DNA from: an uncultured Prevotella sp.
GTDB taxonomy: Bacteria; Bacteroidota; Bacteroidia; Bacteroidales; Bacteroidaceae
NCBI GenBank assembly: GCA_905235325.1
Contig: CAJOLE010000001.1
Span: 31,364-95,363 of the forward strand
Length of the DNA stretch: 64,000 bases
Direction: 5' to 3'
Position 1 is the stretch's first letter, and the number at the start of each line of letters is the position of its first letter. Under the pieces are notes generated by a model. That model ran no database searches. It was not told the origin of the DNA and saw nothing but the letters and a program-made list of their open reading frames with translations. Positions 1-64,000 of this stretch are shown one piece after another. The translations under genes and the position numbers were made by a program.

Positions 1-1632
1 ATCAACTCGCCCGCCGACATCACCCTGCAGCGCTACGACGAGTTCTACGCACTCGACGAGGCCGCAGGCCAGACCGTCAAGACCCGCCTGTGGCCCTGGC
101 TCGGCATGGACGAGGACGAGCAGCTGATGGAGGACACCGACCAGGACGGCCTGCCCGACGACTACGAGCTGACCGCTGGCCTGAACCCCGCCGACGCGGC
201 CGACGGCTACCGCCTCACGCCCACCGGCTACTCCAACCTCGAGGTGTTTCTCAACGGCGTGGCCGACGGCCTGATAGACCTCACGCCCTATAAGCGGGCA
301 AAGACCGTTGAGCGCCGAAACCTGTTTAACGCCGTGGTCAGCCCGGCCGCCGTGCCCGGCGTTTCTCCGTCGGGCACCACCACATTCCCGACCATCGCCG
401 CCGCCGTTGCCGATGCCGAACAGAAGGCCACCAAGGATTCACCTTATTATATCTTTATCGAGGCCGGCACCTACAACGAGCACGTGGAAATCAACAAACC
501 CTACATCCACCTGACCGGCCAGAGCCGCGACCGCGTCGTCATCGCCGACAACAAGACGAAGGACGACGACGGCAACATCGGCAAGACAGCCACCGTCTAC
601 GTCAACGCCAACGACGTGACCCTCGACAACCTGACCATCCGCAACACCTACGGGCAGGGCCGGCAGGCACTGGCACTCTACACGCTGGGCGACCGCGTCA
701 GCGTCACCCAGTGCCGCATCGAGGGCTGGCAGGACACCTACCGCACGGGCCGCAACGGCCAGCGTCACCTCGTCAGCGAGTGCGTCATCAGCGGCACCAC
801 CGACTTCATCTACAACGCCGGCGACGTCTTCTTCGACCGCGACACCCTGCAGCTCACCAACACGACGAACGTCATCGTCGCCCCCACCCACATCAACCCC
901 CAGTGGGGCTACGTCTTCCGCGACGCCGTCATCACCACCGTGCCCGGCGCATCTCCGTCGGGAGCCACCACCGACCTCGGCCGCCCTTGGGGCGACACGC
1001 CGATGGCCACGTTCATCGACACCCGTCTGGCCTCCGGCGTCAGCATCACCCCTGCCGGCTGGCGCGACATGGGCGGACTGCCCATCCAGATGGCCGAGTA
1101 TAACACCCGCGACGCCGACGGCCAGCCCGTGGACCTGAGCCAGCGCAAGACGCAGTTTACCGCCGACGGCAAGACCGCCACGAGCAAGGCCGTGCTCACC
1201 GCGGCTGAAGCCGCCACCTACACCATCCAGAACGTGCTCAGCGGCTCCGACCAGTGGCAGGCCGACCGCCAGGGCCGCATCCTCGATGCGCCGGAGCTGA
1301 CCGTCAGCGGGCCTACCCTCAGCTGGACCGACCCGACGGGGCAGGCCGCCTGCTTCCTGCTGACCGTCGACGGGCACTACTACCTGCTGACGGGCAATGC
1401 CATGACCTTCAGCGGCGGCTTGTCGCCCGTCGCCGTCAGCGTGCAGAGCATCTCCGAGCAGGGCGTGCTGGGGCGCACGGCAACGGCCGAAGGCATACGG
1501 CCCGCAGTCTCAGTCGGGACCGTCAGGAGCGACGGCGACGCCCCGGCCGTCTACAGCCTCGGCGGCATCCGCCTGTCGCGGCCGCGGTCAGGCATCAGCG
1601 TCAGCAGAGGAAAGAAGTTTGTGAATCGTTAA
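1..1632 (+). CDS. Pectinesterase (CE8-like) C-terminal part; 5' end lies outside the window
   Basis: Frame is open from base 1. Pectin methylesterase-like motifs (TFPTIAAAVADAE, YIFIEAGTYNEHVEI, GQSRDRVVI, GTTDFIYNAGDVFFD, LGRPWGD), preceded by a Ca-binding-like DTDQDGLPDDYE segment. Confidence 0.9.
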   Translation: MNSPADITLQRYDEFYALDEAAGQTVKTRLWPWLGMDEDEQLMEDTDQDGLPDDYELTAGLNPADAADGYRLTPTGYSNLEVFLNGVADGLIDLTPYKRAKTVERRNLFNAVVSPAAVPGVSPSGTTTFPTIAAAVADAEQKATKDSPYYIFIEAGTYNEHVEINKPYIHLTGQSRDRVVIADNKTKDDDGNIGKTATVYVNANDVTLDNLTIRNTYGQGRQALALYTLGDRVSVTQCRIEGWQDTYRTGRNGQRHLVSECVISGTTDFIYNAGDVFFDRDTLQLTNTTNVIVAPTHINPQWGYVFRDAVITTVPGASPSGATTDLGRPWGDTPMATFIDTRLASGVSITPAGWRDMGGLPIQMAEYNTRDADGQPVDLSQRKTQFTADGKTATSKAVLTAAEAATYTIQNVLSGSDQWQADRQGRILDAPELTVSGPTLSWTDPTGQAACFLLTVDGHYYLLTGNAMTFSGGLSPVAVSVQSISEQGVLGRTATAEGIRPAVSVGTVRSDGDAPAVYSLGGIRLSRPRSGISVSRGKKFVNR

Positions 1633-2174
1633 AACAGCTCCGCCATCTTGGCCAGCAGGTCGTTGCCGCGCAGGTTCGTGGCAACAATCCTGCCTTGCTG
1701 GTCGATGAGCACGTTGGCGGGGATTGAGCGGATGTTGTAAAGCTGGGCGCCGGCGCAGTTCCAGCCTTTGAGGTCGCTCATCTGCGGCCAGGGCATGTTG
1801 AGCGTCTCGATGGCTTTCACCCAGGCGGCGTGGTCGTTGTCTAACGAGACGCCGACCACCTCCAGGCCCTTGTCATGGTAGTCTTTGTAAGCCTTGACGA
1901 CGGTGGGCATCTCGGCGCGGCAGGGGCCGCACCACGAGGCCCAGAAGTCGACGAGCGTGTACTTGTTCTTCGCGACGTAGTCGCTCACGCGGAGCGGGGT
2001 GCCGTAGGGGGATGGCAGCTCGATGTCGGTGTATTCGACGGCGGCGGCGGGGGCCGCGGCGGTCTGCTGCCCGTCGGCGGGTGCCTGGCGGGCGGAATTG
2101 CCGGAGCAGGCGGTGAGGGCTGCGGCAACGCCGCAGCACAGCAAACTGAGGGTTATGAGGTGTTTTGTCTTCAT
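1629..2174 (-). CDS. TlpA-like thioredoxin-fold lipoprotein
   Basis: Lipoprotein signal MKTKHLITLSLLCCGVAAALTAC; FWASWCGPCRAEMP redox motif. Start chosen at the signal peptide Met. Confidence 0.88.
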   Translation of the reverse strand: MKTKHLITLSLLCCGVAAALTACSGNSARQAPADGQQTAAAPAAAVEYTDIELPSPYGTPLRVSDYVAKNKYTLVDFWASWCGPCRAEMPTVVKAYKDYHDKGLEVVGVSLDNDHAAWVKAIETLNMPWPQMSDLKGWNCAGAQLYNIRSIPANVLIDQQGRIVATNLRGNDLLAKMAELF

Positions 2175-2265
2175 TGTCATCGTTGTCGTTCTTGCTCCGC
2201 AAGCGTCCCTTTGGGGCGTGCGTCCGTTTTTCGTTCTTGCACGCGAGCCGCGTGCACTCCGGCAT

Positions 2266-3078
2266 TTACAGCAGGTCAAGGCACTGCTCGATGGGGATGC
2301 CCCGCTTCTTGTCGTCGAGGTCGCGGTTGCGGTCGATGAGGCTGCTGACCACGTCCATGGCGGTGCGTGTACACTGCTTGAGTGGTTCGCCCTTCATCAG
2401 GTGGCCAATGAGCACGGCCGAGAAGATGTCGCCCGTGCCGTGGATGAGGACGGGAATCTCGTCGTAGTCGAGCCTGAAGTACTCGCCGTCGCAGTGGTTG
2501 TAGCCGATGACGCAGCTCTGGCCCTCGACACAGGCACTTGTGACGAGTGCCGAGCGGCAGCCGATGTCGCGCAGGCGGCTGAGCATCTCGCGGGCCTCCT
2601 GCTGCTTCATGCCTTCGGGCAGGTAGGGCATCGAGGTGAGGTAGCAGGCCTCGGTATAGTTGGGGAACGTCAGGTCGGCCACGGCCACCATCTGCCGCAT
2701 CAGCTCGACAGAGCGCTGCGTGATGCCGTTGTAGAGCCGCCCACCGTCGCCCATGATGGGGTCGACGAAGATGGTGGTGCCCTGGCGGGCCAGCTCCGTG
2801 CAGTACTTCGACACGAGCAGGGCCTGCTCCTCGCTGAACATCAGTCCGGTGCAGACGGCGTCGAAGGTGAATCCGAGCTCGCGCCAGACGGGCAGCACGC
2901 CGCGCATATACTCCGTCGTGTCGAGCACGTTGAAACGGCCGTAGTCGAGCGTGTTCGACACGAGCGACGTCGGCAGGTTGTACGTCGGGTGGCCGAGGTA
3001 GGTCAGTATGGGCATCATGGCCACCATGCCCACGTGGCTGTAGCCTACGACGTCGTTGATGAGCAGTATCTTCTTCAT
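2266..3078 (-). CDS. Pyridoxamine/pyridoxal kinase family (PdxY-like)
   Basis: MKKILLINDVVGYSHVGMVAMMPIL; DPIMGDGGRLY and HGTGDIFSAVL motifs. Confidence 0.85.
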   Translation of the reverse strand: MKKILLINDVVGYSHVGMVAMMPILTYLGHPTYNLPTSLVSNTLDYGRFNVLDTTEYMRGVLPVWRELGFTFDAVCTGLMFSEEQALLVSKYCTELARQGTTIFVDPIMGDGGRLYNGITQRSVELMRQMVAVADLTFPNYTEACYLTSMPYLPEGMKQQEAREMLSRLRDIGCRSALVTSACVEGQSCVIGYNHCDGEYFRLDYDEIPVLIHGTGDIFSAVLIGHLMKGEPLKQCTRTAMDVVSSLIDRNRDLDDKKRGIPIEQCLDLL

Positions 3079-3145
3079 TGCGGGTGCAAAGTTACGCATT
3101 TTTTCGTAATCATGCAAACATTCGTCGGCTTTCGTTCACCTTTTG

Positions 3146-3463
3146 CCCGAAACCCGCCGCCTTTTCAGCAAAACCCGCCGCCTTTTGCGCAAAACCCGCC
3201 CCCTTTTGGAAATTCCATGCTGCGGAATACGTCATTCCTGCCTGCTTGCAAGGTGTAGGTTCAGGTGTAGGTTCAGGTGTCGGTTCGCCGTCGCCGACCG
3301 GCCTGCCAGCCTCGTTTTCGGCGTTTCCCTTTGCACCTTATCCCTATATATAGTTGTCAATAGCAGGTTTTATCCTACACTTCCTACACTTCCTACACCT
3401 AAAAAGTTTCAACAGGTGTAGGAAGTGTCGGTAGTGTAGGATGTATCCTGCTATTCGTAATTA
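3146..3463 (+). repeat. Composite intergenic repeat, copy A (forward): 21-nt units, 12-nt units, TATATA block, 9-nt-unit hairpin
   Basis: Three AAACCCGCC(G/C)CCTTTT units from 3146; AGGTGTAGGTTC x3 from 3251; CTATATATAGTTGT; hairpin arms 3371-3400 and 3414-3445; outer pair AATAGCAGG (3359-3367)/CCTGCTATT (3447-3455). Confidence 0.9.
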
Positions 3464-3573
3464 GGTAGTTCTCTTGATGTGCCAGACCGGTAATTCTCTG
3501 TTATCCGTGCGCGCCGGGCGCCGACTTAGCGAAAATATTGGCCGAAGACAATGGGCAATTGGTAATTATTTTG

Positions 3574-3581
3574 TACCTTTG
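3574..3581 (+). promoter_or_regulatory. Bacteroidetes-type -7 box (TACCTTTG) upstream of the helicase
   Basis: TTTTGTACCTTTGCACC a few bases 5' of the ATG at 3587; matches the TAnnTTTG consensus. Confidence 0.75.
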
Positions 3582-3586
3582 CACCG

Positions 3587-5464
3587 ATGAACGCTATAGA
3601 GGCACTGACACGGCAGCGACAGCTGCTCCAGATGGAGTATGAGACGGAGAAAGAGGCTTACCGCCGCCAGACCGAGGAACGCGGACTGGCACGGCTGGTG
3701 AAGCGCGGCGATGCGTGGTGGCCGGTCAGCATCGGCCGCAGCTACTTCAACTCGCTGAACCAGCTCTGCGTCGAGGTGTTTCGCATGGCCGACCAGGACG
3801 TCGAGCACAACTTCGAGTACGGCCGGCCGGTGGTGTTCTTCACCAGAGAGGAGCAGCGGCATAAGTATTATAGCTTCACAGGCACCGTGAGCTATGCCGA
3901 CGGCGACCGGATGGTGGTCAGCGTGCCCGACACGGCACCCCTCGCCGACCTGCAGGCGTCGCCGAGCATCGGCGTGCAGCTGTCGTTCGACGAGACGTCG
4001 TACCGCACGATGTTCGACGCCCTCGACCGCGTCATCAGCGCCAAGGGCCGGCTGGGCTACCTGCGCGACCTCTTCTACTCCCGCCAGGAGGCAGCGACGT
4101 TCACCTTCGCGCCGCTGCACTTCCCCTACCTGAACAAGACGCAGGAGGAGGCGGTGAACAAGGTGCTGAGGGCGAAGGACGTGGCCGTGGTTCACGGGCC
4201 GCCGGGCACGGGCAAGACGACGACCCTCGTCGAGGCCATCTACGAGACGCTGCGCCGCGAGCCGCAGGTGCTGGTCTGTGCGCAGTCGAACATGGCCGTC
4301 GACTGGATTTCGGAGAAGCTCGTCGACCGCGGCGTGCCCGTACTGAGAATAGGCAATCCGACGCGCGTCGACGACAAGATGCTCAGCTTCACCTACGAGC
4401 GCCGCTTCGAGAGCCACCCCGACTACGAGCTGCTGTGGGCCATCCGGAAGGCCATCCGCGACCTGCGTGCCCACCGCAAGCGGGGCGACGAGAAGTACCA
4501 CCAGAAGATGGAGCGGCTGAAGGACCGCGCCACGGAATTAGAGATACGCATCAACGCACAGCTCTTCGGCGAGGCCCGCGTCGTCGCCTCGACGCTGGTA
4601 GGCTCCGCCCACCGGCTGCTCGACGGCCATAAGTTCGGCACCGTCTTCATCGACGAGGCGGCGCAGGCCTTGGAGGCCGCCTCGTGGATACCCATCCGCC
4701 GCTGCACGCGCGTCGTCCTGGCCGGCGACCACTGCCAGCTGCCGCCGACGGTGAAGAGCATCGACGCCCTGAAGGCCGGACTGGGCACGACGCTGATGGA
4801 GCGCATCGTCGGGCAGAAGCCCGAGGTGGTAACGCTGCTGCGTATGCAGTACCGCATGAACGAGGAGATTATGCGCTTCAGCAGCGACTGGTTCTACGGC
4901 GGACAGGTGGAGTCGGCGCCCGAGGTGAAGTACCGCTCGATACTCGACCTCGACGTGCCGATGGAGTGGGTGGAAGCCTCGCATGACCCCACGGAAGAAG
5001 GTGAAAAAGGCTTCGAGGAGTTCGTCGGCGAGTCGTTTGGGCGCATCAACAAGGTCGAGGCCGAACTGACGCTGCTGACCCTGCAGCAGTACTTCGAGCG
5101 CATCGGCAAGACGCGCATCCTGAACGAGCGGCTCGACGTGGGCATCATCTCGCCCTACCGCGCACAGGTGCAGTATCTCAGGTCGCAGCTGAAGAAGAGG
5201 GAGTGGTTCAAGCCCTTCCGCCAACTCATCACGGTGAACACCGTCGACGGCTTCCAGGGGCAGGAGCGCGACATCGTCGTCATCTCGCTCGTCCGCTCGA
5301 ACGACGAGGGGCAGATCGGATTCCTGCGCGACCTGCGCCGCATGAACGTGGCCATCACGCGAGCCCGCATGAAGCTCATCATCCTCGGCGACACGGCAAC
5401 GATGACCCGCCACCCCTTCTACCGCCGCCTCTACGAATACATTGAGGCCCTGAAGCAGGGATGA
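3587..5464 (+). CDS. SF1 DNA/RNA helicase, AAA domain (UPF1/DNA2/SMUBP2-like)
   Basis: Walker A GPPGTGKTTT; DEAAQALE; GDHCQLPPT; YRMNEEIM; TVDGFQGQERDIVVISLVRS; MNVAITRAR. Confidence 0.93.
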   Translation: MNAIEALTRQRQLLQMEYETEKEAYRRQTEERGLARLVKRGDAWWPVSIGRSYFNSLNQLCVEVFRMADQDVEHNFEYGRPVVFFTREEQRHKYYSFTGTVSYADGDRMVVSVPDTAPLADLQASPSIGVQLSFDETSYRTMFDALDRVISAKGRLGYLRDLFYSRQEAATFTFAPLHFPYLNKTQEEAVNKVLRAKDVAVVHGPPGTGKTTTLVEAIYETLRREPQVLVCAQSNMAVDWISEKLVDRGVPVLRIGNPTRVDDKMLSFTYERRFESHPDYELLWAIRKAIRDLRAHRKRGDEKYHQKMERLKDRATELEIRINAQLFGEARVVASTLVGSAHRLLDGHKFGTVFIDEAAQALEAASWIPIRRCTRVVLAGDHCQLPPTVKSIDALKAGLGTTLMERIVGQKPEVVTLLRMQYRMNEEIMRFSSDWFYGGQVESAPEVKYRSILDLDVPMEWVEASHDPTEEGEKGFEEFVGESFGRINKVEAELTLLTLQQYFERIGKTRILNERLDVGIISPYRAQVQYLRSQLKKREWFKPFRQLITVNTVDGFQGQERDIVVISLVRSNDEGQIGFLRDLRRMNVAITRARMKLIILGDTATMTRHPFYRRLYEYIEALKQG

Positions 5465-5537
5465 AAGACAAAAAATCGCGAAACGATGACTGATATTAAG
5501 AATTATTTAGTAACTTTGCACCCCAAAGAAGAAGACA

Positions 5538-6668
5538 ATGCTTGAAATACACAAGGTTACTACTAAGCGGGAACTGAAGCAGTTCATACAGTTCTATTAC
5601 GACCTATACCGCGATTGCGAACAGGCCGTGCCCTATCTGTTCGTCGACGAGATGGCCACTCTGCGCAACGACAAGAACCCGTCGTTCGAGTGCTGCGATG
5701 CCGACTACTTCCTGGCCTACAAGGACGGTCGCGCCGTAGGCCGCGTGGCTGCCATCATCAACCGCAGGGCCAACGAGCGGTGGAAGGTCGACCAGGTGCG
5801 CTTCGGATGGCTCGACTTCATCGACGACACGGAGGTGAGCTCGGCCCTGCTGCAGACCGTCGAGCAGTGGGGGCGCGAGCGCGGCATGACCGAGATGGCC
5901 GGCCCGCTGGGCTTCATCGATACCGACCGCGAGGGAATGCTCGTCGAGGGCTTCGGCGAGCTGTCGACCATGTACGTCAACTATAACTATCCCTACTACG
6001 CACGGCACATCGAGGCGTATGGCGGATTCAAGAAGGACAACGACTACGTGGAGTACAAGGTAAGAGTGCCCCAGGACGATAACTACAAGTTCCGCCGCGT
6101 GGCCGAGATGGTGAAGCAGCGCTACGGGCTGAGAGTCCATAAGTTCACGCGGCGCGAACTGGTCAAGGAAGGCTACGGCCGCGAGGTGTTCCACCTGCTG
6201 AATGCCACCTACAAGGACCTCTACGGCTTCAGCCAGCTGTCGGCACAGCAGGTAGACAAGCTCGTGAACGACTACATCAAGATTGCCGACCTGAACCTCG
6301 TGACGGCTGTCATGGACGGCGACCGCATGATAGGCTTCGGCATCACCTTCCCCTCGTTCAGCCGCGCCCTGCAGCATACCCGCGACGGACGGCTGATGCC
6401 CTTCGGCTGGTGGCACTTGCTGCGCACGCTGAAGTGGCACAACACCGACACCGTCGACCTGCTCCTGATAGGCGTGCTGCCGGAATACCGCTCCAAGGGT
6501 GCCAACGCACTGATCTTCGATGACCTCATCCAGCAGTTCCGGCGCTACGGCTTCCGTTGGGCCGACGCCATGCCGCAGATGGAGAGCAACGAGGCCGTGC
6601 GGGCGCAATGGCAATACTTAGATAGCGAGATACACCGCCGACACCGCTGTTTCCGCAAGCTGCTCTGA
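5538..6668 (+). CDS. GNAT-like acetyltransferase-family protein
   Basis: Long ORF after a TAACTTTG promoter-like box; GNAT-like segments (FLAYKDGRAVGRVAAIINRRANER; LLLIGVLPEYRSKGANALIFDDL). Confidence 0.6.
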   Translation: MLEIHKVTTKRELKQFIQFYYDLYRDCEQAVPYLFVDEMATLRNDKNPSFECCDADYFLAYKDGRAVGRVAAIINRRANERWKVDQVRFGWLDFIDDTEVSSALLQTVEQWGRERGMTEMAGPLGFIDTDREGMLVEGFGELSTMYVNYNYPYYARHIEAYGGFKKDNDYVEYKVRVPQDDNYKFRRVAEMVKQRYGLRVHKFTRRELVKEGYGREVFHLLNATYKDLYGFSQLSAQQVDKLVNDYIKIADLNLVTAVMDGDRMIGFGITFPSFSRALQHTRDGRLMPFGWWHLLRTLKWHNTDTVDLLLIGVLPEYRSKGANALIFDDLIQQFRRYGFRWADAMPQMESNEAVRAQWQYLDSEIHRRHRCFRKLL

Positions 6669-6672
6669 CGCT

Positions 6673-8154
6673 ATGTGGCGCAAGAATCGCTTCTTCCAGT
6701 CGGCTCCCCTGGCCTTGCCGGGGGTGCTGTTCGTTGTGGGCATCGTCTTGGCCGACCGCATGGGCACTGTCGGCCTGTGGTGGCTGCTGTTGGGCGTGGC
6801 CTTGGCGGGTGTCGGCTTCTGCCGGCGCTGGCCGATGCTCCAGTCGGTGGCCCTGCTGCTGGCCGTGGCGTCGCTCGGCGGCGTCCGCTCGTCGTCGGTG
6901 CGCCGGTCGCACGACCGGGTGGCCTGGCCCGACGGCAATGTCAGCTACGAGGCCGTCGTCGTGTCGGAGGTGACGGAGAGGCCGAAGACGATGGCCGCCG
7001 ACGTCGTCGTCGCACAAGACGGGAGTAAGCTGAAGTGCTACGTGGCCAAGGACGACCGCAGCCGCCGGCTGAGAATCGGCGACCGCCTGCGGCTGTCCTC
7101 GCGCATAGAGCGGAACGGCGACTGGCGGCGCGGCTCGTTCGACTACCGCCGCTATCAGGAGGTCCACGGATTTGCCGGGCGTACCTACGTCAGGGCGGCC
7201 GACTGGCAGTGGCTGGCCCCGTCGGCCGAGGGACTGACATGGGTGCAGCGGCTCAGGCTGGCATTCCTCAACTACCGCCACACGCTGCTGGAGCGCTACA
7301 GGCTGATGGGGGCGGGCGACGAGGAGTATGCCGTCGTGGCGGCGATGACGCTGGGCGACAAGTCGGCCATGAGCAGCGAGCTGCGCGAGGTCTATGCCGT
7401 CAGCGGCGCCTCCCACGTGCTGGCACTCAGCGGCCTGCATCTGGGCATCATCTACATGGTGCTGTCGCTGCTGGTCGTCAACAGGCGCTTCCGCCTGCTG
7501 TCGCAGATGCTTGCCGTCACGGCGATCTGGGCCTTCGCCCTCTTGGTGGGACTGCCGGCCAGCGTGGTGCGTGCCGCACTGATGGTCAGCGCCTACGCCC
7601 TGCTCTCGACGATTGGCCGCCGCCGGATGTCGGTCAATGCGCTGGCGCTGGCTGCCATCACCATTCTCATGGTCAGTCCCGACAGCCTCTTCGACGTCGG
7701 ATTCCAGATGTCGTTCCTCGCCATGCTGGCCATCCTGACGGTGCAGCCCCTGTCCGAGCGCGTGGTGAGGCCCGAGTGGCTGTTCGACCGCCCCGTGCTG
7801 CGCTGGCTCTGGGGACTGACGACGGTCTCCGTGGCGGCGCAGGTGGGCGTGGCGCCGCTCGTCGCCTATTACTTCGGACGCTTCTCCACATACTTCCTGC
7901 TGACCAACCTGATTGTCATCCCGGCGGCCGCGCTCATTCTATGTATCGCCCCGGTGGCACTGCTGCTGCCCGTTGCAGGCACGGTGCTGTTCAGGGTGGT
8001 GGGCTGGCTCAACGCCGTCCTCTCGTTCATCGCCGGACACCTGCCCTATGCCAGCATTGAGGGACTGCATCCCTCGGCATTGCAGACGGCGCTGGTCTAC
8101 GTCATTATTGCTTCCACCTATTTAATAATAAAGAGATATGATAAGTCTGCCTGA
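6673..8154 (+). CDS. ComEC/Rec2-family competence membrane protein
   Basis: Multi-TM; YAVVAAMTLGDKS, GASHVLALSGLHLGIIY, GFQMSFLAMLAI. Confidence 0.9.
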   Translation: MWRKNRFFQSAPLALPGVLFVVGIVLADRMGTVGLWWLLLGVALAGVGFCRRWPMLQSVALLLAVASLGGVRSSSVRRSHDRVAWPDGNVSYEAVVVSEVTERPKTMAADVVVAQDGSKLKCYVAKDDRSRRLRIGDRLRLSSRIERNGDWRRGSFDYRRYQEVHGFAGRTYVRAADWQWLAPSAEGLTWVQRLRLAFLNYRHTLLERYRLMGAGDEEYAVVAAMTLGDKSAMSSELREVYAVSGASHVLALSGLHLGIIYMVLSLLVVNRRFRLLSQMLAVTAIWAFALLVGLPASVVRAALMVSAYALLSTIGRRRMSVNALALAAITILMVSPDSLFDVGFQMSFLAMLAILTVQPLSERVVRPEWLFDRPVLRWLWGLTTVSVAAQVGVAPLVAYYFGRFSTYFLLTNLIVIPAAALILCIAPVALLLPVAGTVLFRVVGWLNAVLSFIAGHLPYASIEGLHPSALQTALVYVIIASTYLIIKRYDKSA

Positions 8155-8719
8155 TCTTCTGCTACTCTCCGTGGCATTGGCCATGGACTGCTTTACGGTA
8201 AGCACGATGAGCGGCGTCATCCTGCGCCGACCCGCCGGTGGTGCCATCCTGCGGATGGCTGTGCTCTTTGGGCTGTTTCAGGCCCTTATGCCCCTCATCG
8301 GATGGCTCGGCACGGCTCATTTCAGCCACTATTTAGAGGCCGTCGACCATTGGATTGCCTTCGGCCTGCTGGCGTTCATCGGCGGCAAGATGATATGGGA
8401 GGCGTGCTGTGGCGACGAGGAACACCAGACGTTCAACCCCCTGTCGTTGCGTACACAGGTGCTCCTGGCCGTGGCGACGAGCATCGACGCCCTGGCCGTA
8501 GGCATCTCGATGGCCTGTCTGGGCTATGACCGCATCGGCCAGCTGACGGTGCCGCTGCTGCTGATAGGGGCTGTCTCGATGCTGTTCAGTCTGGTGGGCT
8601 ACCGGCTGGGCGTCCGCTTCGGCCGTGCCATCGCCCAGCGGCTCAAGCCGGGCCTGTTAGGCGGGCTGGTCCTGCTGTTTATTGGCATAAAAGTGCTGAT
8701 TACCCATCTTTTCAGTTAA
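8138..8719 (+). CDS. mntP: Manganese efflux pump MntP family
   Basis: About 190 aa, six-TM pattern; VALAMDCFTVS and ATSIDALAVGIS motifs; overlaps the comEC 3' end. Confidence 0.88.
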   Translation: MISLPDLLLLSVALAMDCFTVSTMSGVILRRPAGGAILRMAVLFGLFQALMPLIGWLGTAHFSHYLEAVDHWIAFGLLAFIGGKMIWEACCGDEEHQTFNPLSLRTQVLLAVATSIDALAVGISMACLGYDRIGQLTVPLLLIGAVSMLFSLVGYRLGVRFGRAIAQRLKPGLLGGLVLLFIGIKVLITHLFS

Positions 8720-8795
8720 AAAATATTCAGAGACCGACGCTATTCCTTTTTTTTTCGTACCTTTGCCAACGTTTTAACGATTAAACGAAACTAAT

Positions 8796-9353
8796 ATGAA
8801 AAAAGTAAATGTAAAGGTTGCCGCCTACATGATGGCAGGCACCATGCTGTGCAGTTCATGCTTTGTCGGATCCTTCGGCTTGTTCAACGGCTATGCCAAG
8901 TGGCAGACCAACATGACAAACAACAAGTTTGTAAATGCTATCGTGGCATTCGTCATCGGCCCGATTGTAGGTACAGTTTCTCTGGTTGTCGACTCGCTCT
9001 TGCTTAACACCATTGAGTTCTGGAGCGGTACGAACCCCATGCAGGCCAACATCGGCAAGACGCAGCAGGTGATGGGAAGCGACGGGCGCTACTATGCCGT
9101 GACGACCACCAAGGACGGCTACGAAGTGAAGGCACCTAACGGCGAGATGAGCTACTTCACGTATGACAAGAAGAAGGATGCCTGGTCGCTGACTCAGAAT
9201 GGGCAGACCCGCGAGCTGTTCCGCTTCAACCAGGACGGAACGATCACCACTGTATTGCCTGACGGTGAGCAGCTGACCGTTACGCCCAACGAGGATGGAC
9301 TCTTCCAGGTGCGCATGGCCGTGGGCGAAGGCCGCTTCTTCGCTATGCGCTGA
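8796..9353 (+). CDS. DUF3332-family lipoprotein
   Basis: MKKVNVKVAAYMMAGTMLCSSCFVGSFGLFN; recognised family pattern. Confidence 0.75.
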   Translation: MKKVNVKVAAYMMAGTMLCSSCFVGSFGLFNGYAKWQTNMTNNKFVNAIVAFVIGPIVGTVSLVVDSLLLNTIEFWSGTNPMQANIGKTQQVMGSDGRYYAVTTTKDGYEVKAPNGEMSYFTYDKKKDAWSLTQNGQTRELFRFNQDGTITTVLPDGEQLTVTPNEDGLFQVRMAVGEGRFFAMR

Positions 9354-9382
9354 ACAGCAACAGCAATACGCCTCGCACGTGC

Positions 9383-9613
9383 TCAGGGTACTGGGTCGTA
9401 GCCTGAGCCGCCCCAAGGATGGCAGCGCAGGATGCGACGTATGGCGAGGTAAAGACCCTTCACGGGACCGTGCTTCAGAATTGCCTGACGGGCATATTCT
9501 GAGCACGTCGGCGTGAAGCGGCAAGAGGGCGGGGTATAGGGACTGATGCAAGTCTGGTAGAAACGGATGGGCAGCACCAGCAACCACGACAGGAGGCGCG
9601 CTATCTGTTTCAT
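9383..9613 (-). CDS. yidD: Membrane protein insertion efficiency factor YidD
   Basis: [58 protein letters not shown]. Confidence 0.95.
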
Positions 9614-9990
9614 ACTGCCTCTGCAATGCGGCCGACGAGTCTCTCTATTTGTCGGGCAACTGTAACCGAGGTTGCCTGTCGGTCGGAAATCCAGATAAAG
9701 GCTATCAGCAGTGTCTCGTCGGCAGAAATGGCGTCGAAAAGGGGCTGCTTGGCGTGGCGGTAGGCTTCACGCACCTGACGCTTGATGCGGTTGCGGTCGA
9801 CGGCGTGCTTGAAGCGCTTCTTCGAAACACTGATGAGTATCTGTACGGGAACGTCGGTCTGACTGCGCGGCATCTTCCTGAAGACGGCTCGCAGCGGAAA
9901 TGCTGCCATGGCCGTGCTGCCGCTGCCGAAGAGCGTCTCTATCAGCCGGGTGCTGACAATGTGCTCGCGTTTCTTAAACTGGGCGTTCAA
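9610..9990 (-). CDS. rnpA: Ribonuclease P protein component
   Basis: [25 protein letters not shown] motif; adjacent yidD. Confidence 0.93.
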
Positions 9991-10010
9991 TATCGGTGGC
10001 GTTCTGGCAT

Positions 10011-10760
10011 TCAGTCGTCGAGCATAACAAGATAGTGCTGCAAGGCACCGGTCATAGAGGGGTACTTCTCGTTAGGAGCTTCAATGTCAAGGCGGAGACC
10101 GGCTTCCTTGGCGGCCTTGGCCGTAGAAGGACCGAAGGTGGCAATGGCGATGTTGCCCTGCTCGAAGTTGGGGAAGTTCTTGGCCAGGGCCTCGATGCCC
10201 GACGGGCTGAAGAAAATCAGCATGTCGTAGTCGAAGTTCTCAACCTCCTCGGGAGTGAAGTCGTTGCTGACGGTCTTGTACATGACAACCTCTTTGTGGT
10301 TCAGCTTCTTGGAATCGAGGAGCAGGGTAAGCGAGTCGTTGTGGACGTCGCTCATGGGAACGAGGTACTTCTCGGTCTTATGCTTAATCATGGTTGGCAG
10401 CAGGTCGTCAATGCGGCCGGTGGTGCCGAAGAAGACCTTGCGCTTTCTGTACTGCACATACTTCTGAATATATAGGGCGATGGTCTCCGTGACACAGAAG
10501 TACTTCATGTCTTCAGGGATGCTGACGCGCAACTCCTTGGCCAGGGTAAAGAAATGATCAATAGCATGGCGCGATGTGAAAACAATGGCAGTATAGTCAA
10601 GAATGCTGACTTTCTGCGTACGAAATTCCTTGGCAGACATCCCTTCCACCTTAATAAACGGGCGGAAAATCAATTCAACGTCGAACTTGCTGGCGATGTC
10701 GTAGTAAGGCGACTTCTCACTTGCGGGTTTTGGCTGTGAAACCAGAATCTTCTTAATCAT
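10011..10760 (-). CDS. hemD: Uroporphyrinogen-III synthase
   Basis: About 249 aa HemD-like (ILVSQPKP, IVFTSRHAIDHF, LIFFSPSGIEAL, IATFGPSTAKAAKEAGL). Confidence 0.85.
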   Translation of the reverse strand: MIKKILVSQPKPASEKSPYYDIASKFDVELIFRPFIKVEGMSAKEFRTQKVSILDYTAIVFTSRHAIDHFFTLAKELRVSIPEDMKYFCVTETIALYIQKYVQYRKRKVFFGTTGRIDDLLPTMIKHKTEKYLVPMSDVHNDSLTLLLDSKKLNHKEVVMYKTVSNDFTPEEVENFDYDMLIFFSPSGIEALAKNFPNFEQGNIAIATFGPSTAKAAKEAGLRLDIEAPNEKYPSMTGALQHYLVMLDD

Positions 10761-10773
10761 TTCGCTTTGTGTC

Positions 10774-11802
10774 CTAAAAATTTACTTTTAATTGGTCGGT
10801 AATCAGCACCAAAATGCCGGCGACCGACAATAGAGGTATGATTTCGAGGGCACAAAGGTACAAAATTATTTGCAGAAAATCACTAATTTGCCGGAAAAAG
10901 ATAACACGGCACTTGTAAATTGTCAATATTTTGGTTAGAATTAGTACGAAAATGAAATAATATACGACATTCTGCATCGGAAGGTTGAAATACACTTGCA
11001 GAATGACAGCAGGGAAAAGAGCGATGCCTTCGAGGGCGGTTATGAACGTCAGCGTCCACGTCCATTGTTTACTTTTTTTACTTCTGAAGAAGATGAGGTT
11101 CACCACTTTGTAGATGATGATCTTGAAGATGAAGTAGGCAATGAACACGCCGAAGAAGATGCCTATCATTTCATAGGGAGCATCGAGCACGAAGGTGTCG
11201 GCTACGTAGTGGGTGATATAAAAATAATAGGTGATGGCCAGCAGCAGGCAGGTTTGTATGCTGAGGAAGATGTGGAAAGGGAATCGCTCGCTTGAATCGC
11301 TTGACGATGTCTTGTCGCTCCGGGGGATGTAGAAAAAGTCCTTGATCTGGTGGAGTATGGCCTGGCGCGAGTAGGCAAAGGCTGTGACGGCCAGCACAAA
11401 GCAGAAGAGGAGCATGCACGTAATGGCATCGTCGCCGCGCACGGTGTAGGGCACGGGGTCGCCGGCGATGCCCGGGCGACCGCCGGTCAGCTCAGGGTGG
11501 AGCAGCGAGTCGTTGGCGAAGAACGACTCGCGGTAGTATTGGGGCAGACTGACGTCCTTCAGCGAGCGTCCTGCGTCGTGGCCGGGCAGATGGAGGGTAT
11601 CCGGGCGGTCGCTGTAGTGTACCTTGCCAGGCTTGAACCATGCCTGGATAGCAAAGTCCTGCTGGGCAGGCGTGGCGTCCTTGGGCAGCATCCGCAGCAC
11701 CTGGTAGGGCGTCTGCGAACGTGCCGTTTTCTGTACGACGGTGTCGGCAGTACCCGCCGACACCGTGTGTTCGCTTACTATGGAGTCTTGCTGCAGAACC
11801 AT
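10774..11802 (-). CDS. DUF4271-domain membrane protein
   Basis: Multi-TM C-terminal half; directly 3' of metK and 5' of hemD. Confidence 0.75.
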   Translation of the reverse strand: MVLQQDSIVSEHTVSAGTADTVVQKTARSQTPYQVLRMLPKDATPAQQDFAIQAWFKPGKVHYSDRPDTLHLPGHDAGRSLKDVSLPQYYRESFFANDSLLHPELTGGRPGIAGDPVPYTVRGDDAITCMLLFCFVLAVTAFAYSRQAILHQIKDFFYIPRSDKTSSSDSSERFPFHIFLSIQTCLLLAITYYFYITHYVADTFVLDAPYEMIGIFFGVFIAYFIFKIIIYKVVNLIFFRSKKSKQWTWTLTFITALEGIALFPAVILQVYFNLPMQNVVYYFIFVLILTKILTIYKCRVIFFRQISDFLQIILYLCALEIIPLLSVAGILVLITDQLKVNF

Positions 11803-13059
11803 TTACAGGCCAAACTCCCGTTTGATGTCATCTACGCGGTCAAGCTTCTCCCAGGTAAAGAGTTCTACGTCAACCTCAAGGGTTTCGTGATAGTGGCTGG
11901 TGAACTTCTTCCTGACGGTCTCGTTCTTGCGGCCCATGTGGCCGTAAGTGGCGGTTTCCTGAAACATCGGCTGGCGCAGCTTCAGGGTGCGCTCAATGGC
12001 ATTGGGGCGCAGGTCGAACAGTTGCTCTATCTTCTTGGCAATCTCGCCGTCGGTCATCTGTACCCGCGAGCGTCCGTAGGTGTTGACGTAGATGTTCATG
12101 GGCTTGGCCACGCCGATGGCATAGCTGATCTGCACCAAGATTTCGTCGCTGATGCCGGCGGCTACCATGTTCTTGGCAATGTGGCGCGCTGCATAGGCTG
12201 CGGAGCGGTCTACCTTCGAGGAGTCCTTGCCTGAGAAGGCTCCGCCGCCGTGGGCACCCTTGCCGCCGTAGGTGTCGACGATAATCTTGCGGCCGGTCAA
12301 GCCTGTGTCGCCGTGGGGGCCGCCGATGACGAACTTGCCCGTCGGGTTGACGTAGTACTTGATGTCGGGGCCGAAGAGGTCGAGCACCTTCTGCGAGTGT
12401 ATCTCCTGCTTCACCCTCGGTATGAGGATGTTGATGACGTCGTCCTTGATGCGGGCGAGCATCGCCTCGTCCTCGTCAAACTCATCGTGCTGGGTAGAGA
12501 CGACAATGGTGTCGATACGCTCGGGGATGCCTTCGTCCGAGTACTGCACCGTCACCTGGCTCTTGGCATCGGGGCGCAGGTAGGTCATCTCCTTGCCCTC
12601 CTTGCGGATGTCGGCCAGCGTGCGCATGATGAGGTGTGCCAGGTCGAGCGTGACGGGCATGTAGTTCTCCGTCTCGTTGGTGGCGTAGCCGAACATCATG
12701 CCTTGGTCGCCGGCTCCCTGCTCCTTTTCTTCCTCGCGGTCGACGCCCCGGTTGATGTCCTGGCTCTGCTCATGGATGGCACTGAGTATGCCGCATGAGT
12801 TACCGTCGAACTGATACTCGGCTTTCGTATAGCCTATCTTGTTAATGGTATTGCGGGCAATGGTCTGCAGGTCGATGTAGACATCGCTGCTCACTTCGCC
12901 CATGAGCACCACCTGCCCCGTCGTGACGAATGACTCGCAGGCCACGCGGGCCTTCGGGTCGTAAGCCAGAAACTGGTCGAGGATGGCGTCACTGATCTGG
13001 TCGGCCACCTTGTCGGGATGGCCCTCACTGACTGATTCTGATGAAAATAAGTAACTCAT
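11803..13059 (-). CDS. metK: S-adenosylmethionine synthetase
   Basis: [61 protein letters not shown]. Confidence 0.98.
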
Positions 13060-13093
13060 TTGTTCAGGATTTACGGATTGTTGATAGATGCTT

Positions 13094-15931
13094 TTACTCG
13101 GCAGGCAGCATGACGACCTCGGCCTCGTTGCCCGACTTCAGCACTTCGGCGACGAAAGCTGAGACGGCTGCGGGGGTCATGGCCTGCACGGTCTTCTCGT
13201 AGTCGGTGTGGATGTCGAGCTTCCACTTGCGCCAGTTGTTGATGCAGCCGCTCCAGTAGCCGTTTTGCTTCAGCTGGTCGGCGTGGTTCTTGAGCAGGTA
13301 CTCCTTTACCTTCGTCACCATGTCGGCATCGCAATGGCCGGCGGCCATGTCCATGACGGCACGGCGCATGATGCCAAGGGCAACGTCGGCCTTTTCAGGC
13401 TTCATGGGGCAGACGGCGATGATGGAGGTCTCGTCGCCGAAGTCGTCGCGGTTGACACCGGCCTGTGCCTGTACGGTGTAGGCGGCGCTGGCCTCCTCGC
13501 GGATTTCTTTCAGATAGACCATCTGGAGCACCTGTCCGGCCACCTGTGCGCGGATGATGTTCTCCAGCGTGTAGGGCACCTTCTTGGAATACCAGTGCAT
13601 GACGGCCATGGCCTTCGGCGTTTCAGACTTGTGCTTGAAGTTGTTCACCACCTTGCCCGTGTAGTCAGTCGATACGTCCTTGCCCTTCACGATGTTCTTC
13701 TGTGCGGGCAGTGAGCCGATGTACTGCTCAACGAGCGGGCGAATCTTGGCCTCGTCGTAGTTGCCGATGATGGTGAAGGTGAAGGCGGCGGCGTTCTGGG
13801 TGCGCTCCTTGGCCATCTGCAGGATGCGGTCGTAGCTGACGTCCTTCAGGTCTTCGGCGATTAAGTTCTTGAAGCGTGGGTTGTGCTTGGTGAGCGTCAG
13901 GCTGAGCGAGTCGCTGAACACGGCCTCGGGCTGCAGCAGGCGGTTCTTGAGCTGCAGTTCGGTAGTCTTCATCATCTGGTCGAACGACTGCTCGTCCTTC
14001 TTGATGTTGCTGGTCATGTAGAGGTAGACGAGCTGCATCATCGTCTCAACGTCGGTAGGTGTCGACGAGCCGTTGACGTTGGTGCGCTGGGTGCTCATCG
14101 AGAGCGTAGCACCGGCAATCTTTCCGGCAAGAGCCTTGGTCAGTTCGGTGTGCGAGAAGGCTCCCAGGCCGCTGGCCTCGACGGCATCGTCGAAGAGGGC
14201 GATGTTGGCGCGTTCTTTGACGTCGTAGAGTGCCGAGCCGCCCCAGCCCTCGCCTGTCAGCAGCACCTGATCCTTCTTCAGGTCGGTCTGCTTCAGGATA
14301 ACCTTCACGCCGTTCTGCAGCGTCAGTTCTGTGTAGCCGAAGAGCTCGTTCTTCACCTCTTTTGTAATCTTGCCCGGCTTGGGCAGGGTGGTCATCAGGG
14401 GTTCGTCCTTCACGTTGTCAACCCAGGCGGTGAGCTGCTCAGTGCGGGCATCGCGGACGGCACCGAGGAGGTCGGCTTCGGTGGGGTAGGTGGCTCCGTC
14501 CTTCTCCTGGTTGAAGTTCAGCACCACGAGGTTCGAGTCGCTCTTGGGCATGAGCTGTGCCATTACGGCGTTGATGGCATCAATGGGAATGGCAGGCACC
14601 AGCTGTTTCATCAGCTGGTAGTAGTCGTCGATCGAGGGAATCGGCTCGTTGTTGAGGAAGTGCTGCACGTATTCGTTGACGAACTGCGAGTTGTAGCGTT
14701 TGTCCTTGTTCGAGTACTGCTTGTCGAGCACACTCAGCGTGTTGGCCTTCGAGCGGCCGTATTCCGTCTGGGTGAAGCCGAACTCGGCGGCGCGGCGGGC
14801 TTCGGCGACGACGGTCTTCACGGCTTCGTTCATCTTGCCCTCCTTGGGGACGATGCCCAGGTCGAAGGCGTCCTTGGGCTTCGACAGCAGGTAAGTGCCG
14901 TCGCTGGCCGATGCCTGCAGGAAGGGGCAGTCGGGCTTCTCGGCCAGTTCGCTGAGTCGGCTGTTCAGCATACCGACGGCGACGTTCTTCATGTAGTTGG
15001 CCACGAGATATTCCAGCGAGCCCTTCACCGAGTCGGGGATGGCTTCGTGCTTGAACATCACCTCGGCCATGTCGATGCGCTGCTCCTTGTCCTTGTCGAT
15101 GATAACGATGGGCTCGGCGTTGTCGGGCACGTCCATCTGCTCCAGCTTGGCGGCATCGGGGCCGGGCTTGGCAATCTGCGAGAACATCGTCTTGATCTTC
15201 TGCTCCACCTTGTCGACGTCGACGTCGCCTACCACGATGATGCCCTGATTGTCGGGGCGGTACCACTTCTCATAGTATTGCTGCAGGAAGGGGCGCTCGA
15301 AGTTGTCGATGATCTCCATCAGGCCGATAGGCATACGGTGGCCGTACTTCGAGCCGGGGTAGAGCTTCGGCAGGTCGCGCTCCAGCATACGCATCTGGGC
15401 CGACGTGCGGAGTCGCCACTCTTCGTGTATGACGCCGCGCTCCTTTTCTATCTCCTCCTGTTCCAGGAGCAGCCCGTCGGCCCAGTCCCAGAGAATCATG
15501 AGGCACGAATCGACGATGCCTTCGCGCGTCGTAGGTACATTACTTATATTATAAACCGTCTGGTCAATCGAGGTGTAGGCGTTCAGGTCGGTGCCGAACT
15601 TCACGCCGATGCTCTCGCACCAGCGCAGCAGCTCGTTACCCTTGAAGTGCTTCGAGCCGTTAAAGGCCATGTGCTCGAGGAAGTGAGCCAGGCCGCGCTG
15701 CGTGTCGTCCTCCTGTATGGAGCCCACCTTCTGTGCGATGTAGAACTCAGCGCGCTGCTCGGGCCAGTTGTTGTGGCGGATGTAGTAGGTCAGTCCGTTG
15801 TCGAGTCTGCCGATGCGCACTTCAGGGTCAACGGGAATCGGTGGCATCTGCATCTGTTGCTGTTGTGCAGCTACTGTTGTGAAGCTGGCCACGGCCAGCA
15901 TGAGTGTTGCAAAGAATTTTCTTGCTTTCAT
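13094..15931 (-). CDS. M16-family zinc metallopeptidase
   Basis: Two-lobed M16 architecture; [14 protein letters not shown] (HxxEH); signal peptide. Confidence 0.95.
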
Positions 15932-16070
15932 GATTGTTATTTTAATGATTTGGGTGCAAAATTACTGCTTTTTTATGGATTTGACGCAGAATTTGCGGAA
16001 AAACTACGCCGATAGCATACTATTTTGTTTTATGTCGGGCAAAACATTTTGTCAGCTCAATTATTTGTTG

Positions 16071-16078
16071 TACCTTTG
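16071..16078 (+). promoter_or_regulatory. -7 box (TACCTTTG) preceding the TPP riboswitch
   Basis: TTGTTGTACCTTTGCACCC. Confidence 0.75.
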
Positions 16079-16087
16079 CACCCGCAA

Positions 16088-16168
16088 TTCAAGGGGTGCC
16101 TGCTGTTGCGGGCTGAGATGATACCCTCTACACCTGATCCGGATAATGCCGGCGAAGGGATGGATCGT
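16088..16168 (+). ncRNA. TPP (thiamine pyrophosphate) riboswitch
   Basis: AAGGGGTGCCTGCTGTTGCGGGCTGAGATGATACCCTCTACACCTGATCCGGATAATGCCGGCGAAGGGATGG contains the THI-box core (GGCTGAGA, ACCTGATCCGGATAATGCCGGCGAAGGGA). Confidence 0.97.
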
Positions 16169-16216
16169 AGTTTTATCAACACTATTCCCCCTTTATGATA
16201 ATTAAAGGTAAGAAGT

Positions 16217-18595
16217 ATGAAGAGAACAGTTTTGGCTGCCGCACTGGTGAGTGTCATGGCGGCAAGTGCACAGAACAAGGCAGCACTCTATGACTCCACG
16301 CAGGTGGAACAGCTGTCGGAAGTCGTGGTGCGTGGCGTGCGTGCCCAGAAGAATGCGCCGTATGCCGTCAGTAACATCAAGAAGCCGCAGCTGAGCGAGC
16401 ATTCGAAGACGGGGCGCGAGCTGCCCTTCCTCTTTGCGCAGACTCCCGGTGTCCTGGCCTGGAGCGAGAACGGACTGGGCACGGGGACGACCTATATGCG
16501 CATCCGCGGCGCTGCCGACTCACGCATCAACGTGACGCTCGACGGCGTGCCTCTTAACTCACCCGAGGACCAGTGCGTCTTCTGGGCAAACATGAACTCG
16601 TATGGCTCGCTGCTCGGCTCGGTGCAGATTCAGCGCGGCGTGGGCACGTCGACCAATGGCGACGGTGCCTTCGGCGGAACAGTGGCCCTGCAGACGGCCA
16701 CGCCCCTGCAGACACCGAGCCTTGAGGTCAGCGGTAGCTACGGTTCCTATAACACGTGGAATGCCGGCCTGAACTTCTCGACCGGTCTGCTATGGAACCA
16801 CCTCATCTTCGACGGTGCGTACCACGAGACCAACACCGACGGCTTTATCCACGGCACTGCCGGGCGTTCTGGCTCTTACTACGGCGGGCTAAGCTGGCTG
16901 GGCGACAACATTATTGTCGCATACAAGAACATCGGCAACTTCGAGAAGACCGGCCAGGCTTGGAACGGCGTGACGGCCGGCGACAACGACATGAGCCTAA
17001 TGGATGGCACATACGGCATTCAGTCCGGCATCAGGACCTACAAGGATATGTACGAGCGCGGTCTGGGCCGCTACAACTCGCTCTACGAGGCCCTGCGCTA
17101 CGGCGACGACGGCAGTTTCGCCCGCGACGCTGACGGCAACTACCTGTACGACCGCTATACGATGAGCGACGGCGGCTACTGGGCAAAGACCACCGACAAC
17201 TTCTGGCAGAACCACAGCCTGCTGTCGCTGAGCTGGAAGTCAGGCCGGCACTGGACGGGAACGGCCACGGCCCACTACACCTACGGCTACGGCTACTACC
17301 GCGAGTTCCGGCCCAACAACAAACTGTCGAAGTTCGGGCTTGTGATGGCCGACGACGAGGGGAAAAACATCAAGCGTACCGACTTCGTTCGCAAGAAGGG
17401 TCTGTCACAGAACACCTACGGATTCCTGGGCAACCTGAACTACCGCGACGACCGCTGGGACGTCATCGGGGGTATGTCCTTACAGGAGTTCGAGGGCAAC
17501 CACTTCGGCTATGTCACCTACGCCGCCAACCCCGTGGTGGCCCGTTTCATCGGCATGTACGACAATCAGTACAAGTACTACGACAGCGATGCCCGCAAGC
17601 TCGACGGCAACGTCTTCCTGAAGGCCGCCTATCACCTGAGCGAGCAGTGGGACGTCTTTGCCGACGTGCAGTACCGCCATGTCAGCTACGCGACCAACGG
17701 CATCAACGACAAGTTCTACGACGACAACTCGGGCTATTATAATCAGCGTCTCGACATCGACAAGAAGTACGACTTCCTGAACCCGAAGGCCGGCTTCTCG
17801 TGGAGCCTCGGCGGCCACCGCGCCTATGGCTCCGTAGCCATGAGCCACCGCGAGCCCGAGCGCAACAACTTCACCGACAACGGCTCCTATCCCGCCCCCA
17901 AGGCCGAGCAGCTGATAGACTACGAGGTGGGCTACACCTATACGGGCGACCTCTTTCGCGCAGGCGCGAACCTTTATTATATGGACTACAACGACCAGTT
18001 CGTACAGACCGGCGAGCTGAGCGACATCGGCGAGAGCTTGACCACGAACATCAAGGACTCCTACCGCATGGGCATCGAGCTGCAGGCGGGCATCGACCCC
18101 ACTTCCTGGCTCACCATCGAGGGCAACGCCGCCCTGAGCAAGAACAAGATCAAGGACTTCGACGAGGTGGTCGAGGACTGGGACAACGGCTCGCAGACCA
18201 TCCACTACGACAACTCCACGCTGTCTTTCTCGCCGTCGACCATTCTCAACGGCTTTGTCAACCTGCACTACCGCGGGGCACAGCTGACGTGGCACACCAA
18301 CTTCGTCTCGCGACAGTATTTGGACAACACCGAGAACGCCGACCGCTCGCTGCCCTGCTACTCGGTGTCGGATGCCTCGCTGAGCTACACCCTGAAACCC
18401 AGGAAGGTGCTGAGGGAGGCCATCTTCGGACTGAACTTCAACAACATCTTCAACCGCCGCTACGCTGCCAGCGGCTGGGTCTACTCTGCCATCTGCGACA
18501 GCTACGGCCATCCCGCCGACAACCGCTACTACCAGATTGGCTTCATCCCCATGGCGGGCTTCACCATGATGGGCAACGTGACGCTGAAGTTCTAA
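16217..18595 (+). CDS. TonB-dependent outer membrane receptor, probable thiamine uptake
   Basis: Plug domain and beta-barrel (MRIRGAADSRINVTLDGVPLNSPED...; C-terminal VTLKF); downstream of the TPP riboswitch. Confidence 0.92.
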   Translation: MKRTVLAAALVSVMAASAQNKAALYDSTQVEQLSEVVVRGVRAQKNAPYAVSNIKKPQLSEHSKTGRELPFLFAQTPGVLAWSENGLGTGTTYMRIRGAADSRINVTLDGVPLNSPEDQCVFWANMNSYGSLLGSVQIQRGVGTSTNGDGAFGGTVALQTATPLQTPSLEVSGSYGSYNTWNAGLNFSTGLLWNHLIFDGAYHETNTDGFIHGTAGRSGSYYGGLSWLGDNIIVAYKNIGNFEKTGQAWNGVTAGDNDMSLMDGTYGIQSGIRTYKDMYERGLGRYNSLYEALRYGDDGSFARDADGNYLYDRYTMSDGGYWAKTTDNFWQNHSLLSLSWKSGRHWTGTATAHYTYGYGYYREFRPNNKLSKFGLVMADDEGKNIKRTDFVRKKGLSQNTYGFLGNLNYRDDRWDVIGGMSLQEFEGNHFGYVTYAANPVVARFIGMYDNQYKYYDSDARKLDGNVFLKAAYHLSEQWDVFADVQYRHVSYATNGINDKFYDDNSGYYNQRLDIDKKYDFLNPKAGFSWSLGGHRAYGSVAMSHREPERNNFTDNGSYPAPKAEQLIDYEVGYTYTGDLFRAGANLYYMDYNDQFVQTGELSDIGESLTTNIKDSYRMGIELQAGIDPTSWLTIEGNAALSKNKIKDFDEVVEDWDNGSQTIHYDNSTLSFSPSTILNGFVNLHYRGAQLTWHTNFVSRQYLDNTENADRSLPCYSVSDASLSYTLKPRKVLREAIFGLNFNNIFNRRYAASGWVYSAICDSYGHPADNRYYQIGFIPMAGFTMMGNVTLKF

Positions 18596-18628
18596 GCATC
18601 AGCCTTACACCGACCGTTACTAACTGAT

Positions 18629-19207
18629 ATGACTGAGTTCTTACTTGCCCATTGGCTCGACATCACGACCACCGTCCTCGGGCTGGCCTACATTCTCTTA
18701 GAGTACAGGGCCAGCCTGTGGATGTGGGCCGTGGGCTTCCTGATGCAGTCGCTCGGCATCGTGCTCTACTACCAGAAGGGACTCTATGCCGACTGCGCCA
18801 TGGAGTTCTACTATCTCGCGATGACCGTCTATGGCTGGTGGCGCTGGGTCCACGGCGGCACAGCCCGCCAGGAGCTGCCCGTCAGCCGTTTCCCTAAAAG
18901 GCTCGTGGCCCCCTGGCTGCTGACTGTCGCCGCCGTCTGGGCCGTCATCTACTGGCTGCTCGTCACGTTCACCAACTCCAACGTGCCCTTGGCCGACAGC
19001 TTTACCACAGCCCTGAGCATCGTCGGCATCTGGGCGCTGGCGCATAAGTACCTGGAGCAGTGGTTCATCTGGATTACCGTCGACGTGGTCACGTCGGCCC
19101 TCTACTTCTACAAGGACATCCCTTTCAAGGCCTCGCTTTATGCTCTTTACGTGATAATTGCAATTTTTGGCTTTCTGAAGTGGCGGAAAATGATAAATAA
19201 TTCGTAA
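18629..19207 (+). CDS. PnuC-family transporter (probable PnuT-like thiamine transporter)
   Basis: PnuC-like pattern (YRASLWMWAVGFLMQSLGIVLYYQKGLYADCAMEFYYLAMTVYGWWRW); same transcription unit as the riboswitch-controlled receptor. Confidence 0.85.
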   Translation: MTEFLLAHWLDITTTVLGLAYILLEYRASLWMWAVGFLMQSLGIVLYYQKGLYADCAMEFYYLAMTVYGWWRWVHGGTARQELPVSRFPKRLVAPWLLTVAAVWAVIYWLLVTFTNSNVPLADSFTTALSIVGIWALAHKYLEQWFIWITVDVVTSALYFYKDIPFKASLYALYVIIAIFGFLKWRKMINNS

Positions 19208-19238
19208 CTTTGCACCCACTAAGCCAAACAGTAACCGT

Positions 19239-20174
19239 ATGAGAAAAGTAATTGGAATAGGCGAGACCGTGCTCGACATCATCTTCCGCGACGAGCAGCC
19301 CATACAGGCCGTGCCCGGCGGCTCGGCCTTCAACGCTGTCATCTCGCTGGGGCGCGCCGGTGTCAGCACCGTGTTCATCAGCGAGGCGGGCAACGACCGC
19401 GTGGGTCAGCGGGTCATCAGCTATCTCGAGGAGAATGGCGTCGATGCCTCCAACGTCTGCGTCTTCCCCGACTCGAAGTCGCCCATCTCGCTGGCCTTCC
19501 TCGACGACCAGAACAATGCCGACTACATCTTCTACAAGGACCACCCGCACGACCGGCTCGACTTCTCCTACCCGGAAATCAGCGAGAACGACGTCGTGCT
19601 CTACGGCTCCTTCTTCGCCATCAACCCCGTGGTGCGCCCGCAGGTGCAGGGATTTCTGGAGTATGCCCGCCAGCGCGGCGCCATCCTCTACTACGACGTC
19701 AACTACCGCTCCTCTCACCGCAACGACCTGATGAAGGTGACATCCAATCTGCTTGAGAACTTCGAGCTGGCCGACATCGTGCGCGGTTCCGACGAGGACT
19801 TCCAGGTGATGTACAACAAGAACGATGCCGACAGCGTCTACCGTTCCGAGATTTCGTTCTACACCAAGAAGTTCATCTACACCCGCGGCGCCCAGCCCGT
19901 CGAGGTGAGGGCCGAGCAGGGTTTCGCCAAGCAGTACCCCGTGCCGCCCACCGCGACCGTCAGCACCATCGGTGCCGGCGACAACTTCAACGCCGGGTTC
20001 GTCTACGGGCTCATCCGCTACGGCATCACCCGCGACGACATCGAGCGCGGGCTCACCGAGCAGCAGTGGGATCAGGTCATGGCCTGCGCACAGGCCTTCT
20101 CGGCCAACTGCTGCCAGACGCTGAACAACAGCGTCGATCCCGACTTCGCCGCCCGGATGCGCCTCCCCCAATAA
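19239..20174 (+). CDS. PfkB-family carbohydrate kinase
   Basis: IGETVLDIIF; VPGGSAFNAVISLGRAG; STIGAGDNFNAGFVYGL; own TAACTTTG box upstream. Confidence 0.9.
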   Translation: MRKVIGIGETVLDIIFRDEQPIQAVPGGSAFNAVISLGRAGVSTVFISEAGNDRVGQRVISYLEENGVDASNVCVFPDSKSPISLAFLDDQNNADYIFYKDHPHDRLDFSYPEISENDVVLYGSFFAINPVVRPQVQGFLEYARQRGAILYYDVNYRSSHRNDLMKVTSNLLENFELADIVRGSDEDFQVMYNKNDADSVYRSEISFYTKKFIYTRGAQPVEVRAEQGFAKQYPVPPTATVSTIGAGDNFNAGFVYGLIRYGITRDDIERGLTEQQWDQVMACAQAFSANCCQTLNNSVDPDFAARMRLPQ

Positions 20175-20234
20175 GCCATTACCCCCCATCACCCCCATCC
20201 AGCCCATATTGCCCATCAAAACCCCATCAACAAT

Positions 20235-21446
20235 ATGAAAGAAATCACTAACAAGATCTACTACGTCGGCGTCAACGACCGCAACAAGACGCTCTTCGAG
20301 GGCCTCTGGCCCCTCCCCAACGGCGTGAGCTATAACGCCTACCTCATCGACGACGAGAAGGTCTGCCTCGTCGACACCGTCGAGGCCGACTTCTTCATGC
20401 CCTTCCTCGAGAACATCCGCGAGGTCATCGGCGACCGCCCCATCGACTACGTCGTGGTCAACCACATGGAGCCCGACCACAGCGGCTCGCTGGCCCTGCT
20501 CCGCCAGTTCTATCCCAACATCGAGATCATCGGCAACAAGAAGACCTTCGACATGATGGCCGGCTTCTACCGCCTCACCACCGGCCTCCACGAGGTGAAG
20601 AACGGCGACACCCTCTCGCTCGGCGCCCACCAGCTGCAGTTCGTCCTCACCCCGATGGTCCACTGGCCCGAGACGATGATGACCCTCGCCACCGTTCCGT
20701 CTGTTGCTGTATTACAGCAACAAACAGTACTCTTCAGCGGCGACGCCTTCGGCTGCTTCGGCGCCCTCAACGGCGCCTACGTCGACGAGCAGATGAACTG
20801 CGACACGTTCTGGCTCGAGATGACGCGCTACTACTCCAACATCGTCGGCAAGTACGGCACGCCCGTGCAGATGGCCCTCAAGAAGCTCGCCGGCGTCAAG
20901 GTCGACTACATCTGCGCCACGCACGGCCCCGTCTGGCACGAATATGTTGAGAAGGTTATCGGCATCTACGACCGCCTCTCGCGCTATGAGGCCGAGCCGG
21001 GCCTCGTCATCTGCTACGGCACGATGTACGGCAACACCGAGCGCGCCGCCGAGGTCATTGCCCGCAGCGCCGCCCAGGCCGGACTGAAGAACATCGTGAT
21101 GTACAACGTATCTCAGACCCACCACTCCTACATCATCCGCGACCTCTTCCGCTACCGCGGACTCATCGTCGGCGCACCCACCTACAACACCGGCCTCTAC
21201 CACGAGATGAACGTCCTGCTCGACGAGCTGTCGCAGAAGGACATCAAGGGTCGCCTCTTCGGCTGGTTCGGCTCCTACAGCTGGGCCTCGAAGGCCGTCG
21301 GCGAGATTTCCCGGTGGAACGACGAAAGGCTGAAGTACGAGCCCGTCGGCGAGCCGGTCGAAATCAAGCAGGCCCTCAATGCCGAGACCCTCGCCAAGTG
21401 CGAAGCCCTCGGCCGCGCCATGGCCGAACGGTTGCTGGCCGATTAG
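20235..21446 (+). CDS. FprA-family A-type flavoprotein (metallo-beta-lactamase plus flavodoxin)
   Basis: VVNHMEPDHSGSL; LFSGDAFGCFGALNG; flavodoxin loop YGTMYGNTERAAE. Confidence 0.93.
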   Translation: MKEITNKIYYVGVNDRNKTLFEGLWPLPNGVSYNAYLIDDEKVCLVDTVEADFFMPFLENIREVIGDRPIDYVVVNHMEPDHSGSLALLRQFYPNIEIIGNKKTFDMMAGFYRLTTGLHEVKNGDTLSLGAHQLQFVLTPMVHWPETMMTLATVPSVAVLQQQTVLFSGDAFGCFGALNGAYVDEQMNCDTFWLEMTRYYSNIVGKYGTPVQMALKKLAGVKVDYICATHGPVWHEYVEKVIGIYDRLSRYEAEPGLVICYGTMYGNTERAAEVIARSAAQAGLKNIVMYNVSQTHHSYIIRDLFRYRGLIVGAPTYNTGLYHEMNVLLDELSQKDIKGRLFGWFGSYSWASKAVGEISRWNDERLKYEPVGEPVEIKQALNAETLAKCEALGRAMAERLLAD

Positions 21447-21461
21447 GTTTTATCCAGCTAT

Positions 21462-21989
21462 TCACAACAGGTGCTGCAGCTCGGCGATTGACGTGGCCAC
21501 GCGGATGTGCTGCCGCCACTCGCCGCGCACCATGCCGCGCTGCCCGAGGTCGTCGAGCAGGCGGATGAGCCCGTCCCAGAATCCGCCGGCGTTGTAGAGG
21601 ACGACCGGCTTCTGGTGGTAGCCGATGGTGGCCGAGGCCGCCACGGTGAAAACCTCGTCGAGCGTGCCGATGCCACCGGGCAGGGCCACGAAGACGTCGG
21701 CCTGGTCCATCATCAGCTGCTTGCGGTCGGTCAGGTTGTCGCAGGGAATCTCAACGTCCACATACTGGCTCGTGCGCCCCGACTTCTCGACGATCATGGG
21801 CACCACGCCGATGGTGCGGCCACCGGCCTCGTGGGCGGCGCGCGCCACGGCCTCCATCAGTCCCTGGTTCACGCCGCCGTAGACGATGTCGTGGCCGTTC
21901 TCGGCCGCCCACCGTCCCAGTTGCTCCGCTGCCCGGAAGAACTCAGGGTCAATCTGCTCGTTGGCAGAACAAAAAACGCAAATCTTCAT
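21462..21989 (-). CDS. LOG-family protein (TIGR00730-like)
   Basis: MKICVFCSANEQID; VYGGVNQGLM; ALPGGIGTLDEVF. Confidence 0.92.
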   Translation of the reverse strand: MKICVFCSANEQIDPEFFRAAEQLGRWAAENGHDIVYGGVNQGLMEAVARAAHEAGGRTIGVVPMIVEKSGRTSQYVDVEIPCDNLTDRKQLMMDQADVFVALPGGIGTLDEVFTVAASATIGYHQKPVVLYNAGGFWDGLIRLLDDLGQRGMVRGEWRQHIRVATSIAELQHLL

Positions 21990-22154
21990 CTTCTCTTATG
22001 CTTTTAGCCTGAGTGTAACAGAATCCAGGCATGCAAAAGTACGTAAAATCTGTGAAATCGCCATGTGTTCCAATAAAAAAATGTTGAATGTGTCAGTTAT
22101 TCCCGATTATTGTGTACCTTTGCAGCCGCAAAACTTATAAACTGGATAAGACAA

Positions 22155-22847
22155 ATGGAAAAGACTGTTTTAGTAACGGGTGCCAACAAGGGCATCGGTT
22201 TTGGAATTGCGAAGCATCTCGGCCTGAGCGGCTGGAAAGTTATTATTGGTGCGCGCGACGCACAGCGGGCAGAGAAAGCCGTCGGCGAGCTGAAGGCACT
22301 GGGTGTCGACGTGGCGGGCTGGGTGAACATCGAGCTGAAGGACCTTGCCGGCATCGAGCGGGCCTCGAAGGAAATCCAGGAGAATTACTCTCAGTTGACG
22401 CTCCTCGTCAACAATGCCGGCATTCCCGGCGACATGAGCGTCGACAGCGTGCATACGGAGATTGACGTCGTCCGCGAGACGCTCGACGTGAACTTTGTTG
22501 GCACTTTCGCGCTGACCAAGGCGCTGGCTCCCCTGCTGAGCAAGAACGGCGGGCGCATTGCCAACATCACCGTGCCCTCTGAAATCAGCCCCTACTGGCA
22601 CCCCCTGGCCTACGTCACGAGCAAGGCCGCCCAGAATGCAATGGTGGGGGTGATGGCCATTGAGAACGCCGTGGAGATCTTCTCCGTCCACCCGGGGCCG
22701 ACGACCACCGACCTCAACGGCAACATGGCAATCCCGGGCTTCCACGACATTGATACGGTCGGCGAGAAGTTTGCCGAGCTGATTAACGACGGGCAGAGCC
22801 ACCAGGGCGAGTTTATCGAGCTCTATCCGATAGTCAAGGAAGACTAA
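22155..22847 (+). CDS. Short-chain dehydrogenase/reductase
   Basis: VLVTGANKGIGFGIAKHL; LVNNAGIPGD; YVTSKAAQNAM. Confidence 0.92.
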   Translation: MEKTVLVTGANKGIGFGIAKHLGLSGWKVIIGARDAQRAEKAVGELKALGVDVAGWVNIELKDLAGIERASKEIQENYSQLTLLVNNAGIPGDMSVDSVHTEIDVVRETLDVNFVGTFALTKALAPLLSKNGGRIANITVPSEISPYWHPLAYVTSKAAQNAMVGVMAIENAVEIFSVHPGPTTTDLNGNMAIPGFHDIDTVGEKFAELINDGQSHQGEFIELYPIVKED

Positions 22848-22903
22848 TACCCCGCTGCGTCCCGGAACAGGTTGTTCAATCGGGTGTATCGGTTTATTGC
22901 ATA

Positions 22904-22950
22904 CCGCCCCCACCCCTGTCCCTCCCCAAGTAGGGCAGGGGCGGGGGTGG
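22904..22950 (+). terminator. GC-rich stem-loop downstream of the SDR gene (possible terminator)
   Basis: CCGCCCCCACCCCTGTCCCT / AGGGCAGGGGCGGGGGTGG imperfect inverted repeat; no obvious U-tract. Confidence 0.45.
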
Positions 22951-23132
22951 AATCAGTAACTACAATCCTGTCTGACAACATATTGAATGCTCTGATTTCG
23001 GGAAAAACAGAAAATTCTTCTGTCAGAGGGGGCGCTTGAAAGCATTTTGTGGAGGATTCTTCTAAATTTCCGGCGGAAATAGGTACGTTTTCCAATTTTC
23101 GCCTAAAATTTGGTGGATATTTCTAAAACCCG

Positions 23133-23140
23133 TAACTTTG
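23133..23140 (+). promoter_or_regulatory. -7 box (TAACTTTG)
   Basis: CCCGTAACTTTGCACCC upstream of the O-acetylhomoserine sulfhydrylase gene. Confidence 0.75.
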
Positions 23141-23183
23141 CACCCAGAAATCAAATAATAACTTAAAAAGAAAGGAACAGATT

Positions 23184-24476
23184 ATGAGTACAAAGAAAAA
23201 TTATCGCTTCGAAACCCTCCAGCTCCATGTAGGCCAGGAACAGGCTGACCCCGCAACCGACGCGCGCGCAGTACCTATCTACCAGACGACGAGCTATGTG
23301 TTCCACAACTCACAGCACGCAGCCGACCGCTTCGGCCTGCGCGATGCCGGTAACATCTACGGCCGCCTGACCAACTCGACACAGGGCGTGTTCGAGGATC
23401 GCGTGGCTGCCCTCGAGGGCGGTGTGGCCGGCCTGGCTGTCGCCTCCGGCGCAGCTGCTATCACCTATGCCCTGCAGAACATCGTTCAGGCCGGCGACCA
23501 CATCGTGGCTGCCGACAACCTCTACGGTGGCTCATACAACCTCATTACTCATACACTCTCGACGCAGGGCATTTCCAACACCATCGTTAACGTCAACGAC
23601 CTTGCTGCCTTAGAGGCTGCCATCCAGCCCAACACAAAGGTCGTGTTTGCCGAGACCTTCGGCAATCCCAACTCCGACGTGCTCGACATTGAGGGCGTTG
23701 CAGCCGTGGCCCATAAGCACGGTATTCCCTTCATCGTCGACAACACGTTCGGTACGCCTTACCTCATCCGTCCTCTGGAGCATGGGGCTGACATCGTTGT
23801 ACATTCAGCCACCAAGTTCCTGGGCGGTCACGGTACATCGTTAGGCGGCGTCATCGTCGACGGCGGCAAGTTCGACTGGCAGGCCAATCCCGACAAGTTC
23901 CCCACGCTGGCCAAGCCCGACCCCTCGTACCACGGCATCGTCTTTGCCGAGGCCGTCGGCGCAGCTGCCTTCGTCACCCGCATCCGTGCCGTCATCCTGC
24001 GTGACACCGGTGCAACAATCTCGCCCTTCAACGCCTTCATCCTGCTTCAGGGCGTCGAGACGCTGAGCCTGCGCGTAGAGCGCCACGTGGAGAACGCGCT
24101 GAAGGTGGTTGACTTCCTGAGCAAGCACCCGAAGGTGGCCAAGGTGAACCATCCGGCACTCGAGAACCATCCCGACCACCAGCTCTACAAGAAGTACTTC
24201 CCCAACGGCGGCGGCTCAATCTTCACCTTCGAGATTAAGGGCGGACAGGACGAGGCATGGCGCTTCATCGACGCCCTGCAGATCTTCTCGCTGCTGGCCA
24301 ACGTGGCCGACGTGAAGAGTCTGGTGATTCATCCCTACACCACCACCCACTCGCAGCTGTCGCCCGAGGAGCTGGAGGAGCAGCACATCACGCCTGCTAC
24401 CATACGTCTCTCAATCGGCACCGAGCACATTGACGACATCATCAGTGACTTGGAACAGGCATTTGAACAAATTTAA
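23184..24476 (+). CDS. O-acetylhomoserine aminocarboxypropyltransferase/cysteine synthase family (PLP)
   Basis: [47 protein letters not shown] (PLP lysine). Confidence 0.95.
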
Positions 24477-24568
24477 GGAATAATATCCCAAAGAAATTTG
24501 GCCGTTTACTCTGAACATAGTATCTTTGCACGCGGATAAAACCAACCACAACAGTAATATATAACATT

Positions 24569-25516
24569 ATGGCACAGATAGCAAAACAGCTGACCGAGCT
24601 CATCGGCAACACTCCTCTTCTTGAGCTCAACAAATTCTCGCAGTCCAAGGGTCTTGACACTCCGGTCATCGCCAAAGTTGAATACTTCAATCCCGGCGGC
24701 AGCGTGAAAGACCGTATTGCCCTGGCAATGATTGAGGATGCCGAACAGAAGGGCATCCTGAAGCCGGGCGCAACCATCATCGAGCCTACCAGCGGCAATA
24801 CCGGCGTGGGACTGGCTCTCGTAAGTGCCGTCAAGGGCTATCGCCTCATCCTGACGATGCCCGAGACGATGAGTATCGAGCGTCGCAATCTGGTGAAAGC
24901 CTACGGAGCCGAAGTGCGACTCACCTCTGGCAAGGACGGTATGCCCGGTGCCATCCGTGCTGCCGAGGAGCTGCGCGAGAGCATCCCCGGTGCGGTCATC
25001 CTGCAGCAGTTTGAGAACCCCGCCAACCCTGCCAAGCACCTGGCAACCACAGGCCCCGAGGTCTGGGCTCAGACCGACGGCAAGGTCGACATCTTCGTGG
25101 CCGGCGTGGGTACGGGCGGTACGGTCTCTGGTGTGGCCAAATATCTGAAGAGCAAGAATCCGTCGGTGAAGATTGTGGCCGTCGAGCCGAAGTCCTCGCC
25201 CGTCCTGAACGGCGGACAGAGCGGTCCGCACAAGATTCAGGGCATCGGAGCCGGCTTCGTTCCCAAGACCTATAACGCTGAGTTGGTCGACGAGGTGTTC
25301 GACGTCGACAACGACGACGCCATCCGCACCGGCCGTCAGCTGGCTCAGAGCGAGGGTCTGCTGGTAGGCATCAGCAGCGGTGCCGCAGCATTTGCCGCCG
25401 CCGAGGTAGCCAAGCGTCCCGAGAACAAGGGCAAGCGCGTTGTCGTGCTGCTGCCCGACACGGGTGAGCGCTACCTCTCGACCGTGCTCTACGCCTTCGA
25501 CGACTACCCACTCTAA
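24569..25516 (+). CDS. cysK: Cysteine synthase A
   Basis: [44 protein letters not shown]. Confidence 0.97.
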
Positions 25517-25630
25517 GTAGCGGTTAAAAAACAACTTGGTCTGTAACGATATTGTACCAAGTGTTTCTTGTCATTGCTAAAGTGACGGTGAGCGTCAGGG
25601 CTTGCAGCCCGGGGAACCGAGGCTATGTAA

Positions 25631-25945
25631 GTCAATAAGAGGATTTATCCTACACTCCCTACACTCCCTACACCTGCCCGACTTTTTTAGGTGTAGGAAG
25701 TGTAGGAAGTGTAGGATAAAACCTGTAAATAACAACTATATACCGTGGCAGGGCGCAAGGGGAAACGCCGCCGACGAGGCTGATTGGCCTGTCTGCGACG
25801 CAGAACCGACACCGGAACCTGCACCTGACCCTACACCTTGGGAGCAGGCAGACGGGAATGATACTGCATGGTGGATTTTCAGCAAAACCCGCCGACTTTT
25901 GGGCAAAACCCGCCGCCTTTTGCGCAAAAGGCGGCGGGTTTTGGG
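25631..25945 (-). repeat. Composite intergenic repeat, copy B (reverse orientation)
   Basis: 9-nt-unit hairpin arms 25645-25675 and 25689-25719; 12-nt units 25803-25838; 21-nt units 25875-25945, one inverted to form a perfect 38-nt palindrome at 25905-25942. Confidence 0.9.
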
Positions 25946-26105
25946 CGTCGTGTCTGTTCATGTTGTGCCTAACAAACCGAAATATCAAAAGAACCACCTG
26001 TCGCCGGCGGCAAATCAAGGAGGTCGCAGCGGCGTTACGTCCATAATTTTATTCTACACGTAAAAAAGGTTGAGGCAGAACAGCGCGAATATCAAAAAGT
26101 TTTTG

Positions 26106-26113
26106 TACCTTTG
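26106..26113 (+). promoter_or_regulatory. -7 box (TACCTTTG) upstream of the DEAD-box helicase
   Basis: TTTTTGTACCTTTGCACAC. Confidence 0.75.
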
Positions 26114-26121
26114 CACACAAG

Positions 26122-27897
26122 ATGAAGACATTCGAAGAATTAGGCGTCAGCGGAGAAATCCGACGCGCCATTGAAGAGATGGGCTTCCTGCAGCCCATGC
26201 CAGTACAAGAGGCAGTTATTCCATTCCTGCTCGAGCAGCAGCGCGACGTCATCGCCCTCGCACAGACGGGCACCGGCAAGACGGCAGCATTCGGCATTCC
26301 TCTGCTGCAGCGTATTGACGCTTCCGACCGCAACACGCAGGCACTCGTGCTCAGTCCGACACGCGAGCTGTGCCTGCAGATTGCCGACGACCTGCGCGAC
26401 TTCTCGCGCTACATGGACGACATCCACGTCGAGGCGGTGTACGGCGGGGCGGCCATCGAGCCGCAGATGCGCGCTCTGCGCAAGGGCGTGCAGATTATCG
26501 TGGCCACGCCCGGCCGGCTCATCGACCTGAAGAACCGCGGCTTCGCACATCTCGAGGAGGTGAGGAACATCGTGCTCGACGAGGCCGACGAGATGCTGAA
26601 CATGGGCTTCTCTGACAGCATCAACGAGATCTTCGAGTCGCTGCCCGACGAGCACGCCACGCTGATGTTCTCGGCCACGATGAGCCGCGAGGTGGAGCGC
26701 GTGGCCAAGCAGTACCTGAAGGACTACGAGACCATCGTCGTCGGCTCGCGCAACGAGGGCGCCGAGAACGTGAACCACGTCTATTATATGGTGCAGGCGA
26801 AGGACAAGTATCTGGCACTGAAGCGCATCGTCGACTTCTACCCCAAGATATTCGCCATCATCTTCTGCCGCACGAAGCTGGAGACGCAGGAGGTGGCCGA
26901 CAAGCTGATTCGCGACGGCTACAACGCCGAGGCGCTGCACGGAGACCTCTCGCAGCAGCAGCGCGACCTGACGATGCAGAAGTTCCGCCAGCATACCGTA
27001 CAGCTGCTCGTGGCCACCGACGTGGCTGCCCGCGGACTCGATGTCGACGACCTGACGCACGTCGTCAACTTCGGGCTGCCCGACGACATCGAGAACTACA
27101 CCCACCGCTCAGGGCGCACGGGGCGTGCCGGCAAGAAGGGCACGAGCATCTCGATTGTCCACACGAAGGAGAAGCACAAGATTCGCAATATTGAGAAGGA
27201 AATAGGCAAGAAGTTCGTCGAGGCCGACATACCGACCGCCGAGGAAATCTGCAAGAAGCAGCTCTACAAGGTGATGGACCAAATCGTGAAGACCGACGTC
27301 GACGACGAGGAGATAGCCCCCTTCATGCAGGACATCAGCCGCTACTTCGAATACATCGACAAGGAGGAGGTCATCAAGAAAATCGTCTCGCTCGAGTTCG
27401 GCAAGTTCCTCGCCTACTATGCCGACGCGCCGGAGATTGAAAAGCCCGTGACCGACAAGCGCGAGAAGAAGCCCCAGACCGACCGGCAGAAATTGCAGAA
27501 CAAGGCGGCGAAGGGCTACAAGCGCCTCTTCATCAACCTCGGCAAGAAGGACGGATTCTTCCCCGGCGTGCTGATGCAGACGCTGAACCGATACGTCGGC
27601 GGCAGGCAGGAGGTGGGACATATCGACCTGCTCGACACCATCTCATACTTCGAAGTGCCCGAGAAGGACGCACGCAAGGTGATGCTCCAGCTGACGGGCA
27701 TCCGCTTCAAGGGGCGCACCGTCAGGTGTAACGATGCCGACGAGGGAGGGGAGTCCGCCGGCCGCAAGAAAGCCCCGTTCCGGCGGAAGAAAGACGAGTG
27801 GCGCGACATGATGGACAAGCGCCCCCACAAGCTGCGTGGCGAAGAGCCCGACTTCAGCGAAGAGGGATGGGCGCGGCGCCGGCCTCGCAAGAAATAG
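26122..27897 (+). CDS. DEAD/DEAH-box RNA helicase (DeaD/CsdA-like)
   Basis: AQTGTGKTAAFGIPLLQ; DEADEML; SATM; HRSGRTGRAGKKG; DbpA-like RNA-binding C-terminus. Confidence 0.96.
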   Translation: MKTFEELGVSGEIRRAIEEMGFLQPMPVQEAVIPFLLEQQRDVIALAQTGTGKTAAFGIPLLQRIDASDRNTQALVLSPTRELCLQIADDLRDFSRYMDDIHVEAVYGGAAIEPQMRALRKGVQIIVATPGRLIDLKNRGFAHLEEVRNIVLDEADEMLNMGFSDSINEIFESLPDEHATLMFSATMSREVERVAKQYLKDYETIVVGSRNEGAENVNHVYYMVQAKDKYLALKRIVDFYPKIFAIIFCRTKLETQEVADKLIRDGYNAEALHGDLSQQQRDLTMQKFRQHTVQLLVATDVAARGLDVDDLTHVVNFGLPDDIENYTHRSGRTGRAGKKGTSISIVHTKEKHKIRNIEKEIGKKFVEADIPTAEEICKKQLYKVMDQIVKTDVDDEEIAPFMQDISRYFEYIDKEEVIKKIVSLEFGKFLAYYADAPEIEKPVTDKREKKPQTDRQKLQNKAAKGYKRLFINLGKKDGFFPGVLMQTLNRYVGGRQEVGHIDLLDTISYFEVPEKDARKVMLQLTGIRFKGRTVRCNDADEGGESAGRKKAPFRRKKDEWRDMMDKRPHKLRGEEPDFSEEGWARRRPRKK

Positions 27898-27960
27898 TAG
27901 GCCGAATAGCTTGTGTATATCAAAACAATACAGTAACTTTGCAGGCAAATTGATGTTAGC

Positions 27961-28872
27961 ATGACTGAAACTATCAAGAAAGCCAATTTCGGAAAGGAGC
28001 TGCGCGACTATATCGTCATTACCATTGCGATGATGAGCTATGCTATAGGGTGGGGCATTTTCCTGCTGCCTAACAGCATCACGACGGGAGGCGTGGCAGG
28101 CGTGTCGTCAATACTCTACTGGGCAACGGGCATTCCCGTGCAACTGAGCTATTTCGTCATCAACGGCGCACTGCTCGCAGTGGCACTCAAGGTGCTCGGA
28201 CTGAAGTTCTGTATCAAGACCATCTACGCCGTGGCCGTCCTCACGGTGAGCATTGGCGTGGTGGCCGACCACTACAGCGCCCACCTCCTGGCCGACCAGC
28301 CCTTCATGGCCGCCATCATCGGAGCCGTGTTCTGCGGCTGCGGCGTCGGGCTGGGCCTGTCAAACAACGGCTCGACGGGCGGAACCGACATCATTGCCGC
28401 CATCGTCAACAAGTATCGCGACGTCAGCCTGGGCCGCGTCATCATGATCTGCGACGTCGTCATCATCTCCTGCTCCTACCTGGTGCTCCACGACTGGGAG
28501 AAGGTCATCTACGGCTACGTCGTACTCTACGTCACCGCCTTCTGTATCGACCAGGTGGTGGAGTCGGCGCGCCGCTCCGTGCAGTTCTTCATCATCAGCG
28601 ACAAGTACCGCGAAATCGGAGAGCGCATCAACCGCGAGCCACACCGCGGCTGTACCGTCGTCGACGCTCAGGGCTTCTACTCGGGCAAGGACGTGAAGAT
28701 GCTCTTCGTGCTGGCCAAGCGCCGGCAGAGCAACCTGATATTCCGCATCATCAACGAGGTCGACCCTACGGCCTTCGTCTCGCAGAGTGCCGTCATCGGC
28801 GTCTATGGCGAGGGCTTCGACCACTTCAAACTAAGAATGAAAAAACCTGAAACAAAGCATGCAACTGATTAA
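27961..28872 (+). CDS. YitT-family membrane protein with DUF2179
   Basis: SNNGSTGGTDIIAAIV; C-terminal GCTVVDAQGFYSGKDVKMLFVLAKRRQ. Confidence 0.9.
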   Translation: MTETIKKANFGKELRDYIVITIAMMSYAIGWGIFLLPNSITTGGVAGVSSILYWATGIPVQLSYFVINGALLAVALKVLGLKFCIKTIYAVAVLTVSIGVVADHYSAHLLADQPFMAAIIGAVFCGCGVGLGLSNNGSTGGTDIIAAIVNKYRDVSLGRVIMICDVVIISCSYLVLHDWEKVIYGYVVLYVTAFCIDQVVESARRSVQFFIISDKYREIGERINREPHRGCTVVDAQGFYSGKDVKMLFVLAKRRQSNLIFRIINEVDPTAFVSQSAVIGVYGEGFDHFKLRMKKPETKHATD

Positions 28873-29704
28873 AGACCAAAAATTCGGCGGCGAACGCCCG
28901 CTGTTTGCCACCCACGACCTGTTGCTGGACAACATCACCATAACCGACGGCGAGTCGGGCATCAAGCAGTGTCAGCGCATGGAGGCCCACAACTGTAAGT
29001 TCTACGGAAAATACCCGTGGTGGCACGTCGACGGAGCACTTATCGAGGACTGCTACTTCGCCCTCGGCTCGCGGTCCGCCATCTGGTACACCAACGACCT
29101 CGTGATGCGCCGCTGCCGCATCGACGGACCGAAGTTCTTCCGCGAGATGCGCAACGTGGAGCTGGAGGACGTCGAAATTACCGATGCCGACGAGACCTTC
29201 TGGCGCGTGGACGGCCTGCGCCTGAAGAATGTCAAGCTGCACGGAGGAACATACCCCTTCATGTTCTCGCAGAACATCTACGTCGACGGGCTGGAGAGCG
29301 ACTCAAAGTACGTCTTCCAGTACTGCCGCAACGTGGAGGTCCACAACGCCAACATCCTGACGAAGGACTCCTTCTGGGAGTGCGAGAACGTCACCGTCTA
29401 CGACTCCGTGCTCGACGGCGAGTACCTGGCATGGCACTCGAAGAACGTGCGACTCGTCAACTGCCACCTCGCTGGCGAGCAGCTGCTCTGCTACACGCAG
29501 GAGCTGGTGCTCGAGAACTGCACCTTCGACCCGATGTGCGACCGCGTCTTTGAGTATTCGACGGTGAAGGCCGACATCCGTGGGCACATCGAGAATATCA
29601 AGAATCCGACCAGCGGCCACATCGTCGCCGACACGATAGGCAGCGTGACCATCGACGAGAACGTGCGCCAGCCGAACGACTGTATTATTAAGACAAGGAA
29701 ATGA
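28859..29704 (+). CDS. DUF3737-family protein
   Basis: Beta-helix-like; GERPLFATHDLLLDNITITDGESGIK; WWHVDGALIEDCYF; WHSKNVRLVNCHLAGEQ. Confidence 0.85.
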   Translation: MQLIKDQKFGGERPLFATHDLLLDNITITDGESGIKQCQRMEAHNCKFYGKYPWWHVDGALIEDCYFALGSRSAIWYTNDLVMRRCRIDGPKFFREMRNVELEDVEITDADETFWRVDGLRLKNVKLHGGTYPFMFSQNIYVDGLESDSKYVFQYCRNVEVHNANILTKDSFWECENVTVYDSVLDGEYLAWHSKNVRLVNCHLAGEQLLCYTQELVLENCTFDPMCDRVFEYSTVKADIRGHIENIKNPTSGHIVADTIGSVTIDENVRQPNDCIIKTRK

Positions 29705-30873
29705 CATACAACTTCGACGAACTGACAGAGCGGCGCGGCACGGGCTGCGTGAAGTGGGACGAGAGTCCTTCGCCTGACATCATACCCCTTTGGGTGGCCG
29801 ACATGGACTTCCGCGTGGCTCCCCCCATTCAGGAAGCCGTCCGCAAGCGCGCCGAGCACGGCGTGTTCGGATATACCGTGGTAGGCGACGACTATTATGA
29901 GGCTGTCATAAACTGGTTCCGGCGGCGCCACGAGTGGACCATCCAACGCAACGAGATTCTCTACACCACGGGCGTCGTGCCTGCCATGTCGGCGGCCATC
30001 AAAGCGCTGACCATGCCCGGCGAGAAGGTTCTCATCCTCTCGCCCGACTACAACTGCTTCTTCTCAAGCATCCGCAACAACGGCTGCGAGGTCTCCGAGA
30101 GCGTGTTGCGCTTCTCCGGCAACACCAACCGCTTCGAGGTAGACTGGGAGGACTTTGAGGCACGCTGCGCCGACGTGAAGACCTCACTCTTCCTGCTCTG
30201 CAATCCCCACAACCCGACGGGCCGCGTCTGGACAATGTACGAACTGCAGCAGATGAACAACATCTGCATGAAGTACGGCGTGAAGGTGGTGAGCGACGAG
30301 ATACACTGCGAGCTCACGATGCCCGTCCGGAAGTTCCAGCCCTTTGCAACCGTCAGCGAGGCGTGCCGACAGAACAGCGTCGTGCTGAACTCCCCGTCGA
30401 AGTCGTTCAACACCGCCGGCCTGCAGATTGCCAATATTATCTGCGCACGACCCGACTGGCGCCGCCGGCTCGACCGTGCCATCAACATCAACGAGGTGTG
30501 CGACGTCGGTCCCTTCGGGCCCGTGGCACTCATCGCCGCCTACAACGAGAGCGAAGCCTGGCTCGACGAACTTTGCCAATATCTCTGGGGAAACTACAAG
30601 GCGCTTTGCGATTTTGCCGCAAACCACCTGCCCCGGTGGAAGGTCCGCCCCATGGAGGGCACCTACCTGCCTTGGGTCGACATCACGGCCACCGGCATGA
30701 CCTCCCGGCAATACGCCGACCTGCTGATGCAGGAAGCCCGCGTCTGGGTGAACCCCGGCACGATGTACGGACCGCAGTCGGGCGAGGGTTACATCCGACT
30801 GAACATCGCCTGTCCGCGTGCCCGGCTGATGGAGGCGCTGGAGCGAATCTCACGACTCGACAATGACCGTTGA
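29701..30873 (+). CDS. PatB/MalY-type PLP C-S lyase / aminotransferase
   Basis: YNFDELTERRGTGCVKWD; PLWVADMDF; CNPHNPTGRVW; SPSKSFNTAGLQ (PLP lysine). Confidence 0.94.
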   Translation: MTYNFDELTERRGTGCVKWDESPSPDIIPLWVADMDFRVAPPIQEAVRKRAEHGVFGYTVVGDDYYEAVINWFRRRHEWTIQRNEILYTTGVVPAMSAAIKALTMPGEKVLILSPDYNCFFSSIRNNGCEVSESVLRFSGNTNRFEVDWEDFEARCADVKTSLFLLCNPHNPTGRVWTMYELQQMNNICMKYGVKVVSDEIHCELTMPVRKFQPFATVSEACRQNSVVLNSPSKSFNTAGLQIANIICARPDWRRRLDRAININEVCDVGPFGPVALIAAYNESEAWLDELCQYLWGNYKALCDFAANHLPRWKVRPMEGTYLPWVDITATGMTSRQYADLLMQEARVWVNPGTMYGPQSGEGYIRLNIACPRARLMEALERISRLDNDR

Positions 30874-31345
30874 CACGTCAGAGCGCATGAAGCGCGCCGA
30901 GGAGCTGTTCATGCAGGGCTTCAACTGCGCGCAGTCAGTGGCGGCGGCCTTTGCCGACGTCTACGGCTACAGCGAGGAAGAGATGCTGCGCGTCAGCGCC
31001 GGCTTCGGTGCCGGCATCGGCCGTATGCGTATGTCGTGCGGTGCCTTCAACGCCATGGCACTTTTAGCCGGACTCGAGAACGGCAGCGTGACCCCCGGCG
31101 ACCAGCAGGGGAAGTCGCAGAACTACAAGCTCGTACAGGAGTTGGCCGCCCGCTTCCGGCAGGAGCACGGCTCGCTCATCTGCGCCGAACTGCTGAAACT
31201 GAAGCGCGGTGCGCCCCTCAGCTACCAAGCCTCGGAGCGCACCGCCGAATATTACCGGAAGCGGCCCTGCGTCCGCCAGATTATCTCTGCCGCCCGCATC
31301 TACGCCGAGTTCTTAGAGGCTAATGCCGATAGACAATCTTTGTAG
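30863..31345 (+). CDS. C_GCAxxG_C_C-family protein
   Basis: GFNCAQSVAAAF; FGAGIGRMRMSCGAFNAMALLAGL. Confidence 0.9.
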   Translation: MTVDTSERMKRAEELFMQGFNCAQSVAAAFADVYGYSEEEMLRVSAGFGAGIGRMRMSCGAFNAMALLAGLENGSVTPGDQQGKSQNYKLVQELAARFRQEHGSLICAELLKLKRGAPLSYQASERTAEYYRKRPCVRQIISAARIYAEFLEANADRQSL

Positions 31346-31778
31346 GATTCTTCACAGCATCCTGCCACGTGCCGTTTACTAAGACTGGCGGCAGCGGGAG
31401 CGACTTTTCGTCCACCTCGCTCGGAGCAGGTGTCGTTCCACGCGAAGCGTTGGCAAATGCAGCGGCAAACTCCTCGCGGCCCTTGGCATCGAACGCAACG
31501 AAGGTCTCGTAGTCGTACTCCCAAGTGGGGCCTTCGCTCTCCTGCATCACGTATTTATAGATAGCCTCGCGCGAGGGAGCGTTGAACGGCTTGTCGTTGA
31601 ACCGCATCATGCTATTCTGTGTTGGGCGGTAGAACCCATAATCATAGGTGTTGCTGCCCTCGTAAGCTCCCAAGTCCTCGGCTGCATATCGGCTGTCGGC
31701 AGCAAGGCGCGCCCAGCGCGTCTGGCTGACATTGGAATGGGTGTCAATATTTGCACCTCTACCATTCTCGGTCCACAT
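31320..31778 (-). pseudogene. C-terminal remnant of an IgA peptidase M64-like protein
   Basis: GAYEGSNTYDYGFYRPTQNSMMRFNDKPFNAPSREAIYKYVMQ resembles the M64 C-terminal region. No HExxH present; upstream in-frame TGA. Confidence 0.7.
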
Positions 31779-31944
31779 CCTATCGCAACAGTTTGATGAG
31801 CGCCGTCACGTCGGCACCGACGGCGGGGTTCAGCTCCGTCTGTGCGCCGCCGTGGTCATTGCCGCCGGTGCCGTTGACGGTCATCGAGACGGAGCCGCAG
31901 TGGTTGACGGTGGGGTGTTGGCCATCCGCGCTCATAAAATTGGC

Positions 31945-32997
31945 TCAAAAGCCAGAGAGCAGGCTGACGTAGAGCTCGATGGCCTGCCTGATTTCCGAGA
32001 TGCGTATGAACTCGTCGGCCGAGTGGCTGCGCGACGACTCGCCGGGGCCGAGCTTCAGCGAGGGGAAAGGCATCAGCGCCTGGTCGCTGAGCGTGGGCGA
32101 GCCGAAGGGCGTGCGGCCCATTGCTACGAGCCGCTCGACCAGCGGGTGGTCGTGGGGAATGCCCGACGAGTGCAGGCGGAACGAGCGGGCCTTCAACTCG
32201 CACTTCTTCATGTTCTTGCACAGGAAATCGAAGACGTACTCGTTCTGGTAGTACTCGTTGGTGCGCACGTCGACGACGAAGTGCAGCAGGTCGGGGACGA
32301 CGTTGTGCTGCGTGCCGCTGTCCACCTGCGTCACCGTCATCTTGGTCGGCCCGAGCAGGGGGCTCTCTTGGCGGAAGCGGTAGTCGCGCAGCCAGACGAG
32401 GTCGTCGAGTGCCTCGTAGATGGCGTTCACCCCCTCGTTGCGTGCAGCGTGCCCGCTCTTGCCGTGTGCGTAGCCGTCGATGACCATCAGGCCCTTCTCG
32501 GCAGTGGCGGGCTGCAGGCCCGTAGGCTCGCCGACGATGGCCACGTCGACGTGGGGCAGCAGTGGCAGCACGCGGCTGAATCCGTCGCGCCCCGACACCT
32601 CCTCCTCGGCCGAGCAGACCCACAGCAGGTTGTAGGAGCGTGGGCGGTCCTTCAGTATGCGGTAGGCCTGCAGCGTTGCCACCAGTCCGCCGCCGCAGTC
32701 GTTAGAGCCGAGTCCGTAGAGCACGTCGCCCTCGACGGCGGGGTCGAAGGGGTCGCGCGTCCACGTCGCTACGGGCTTAACCGTGTCGATGTGTGCGTTG
32801 AGCATCACCGTCCTGCGGCTGTCGTCCCAGTCCTCGCATCCCACCCAGAGGTTGTTTCCCTCGCGGCCGTTGGGTAGCCCCCACATCCGCAGGTGCTGTT
32901 CCATAATGTCGGCCGCCTCGCGCTCGTTGCGGCTCACCGAGGGTGTGGCTATCAGACGCCTGAGCAGCGCCACCGCGTTGTTTACATATTGCTCCAT
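31945..32997 (-). CDS. M20-family peptidase (ArgE/DapE-like deacetylase)
   Basis: MLNAHIDTVKP; GLGSNDCGGGLVA; VCSAEEEVSGRDG; VGEPTGL. Confidence 0.92.
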   Translation of the reverse strand: MEQYVNNAVALLRRLIATPSVSRNEREAADIMEQHLRMWGLPNGREGNNLWVGCEDWDDSRRTVMLNAHIDTVKPVATWTRDPFDPAVEGDVLYGLGSNDCGGGLVATLQAYRILKDRPRSYNLLWVCSAEEEVSGRDGFSRVLPLLPHVDVAIVGEPTGLQPATAEKGLMVIDGYAHGKSGHAARNEGVNAIYEALDDLVWLRDYRFRQESPLLGPTKMTVTQVDSGTQHNVVPDLLHFVVDVRTNEYYQNEYVFDFLCKNMKKCELKARSFRLHSSGIPHDHPLVERLVAMGRTPFGSPTLSDQALMPFPSLKLGPGESSRSHSADEFIRISEIRQAIELYVSLLSGF

Positions 32998-33073
32998 AGT
33001 CTTCTGTAGTTGATGGTGCAAAGTTAGGCAATTATTCGGACATTCCCAAGGATTTATCTTAGAAATTGCGATA

Positions 33074-33448
33074 TAATTACGAATAGCGGGATACAACCTA
33101 CACTTCCTACACTTCCTACACCTGCCCGAAAAAAATTAGGTGTAGGAAGTGTAGGAAGTGTAGGATATAAAGTACAAATAACAATTATATATAAAGAGAC
33201 GAGACATAAAGAAAAACGCCGCCAAGGCGGCCGGCAGGCCAGGCTGCGGCATCGACCCTACACCTGACCCTGCACCTTGGAGGCCGGCGGACAGAAGACC
33301 GAAACGATAGCCCGGTCCGAAGGGATGCTTGCAGGGCGTAGCTGAGCAAGAACGAAAACGGAAGTATGCCTCGGCGTGGAATTTTCGAAAGGCGGCGGGT
33401 TTTGCGCAAAAGGCGGCGGGTTTTGCTGAAAAGGCGGCGGGTTTTGGG
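33074..33448 (-). repeat. Composite intergenic repeat, copy C (reverse orientation)
   Basis: Hairpin arms 33097-33123 and 33138-33164; ACAATTATATATAAAG; degenerate 12-nt units near 33254-33280; three 21-nt units ending near 33448. Confidence 0.9.
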
Positions 33449-33515
33449 TAAAAAGCGTAAGAATGTTTTGTGCTTTCGGCTTTTTTTCTTACTTTTGCAG
33501 AAAAATTATGTAGCT

Positions 33516-35324
33516 ATGCAGAATAACACCCATCTGGCCGTGCTCGTTCACGAACAGGCCAAGACCTACGGCGACCGCGAGGTGCTGATTTACAAGGACT
33601 TCGGCGGTACGGAGTGGAAGTCGTACTCGTGGAACCAGTTCTCGGCGGCGGTGAAGCAGGTGTCGAACGCCCTGCTGAACCTCGGCGTGAAGGTGCAGGA
33701 CAACGTGGGCATCTTTTCGCAGAACTCGGTGCAGTACCTGTTTTGCGACTTCGGTGCCTGGGGCATCCGCGCCGTCACCATCCCCTTCTACGCCACCTCG
33801 TCGGAGCAGCAGATACAGTTTATGCTGAACGACGCGAAGATACGCATCCTCTTCGTCGGCGAGCAGGAGCAGTATGACAAGGCGCACCGCGTGCAGGCCA
33901 CCTGCCGCACGCTGGAGCGCATCGTCGTCTTCGACCGCGGCGTCCGCCTGAACGAGGGCGACACGACGGCCGTCTACTTCGACGACCTGCTGCAGCAGGC
34001 TGAGGGGCTGCCCCGGCAGTCGGAGGTGGAGGCGCTGCAGGCGCAGGCCTCGATGGACGACATTGCCAGCATCCTCTACACCAGCGGGACGACGGGCGAC
34101 TCGAAGGGCGTCATCCTGACCTGCGGGCAGTACCACGCCGCCTTTGAGGCCAACCACAAGTGCGTGCCCGTGGGCGAGCAGGACCGCGTGCTGGACTTCC
34201 TGCCCTTCACCCACATCTTCGAGAAGGGCTGGAAGCTGCTGTGCCTGACCGAGGGCGCCCGGCTCATCGTGAACACCTACCCGCAGCAGGTGCAGCAGTC
34301 GATGAAGGATACCCACCCGACGTGTATGTCAAGCGTGCCCCGCTTCTGGGAGAAGGTCTACCAGGGCGTGATGGAGAAGATAGAGTCGAGCGGCGGCGTG
34401 CAGCGCCGGCTGTTCGAGCACGCCATAGCCACGGGCCGCAAGCATAACATCGACTACGTGTCGAAAGGCAAGAAGCCGCCCCTGGCCCTCCACTTGGAGT
34501 ACGAGATGCTCGACAGGACCGTCTTCTCGCTCGTCCGCAAGGAGCTGGGGCTTGAGAACGCCCACTTCTTCCCCACCGCCGGCGCGACGGTGAACCCGAA
34601 GGTCGAGGAGTTCGTCCACTCTATCGGCATCAACATGGTGGTGGGCTACGGGCTGACCGAAAGCCTGGCCACCGTCTCGTGCAACCACCTCGGCGAGCCG
34701 TGGACGGTGGGAAGCGTGGGCATACCCATCGAGGGGCTCTCAGTCCGCATCAGCGACGAGGGCGAGGTGCTGCTGAAGGGGCCCACCATCACGCGGGGCT
34801 ACTACAACCGCGACGACCTGACCCGCCAGTCGTTCACCGACGACGGCTACTTCCGCACCGGCGACTCCGGCTACATGGAGGGCGGCGAACTCTTCCTGAA
34901 GGACCGCATCAAGGACCTCTTCAAGACCAGCAACGGCAAGTACATCGCTCCGCAGATGATCGAGTCGAAGATTCTCGTCGACAAGTACGTCGACCAGATA
35001 GCCATCATCGCCGACCAGCGCAAGTTCGTCTCGGCGCTCATCATTCCCGTCTACCCGCTGCTCGAGGAGTACGCCCGCGCGCACGGCATCAAGTTCGGGA
35101 GCCGTGAGGAGCTGTGCCGGAACCCGCAAATCTACGACATGATGAAGACGCGCATCGACACGCTGCAGCAGCAGCTGGCCCACTACGAGCAGGTCAAGCG
35201 GTTCACGCTGCTGCCCCACGCCTTCTCGATGGAGCGCGGCGAGCTGACCAACACGCTGAAGATCAAGCGCCGCGTGCTCGTCGAGAACTACCGCCGCGAG
35301 ATTGACAAGATGTACGAGGAGTAA
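33516..35324 (+). CDS. AMP-dependent long-chain acyl-CoA synthetase (FadD15-like)
   Basis: ILYTSGTTGDSKGVILT; GYGLTESLATVSCN; DRIKDLFKTSNGKYIAPQ. True start taken at MQNNTHLAVL; the longer ORF start at 33366 lies in the repeat. Confidence 0.94.
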   Translation: MQNNTHLAVLVHEQAKTYGDREVLIYKDFGGTEWKSYSWNQFSAAVKQVSNALLNLGVKVQDNVGIFSQNSVQYLFCDFGAWGIRAVTIPFYATSSEQQIQFMLNDAKIRILFVGEQEQYDKAHRVQATCRTLERIVVFDRGVRLNEGDTTAVYFDDLLQQAEGLPRQSEVEALQAQASMDDIASILYTSGTTGDSKGVILTCGQYHAAFEANHKCVPVGEQDRVLDFLPFTHIFEKGWKLLCLTEGARLIVNTYPQQVQQSMKDTHPTCMSSVPRFWEKVYQGVMEKIESSGGVQRRLFEHAIATGRKHNIDYVSKGKKPPLALHLEYEMLDRTVFSLVRKELGLENAHFFPTAGATVNPKVEEFVHSIGINMVVGYGLTESLATVSCNHLGEPWTVGSVGIPIEGLSVRISDEGEVLLKGPTITRGYYNRDDLTRQSFTDDGYFRTGDSGYMEGGELFLKDRIKDLFKTSNGKYIAPQMIESKILVDKYVDQIAIIADQRKFVSALIIPVYPLLEEYARAHGIKFGSREELCRNPQIYDMMKTRIDTLQQQLAHYEQVKRFTLLPHAFSMERGELTNTLKIKRRVLVENYRREIDKMYEE

Positions 35325-35335
35325 GAGACCGAAGA

Positions 35336-35580
35336 ATGGAAATAAACACCGTTACATTGACACCGGAAGTCTGCAATGACGTTAAAGCGTACGCGTACAC
35401 GTGATGAAGGGAACACCCACGAGGGCGCTCATCGTGACAGCCAAACCCAACGATGACGGGTGGCAGAAAGGCAACGGCACGACAAAGACCGTCAGCCACG
35501 AGGGGCAGGCGGTCAGCGTGAAGTTCCCGAAGTTTTCAGCAATTGTTTGCACAATTCAATTAAAAGTCGTACCTTTGCAC
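35336..35580 (+). other. Possible decayed coding remnant between acyl-CoA synthetase and prfB
   Basis: Short ORFs MEINTVTLTPEVCNDVKAYAYT* and MKGTPTRALIVTAKPNDDGWQ... back to back; no recognised family. Confidence 0.25.
35570..35577 (+). promoter_or_regulatory. -7 box (TACCTTTG) at prfB
   Basis: AAGTCGTACCTTTGCACCC directly 5' of the ATG. Confidence 0.7.
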
Positions 35581-35582
35581 CC

Positions 35583-36740
35583 ATGATTACGCAAGACCAA
35601 CTGAAAGACGTGCTCGACAGGGCTGACAAGCTCAAGCACTACCTCCGCATTGACGAGAAGCAGATAGAATGGGAGGAGGAAGACCTGCGCACGCAGGCTC
35701 CCGACTTCTGGGACGACCCAAAGCGGGCCGAGGCCCAGATGAAAAAGGTAAAGGGCATCAAGAAATGGATTGACGGCTTCAACGAGGTGCGCACCATGGC
35801 CGACGAACTGCAGCTGGCCTTCGACTTCTACAAGGAGGAGATGGTGACGGAGCAGGAAGTGGACGAGGCATACCTGAAGGCCATCACCGCCATTGAGGAC
35901 TTGGAACTGATGAACATGCTGCGCCAGGAGGAGGACCCGATGGACGCCGTGCTGAAGATAAACAGCGGCGCCGGCGGCACCGAGGCTCAGGACTGGGCCC
36001 AGATGCTGATGCGTATGTATATGCGCTGGGCCGAGGCCCACGGCTACAAGGTGACCATCGCCAACCTGCTGGAAGCCGACGATGCCGGCATCAAGAGCGT
36101 GACGATGCAGATAGAAAAGCAACGGACAGGCGACGGAACGGCGGGAATGGGAAGCGAATATGCCTACGGATTCCTGAAGTCGGAGAATGGCGTCCACCGG
36201 CTCGTGCGCGTCTCGCCGTTCAACGCACAGGGCAAGCGCATGACGTCCTTCGCATCCGTGTTTGTCACACCGCTGGTCGACGACACCATCGAGGTCTACG
36301 TCGACCCCGCCAAGCTGTCGTGGGACACGTTCCGCTCGTCAGGCGCCGGCGGTCAGAACGTCAACAAGGTGGAGTCGGGCGTCCGACTGCGATACTGGTA
36401 CACCGACCCTGACACGGGCGAGGAGGAGGAAATCCTCATCGAGAACACCGAGACCCGCGACCAGCCGAAGAACAAGGAGCGCGCCCTGACGCTGCTCCGC
36501 TCGCAGCTCTACGACCGCGCCATGAAGAAGCGCATGGAGGCGCAGGCCAAGATTGAGGCGGGCAAGAAGAAGATAGAGTGGGGCAGCCAGATACGCTCCT
36601 ACGTCTTCGACGACAAGCGCGTGAAGGACCACCGCACCAACTTCGAGACCCGCGACGTGGAGAGCGTCATGAACGGCAAGCTCGACGGCTTCATCAAGGC
36701 ATACCTCATGGAGTTCGCGCCCTCTGACAATGAGGGATGA
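35583..36740 (+). CDS. prfB: Peptide chain release factor 2
   Basis: SGAGGTEAQDWAQML; SPFNAQGKRMTSFAS; RSSGAGGQNVNKVESGVRL (GGQ). No internal stop or frameshift. Confidence 0.96.
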   Translation: MITQDQLKDVLDRADKLKHYLRIDEKQIEWEEEDLRTQAPDFWDDPKRAEAQMKKVKGIKKWIDGFNEVRTMADELQLAFDFYKEEMVTEQEVDEAYLKAITAIEDLELMNMLRQEEDPMDAVLKINSGAGGTEAQDWAQMLMRMYMRWAEAHGYKVTIANLLEADDAGIKSVTMQIEKQRTGDGTAGMGSEYAYGFLKSENGVHRLVRVSPFNAQGKRMTSFASVFVTPLVDDTIEVYVDPAKLSWDTFRSSGAGGQNVNKVESGVRLRYWYTDPDTGEEEEILIENTETRDQPKNKERALTLLRSQLYDRAMKKRMEAQAKIEAGKKKIEWGSQIRSYVFDDKRVKDHRTNFETRDVESVMNGKLDGFIKAYLMEFAPSDNEG

Positions 36741-36801
36741 GGACTCTTGATTACCAATCTGTCAGCAAAGACAACGAAGCAATATTTAAACAAAGGAAAC
36801 T

Positions 36802-36957
36802 ATGGCAAAGAAAGTAGCAAAGGAGACCAACCCGAAGCGGGTGGCCTACGAGAAGAAACAGCAGGAGAAGGGCGAGAAAGTCATCAAGTGGATCATCGGC
36901 GTGCTCATTTTGCTCGCCGTCATCTACGCTGCCTATTCCATCTGGCTCGTATCGTAA
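36802..36957 (+). CDS. Small (51 aa) single-TM basic protein, not in the ORF track
   Basis: MAKKVAKETNPKRVAYEKKQQEKGEKVIKWIIGVLILLAVIYAAYSIWLVS*; its stop overlaps the next ATG (TAATG). Confidence 0.65.
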   Translation: MAKKVAKETNPKRVAYEKKQQEKGEKVIKWIIGVLILLAVIYAAYSIWLVS

Positions 36958-37457
36958 TGAGCGGCATGGAGATTGAACGGAAGTTCCTGGTGCGCGGCTC
37001 CGACTACAAGCAGCGCGCCTACGCTTCCGACCGCATCAAGCAGGGCTATATCTGCAGCGGCCACGGCCGAACCGTCAGGGTGAGGCTACGTGGCGGCAGG
37101 GGATTCCTGACCATCAAGGGCCCGTCGGCCGACGGCGGGCTGAGCCGCTACGAGTTCGAGAAGGAGATAACGACCGACGAGGCCGAACACTTGTTCGCGC
37201 TCTGCAAGCCGGGCATCATCGACAAGACGCGCTACCTCGTCAGGAGCGGGAAGCACACCTTCGAGGTCGACGAGTTCTACGGCGACAACGAGGGACTGGT
37301 GATGGCCGAGGTGGAACTGTCGGCTCCCGACGAACCGTTCGAAAAACCCGATTTCATCGGTAAAGAAGTGACCGGCGACGGCCGCTTCTACAACGGCCAC
37401 CTGCGGGAGTACCCCTTCAGCCTTTGGGGCAGCACTTTAACAGAAGAATACCGATAA
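36957..37457 (+). CDS. CYTH-domain protein (adenylate cyclase-like/triphosphatase)
   Basis: MEIERKFLVRGSDYK; ERKFLV motif and alternating charged strands. Confidence 0.9.
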   Translation: MSGMEIERKFLVRGSDYKQRAYASDRIKQGYICSGHGRTVRVRLRGGRGFLTIKGPSADGGLSRYEFEKEITTDEAEHLFALCKPGIIDKTRYLVRSGKHTFEVDEFYGDNEGLVMAEVELSAPDEPFEKPDFIGKEVTGDGRFYNGHLREYPFSLWGSTLTEEYR

Positions 37458-37815
37458 GGGCACCAAGGCTTACGCCTACGGCGTTGGCTGTCAGGTCGAG
37501 CCAGTCGCCACTGCGGTGGCCGCCGGTACAGTACTCCTGTAACAGCTCCAGGACACCGCTCATCACGATAGGCATGAGCCACGCCCAGAAGAACAGCTTC
37601 TTGTAGTCCGGACTGCGATGCCGTCGCCAGTACTCCCACCAGATGACCGTGCACGTGCCGCCGTACATGACGAAGTGCGTCCACTTGTCGGCAAAGGCAA
37701 CGTCGTCGAACGGTGTCTCGGGGAAGAAGGGCGTGAGCGACAACACCCATATCAGGGCGATGCAAAATGCCGAAAGAGGGTACTTCCGGGCGTATTTTCT
37801 GACTATTTTTACCAT
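37417..37815 (-). CDS. VanZ-like family membrane protein
   Basis: FADKWTHFVMYGGTCTVIWWEY; GVLELLQEYCTGGHRSGDWLDLTANAVGVSLG. Confidence 0.85.
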   Translation of the reverse strand: MVKIVRKYARKYPLSAFCIALIWVLSLTPFFPETPFDDVAFADKWTHFVMYGGTCTVIWWEYWRRHRSPDYKKLFFWAWLMPIVMSGVLELLQEYCTGGHRSGDWLDLTANAVGVSLGALIGILLLKCCPKG

Positions 37816-37897
37816 TCTCTGAACTTTTACTGTCGTTTTGTGTGCAAAAATAAGGTTTTTTTTATACTTTTGCAAGCGATAACCGAAGAATATTGAT

Positions 37898-39262
37898 ATG
37901 GCTAAATTGGAACGAGCAAATTTCAGCGGAAAACTCGGCATCATCTTGGCTACGGCAGGCTCGGCCGTCGGACTGGGCAATGTGTGGCGCTTCCCCTATA
38001 TGACGGGTGCGAACGGTGGAGCCGTGTTCATCCTGCTTTATATGGTCTGCGTACTCCTGCTGGGCATCCCCTGCATGATCAGCGAGTTTATCATCGGCCG
38101 CCACGGACAGGCCAATACGGCGCGCGCCTACCGCAAACTATCGAGGGGCACGCCGTGGTCGATCATCGGCTACATGGGCGTGCTGACGGGATTCCTCATC
38201 ACGGGCTACTACGCCGTGGTGGCGGGCTGGTGCCTGCAGTACATCTGGGCCTCGCTCATCGGGCAGATGCAAGGCGACCCCGAGTACTTCAAGACTTACT
38301 TTGCCGAGTTCTCGGGCGACCCTGTGAAGCCCGTCTTCTGGACGGTCATCATCCTCGGCATCACCTATATTATTATAGAGCACGGCGTGCGCGACGGCAT
38401 CGAGCGGGCCTCGAAGCTGCTGATGCCCACGCTGTTCCTGCTGCTGCTCGTCATTGTCGGAGCCTCGTGTATGCTGCCCGGAGCCGACAAGGGCATTGAG
38501 TTCCTGTTCAAACCCGACCTCACGGCACTCAACAGCAACGTATTCCTCGCCGCCCTCGGACAGGCATTCTACTCGCTATCCATCGCCATGGGCTGCATCT
38601 GCACCTATGCCAGCTACTTCTCGAAGCAGACCAACCTGACGAAGTCGGCCGTACAGATTTGCGTCATCGACTCCTTCGTGGCCATCCTCGCCGGACTGAT
38701 GATCTTCCCCGCGGCCTTTTCCGTCGGTGTCAACCCCGACTCTGGGCCGTCGCTCATCTTTATCACGCTGCCCAACGTCTTCCAGCAGGCTTTTGCACAG
38801 ATGCCCCTCGTGGGCTACGTCATTTCGCTGCTGTTCTTCCTGCTGCTGTCGCTCGCGGCCCTGACGTCGCTCATCTCGCTCCACGAGGTCAGCACTGCCT
38901 TCTTCCACGAGGAACTGGTCATTACGCGCAAGAAGGCGGCGTGCTTGGTCACCGTCAGCACCTGCATCGTCGGCGTGTTCTGCTCGCTGTCGCTCGGAGC
39001 CGTCGGCCACTCGCTGGAGTTCTTCGGCCGCACGTTGTTCGACTGGTTCGACTTCGTCACCGGACAGATATTCCTGCCCGTCGTGGGCTTCCTGACGTGC
39101 ATCTTCATCGGCTGGTTCGTACCCCATAAGGTGGTTCACGACGAGTTCACCAACTGGGGCACGCTGCGGGGGCGCTTCTTCCACTTCTACATCTTCCTCG
39201 TGAAGTATATCTGCCCCGTCTGCATCCTGTTTATTTTCCTCCACCAACTCGGACTGATATAA
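37898..39262 (+). CDS. Neurotransmitter:sodium symporter (SNF) family transporter, paralog 1
   Basis: ILATAGSAVGLGNVWRFPYMTGANGGAVFIL; FYSLSIAMGCICTYASY. Confidence 0.95.
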   Translation: MAKLERANFSGKLGIILATAGSAVGLGNVWRFPYMTGANGGAVFILLYMVCVLLLGIPCMISEFIIGRHGQANTARAYRKLSRGTPWSIIGYMGVLTGFLITGYYAVVAGWCLQYIWASLIGQMQGDPEYFKTYFAEFSGDPVKPVFWTVIILGITYIIIEHGVRDGIERASKLLMPTLFLLLLVIVGASCMLPGADKGIEFLFKPDLTALNSNVFLAALGQAFYSLSIAMGCICTYASYFSKQTNLTKSAVQICVIDSFVAILAGLMIFPAAFSVGVNPDSGPSLIFITLPNVFQQAFAQMPLVGYVISLLFFLLLSLAALTSLISLHEVSTAFFHEELVITRKKAACLVTVSTCIVGVFCSLSLGAVGHSLEFFGRTLFDWFDFVTGQIFLPVVGFLTCIFIGWFVPHKVVHDEFTNWGTLRGRFFHFYIFLVKYICPVCILFIFLHQLGLI

Positions 39263-39263
39263 G

Positions 39264-40613
39264 ATGGAACGCGGTAACTTCGGCACAAAGATAGGCATCA
39301 TCCTGGCCACGGCGGGCTCGGCTGTCGGACTGGGCAACGTGTGGCGCTTCCCTTACATGGCCGGCGAGAACGGCGGTGCGGCGTTCATCGTCCTCTACTT
39401 CGGCTGCATCCTGCTGCTGGGCATTCCAGGGATGGTCAGCGAGTTCATCGTGGGCCGCCACGCACAGTCGAACGCCTACCACGCCTACGGCAAGATGGGG
39501 GGCCGCCCATGGCGGTTCGTGGGCATTCTCGGCATCCTCACCTCGACCATCATCCTCGGCTTCTACGCCGTGGTGGCCGGCTGGTGCCTGCAGTATCTCT
39601 TTGCCTCCGTTGCCGGACAGCTCAACGGCGATGCCACTTACGTCCAGAACTACTTTCTGACCTTCTCGGCCGACCCCGTGAAGCCCTGCCTCTGGGGCAT
39701 CGGTTTCGTGCTGCTCACCCATCTGGTCATTATCCGGGGCGTGCAGCGGGGCATAGAGCGGGCGTCGAAAATCCTCATGCCGCTGCTGCTCATCCTGCTG
39801 GTAGTCATCGTCGTCGCCGCGTGCCTGCTGCCGGGAGCATGGAAGGGCATAGAGTTCCTGCTCAAGCCCGACTTCTCGAAGGTTACCCGCAGCGTGCTGC
39901 TCGAAGCCCTTGGGCAGGCCTTCTTCTCGCTGTCGCTCGGCACGGCCTGCCTCTGTACCTACGCCAGCTACTTCTCGCGCAAGACCAACCTGCTACGCTC
40001 GGCTTTACAGATAGCTCTGCTCGACACCGCGATAGCCATTATGGCCGGACTGATGATCTTCCCGGCAGCCTTCTCAGTGGGTGTCAACCCCGACTCGGGG
40101 CCGTCGCTCATCTTCATTACCCTGCCCAATGTCTTCCAGCAGGCTTTCTCGGCCATGCCCGCCGTGGGCTACGTCATTGGCATCCTGTTCTACGCCCTGT
40201 TAGTGTTCGCTGCTCTCACATCGACCATCTCGATGCACGAGATAGGCACAGCCTTCTTCCACGAGGAGTTGCACTTGTCGCGCCCGAAGGCCGCCTGGAT
40301 TCTGACCGTCGTCTGCTCGGTCCTTGCCGTCTTCTGTTCGCTCAGCGTCGGTGCGGTTGACGCCATTCGGCTCTTCGGCCTGTCGCTGATGGATTTCTGC
40401 GACCGGCTGACGGCTCAGGTCATGCTGCCTGCGGGTGCCCTGCTCACCAGCCTTATGCTCGGCTGGTTCGTGCCCCGCCGTCTGCTCCATGATGAGTTCA
40501 CCAATCAGGGTACCGTCTGCCTCCGCCTGTTCGCCCTCTGGCACTTCTGCGTGCGCTTTGTCGTGCCGCTCTGCATCCTGCTCATCTTCCTCCACCAGTT
40601 AGGTGTGATATGA
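39264..40613 (+). CDS. Neurotransmitter:sodium symporter (SNF) family transporter, paralog 2
   Basis: ILATAGSAVGLGNVWRFPYMAGENGGAAFIV; close to the preceding gene. Confidence 0.95.
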   Translation: MERGNFGTKIGIILATAGSAVGLGNVWRFPYMAGENGGAAFIVLYFGCILLLGIPGMVSEFIVGRHAQSNAYHAYGKMGGRPWRFVGILGILTSTIILGFYAVVAGWCLQYLFASVAGQLNGDATYVQNYFLTFSADPVKPCLWGIGFVLLTHLVIIRGVQRGIERASKILMPLLLILLVVIVVAACLLPGAWKGIEFLLKPDFSKVTRSVLLEALGQAFFSLSLGTACLCTYASYFSRKTNLLRSALQIALLDTAIAIMAGLMIFPAAFSVGVNPDSGPSLIFITLPNVFQQAFSAMPAVGYVIGILFYALLVFAALTSTISMHEIGTAFFHEELHLSRPKAAWILTVVCSVLAVFCSLSVGAVDAIRLFGLSLMDFCDRLTAQVMLPAGALLTSLMLGWFVPRRLLHDEFTNQGTVCLRLFALWHFCVRFVVPLCILLIFLHQLGVI

Positions 40614-41491
40614 AGTTCTTTTATCTGCAGAAGTCCGACCGCCATGTCATCACGCTGTTGCTGTGTGTCATCGCGGCAGCGCTGGCCGTCATCTGTTTTA
40701 CCGACAGCCGCGAGGAGGATTCTTCTGCATTGCAAGAAGTGAAGACCACCAAGAGCGGCAAGACCAAATACCAGAAGAAAACCTATACCTACAATCAGGG
40801 CCAGACCCGACAGCCGGAGCTGTTCCCCTTTGACCCCAACACCGCCGACTCTACAGAGTTGCTCCGCCTCGGCCTGAAACCTTGGCAAGTGGTCAACATC
40901 TACAAGTATAGGGCTGCCGGCGGCATCTACCGCAAGCCGCGCGACTTCGCCCGCCTCTACGGGCTGACGCTGAAGCAGTACAGGCAGTTGGAGCCGTATA
41001 TCCGCATCAGTGAGGAGAACCTGCCAGCCGAGAACTACTTTTATAAGTACGAGCCCGTAGAGGAGCGCGACACCGTGAAGTACCCCGTCAAGCTGCAGCC
41101 CGAGGAACGCATCGTGCTGAACCGCGCCGACACCGCCCAGCTGCGCAAGGTACCCGGCATCGGCCCCTACTTCGCCCGCAAGATTGTGGATTATCGCGAG
41201 CGCCTTGGCGGCTACTACCGCGTGCAGCAGCTCTTGGAAATTGAGGACTTCCCCGAGACCGCCGTCAACTTCTTCATCATTCCAGACGAAACGGAGTTCC
41301 GCAAGATGAACCTCAACCGCCTCAGTCTTAACGAACTGAAGCGGCATCCGTACATCAGCTTCTACCAGGCCCGCGCCATCGTAGACTACCGCCGCCTGCA
41401 CGGCCGCCTCGAGAGCCTGCATCAGCTCCAGTTGCTGCCTGACTTCACGCCCGAGGCCATCGAGCGTCTGGAGCCCTACGTGGAGTACTGA
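40610..41491 (+). CDS. Helix-hairpin-helix domain protein (ComEA-like repeats)
   Basis: FDPNTADSTELLRLGLKPWQVVNIYKYR; LNRADTAQLRKVPGIGPYFARKIVDYRERLGGY. Confidence 0.9.
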   Translation: MKFFYLQKSDRHVITLLLCVIAAALAVICFTDSREEDSSALQEVKTTKSGKTKYQKKTYTYNQGQTRQPELFPFDPNTADSTELLRLGLKPWQVVNIYKYRAAGGIYRKPRDFARLYGLTLKQYRQLEPYIRISEENLPAENYFYKYEPVEERDTVKYPVKLQPEERIVLNRADTAQLRKVPGIGPYFARKIVDYRERLGGYYRVQQLLEIEDFPETAVNFFIIPDETEFRKMNLNRLSLNELKRHPYISFYQARAIVDYRRLHGRLESLHQLQLLPDFTPEAIERLEPYVEY

Positions 41492-41535
41492 AAAAGAAAA
41501 ACGGTCTAATATTTTGTCGTTTCGCTTTTTTGCCG

Positions 41536-41543
41536 TACCTTTG
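41536..41543 (+). promoter_or_regulatory. -7 box (TACCTTTG)
   Basis: TGCCGTACCTTTGCAGC upstream of the ATG at 41552. Confidence 0.75.
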
Positions 41544-41551
41544 CAGCTGGT

Positions 41552-42784
41552 ATGGTACTGAATTACATTTGGATAGCTTTTTTCGTCATTGCGTTTGCAA
41601 TCGCATTGGTGAAGTTGGTGTTCTTCGGCGACTTCGACGTGTTTCCGGCCATGATGGATTCCACGTTCTCGTCGTCGAAGACGGCGTTTGAGATTTCGCT
41701 CGGACTGACGGGCGTGCTGGCCCTCTGGCTCGGCATCATGAAGATTGGCGAGCGCGGCGGCGTGGTCAACGTGCTGGCGCGCCTGCTGAGTCCCGTCTTT
41801 ACCAAGTTGTTTCCCAGCATTCCAAAGGGGCATCCCGTCACGGGCAGCATCTTCATGAACATTGCGGCCAATATGCTCGGCCTCGACAATGCAGCCACGC
41901 CCCTCGGCCTGAAGGCGATGGAGCAGATGCAGGAGCTGAACAAGAAGAAGGACACCGCCTCGGACGCGATGATTATGTTCCTCGTGCTGAACACTTCGGG
42001 CCTGACGCTCATCCCCGTCAGCATCCTCGTCTACCGTGCGCAGATGGGAGCCGCCCAGCCTACCGACGTCTTCATGCCGATACTCTTGGCCACGTTCTTC
42101 TCTACCTTGGCGGGTATCATCGTCACCTCGCTCTACCAGCGCATCAACCTGCTCAGCCGCACGCTCCTGCTCACGCTGGGCGGTGCCTGCGCCTTTGTTG
42201 CCGCCGTCATCTGGGGCTTCTCGCAGATGGACGGCGAGCTGATGAACAAGGTGAGCACCTCTATCGCCAATATCTTGCTGATGACCATCATCATAGGCTT
42301 CATCCTGGCCGGCGTGCGCAAGAAGGTGAACTGCTACGATGCCTTCGTCGAGGGCGCCAAGGACGGCTTCACCACTGCCGTGCGCATCATCCCCTATCTC
42401 GTGGCCGTCCTCGTGGGCATCGGCGTGTTCCGTGCCTCCGGGGCTATGGATATGCTCATCGATGGCATCGGCTGGGTGGTCAAGGCCTGCGGCATGGACA
42501 GCGACTTCGTTGCCGCCCTGCCCACGGCACTGATGAAGCCCCTCTCGGGCAGCGGTGCCCGCGGCATGATGGTTGACGCGATGACCACCTTCGGTGCCGA
42601 CTCCTTTGTGGGCCGCCTGTCGTGCGTCTTCCAAGGCTCCACCGACACCACCTTTTATATATTAGCCGTCTACTTCGGCTCTGTCGGCATACGCTATACG
42701 CGCCACGCCGTGGCCTGCGGCCTTTTGGCCGACCTGGCCGGCATCATCTCCGCCATCGCTATCTGTTATATGTTCTTTGGATAA
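41552..42784 (+). CDS. Nucleoside recognition domain (SpmA/SpmB-like fusion) membrane protein
   Basis: NIAANMLGLDNAATPLGLKAMEQMQELN; SGSGARGMMVDAMTTFGADSFVGRLSCVFQGSTDTTFYILAVYFGSVGI. Confidence 0.93.
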   Translation: MVLNYIWIAFFVIAFAIALVKLVFFGDFDVFPAMMDSTFSSSKTAFEISLGLTGVLALWLGIMKIGERGGVVNVLARLLSPVFTKLFPSIPKGHPVTGSIFMNIAANMLGLDNAATPLGLKAMEQMQELNKKKDTASDAMIMFLVLNTSGLTLIPVSILVYRAQMGAAQPTDVFMPILLATFFSTLAGIIVTSLYQRINLLSRTLLLTLGGACAFVAAVIWGFSQMDGELMNKVSTSIANILLMTIIIGFILAGVRKKVNCYDAFVEGAKDGFTTAVRIIPYLVAVLVGIGVFRASGAMDMLIDGIGWVVKACGMDSDFVAALPTALMKPLSGSGARGMMVDAMTTFGADSFVGRLSCVFQGSTDTTFYILAVYFGSVGIRYTRHAVACGLLADLAGIISAIAICYMFFG

Positions 42785-42787
42785 ACT

Positions 42788-44236
42788 ATGGCAAATCTGA
42801 AATCTTTGGCCAAGGACACGGTCATCTATGGCCTTTCGAGCATTGTCGGCCGATTCCTCAATTACCTGCTCGTGCCGCTCTACACCCACTATATGCCCAA
42901 GGAGTCGGGCGACTACGGCGTGAGCACCAACATCTACGCCTACACGGCGCTCATCCTCGTGCTGCTGACGTTCGGCATGGAGACCACGCTGTTCCGTTTC
43001 GCCAACGACGAGAAGGCGCGCCCCGACACCGTCTTCACCACCGCCCTTGCCACCGTGGCCGGGCTGACGGCCCTGTTCCTCCTGCTCGTTTTCGGCTTCA
43101 TCACGCCCGTCAGCAGTGCCCTCGGCTATGCCGAACATCCCGAATACCTGACGATGATGGCCGTCGTCGTGGCCCTCGACGCGCTGCAGGCCATACCGTT
43201 CTGCTACCTGCGCTTCCAGAAGCGGCCCATCCGCTTCGCCTCGCTGAAGCTGCTCTTCATCCTGCTGAACATCGGGCTTAACCTGCTCTACTTCGTCTGG
43301 CTGGGCAAGACCTCGGTGTTCTACGTCTTCTTCATCAACCTGCTGTGTACCGCCTTTATCACGCTGTTCTTCATCCCCGACCTGTTCCGCGTCCGCTGGC
43401 ACTTCGACGGAAAGCTGCTGCGCCAGATGCTCGGCTACTCCTGGCCCATCCTCATCCTCGGCATTGCCGGCATCCTCAACCAGGTGGCCGACAAGATTCT
43501 GTTCCCGCTGGTCTATCCCGACGAGGCCGAGGCCAACGTGCAGTTAGGCGTCTATGGCGGCTGCGTGAAGATAGCCATGATCATGGCCATGATTACCCAG
43601 GCATTCCGCTTTGCCTACGAGCCCATCGTCTTTGCCAAGTCGAAGGATGCCGACAAGACCGACTACTACGCCTCGGCCATGAAGTATTTCCTCATCTTCA
43701 CACTGCTGGCCTTCCTCTGCGTCGTCGGCTGGATGCCCCTGCTGCAATATATAATAGGTGCCGACTACCGCGAGGGTCTCGGCGTGATACCCATCGTCAT
43801 GGTGGCTGAAATCATGATGGGCGTCTACTTCAACCTGTCGTTCTGGTACAAGCTCATCGACAAGACCATCTACGGCGCGTGGTTCTCGCTGGCCGGCTGC
43901 GCCGTGCTCTTCCTGGTCAACATCCTGTTCATCCCGCGCTACGGCTACTGGGCCTGCGCCTGGGGCGGCGTGGCGGGCTACGGCACGTCGATGGTGCTGA
44001 GCTACATCGTCGGTCAGCGGAAGAACCCAATTCCCTACCCGATGCGTGCCATGGCCAGGTATGTGGTGCTCACGGCGCTGCTTTACATCTCCATCAACGG
44101 TTTTCCTGCCTTCGGCTTTGGGAGCATCGTCAACCTGCTGTTCAACACGCTCTGCATCGTCATCTTCATCGCCTATATCATACGCTGCGACTTTCCGCTC
44201 AGCAGCCTGCCCATCATCGGCAACAAATTCAGATAA
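42788..44236 (+). CDS. Polysaccharide/lipid flippase (Wzx/MATE-like oligosaccharide translocase)
   Basis: About 12-14 TM; KDTVIYGLSSIVGRFLNYLLVPLYTHYMPKESGDYG. Confidence 0.88.
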   Translation: MANLKSLAKDTVIYGLSSIVGRFLNYLLVPLYTHYMPKESGDYGVSTNIYAYTALILVLLTFGMETTLFRFANDEKARPDTVFTTALATVAGLTALFLLLVFGFITPVSSALGYAEHPEYLTMMAVVVALDALQAIPFCYLRFQKRPIRFASLKLLFILLNIGLNLLYFVWLGKTSVFYVFFINLLCTAFITLFFIPDLFRVRWHFDGKLLRQMLGYSWPILILGIAGILNQVADKILFPLVYPDEAEANVQLGVYGGCVKIAMIMAMITQAFRFAYEPIVFAKSKDADKTDYYASAMKYFLIFTLLAFLCVVGWMPLLQYIIGADYREGLGVIPIVMVAEIMMGVYFNLSFWYKLIDKTIYGAWFSLAGCAVLFLVNILFIPRYGYWACAWGGVAGYGTSMVLSYIVGQRKNPIPYPMRAMARYVVLTALLYISINGFPAFGFGSIVNLLFNTLCIVIFIAYIIRCDFPLSSLPIIGNKFR

Positions 44237-44281
44237 AGCCTTTCTTTCCGGAAACCCCGGAAACACATAAAAAACCTATCT

Positions 44282-46357
44282 ATGAAAAAAGCTCTATTAT
44301 CTCTTTTGGCCATCCTGGTCATGACGCCTACCCACGCCGACGAAGGTATGTGGACGCTCTACAACCTGCCCGACGCCGTCTACGAGAAGATGCGCCTCGA
44401 GGGCTACCAGCTGCCCTACGCCCAGCTCTACCAGGCCGACGATGCCATCATGAAGGCCGTCGTCAACTTCTCGGGCTACTGCTCGGGCGTGGTCGTCTCG
44501 CCCGACGGCCTCGTCTTCACCAACCACCACTGCGGCTTCGAGTCCATCCGCTCGCACTCCACCGTCGAGCACGACTATATGCTCAACGGCTTCATTGCCA
44601 AGAGCTACGACGAGGAGCTGCCCAACGAGGAGATGTTCGTCTCGTTCATGGTCGAGCAGCGCGACGTCACCGACCAGCTTCTGGCACAGGGCCTCGACAC
44701 GCTGTCGAAGGACCGCCGCGCCGCACTCCTCGACAGCGTCGAGAACGCCCTCTCGAAGTCCGTCCGCGAGCAGGACTCCACCCTCCGCTTAGAGCTGCAG
44801 CCCTTCTACGAGGGCAACCGCTACTACGCCACCACCTACCGCGACTTCCGCGACCTGCGCCTCGTCTTCGCCATTCCCAAGTCGATGGGTAAGTTCGGCG
44901 GCGAGACCGACAACTGGATGTGGCCGCGCCAGACGTGCGACTTCTCCGTCTTCCGCATCTATGCCGACCCGAAGACCAACGGCCCGGCCAAGTACTCCAA
45001 GGACAACGTGCCCTACCACCCCGAGCACTGGGCGCGCGTCTCGACCGAGGGCTACCGCGAGGGCGACTTCTCCATGACGATGGGCTACCCCGGCTCCACT
45101 TCGCGCTACCTCAGCAGCTACGGCATCAAGGAGCGCTACGAGGAGAATGCCATCCGTGCCCAGGTGCGCGGCGTGAAGCAGCAGGTGATGAAGCGCCACA
45201 TGGACCAGTCGGAGGCCGTCCGCATCAAGTACGACTCCAAGTACGCCCAGTCATCGAACTACTGGAAGAACTCCATCGGCATGAACAAGTGCATCGACTC
45301 CATCGGGCTTATCGGCCAGAAGCGGCAGTTCGAGCAGCTCATCTGCCAGTGGCAGGACTCCACCGGACTCTTCAAGGATCAGCTCGACTTCCCCCAGATG
45401 GAGCGCTTCTACGCCCGCCGGCTCGCCACCAGCAAGGCATACTTGTACTTCGGCGAGACCTTCCGCCGCACCGACGAGCTGTCGCGCCGCGCCATGTACG
45501 TTCACAACGGTGCCAGCCCCGTGGGCCACGGCCGCCGGCAGCACATCAACATCAAGGACAACAGCGATACCTGGGACTACGACACCGACCGCGAGACGCT
45601 CGGCACGCTGCTCCGCAACTATCGCGAGAAGGTCTCCGACCCCCACTACCTGCCCGACTTCTACAAGACCATCGACGAGCGCTTCGGCGGCGACTGCCAG
45701 CAATATGCCGACTACCTCTACTCGAAGTCGCGCCTGCTGAAGAAGGGCAAGCGCCTCTACCCGAACAAGAAGTCGTTCTACAAGGACCCGGGCGTGAAGT
45801 TCGGCCTCGACCTGACCGAGCTCTACGCCGAACTGCGCAAGGAGTTTGCCGCCGTCCGCGACACCATCAACCTGCAGGAGCGCTACCTCTGTGCCGCCAA
45901 GCTGCGCATGGAGGAGGATATGCCCCACTACAGCGACGCCAACTTCACTATGCGCCTCTCGTACGGACAGGTCAAGGAGTACCGCCTCGGCAACAGGCAC
46001 TCCGACTACCGCACCACCGCCCCGAGCCTCGTCGAGAAGATGAAGAAGGGCGATTCCATCGAGGATTATCGCGTAGAGCCTGAGATGATCGACCTCATGC
46101 AGCAGGCCGGACAGATGTCCCTCTGCTTCCTCACCACCAACGACATCACCGGCGGCAACAGCGGCTCGCCGATGTTCGACGGCCGCAACCGTCTCATCGG
46201 CCTCGCCTTCGACGGCAACTGGGACTCACTCTCCAGCGACATCTTCTACGATGCCGACCTGGCCCGCTGCATCGGTGTCGACATACGCTTCGTGCTCTAC
46301 ATGATTGACAAGTGGGGCCATGCCGACCGTCTCATCCGCGAGATCAATGCCCAGTAG
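44282..46357 (+). CDS. S46-family dipeptidyl-peptidase (DPP7/DPP11-like)
   Basis: MWTLYNLPDAVYEKM; CSGVVVSPDGLVFTNHHCGFESI; GGNSGSPMFDGRNRLIGLAFDGN. Confidence 0.95.
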   Translation: MKKALLSLLAILVMTPTHADEGMWTLYNLPDAVYEKMRLEGYQLPYAQLYQADDAIMKAVVNFSGYCSGVVVSPDGLVFTNHHCGFESIRSHSTVEHDYMLNGFIAKSYDEELPNEEMFVSFMVEQRDVTDQLLAQGLDTLSKDRRAALLDSVENALSKSVREQDSTLRLELQPFYEGNRYYATTYRDFRDLRLVFAIPKSMGKFGGETDNWMWPRQTCDFSVFRIYADPKTNGPAKYSKDNVPYHPEHWARVSTEGYREGDFSMTMGYPGSTSRYLSSYGIKERYEENAIRAQVRGVKQQVMKRHMDQSEAVRIKYDSKYAQSSNYWKNSIGMNKCIDSIGLIGQKRQFEQLICQWQDSTGLFKDQLDFPQMERFYARRLATSKAYLYFGETFRRTDELSRRAMYVHNGASPVGHGRRQHINIKDNSDTWDYDTDRETLGTLLRNYREKVSDPHYLPDFYKTIDERFGGDCQQYADYLYSKSRLLKKGKRLYPNKKSFYKDPGVKFGLDLTELYAELRKEFAAVRDTINLQERYLCAAKLRMEEDMPHYSDANFTMRLSYGQVKEYRLGNRHSDYRTTAPSLVEKMKKGDSIEDYRVEPEMIDLMQQAGQMSLCFLTTNDITGGNSGSPMFDGRNRLIGLAFDGNWDSLSSDIFYDADLARCIGVDIRFVLYMIDKWGHADRLIREINAQ

Positions 46358-47570
46358 GCCCGCCGTCGTCGCCATCCTCTTACTCCTGAGCGCCGTCGCA
46401 GGTGCTCAGGAGTACTACTATAACCTGAAGTTCCGCCTCCAGCCCAAGAACTTCGCCGACACCATCCCCATCGAGGTTGCCGACGGCCGCATCTACATCC
46501 CCGTCACCATCGCCGGCCGCACCCACCGCTTCCTCCTCGACACCGGCGCCTCCATGTCAGCCGTCTTCACCCCCGCCTCGCCCTCTCCCGCCGCCCCCGC
46601 CTCGTCCCCTCCTGTCGGCTATGCTGCGGCGGTGCCGCAGCCCGTCGGCGTCATCACCTCGCACGACGCCACCGGCCAGACCCTCCAGACCCCGGTAGTC
46701 GCCCTCCCCGCCGTGCAGATCGGCTCCCTCACCGTCAGCGGCTACCACGCCACCCTCCTCCCCCCGCTGCGCGCCCCCGGCGACTGCGCCGGCATCATCG
46801 GCTTCGACATCTTCAACAAGGGCCTGCTGGCCAAGATCGACACCCGCCGCCGCCGCCTCATCCTGACCGACCGCCGCCGCCACTTCAGCGGCGAGCCGGG
46901 CTTCGAAGCCCGCTACCGCCTGCGCCGCCACGTGCCCTTCGTCGCCCTCAGCCCCTTCGCCGCCTTCGCCGACGAGGCCCGCTTCGACACCGGCGACCGC
47001 GCGCTCTACGCCCTCTCGCGCCAGAGTTACGACGCCGCCCGCGCCGCTTCGCCCGCCGAGGTTGAGCAGCAGGTCGAGGCCCGCACCCTCGGCAGCCTGC
47101 GCATCGGCCACTTCGGCACCGAGAGCGCCGACGAGGTCGCCCTCCTCTGTCTGCCCACCCTTACCTGGGGCGACTTCAGCTTCCGCAACGTCCGCACGCT
47201 CACCGCCCAGGGCGCGTCGGCCGTCGGCAGCGCCCTCCTCGACTACGGCTCCGTCATCATCGACCCGCGCCGCCGCCGTCTTCTCTTCCAGCCCTACGAC
47301 GGCGGCACGCAGTGCCTGGTCGACAACCGCCTGCCCGACATCTACTACGTCCCCGACCCGCAGGGCCGCCCCACCGTCGGCCTCGTCTGGGAGCAGAGCG
47401 AGCCTTACCGTCAGGGCTTCCGCCGGGGCGACGTCATCATTGCCGTCGACGGCACCCCCGTCCGCACCGTTGCCGACTTCACCCACTACCCCTTCATCGC
47501 CAACCAGACCTACACCGTCAGCGTCATTGACAGTCGGGGCGACACCCGCCAGATATGGGTGGCCAAATAG
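46347..47570 (+). CDS. Retropepsin-like aspartyl protease with PDZ domain
   Basis: FLLDTGASMSAV active-site motif; GIIGFDIF; C-terminal PDZ-like YRQGFRRGDVIIAVDGTPVRT. Confidence 0.85.
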   Translation: MPSRPAVVAILLLLSAVAGAQEYYYNLKFRLQPKNFADTIPIEVADGRIYIPVTIAGRTHRFLLDTGASMSAVFTPASPSPAAPASSPPVGYAAAVPQPVGVITSHDATGQTLQTPVVALPAVQIGSLTVSGYHATLLPPLRAPGDCAGIIGFDIFNKGLLAKIDTRRRRLILTDRRRHFSGEPGFEARYRLRRHVPFVALSPFAAFADEARFDTGDRALYALSRQSYDAARAASPAEVEQQVEARTLGSLRIGHFGTESADEVALLCLPTLTWGDFSFRNVRTLTAQGASAVGSALLDYGSVIIDPRRRRLLFQPYDGGTQCLVDNRLPDIYYVPDPQGRPTVGLVWEQSEPYRQGFRRGDVIIAVDGTPVRTVADFTHYPFIANQTYTVSVIDSRGDTRQIWVAK

Positions 47571-47627
47571 CCAAAAAAACATAAAAAATGCTGGCAGCGA
47601 GTGTTTGTCGTTGGCCAGGAAGAAATA

Positions 47628-47657
47628 ATTATGTAATTTTGCATTATGTAATTTTGC
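47628..47657 (+). promoter_or_regulatory. Tandemly duplicated -7 box (TAATTTTG x2, 15-nt period)
   Basis: ATTATGTAATTTTGC repeated exactly at 47628-47642 and 47643-47657. Confidence 0.6.
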
Positions 47658-47681
47658 ATTATGCCCTTTTAGCTTATCACG

Positions 47682-48809
47682 ATGAAAGAACTGAGCAATC
47701 CCTTTGTCATAGGGAAATATGTGAGCAAGGAATACTTCTGTGACAGGAAAGAAGAGACCAGCTTGTTGGTCCATCACATTACCAATGGCCGTCATGTTGC
47801 CATCATGTCAGAACGCAGGTTAGGAAAAACCGGATTGATAGAGCACGTCTTTGTCAACAACCTGTCCAAAGAGTATGAGACTTTTCTGATAGACATCTAT
47901 ACTTGCAAGAACCTGCGCGAGATGACCTACTTGCTGGCCAGCGAGGTCTTCAAGAAACTGTCAAAAAAGCAGTCACTGCTGGAACGCTTACTGCGGGTGG
48001 TACAATCAATCAAAGCCACCATAAAATATAACGTAGTGACAGGTGAGCCTGAAGTAGGCTTTGGCATAGGCGATATCAGCGAACCTGAAATCACCCTCGA
48101 CGAAATACTGCAATATCTTGATACGTCAGACAAAACGTGTGTCGTAGCAATAGATGAGTTTCAGAGAATTGCAAGTTTCGAGGAAGATAATATGGAGGCA
48201 TTGTTAAGAACGAAGATTCAGCACATGAAGCATGCACTGTTTGTCTTTGCAGGCAGTGAACAGCATTTGCTCGAGAGCATCTTCAACGACCCTGGCCGTC
48301 CCTTCTATAACAGTGTGGTTTTTATGCAATTATTGCCCATTAAAAAGCAGGAATACATAAAGTTCTGCCAACAATTGTTTGCATATTACGGCAAGAGCGT
48401 CTCCGACATCCTGATATCACGACTTTATGACTGTTTCCGTGGAATCACTTGGTACCTGCAATTGGGTATGAACGAAGCTTTTACACTCGCAGAACGCGGA
48501 GAGCATGTTGGCGAAAGCAGCTACAGTCACATCCTGAACCACATGGTAGACTCCAAACGCTTTACTTTCGAAGACCGTTACGCCTCGCTTACAGAGAAGC
48601 AAAAGACCGTACTACAGGCCATCGCATCTGAATATCCCAATGATGTGACGCCGACCAGTCTGGAATTTATTTCAAAATATAGTCTGAAAACAGCAAGCAG
48701 CGTACAGACGGCCGTAAAAGGACTTACGGAGAAAGGTATCCTTAGCGACAGTCATGGTCGGAAACGCCCGACTGATATCTTGTTCATGCTCTGGCTGAAA
48801 AGCTACTGA
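47682..48809 (+). CDS. AAA-type (archaeal ATPase-like) ATP-binding protein
   Basis: NPFVIGKYVSKEYFCDRKEETSLL; Walker A-like SERRLGKTGLIEH; CVVAIDEFQRIA. Confidence 0.88.
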   Translation: MKELSNPFVIGKYVSKEYFCDRKEETSLLVHHITNGRHVAIMSERRLGKTGLIEHVFVNNLSKEYETFLIDIYTCKNLREMTYLLASEVFKKLSKKQSLLERLLRVVQSIKATIKYNVVTGEPEVGFGIGDISEPEITLDEILQYLDTSDKTCVVAIDEFQRIASFEEDNMEALLRTKIQHMKHALFVFAGSEQHLLESIFNDPGRPFYNSVVFMQLLPIKKQEYIKFCQQLFAYYGKSVSDILISRLYDCFRGITWYLQLGMNEAFTLAERGEHVGESSYSHILNHMVDSKRFTFEDRYASLTEKQKTVLQAIASEYPNDVTPTSLEFISKYSLKTASSVQTAVKGLTEKGILSDSHGRKRPTDILFMLWLKSY

Positions 48810-48927
48810 GAAAAAGGATGACGAGCCACTTCCGAGGGGCCTCCTCGCGCAGCCCGCAGGAAAAAAGTCGGAAATCGTTTGGCCGTCTCATCCGTTTTTC
48901 GTATTTTTGCAGAATAAAACGACCGAA

Positions 48928-50247
<1,320 letters not shown>

Positions 50248-50312
50248 CGCAAGCAGTCCGGCCTATACCATCAGTAAGGATCGTGGAAACTCTCGACAAC
50301 CATTGACGCTCT

Positions 50313-50612
50313 CCAAAACCCGCCGCCTTTTCAGCAAAACCCGCCCCCTTTTGCGCAAAACCCGCCGCCTTTTCCCATTTAGCCCATTCAGCCCATCAAC
50401 CTTCAACCTCAGGTGTCGGTTCAGGTGTCGGTTCCAGCCCCGCAGCCAGCCTGAAGCCTCCTTATTGCCCTCCGTCCTTACGTCCTGTCGCTATATATAG
50501 TTGTAATATGTACTTTTTATCCTACACTTCCTACACTTCCTACACCTAAAAAAAAGTCGGGCAGGTGTAGGAAGTGTAGGAAGTGTAGGATGTCTCCCGC
50601 GAATCACAATCA
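50313..50612 (+). repeat. Composite intergenic repeat, copy D (forward)
   Basis: Three 21-nt units from 50313; AGGTGTCGGTTC x2; CTATATATAGTTGT; hairpin arms 50518-50547 and 50563-50591 with a 15-nt loop. Confidence 0.9.
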
Positions 50613-50768
50613 GTAATGAATTAGAATGCTCTTTTGCTGTAACCAATTCCAATCTTATGGTACTTTTTGAGAAAAGAGCGGTGACTTTTGCACCTATCCT
50701 TGCACGTCAGGAAAAAAAAGCGTAACTTTGCTGCACGAACGATAACGAAAACGATAACTAAAACGAAG

Positions 50769-53700
50769 ATGAAGAAGAAAATCTTTCTGCTGCTTGTCGC
50801 TGCGACGATGAGCATGGCTGTCATGGCACAGCGACATACCGACAGGCTCGACCGCGGACTGGTGGTGATTCCTACCGGCAGTACCACCGGCAGTAACACC
50901 AACACCGTGACGTGGCGGCGGCTGACCAACGAGTACTTCGACGTGAAGTACAACGTCTACAGGAACGGTTCGCGCGTAGCGACTAACCTGGCCAATACGT
51001 GCTATTCGGGCAGTGGCTCGACGACTGACGCTTACCAGGTAGCCGCCGTGGTGAACGGCGTGGAGCAGGCGAAGTCGCAGGCCGTGACGGCGTGGAAGCA
51101 GTATGTCTATAAGATAGGCGACACCCGTACCGCCACCGCCTACCTCGACATCCCCTTAGCTGCGGTTTACGACCGCGACGGCAACGACGTGACAGAGCAC
51201 TACCAGCCGAACGACGCCGAGATGGCCGACCTCGACGGCGACGGCCAGTTAGAGATCATCGTCAAGCGGCTCAACACCGTCGATGCCACGGGCTATTACT
51301 CTGGCCTGAACGACGCGAAGGGGAACGAACGCTGGATAATCTATCCGCAGAGCTCACGCGAGTTCGTCGTGCTCGATGCCTACGACGTTGACTGGCTGAC
51401 GGGCGAGGCCGCCCTGCTGTGGCGCATCGACTGCGGCCCGAACATGGTGAGCAGCAACTCGACGGAGATCGACATCATTGCCTACGACTGGGACGAGGAC
51501 GGACGGGCCGAGGTGGTGCTGCGCGGTGCCGACAACATGATTGTCTACGGCGGCGACGGCACGACGCAGCTCTTCACCGTCGGCGACATGACGGTGAACA
51601 CGCGCCCCGTGTGGTACTCGTCGAACGAGAAGGGCTCTGCCACCGGGAGTCTGGCCTATACGAATACGGGTGCCGAGTACCTGATTTACATGAACGGACT
51701 GACGGGTGCGAAGTATCAGGTCACGGACTACCCGCTGGCGCGCGGCAGTGCCGCCGACTGGGGCGACACCTCCGGCCACCGCTCGTCGAAGTACTTCTTC
51801 GGCGCACCCTTCCTCGACGGGCGCAAGGCCAGCCTCTTCCTGGGCCGCGGCATCTACACCCGCCACAAGATGATGGCCATGGACCTCGACCGCGGCGCCC
51901 ACACCTGGAGCACCCGCTGGACGTGGGCCTGCAACAACTCCAACAGCCCCTGGTACGGCAACGGCTACCACAACTTCGTCATCGCCGACGTCGACGAGGA
52001 CGGACGCGACGAGATTGTCTACGGCTCGATGGTCATCGACGACAACGGCTGCGGACTCTCAACCACGGGCTACGGGCATGGCGACGCACAGCACGTGGGC
52101 GACTTCGACCCCTACCGCCCTGGGCTGGAGTTCTTCGGATGCTTAGAGGAAGGGCCCTACTATGGCTGCAACTACCGCAACGCCACCACCGGCGAGGTCT
52201 ACTATAAGTTCACCGCCGGCGACGACACCGGGCGCGGGCTGATGGCCAACTTCTCGAACAGCTATCCCGGCTCGCTGGGGCGCTCGTCGTCGTCGGACGT
52301 CATGTCGGCCGTCACCGACCAGGAGATCGCAGCCCTTGCCGGCGACGGCTACATAGCCTGGGGCGACCTGAACTTCCGCATCTACTGGGACGGCGACCTC
52401 TGCTCGGAGATCCTGAACAGCCCCGGCACGGCTAAGGAGGCTAAGGTGGAAAAGCCCGGCACGGGCCGCCTCTTCACCTCAAGCGGCTGCAACATGAATA
52501 ACGACTCGAAGAACAACCCCTGCTTCCAGGGCGACATCGTCGGCGACTGGCGCGAGGAGATCGTCGTGCGCTGCGGTCAGGGCCTGCGCGTCTATACCTC
52601 GGGCATAGGCACGAACTACAGTATGCCCACGCTCTGGAACGACCACCAGTACCGCCAGGCAATGGTCTGGCAGATGATGGCCTACAACCAGCCGCCCCAC
52701 CTGAGCTACTTCCTCGGCGAGATGGAGGGCATCACCACGGCACCGCCCACGCTGACCGACGATGGGCGCACCATCGTCGACGACGGCTCGACCATCAGCG
52801 GCACCTCTGCTGACCAGCTGCTGATGTGCGAGACAGCCGACATGACCGTCAGCGTCAGCGACGGGGCATCGCCCGCCGTGCTCGTGGTCAACGCCCCGAC
52901 ATGGGTGAAGGGCACCGACGTGAACGGCACCACCGGCACAAAGGTGAAGGGCGACGGCTCGACGGGTGCCACGAACCTGCCCGAAATCGTGACCACCACC
53001 TACACCCACACGCTGACGGGCGGCGCCTTCACGGGCGCGATGCGCCTGGTGAAGCAGGGCGGCGGCGTGCTCCGGCTGCCCGCCGTCAACGAGACCTACA
53101 CGGGGGCGACCGACGTCTGGGCCGGCACGCTGCGCTTCGACGGCACGATGACGGGCAGCGCCGTCTGGCTGAACCGCCACACGACGCTCGAGAGCGACGG
53201 CGGCACGTTCGCCAAGAGCATCACCGCCGACTACGGCTCGGCTATCGCCCCCGGCAGCAAGGGCATCACCGTAGGCACGCTGACGCTGAACCACGGTGCG
53301 CGGCTCGTCATCACGCTCTATGGCGACATCACGGCGAGCAAGGTGAACGCTGACCGGCTGGTGCTCAACGACAAGAGCGGCGACGTCTGGGAACAGTACG
53401 GCCCGGAGTACCTGAAACCCGTCGTCGAGTTCCGCGCCGAGGGCGGCTCCGTGGCCGACGGCACCTACGACTTGGGCACCATCAGCAATTTCGAGGGCGG
53501 CGCCATCATCGAGGGGCTGGAAGGCATCGGCCAGTACAGTCTTGAGAGCAGCAACGGCCACCTCTTCCTCGTCGTGGGGTCGGGCGAGGCCGTGACCTGC
53601 CCCGAGCCTACGTTCGCCGTCAGCGGCTACAGGCTTGTCGACGACGGCCTGCTGCCCGTGGTCAGCATCCTGCCCGGCACGTTCTACTACGGCAGCAGCG

Positions 53701-54629
53701 ACGTCACGCCCGCGATTGCCGCCACGTTCAACGGCGAGCCGGTAGACCTGACGGCGCTCTACAGCGAGGATTACGAGCGTGCCGAGGCTGTCAGCGGATG
53801 GACCACTCCCGGCGCTGTGATGAGCATCGGCGAAGGCGATGCCGACCACGGCAGGTTCTTCTTTGTCAACACCGGCAATACGAACACACGTTACGCTTAT
53901 ACGCGCCTGAGCGACATCGACCTGACGGCTGTCAGCAGCTACACCATAGAGTTCGACCTGGCCATGAAGTCGGGAAATACCGACGGCGTGGAGTTCTGCG
54001 TGATGAGTAAAGGCGGTAAAAGCCCGTCGAACTCTTGGGGCAACTACGCCAACATCAACGGCTACGCCAATATGCTCTTCGACATCACGGCACCGAAAAG
54101 CTCGACGACATTTACCGTGAACGGAACAGAGACCACCACGACACTGGACTCCGAGAAGTGGTATCACGTCGCGCTGAAGGTCGACAAGGAAAGCCGGACC
54201 GTGGCCTGGACCATCTCCAACGGCGACAGCGGCACCTTCAACTTGCCAGAGGAGACCAGTGCCGACTTCGACGGCTTCTATCTGGTGGCTGGCAGGTACT
54301 ACTCTACAATCAGGCTCGACAACGTCCGCATCTGCCGCACCGACGGAGCCTCGTTTGCCTTCCCTGCCACGGGCACGCTGACGGTGACGACGAGCTATCC
54401 CGGCTGCCAGTCGGCCACGGCTGACTATGAGGTGACGGAGGTGCTCATGCCGGGCGACGTCAACCGTGACGGTGTGGTGAACATCGTCGACGTGGCCCTG
54501 ACCATCAGCTATATGACCGGGCAGGAGCCGGAGAACTTCGTGAAGGCTGCAGCCGATCTCGACAGCAACGGCACCGTCGACGACGCCGACCTGAAGGCCA
54601 TCGTCGGACGCATCGGCTGGGGCCGATGA
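50769..54629 (+). CDS. Rhamnogalacturonan lyase (PL11-like), multidomain with C-terminal dockerin-like domain
   Basis: RLDRGLVVIPTG; VTWRRLTNEYFDVKYNVYRNG; DLDGDGQLEIIVKR; C-terminal GDVNRDGVVNIVDVALTISYMTG...ADLDSNGTVDDADLKAIVGRI. Confidence 0.93.
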   Translation: MKKKIFLLLVAATMSMAVMAQRHTDRLDRGLVVIPTGSTTGSNTNTVTWRRLTNEYFDVKYNVYRNGSRVATNLANTCYSGSGSTTDAYQVAAVVNGVEQAKSQAVTAWKQYVYKIGDTRTATAYLDIPLAAVYDRDGNDVTEHYQPNDAEMADLDGDGQLEIIVKRLNTVDATGYYSGLNDAKGNERWIIYPQSSREFVVLDAYDVDWLTGEAALLWRIDCGPNMVSSNSTEIDIIAYDWDEDGRAEVVLRGADNMIVYGGDGTTQLFTVGDMTVNTRPVWYSSNEKGSATGSLAYTNTGAEYLIYMNGLTGAKYQVTDYPLARGSAADWGDTSGHRSSKYFFGAPFLDGRKASLFLGRGIYTRHKMMAMDLDRGAHTWSTRWTWACNNSNSPWYGNGYHNFVIADVDEDGRDEIVYGSMVIDDNGCGLSTTGYGHGDAQHVGDFDPYRPGLEFFGCLEEGPYYGCNYRNATTGEVYYKFTAGDDTGRGLMANFSNSYPGSLGRSSSSDVMSAVTDQEIAALAGDGYIAWGDLNFRIYWDGDLCSEILNSPGTAKEAKVEKPGTGRLFTSSGCNMNNDSKNNPCFQGDIVGDWREEIVVRCGQGLRVYTSGIGTNYSMPTLWNDHQYRQAMVWQMMAYNQPPHLSYFLGEMEGITTAPPTLTDDGRTIVDDGSTISGTSADQLLMCETADMTVSVSDGASPAVLVVNAPTWVKGTDVNGTTGTKVKGDGSTGATNLPEIVTTTYTHTLTGGAFTGAMRLVKQGGGVLRLPAVNETYTGATDVWAGTLRFDGTMTGSAVWLNRHTTLESDGGTFAKSITADYGSAIAPGSKGITVGTLTLNHGARLVITLYGDITASKVNADRLVLNDKSGDVWEQYGPEYLKPVVEFRAEGGSVADGTYDLGTISNFEGGAIIEGLEGIGQYSLESSNGHLFLVVGSGEAVTCPEPTFAVSGYRLVDDGLLPVVSILPGTFYYGSSDVTPAIAATFNGEPVDLTALYSEDYERAEAVSGWTTPGAVMSIGEGDADHGRFFFVNTGNTNTRYAYTRLSDIDLTAVSSYTIEFDLAMKSGNTDGVEFCVMSKGGKSPSNSWGNYANINGYANMLFDITAPKSSTTFTVNGTETTTTLDSEKWYHVALKVDKESRTVAWTISNGDSGTFNLPEETSADFDGFYLVAGRYYSTIRLDNVRICRTDGASFAFPATGTLTVTTSYPGCQSATADYEVTEVLMPGDVNRDGVVNIVDVALTISYMTGQEPENFVKAAADLDSNGTVDDADLKAIVGRIGWGR

Positions 54630-55313
54630 CTACAGGCTGAAGAAGCCGAAGAAGTAGACGGCGGCCACCCAGCTGCGGTTGGTCATGTTGCGGGCCTCGC
54701 CCACGCGCGAACCTTTCTTATATATATCGCCGTTGGAGCGGACCTCGCCGACGCGGCTCCCGTTCTCGTAGATGTCGCCATTGGAGCGGATCTCGCCGAC
54801 GCGGCGGCCATCCTTGTAGACGTCGCCGTTGGAGCGGAGCTCGCCCTTGCGCGAGCCGCCGACGTAGATGTCGCCGTTGGAGCGCAGCTCGCCACGGCGC
54901 GAGCCGCCGATATAGACGTCGCCGTTGGAGCGAATCTCGCCCTTGCGCGAGCCGCCGACGTAGAGGTCCATGCCACTGCTGGCCGATGTCGCTGCCGGGC
55001 GCGAGAGGCTGGAGGATGTGCTGGTGCTTGATGTAACCGTTGTCGTTGACCGCGTAGCTGTCATGGCACCGTCGGTAGTGCCGGTGGTGGTCGTCGCCGG
55101 GCCTGCTGCGGCGGTGGTAGCTGCCGGCGTCGTCGGAGCCTGCTGCGTGGTGTTGTAATTACTGTTGCTGCCGATGTTCGCTATGGCACCGACGGTAGAA
55201 GCCACATGATTGACGTCGTACATGGCACTGTTGATGCTCGACAACGTGTTCAACGTGTTGCCGCAGGCTGTCAGGGCAGTGGCCGTGATGATGGTCAGAA
55301 GAGTCTTTTTCAT
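54630..55313 (-). CDS. Lipoprotein with tandem 16-aa repeats (beta-flower-like)
   Basis: MKKTLLTIITATALTACG lipobox; Thr/Ser/Ala-rich linker; repeats GGSRKGEIRSNGDVYI. Confidence 0.8.
   Translation of the reverse strand: MKKTLLTIITATALTACGNTLNTLSSINSAMYDVNHVASTVGAIANIGSNSNYNTTQQAPTTPAATTAAAGPATTTTGTTDGAMTATRSTTTVTSSTSTSSSLSRPAATSASSGMDLYVGGSRKGEIRSNGDVYIGGSRRGELRSNGDIYVGGSRKGELRSNGDVYKDGRRVGEIRSNGDIYENGSRVGEVRSNGDIYKKGSRVGEARNMTNRSWVAAVYFFGFFSL
54703..54970 (-). repeat. In-gene tandem repeat, 48-bp period, at least 5 units
   Basis: TTGGAGCG occurs at 54733/54781/54829/54877/54925, spacing exactly 48. Confidence 0.95.
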
Positions 55314-55344
55314 CTTGCTTTTAGGTTTTTGGGTTATTGGATGT

Positions 55345-56109
55345 TTACATGATGCTTTCTCCCTCGATGTACTGCGACATGAACAGGTGGTCGCCGTCGT
55401 AGACGACGTAGGTGAACTGGCTGATCCAGTCGCCAAGGATAATCATGCGCGCCTTCTTGGTGAGCTGCAGGTCGACCTCGATGTGGCGGTGCCCGTAGAT
55501 GAAGTAGTCGACGTTGGGGTGGTTCTGAATGTAGCGCCTGGTATAGAGCACCAGATGCTCGCGGTCTTCGCCCATATAGGCCGGCGGCCCGTCGGCCTCG
55601 TGCTTGCGGCGCGAGTGCTTGGCCCAGGTCAGTCCGAACCACATGCCCCAGCGGGGGTGGAGAGCCGAGAAGAGCCACTGGCACGTGCGGTTGTGGAAGA
55701 TCCAGCGGATCAGCTTGAACGAGCGGTTCGGGTCGCCCAGCCCGTCGCCGTGGGCCAGGAAGAAGATCTTGCCGTAGAGCTCGGTGGTGAGCGGCTGCTT
55801 ATGGATGATGACGCCGCACTCGCGCTCGAGGTAGTTGTAGGCCCAGATGTCGTGGTTGCCGGTAAAGAAGTGTACCTCGACGCCCATGTCGGTCAGCTCC
55901 GACAGCTTGCCGAGGAGGCGGGTGTAGCCCCTGGGCACGACGTAGCGGTATTCGTACCAGAAGTCGAACATATCGCCTAACAGGTAGACGGCGGCCGCCT
56001 TCGTCTTGATGCTGTCGAGGAACCGCACGAGGCGCCGCTCCTGCATCCGTTTATGATCGATGGCCCATGAACCGAGATGGGCGTCGCTGAGGAAATAGAT
56101 TGGTTTCAT
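55345..56109 (-). CDS. UDP-2,3-diacylglucosamine diphosphatase (LpxH-like metallophosphatase)
   Basis: IYFLSDAHLGS; YLLGDMFDFWYEYR; FFTGNHDIW; YFIYGHRHIEVD. Confidence 0.92.
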   Translation of the reverse strand: MKPIYFLSDAHLGSWAIDHKRMQERRLVRFLDSIKTKAAAVYLLGDMFDFWYEYRYVVPRGYTRLLGKLSELTDMGVEVHFFTGNHDIWAYNYLERECGVIIHKQPLTTELYGKIFFLAHGDGLGDPNRSFKLIRWIFHNRTCQWLFSALHPRWGMWFGLTWAKHSRRKHEADGPPAYMGEDREHLVLYTRRYIQNHPNVDYFIYGHRHIEVDLQLTKKARMIILGDWISQFTYVVYDGDHLFMSQYIEGESIM

Positions 56110-56146
56110 ACTTCTCACTCTTCACTTTTCACTTTTCACTTCCCAC

Positions 56147-56467
56147 TTAGTCGAATCCCAGTTCGACCCGCGCTTCTTCTGTCATCATAGACTGGTCCCA
56201 GGCGGGCTCAAAGACCAGGTTGACGTTGGCGGCACGGATGCCGTCGACGCTCTCGACCTTGGTGCGCACGTCCTCGAGGATGAAGTCGGCGGCGGGGCAG
56301 TTGGGGGCGGTGAACGTCATGTCTAACTCGACGGTGGCGTCGTCCCTGATGTCAATCTTATAGATCATTCCGAGGTCAAAGATGTTGACCGGTATCTCCG
56401 GGTCGTAGACGGTCTTCAGCACGTCGACGATACGCTCTTCTAACGTAGACTTTTCTTGTTGTGTCAT
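56147..56467 (-). CDS. MIP18/DUF59-family metal-sulfur cluster assembly factor
   Basis: LKTVYDPEIPVNIFDLGMIYKIDI; FTAPNCPAADFI; FEPAWDQSMMTEEARVELGF. Confidence 0.92.
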   Translation of the reverse strand: MTQQEKSTLEERIVDVLKTVYDPEIPVNIFDLGMIYKIDIRDDATVELDMTFTAPNCPAADFILEDVRTKVESVDGIRAANVNLVFEPAWDQSMMTEEARVELGFD

Positions 56468-57153
56468 ATTTTTCCCTGTTCGTGGTAAGAATAATAGTTG
56501 CCGTCGGTCACGATGACGTGGTCGAGGAAGTGCAGGCGCATCACCTCGCTGGCACGCTTGATGGTCTGCGTCAGCTGGTCGTCGGCCTTGCTCGGGCGGA
56601 TGCTGCCTGAGGGGTGGTTGTGGCAGACGGCGAGGACGGTGGCGTTGGACAGGACGGCCTCGCGCATGATGATGCGGACGTCGACGCTGACCTCCGAGAT
56701 GCCGCCGTGGGAGATGCGCACCTTCTTGATGAGCCGGAAGTTCTGGTTCATCAGCAACAGCCAGAACTCCTCGACGTCGAGGTCCTGCAGCACGGGGTGC
56801 ATCAGGTTGTAGATGCGGGTGGCGGTGCCCAGGTCGGGCCGCTCCTCGGCCTTCTCCTGCTGGCGGCGCTTGCCTAATTCGCAGGCAGCGAGTATGGTGA
56901 TGGCCTTGGCCTCGCCGACGCCCTTGTACTGGCACAGGTCGCGGATGGACATCTTTCCCAAGGTGTTGAGGTTGTTGCCGCAGTCGGCCAGTATCTTCTG
57001 CATGAGTTCCACTGCCGACATACCGGGGCAGCCCGACCCCACGAGGATGGCCAGCAGCTCGGCGTCGGTGAGCGTCGGTGCACCGTGGTCGCGCAGCTTC
57101 TCGCGCGGCTGGTCGTCGGGCGACCAGTTGGCTATGGTCAGTCGTTGGCTCAT
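56464..57153 (-). CDS. radC: JAB-domain DNA repair protein RadC family
   Basis: DQPREKLRDHGAPTLTDAELLAILVGSG; ATVLAVCHNHPSGSIRPSKADDQLT (HxHPSG). Confidence 0.95.
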   Translation of the reverse strand: MSQRLTIANWSPDDQPREKLRDHGAPTLTDAELLAILVGSGCPGMSAVELMQKILADCGNNLNTLGKMSIRDLCQYKGVGEAKAITILAACELGKRRQQEKAEERPDLGTATRIYNLMHPVLQDLDVEEFWLLLMNQNFRLIKKVRISHGGISEVSVDVRIIMREAVLSNATVLAVCHNHPSGSIRPSKADDQLTQTIKRASEVMRLHFLDHVIVTDGNYYSYHEQGKI

Positions 57154-58184
57154 TTGTAGAAGTTCTTTTCGAAGGCGGTAAATTCGTCTTTCTTCAGGAC
57201 GCAGCGCTTCCACCACGCCTTGATGAAGCCCAGACCGTAGCCCATGAGCTGGGTGAAGGCGGCGGGGATGCTGAGCAGCCCAACCTTCAGGCTTTTGTTC
57301 TTGATGGTGGAATCAATGAAGATGACAGCACTGTATAAAACGAGAGGTATCCACGGGGCGAAGCACATCCAGTAGAACCGGTCGTGGTCGACGTAGTGCA
57401 TCAGGGCACGGCCGACGGCGGAAATCAGGATGAGGCCAATGACACCCACGGTGAAGACCGTGGGCAGCAGGTGGACGAGCTTCAGCGTGCCGGGATGGCG
57501 CTTCGTGAGGTTGATGCGTGCGATACCGCTGTTAAAGACCTGGCGGAAGAACTTCTTCAGGTCGGTGCGCCGCTTGTGCCACACCCAGGCATCGGGAATC
57601 AGGGCGGTCTTGAAGCCGGCCTCGACAATGCGGTAGGAGAAGTCGATGTCCTCGCCGAAGCGCATCTTCGAGAAGCCGCCAAGCTGCCGGTAGACGTCGC
57701 GGCGGATGCCCATGTTGAACGAGCGCGGGTAGAACTTGTCGAGCTTCGCCTTTCCGCCGCGGATGCCGCCCGTGGTGAAGAACGACGTCATCGAGTAGCT
57801 GATGGCTTTCTGCACTGGCGTGAACGACTCATGGGCTGCGTCGGGACCGCCCCAGGCAGAAAGGCCGTCACCCGTTCCGTCGGCAACAGCCTGCATATAC
57901 CCTTCGGGCAGAACCACGTCGGAGTCGAGCACGATGAGCCACTCGCCGCTGGCCCGCTCGGCACCATAGTTACGGCTCTGGCCGGGGCCGCTGTTGTCCT
58001 TGTAGTAATAATGCAAATCAAGGATGTCTGTGTATTTGTCACAGACATCCTTGCATGGCTTCTCAGAGCCGTCTTCCACGACAAGGACTTCGAAGTCCTT
58101 CTGCGTCTGTCTGGCCAGACTGTCAAGCAACTCGCTGACTTCGTCGGGACGGTTGAAGACGGGAACGATGATTGAATATTTCAA
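57150..58184 (-). CDS. Glycosyltransferase family 2
   Basis: YSIIVPVFNRPDEVSELLDSLARQT; VLDSDVVLPEGY. Confidence 0.93.
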   Translation of the reverse strand: MKYSIIVPVFNRPDEVSELLDSLARQTQKDFEVLVVEDGSEKPCKDVCDKYTDILDLHYYYKDNSGPGQSRNYGAERASGEWLIVLDSDVVLPEGYMQAVADGTGDGLSAWGGPDAAHESFTPVQKAISYSMTSFFTTGGIRGGKAKLDKFYPRSFNMGIRRDVYRQLGGFSKMRFGEDIDFSYRIVEAGFKTALIPDAWVWHKRRTDLKKFFRQVFNSGIARINLTKRHPGTLKLVHLLPTVFTVGVIGLILISAVGRALMHYVDHDRFYWMCFAPWIPLVLYSAVIFIDSTIKNKSLKVGLLSIPAAFTQLMGYGLGFIKAWWKRCVLKKDEFTAFEKNFYK

Positions 58185-58239
58185 ATCTTCAATTTTTCAC
58201 TTTTCGCCTTTTCGCCTTTTCACTTATTCCTCTTTCCCA

Positions 58240-58806
58240 TTACTCCTTGGCACGGGCCAGGTAGCTGCCGTCGCGGGTGTCGACCTGAATGAGGTCGCCC
58301 TCGTTGATGAACAGAGGAACGCGAACCTCGACGCCGGTCTCCAGAGTGGCGGGCTTCAGCGTGTTGGTGGCGGTGTCGCCCTTGATGCCCGGCTCGGAGT
58401 GGGTCACGCGCAGGACGGTCTTCACGGGCATCTCGGCGTAGAGGATGGTGCCGTCGGTGGTGTCGCTGACCACTGACACGGTGTCGCCCTCCTTCATGAA
58501 CTCATGGCCGATGACGAGGTCGTTGGCAATGGGAATCTGCTCGAAAGTCTCGTTGTTCATGAAGATGCGGCCCGACTGGTCCTCGTAGAGGTACTGATAG
58601 TCGCGGTGCTCGATGATGACGTCCTCCAGCTTTTCGCCGATGTTGTAGCGGCGCTCCAGTACGCGGCCGTCGCTGACGTTCTTAACCTTGATGTTCATGA
58701 TGGTGTTACCCTTACCCGGCTTGCGGTGCTGGAAGTCGATGCAAACCCAAATACCCCCGTCCATGCGGATGGCGGTTCCTTTCTTGATGTCTTGTGAGTT
58801 AATCAT
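58240..58806 (-). CDS. efp: Elongation factor P
   Basis: KKGTAIRMDGGIWVCIDFQHRKPGKGNTIMNIKVKNV. Confidence 0.97.
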   Translation of the reverse strand: MINSQDIKKGTAIRMDGGIWVCIDFQHRKPGKGNTIMNIKVKNVSDGRVLERRYNIGEKLEDVIIEHRDYQYLYEDQSGRIFMNNETFEQIPIANDLVIGHEFMKEGDTVSVVSDTTDGTILYAEMPVKTVLRVTHSEPGIKGDTATNTLKPATLETGVEVRVPLFINEGDLIQVDTRDGSYLARAKE

Positions 58807-58839
58807 ACAAAAATTAATCTAAATGTTGGAATTTGGGTG

Positions 58840-58847
58840 CAAAGGTA
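58840..58847 (-). promoter_or_regulatory. -7 box upstream of efp (TACCTTTG on the minus strand)
   Basis: Plus strand reads GTGCAAAGGTACG. Confidence 0.75.
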
Positions 58848-58974
58848 CGAAAAAAAGTGAAAAGTGGAAAGTGAAAAGTGAAAAAAATGGAGGAAAACTT
58901 GCGTAATCCAAAAGAAATGAGTACTTTTGCACCCCCAAATGATAATAAACAATAAAAAATAAGGATTAAGAGCA

Positions 58975-59130
58975 ATGAAAAGAACATTTCAGCCGCACAA
59001 TCGCCGTCGCGTCAACAAGCACGGCTTCCGTGAGAGAATGGCCACGAAGAATGGTCGCCGCGTGTTGGCTTCACGCCGCGCAAAGGGTCGCAAGAAGTTA
59101 ACTGTTTCTGACGAGCATCACGGAAAGTAA
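58975..59130 (+). CDS. rpmH: 50S ribosomal protein L34, absent from the ORF track (51 aa)
   Basis: [51 protein letters not shown]. Confidence 0.98.
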
Positions 59131-59237
59131 ACCACCCGTCTCGGAAAGAAAATGAAGGAAAAACAGAAAGAAGTAGAGAGAATTCTTTGCTTCTTTCTGT
59201 TTTTTCATTAACTTTGCAATCGAAAAGTGAATCGTCG

Positions 59238-59945
59238 ATGAAAACAAAGGAATTCTTCGGTAAGTTTCTGAGCACTTACCTGTGGGGAAATCTTCTGGCT
59301 ATGGTGCTCGTCTTGATTGCTCTCGGCTTTGGGGCGAAGTATGGGCTGGAATTGTACACCCGTCATGGCAAGGAGGTTACGGTGCCTAAACTCGTCAACA
59401 TGTCGAGCAAGGATGCCCGCTTGGTTCTTGATGACAACAAACTTGAGATGGTCGTTACCGATTCGGGCTACAACAAGCGGTTGCCTGCCGGGTGTGTCCT
59501 GACGCAGTCGCCGGCTCCCGGCATGAAGGTCAAGCCGGGACACATTATCTATGTGACCGTCAACTCACCGTCTTCACCGACATTTGCCATCCCCGACGTG
59601 ATTGACAACAGCAGCTTCCGTGAGGCCGAGGCAAAACTGATAGCTATGGGCTTCAGACTGCTGCCGCCGAAGCGCATTGTCGGCGAGCGCGACTGGGTGT
59701 ATGGCATCATGAGCCGTGGCCGTCGTGTCAGCACGGGCGAGCGCGTCTCGATTGAAACCCCGCTGACCTTGCTGATCGGCAACGGCCAATACAGCAGCGA
59801 CGATGAAATCAACTACACCGTGCCGGAGCCTGATTTCTCTGACGAAGAGATGGACGAAGAAGACGTATTCGAGGTGGTGGAAGAAACAGAGCAGACCACC
59901 GAAGAGGTTGAGGTGATTGAAGAGGAAGGGGAGGTAGTAGAATAA
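59238..59945 (+). CDS. PASTA-domain membrane protein
   Basis: Single TM, then VTVPKLVNMSSKDARLVLDDNKLEMVVTDSGYNKRLPAGCVLTQSPAPGMKVKPG; acidic tail. Confidence 0.9.
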   Translation: MKTKEFFGKFLSTYLWGNLLAMVLVLIALGFGAKYGLELYTRHGKEVTVPKLVNMSSKDARLVLDDNKLEMVVTDSGYNKRLPAGCVLTQSPAPGMKVKPGHIIYVTVNSPSSPTFAIPDVIDNSSFREAEAKLIAMGFRLLPPKRIVGERDWVYGIMSRGRRVSTGERVSIETPLTLLIGNGQYSSDDEINYTVPEPDFSDEEMDEEDVFEVVEETEQTTEEVEVIEEEGEVVE

Positions 59946-59948
59946 GGT

Positions 59949-61010
59949 ATGGATAGCGAAGAGCTGATACTTAGCGACCAGGAACTGGACGAAGACGACC
60001 AGCAGCTCTACGAGCACTTCCGCTTAGAGGTGGACCGTGGGCAAGAGCCGCTGCGCATTGACAAGTTCCTGACTGAGCACATGCAGCACTCCACGCGCAA
60101 CCGCATTCAGCAGGCTGCCGAGGCGGGTTTCATCCACGTCAACGACCGCCCTGTGAAGAGTAACTACAAGGTGCGGCCGGGCGACGTTATCACACTGATG
60201 CTCGACCGCCCGCACTACGACACCACTATCGAACCTGAGGACCTGCCCTTGGATGTCGTCTATGAGGACGGCCAACTGATGGTCGTCAACAAGCCCGCCG
60301 GACTGGTTGTGCATCCCGGCGTCGGCAACTTCCACGGCACGCTGGTCAACGCCATTGCCTGGCACCTGCGCGAACTGCCCACTTACGACCCCAACGACCC
60401 CTCGGTGGGACTCGTCCACCGCATCGACAAGGACACAAGCGGACTGCTCGTCGTCGCCAAGACACCCGAGGCGAAGACGCACCTCGGCAGGCAGTTCTTC
60501 GACCACGACACCCATCGCTCATACAACGCACTGGTCTGGGGGCACTTCACTGAAGATGAGGGCCGCATTGAGGGCAACATCGGCCGGGACCCGCGCGACC
60601 GCCAGCGCATGGCTGTCTTTCCCACCGATTCCGACACGGGCAAGCCCGCCATAACTCACTGGCGCGTCATGGAGCGCTTCGGCTACACTACGCTCGTGGA
60701 GTGCCGTTTGGAGACGGGGCGCACCCACCAGATACGTGCCCACATGAAGCACATCGGCCATCCGCTGTTCTGCGACGAGCGCTACGGCGGTACAGAGATC
60801 CTGCGCGGCGAGCGGTCGTCCACCTACAAGGCGTTCATCCAGAACTGCTTCCGGCTGTGTCCGCGTCAGGTGCTACACGCCCGGACGCTCGGCTTCGTCC
60901 ATCCTGCGACGGGCCGGCAGATGGACTTTACCTCGGACTGGCCCGAGGATATGGCCGCCGTCATCGACAAATGGCGGAATTATTTCCGTAACACTGAAAC
61001 AACGAAATAA
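59949..61010 (+). CDS. RluA/RluD-family pseudouridine synthase
   Basis: S4 domain; VGLVHRIDKDTSGLLVVAKTPEA; RLETGRTHQIRAHM. Confidence 0.96.
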   Translation: MDSEELILSDQELDEDDQQLYEHFRLEVDRGQEPLRIDKFLTEHMQHSTRNRIQQAAEAGFIHVNDRPVKSNYKVRPGDVITLMLDRPHYDTTIEPEDLPLDVVYEDGQLMVVNKPAGLVVHPGVGNFHGTLVNAIAWHLRELPTYDPNDPSVGLVHRIDKDTSGLLVVAKTPEAKTHLGRQFFDHDTHRSYNALVWGHFTEDEGRIEGNIGRDPRDRQRMAVFPTDSDTGKPAITHWRVMERFGYTTLVECRLETGRTHQIRAHMKHIGHPLFCDERYGGTEILRGERSSTYKAFIQNCFRLCPRQVLHARTLGFVHPATGRQMDFTSDWPEDMAAVIDKWRNYFRNTETTK

Positions 61011-61025
61011 CAAAACACATATAAA

Positions 61026-62018
61026 ATGAAGAATCTGAAACGCAACATTGCCATCGTCTGCGGTGGCGACTCCTCCGAGCACGACGTCTCGCTGCGCTCG
61101 GCGCAGGGACTTTACTCCTTTTTCGATAAGGAACGTTATAACGTTTACATCGTCGACATCAAGGGACAAGACTGGCACGTAGAACTGCACGACGGCACGA
61201 CGGCACGCATCGACCGCAACGACTTCTCCTTCGTGGAGGACGGGAAGGCCTGCCTCTTCGACTATGCCTACATTACCATACACGGCACACCTGGCGAGAA
61301 CGGCCTGCTCCAGGGATACTTCGACCTCATCGGCCTGCCCTACAGCACCAGTGGCGTGCTGGTCGAGGCCATGACCTTCGACAAGTTCGTGCTCAACCAG
61401 TATCTGCGCGGCTACGGCATCAGCGTGGCTGAGTCACTGCTCATACGTAAGGGCTACGAGGAGCTGGCCAGCGACGAAGAGGTTGAGCGCCAGATAGGGA
61501 TGCCCTGCTTCGTGAAGCCCGCCGCCGACGGCTCCAGCTTCGGCGTTACCAAAGTGAAGAACGTCGACCAGCTGGCCCCGGCCATCCGCAAGGCCATGAT
61601 GGAGAGTCCGGAGGTTATGGTAGAGTCGTTTCTTGAGGGCACCGAGATTACGCAGGGCTGCTACAAGACCCGCGAGAAGAGCGTCCTGCTGCCCATCACC
61701 GAGGTGGTCACGTCGAACGAGTTCTTCGACTACGATGCCAAGTATAACGGTCAGGTCGAGGAGATTACACCGGCCCGCATCAGTGCAGAGCTGGCCGAGC
61801 GCGTCGGCAAGATTACCAGCCACATCTACGACATCCTCCACTGCAACGGCATCATCCGCATCGACTACATCGTCTCGCCCCAGGGAAAGATCAGTATGCT
61901 CGAGGTGAACACCACGCCGGGCATGACCGCCACCAGCTTTATTCCTCAGCAGGTGCGTGCCGCCGGGCTGTCGATGGCTGACGTGCTGACTGACATTGTT
62001 GAAAACCAATTTGTATGA
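61026..62018 (+). CDS. ddl: D-alanine--D-alanine ligase
   Basis: VCGGDSSEHDVSLRSAQG; HGTPGENGLLQGYFDLIGLPY; EVNTTPGMTATSFIPQQ. Confidence 0.95.
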   Translation: MKNLKRNIAIVCGGDSSEHDVSLRSAQGLYSFFDKERYNVYIVDIKGQDWHVELHDGTTARIDRNDFSFVEDGKACLFDYAYITIHGTPGENGLLQGYFDLIGLPYSTSGVLVEAMTFDKFVLNQYLRGYGISVAESLLIRKGYEELASDEEVERQIGMPCFVKPAADGSSFGVTKVKNVDQLAPAIRKAMMESPEVMVESFLEGTEITQGCYKTREKSVLLPITEVVTSNEFFDYDAKYNGQVEEITPARISAELAERVGKITSHIYDILHCNGIIRIDYIVSPQGKISMLEVNTTPGMTATSFIPQQVRAAGLSMADVLTDIVENQFV

Positions 62019-63151
62019 GTGAGTTCGACGAGATACGGCCTTACGAGCCGGAGGAGATGAGGCAGGCCTTCGACGACCTGATTAACGACCGCCAGTTCAA
62101 CGTCGTCATGAAGGGCTTTGCCCCGTGGCTGCCGAAGTCGGTACGTAACGGACTGCTGCGGCTGGCCTTCACAGGCGTGAAGACCCCGCTCGACTTCCAG
62201 AAGCGTTTCATGAAGCCTGTGGTGAAGTACATCATCCGCAAGCATACCGACGGCTGCTCTTTCGACGATGCCCTGCTTCCGCAGGACAAGTCGCTGCGCT
62301 ACACCTTCGTCTCAAACCACCGCGACATCGTCCTCGACTCGGCCTTTCTTGACGTAATGCTCGTCGATAAGGATTATCCCACCACCGTCGAGATAGGCAT
62401 CGGCGACAACTTGCTCATCTATCCGTGGATCAAGCGGCTGGTGCGCATGAACAAGGCTTTTACCGTGCGCCGCGGCCTCTCGCTGCGCGAGACGCTTGCC
62501 GCCTCACAGCTGATGAGCCGCTACATACACTACGCTGTCACCCAAAAGCACGAGAATATTTGGATAGCCCAACGGGAGGGCCGTGCCAAGGACAGCGACG
62601 ACCGCACCCAGGAAGCCGTCCTGAAGATGCTCGCCATGGGTGGGCTTTTAAATGATTTGAACATTGTCCCGCTGACCATCAGCTATGAGTACGACCCCTG
62701 TGACTACCTCAAGGCGCAGGAGATGCAGCAGAAGCGCGACAACCCCACATTCAAGAAAAGCCGTCAGGACGACCTCGACAACATGCGTACCGGCATCTTC
62801 GGCTACAAGGGCCGCGTCACCTATCGGGCCGCCGCTCCCGTGAACACGTGGATTGCCGACCTTGACAGCCTCCCCCGACAGGATTTCTTTGCGCATCTGG
62901 CACACCGCATGGACCGTGAACTGCACCGGGGCTACGAACTCTACCCTTGCAACTACATCGCTGCCGACCGCCTTGACGGCGGTCGTGAGCGTGCCGCTCA
63001 CTATACGGCTGACGACGAGCAGCGCTTTGCCCGCTACCTCGACGGCCAGTTGGCCAAGGTTTCTATTGCAGACCCTGACCTGCCCTTCCTTCGTGAGCGT
63101 ATACTGACAATGTATGCCAACCCCTTGAGAAACCATCTGGCTGCCTTATGA
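62015..63151 (+). CDS. Glycerol-3-phosphate acyltransferase-like (PlsC domain) protein
   Basis: FVSNHRDIVLDSAFL (H-x4-D); IWIAQREGRAKDSDDRTQEAV; overlaps ddl (ATGA). Confidence 0.85.
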   Translation: MSEFDEIRPYEPEEMRQAFDDLINDRQFNVVMKGFAPWLPKSVRNGLLRLAFTGVKTPLDFQKRFMKPVVKYIIRKHTDGCSFDDALLPQDKSLRYTFVSNHRDIVLDSAFLDVMLVDKDYPTTVEIGIGDNLLIYPWIKRLVRMNKAFTVRRGLSLRETLAASQLMSRYIHYAVTQKHENIWIAQREGRAKDSDDRTQEAVLKMLAMGGLLNDLNIVPLTISYEYDPCDYLKAQEMQQKRDNPTFKKSRQDDLDNMRTGIFGYKGRVTYRAAAPVNTWIADLDSLPRQDFFAHLAHRMDRELHRGYELYPCNYIAADRLDGGRERAAHYTADDEQRFARYLDGQLAKVSIADPDLPFLRERILTMYANPLRNHLAAL

Positions 63152-63828
63152 GAAAATTGCTGGTGAGTGTTCATATTGCTCTCTTAGTGCTGCTTGCCGC
63201 TTGCGAGCAGGAAATCTACGAGAAAGGCGACGGCCAACTGTCATATATGCGCGCCGATTTCGTCGAGGCTTTTGTCAATGCCGACAAGCAGGTAAACCGC
63301 GTGGTGACCGATAACGACGACGAACTGACGCTTGCCACACCCTATTCGGCCGACTGGATTAGTCGGCCCGACACCACCTACCGCGCAGTCCTATATTATA
63401 ATAAGGTGGACAGCCGGGCAGAGCTGTTGGGGCTTGGGCGTGTCACGACGCTTAGCCTGCGTCGTGATTCGAGTGCCGTCAGCAAATGGAATCCCGACCC
63501 GATTGGCATGGAGACCGCCTGGGTCGGCCATAATCTCCGCTATCTTAACTTAGGACTGGTCCTGAAGATCGGAGCCACCGACAAGGACGCCACGCCGCAG
63601 TCCGTGAGTATGCTTCACGGTGGAATTACAGTCAATGCCGACAGCACGCAAACCCTCCGGCTGTTGTTCAACCACCAGCAAGGCGATGTCCCCGAATACT
63701 ATTCCCAGCGTGCCTACGTCAGCGTGCCACTCAGTGGCCTGACCGTTGACTCGGTTCGTCTCACCGTCGTCACCTATGACGGCACTGTCGTCCGCACCTT
63801 TCCCATCCAGAAGAAGAGCGACTATTGA
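63148..63828 (+). CDS. NigD-like lipoprotein
   Basis: Lipobox LLAAC; NigD-like architecture (YMRADFVEAFVNADKQV; C-terminal TVVTYDGTVVRTFPI). Confidence 0.75.
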   Translation: MRKLLVSVHIALLVLLAACEQEIYEKGDGQLSYMRADFVEAFVNADKQVNRVVTDNDDELTLATPYSADWISRPDTTYRAVLYYNKVDSRAELLGLGRVTTLSLRRDSSAVSKWNPDPIGMETAWVGHNLRYLNLGLVLKIGATDKDATPQSVSMLHGGITVNADSTQTLRLLFNHQQGDVPEYYSQRAYVSVPLSGLTVDSVRLTVVTYDGTVVRTFPIQKKSDY

Positions 63829-63944
63829 CCCGTCACCAACAGTGCGACGCCACAAGTAAACTATTCTGGTGCGGAGTAAATTACTCAACTTTCGCAAGTT
63901 CAATAATAATGTTCGCACGCACGAGCGCAGGTGTGAAAAGTTTA

Positions 63945-63970
63945 AAAGTGCCTACACTGCCTACACTTGG
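63945..63970 (+). repeat. Possible fragment or start of another composite element (two 9-nt units)
   Basis: AAAGTGCCTACACTGCCTACACTTGG at the right edge; too short to confirm. Confidence 0.4.
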
Positions 63971-64000
63971 CCGTAACTGACAGGCTGTCAAAGGGTTTCT

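Follow-up and report, generated by a model that had tools for sequence, protein, structure and literature searches.

This locus raises the question of what kind of element fills the gap between two divergent genes, a pdxY-like gene (2266-3117, minus strand) and a helicase gene (3587-5464, plus strand), in a stretch of 64,000 nucleotides of Prevotella DNA (the window). The original prediction placed in this gap a composite repeat at 3146-3463 (318 bp), recurring in the same module order at three other loci, and read it as a dispersed, domesticated modular family that might be a mobile element or a structured RNA.

Architecture of the Composite Repeat

All of the described modules were recovered, and the directions of the flanking genes agree with a divergent gap. 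On the plus strand, copy A begins with a 21-nt array (3139-3208, 3.3 copies by TRF), followed by a 12-nt array of AGGTGTMGGTTC (3251-3286, 3 copies by TRF), a spacer (3287-3343), and a palindrome (3344-3463). The palindrome was delimited by inverted-repeat analysis and covariation and carries a TATAGTTGT-type terminal inverted repeat and three 9-nt units per arm. The sequence CTATATATAGTTGT begins at ~3344, between spacer and hairpin, and the hairpin arms (3359-3400 and 3414-3455, 42 nt each) are 88% complementary around a loop of 13 nt. Spacer length is nearly constant among copies, at about 60-70 nt when the first TATATA bases are counted, and about three spacer subtypes were distinguished. 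Read on the minus strand, the 21-nt array of copy A yields in-frame QKAAGFA-type heptapeptide repeats that match an array within a vapE gene, and the 12-nt array encodes EPTPEPTPEPTP; copy A is open throughout this vapE-type frame (EPTPEPTPEPTP...QKGAGFAQKAAGFAEKAAGF).

The same module order was found at the three other loci, near 25.6, 33.1, and 50.3-50.6 kb. Copies B (25633-25944) and C (33078-33457) lie on the minus strand and copy D (50314-50608) on the plus strand. In copy B the hairpin (25633-25744) is accompanied by a 12-nt array (25803-25838) and a 21-nt array with some inverted units (25876-25944). The corresponding modules are at 33078-33193, 33254-33277, and 33388-33457 in copy C and at 50490-50608, 50409-50434, and 50314-50374 in copy D; all of these arrays were located with TRF.

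Dispersal in the Genome and the Genus

The genome of origin (G000) is a rumen Prevotella draft of 2.93 Mb in 181 contigs that is 83% complete. A search of this genome gave 103 matches to the composite, the best other copies with E values of about 1e-65, well above chance expectation. The first 41 copies extracted were intergenic without exception (41/41). A search with the terminal-repeat pattern TATAGTTGTYATTYGYA added 19 hairpin sites, one of them the vapE-linked copy, and the reversed pattern had no matches in the same search. Further copies are thus present beyond the window, about 60 in all in this genome and each about 320 bp long; because copies were obtained as individual stretches, these counts are lower bounds.

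Over 203 nt, copies in unrelated flanks reach 97.5% identity. Sequence is shared among copies only from the outer edge of the 21-nt array to about AAYTAT after the hairpin. The G000 copies have no fixed direction relative to genes, and several stand just after intrinsic terminators or stop codons. A stop-codon role was rejected, since genes do not in general end at the TAA/TAG/TGA-like variants of the 3' border. A second short dispersed repeat, GATGCGCCGG....GTTACTGACCCCACCCC, was noticed near several copies, in the downstream flanks of L073, L079, L083, L084, and L085 and upstream of L054.

Comparison with a sister species (G300), whose neighboring helicase gene is 91% identical, gave an empty site. 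The whole insertion containing copy C is missing there, and the flanks adjoin within 7 bp (window 33036/33462 versus G300 contig C14). The inserted DNA exceeds the conserved element in length, and no clear direct repeat indicative of a target-site duplication was seen at this site. In G051, G283, and G425 the pdxY-helicase gap is short, with no element in it. Some copies occupy corresponding sites in G000 and G300; such orthologous copies differ in array copy number and unit orientation. Other copies coincide with breakpoints at which genes were gained, lost, or relocated. At window position 21445, where a 4.3-kb segment of G300 (L226, contig C78) holds two genes and a complete element, G000 has only a short hairpin-end scar (GGTTTTATCCAGCTATTCACAAC), which suggests a deletion through the palindrome. 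The dispersed and modular character of the family was therefore borne out by the copy number, the relatives in the genus, and the empty site; its domestication was not.

The original prediction had also called for a covariance-model search of host and related genomes. Among 398 genomes of the genus, the hairpin model was positive in 51. An order-wide search gave one weak match among 294 genomes outside the genus, so that the hairpin family is practically restricted to it. Diverged hairpins retain the plan of three 9-nt units with altered unit sequences (CCTACACTT, CATCCTACC, CATCCCGCT, CCCGCTTAT, and others). In nested variants of G300, arrays lie within the hairpin loop, with 9-nt and 12-nt inverted arms nested around the 21-nt array; the modules thus form one plan with more than one layout. 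Alternating purine-pyrimidine runs (CGCGCGCG, TATATATA) border the hairpins of several species (L031, L032, L113, L122, and others).

A Short vapE Gene Carries the Same Tandem Repeats in Frame

In G000, one copy of the element lies directly upstream of a gene of 454 codons (L286, contig C144), here called the parent gene. Its order is hairpin, a gap of about 13 nt, ATG, 12-nt repeats, a conserved protein segment, 21-nt repeats, and a VapE-like domain. Both repeats are in frame, the 12-nt repeats as codons for EPAPEPAP (EPAP unit) and the 21-nt repeats as codons for EKAPGFAEKAAGFAEKAPGF (EKAAGFA type). The dispersed copies correspond to the 5' end of this hairpin-vapE unit, minus the helicase domain. 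The encoded protein (P0001) contains domain PF05272 (1e-26) and the Walker A/B and sensor motifs (GPQGTHKST, LVNIDEY, and ATTN). It matched phage DNA helicase/primase families (3e-30) and PDB entry 7pds, annotated as similar to D. nodosus vapE (3.4e-5); no obvious nuclease, integrase, or primase domain was seen in it. A second complex tandem array (L293, 1230-1554; 27-, 68-, and 95-nt periods, GTCCGCTGCCAGAAGAA...) lies behind the G000 gene and extends into its 3' end, adding C-terminal residues.

The short vapE form was found in 13 genomes, all of them drafts. The G300 orthologue is 88% identical, has a hairpin directly upstream, and shares a neighboring S24 gene; the remaining eleven are 59-66% identical. 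A hairpin stands upstream at 11 of the 13 loci; of the two loci without one, one is truncated where its contig stops. Six loci share the arrangement endolysin-like M15 gene, hairpin, vapE. An in-ORF 21-nt array separates EEFRP from WQQLTDRE in 11 of 13 species, a position at which the readable long vapE homologues (about 700 amino acids) have no insert. The 12-nt repeat in the 5' coding part is present in the two closest species. Nearly all of these data come from metagenome-assembled genomes (MAGs), in which hairpin, array, and gene were linked on single contigs.

All 13 genomes with a short vapE are among the 51 of 398 that are hairpin-positive (hypergeometric P = 5.7e-13). In about 38 of the 51 hairpin-positive genomes no short vapE was found; many of these are incomplete MAGs and others may have lost the gene, although G213 (90% complete) and G137 (94%) are not clearly accounted for. 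At least three unrelated 21-nt arrays occur in G213 (L114, L126, L162), one of them between two hairpins, and no vapE gene matching them was found.

The Period Is Constant While the Unit Changes

The array unit of the short vapE differs between species, and related species share units. The dispersed arrays follow the gene of their own species: alignment scores between gene and dispersed arrays were 54-141 in seven of eight species, compared with a background of about 15-25. The exception is a dispersed G051 array (L031), which resembles the G000 array and not that of the G051 vapE. Hairpin, array, and gene thus evolve as a set. In other species, tandem arrays within 300 nt of a hairpin had a period of 21 or 22 in 41 of 48 cases (29.6 kb), compared with 7 of 36 for arrays farther away (153.6 kb), and the hairpin-adjacent arrays kept this period with unrelated unit sequences. 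Arrays at five loci have a period of 22 and so cannot be in-frame repeats. Among dispersed copies, which are mutually related, the coding phase between the 12-nt and 21-nt arrays is kept in 31 of 50 (P = 3e-5); stop codons are often present in such copies.

The Element as a Probable Satellite of vapE

We consider it probable that the element is a non-coding 5' satellite of the single-copy short VapE-like AAA+ (initiator/helicase) gene. This reading draws on the linkage and order of the parts, the in-frame coding, the shared array position in the protein, the species match, the co-occurrence, the dispersal, and the one empty site. Together they suggest an undescribed helper-gene-and-satellite system. 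By analogy with known initiators, the 21-bp array probably represents iterons bound by the VapE protein, and satellite spread probably depends on VapE in trans, as that of REPINs depends on RAYTs. Indirect support for such binding comes from the species-matched arrays.

More tentatively, we propose a host-resident selfish system in which a vertically kept, single-copy VapE-type helicase gene carries a recognition array in its own coding sequence and its product amplifies 5' hairpin-plus-array fragments and disperses them as satellites; the array would be replaced repeatedly while its frame, position, and 21-bp period persist. In the main reading, the parent unit comprises the hairpin with three 9-nt units per arm, the vapE start codon, the 5' coding part, the in-frame 21-nt (7-codon) array, and the helicase domain. 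The dispersed copies keep the hairpin and the 12-nt and 21-nt arrays and lack the helicase domain. The VapE protein would bind the 21-bp array as a row of iterons, like the gene-adjacent iterons of SaPI Rep, and, acting on iterons and hairpin, could amplify or mobilize fragments that then reinsert into intergenic DNA. Since no nuclease, integrase, or primase domain is obvious in the short VapE, the host or some other source would have to supply the functions for reinsertion. The array unit may turn over together with protein specificity, leaving the in-frame period of 21, two helical turns, in place; such a spacing would put the sites on one face of the DNA and also preserve the reading frame.

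Other Explanations of Dispersal

The copies could instead form an ordinary MITE family of an insertion sequence of unknown identity, similar to BrickBuilt. The hairpin arms would then be terminal inverted repeats belonging to a transposase that has been lost or has escaped detection, and the repeats would have inserted into vapE and become coding, with no role for VapE. The element is short, non-coding, and multi-copy, with roughly 50-bp inverted arms at the hairpin, and about 60 copies, an empty site, and near-identical copies in unrelated flanks are what a MITE would leave; BrickBuilt is a precedent for minisatellite-bearing MITEs in Bacteroidales (PMC4596501). However, this explanation would need the in-frame insertion of unrelated arrays at one protein position in 11 species, with a hairpin upstream nearly each time, and we regard it as unlikely. 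No consistent target-site duplication was seen among copies, and, except in the nested variants, the inverted repeats delimit the hairpin and not the whole compact element. No transposase sharing the element ends was found, the gene behind the hairpin being the VapE-like helicase. Among 76 proteins neighboring copies in other species, a set that did not include the parent vapE locus, no family occurred more than twice; no transposase therefore recurs beside the copies, and the lack of any recurrent neighbor follows from the parent gene not being among the loci compared. Membership in BrickBuilt itself was rejected, since the unit here is 21 nt with TATAGTTGT ends, compared with a 23-nt repeat and GAGACC..TGCA-type IS5 ends (PMC4596501).

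Alternatively, the repeats could have spread passively from the vapE locus by slippage, template switching, and gene conversion, without element-specific machinery. Orthologous copies differ in how many array units they have and in how these are oriented, and copies are located at rearrangement breakpoints, both of which are consistent with such processes. Passive spread would not easily place sharply bordered elements at about 60 unlinked sites or keep hairpin and array paired over the long term, which makes a purely passive origin improbable.

The possibility of a structured non-coding RNA, or of a regulatory element acting at the level of transcription such as an attenuator or bidirectional terminator, was assessed from the hairpin stem. 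Among 35 diverse copies, both-side changes were present at 38 of 51 pairs, and the covariation score was 0.28, compared with 0.145 for shuffled and 0.06-0.10 for slid alignments. This strong covariation and the location of some copies right behind intrinsic terminators would suit such an element. However, the mismatches consisted of 15 G.T versus 13 A.C in G000 and 21 G.T versus 32 A.C in G300. In both genomes there was no excess of G.U over A.C in the stem, so the palindrome looks to be kept at the DNA level. The G000 copies also show no preferred orientation relative to genes, no T-run follows the hairpin in this species, and no Rfam match was obtained. The RNA suggested in the original prediction is accordingly not supported, and we consider an RNA or regulatory function very improbable.

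Mobilization of the palindromes by a Y1 (HUH) transposase, as in REPIN/RAYT systems, would likewise pair a single-copy gene with palindromes scattered between genes, and Y1_Tnp genes are present (one in G000, two in G300), but these loci carry other palindromes (such as GTAGGGGCAGGCC) with no match to or trace of the element, and the RAYT link was rejected as having next to no likelihood. The three Y1/RAYT-type genes (L231 on G000 contig C106; L230 and L232 in G300) with their own flanking palindromes (GTAGGGGCAGGCC.., TCACACGGGGACAGTCCCC..) represent an independent REP-like system.

Relation of the Proposed VapE Satellites to Known Systems

The searches returned no described family for the element of the original prediction. 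The Rfam 15 scan of the window returned a TPP riboswitch as its only match, and searches of plasmid and phage DNA gave no real homologue, the weak Gordonia matches covering the 12-nt array only. A literature search, which may miss subscription papers, returned no description of the family. Six viral contigs fitting a loose hairpin pattern were set aside; the one examined (L133) looks like an unrelated phage terminator.

The proposed satellites resemble the REPIN-RAYT partnership in that an enzyme gene present once in the chromosome is associated with numerous short palindromes scattered between genes, whose copies vary within a genome. They differ in that the enzyme is a VapE-like AAA+ helicase and not a Y1 transposase, and in that the satellites include a segment that corresponds to part of the coding sequence of the enzyme itself, tandem array included. 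BIMEs and other REP mosaic elements are likewise intergenic mosaics of several short modules, but with other modules, ends, and gene linkage. The lambda origin lies inside the O initiator gene, where palindromic tandem iterons within the coding sequence differ in specificity between relatives; the O protein belongs to another family, and dispersed satellite copies are not known to accompany it. BrickBuilt and MITE464/PgRS of Porphyromonas gingivalis are Bacteroidales intergenic elements with a minisatellite (23 or 41 nt) and terminal inverted repeats. However, they have IS5-type ends, unrelated sequence, no reported linked gene bearing the repeat, and no conserved period under changing sequence across species (PMC4596501). 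Self-loading initiator helicases of mobile elements offer a parallel for the array: SaPI Rep helicases (7pds Rep) recognize short tandem iterons beside their own gene, and Cch2, a helicase of SCC elements, likewise binds direct repeats next to the gene that encodes it (PMC7581432). The putative iteron array described here differs in lying inside the ORF and in having dozens of dispersed non-coding hairpin-array copies. The parts of the system thus have analogues, because its logic resembles REPIN-RAYT and iterons within or beside a gene have precedents. Taken as a whole, the linked gene, the in-frame array, the fixed period of a changing unit, and the satellites match none of the families tested, and the combination and the enzyme class are without analogue as far as the literature searched shows.

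If correct, the satellite model would give the REPIN-RAYT partnership a counterpart built on a helicase and provide an example of an initiator gene that carries, and repeatedly replaces, its own recognition sites within the ORF. The species-matched pairs of array and gene would form a ready set for following the evolution of initiator-iteron specificity. The family accounts for a large, unannotated class of intergenic repeats in Prevotella, and its copies coincide with breakpoints of gene gain, loss, and rearrangement in rumen members of the genus.

Three further features of the window were recorded. The TPP riboswitch is at 16082-16177 on the plus strand (RF00059, 72 bits). A coding-type tandem repeat with 48-nt and 96-nt periods (TCGCCGTTGGAGCGGAGCTCGCC...) occupies 54727-54968, and heptanucleotide repeats of similar motif, ACTTTTC at 56110-56148 and AAAAGTG at 58853-58884, lie on opposite strands.
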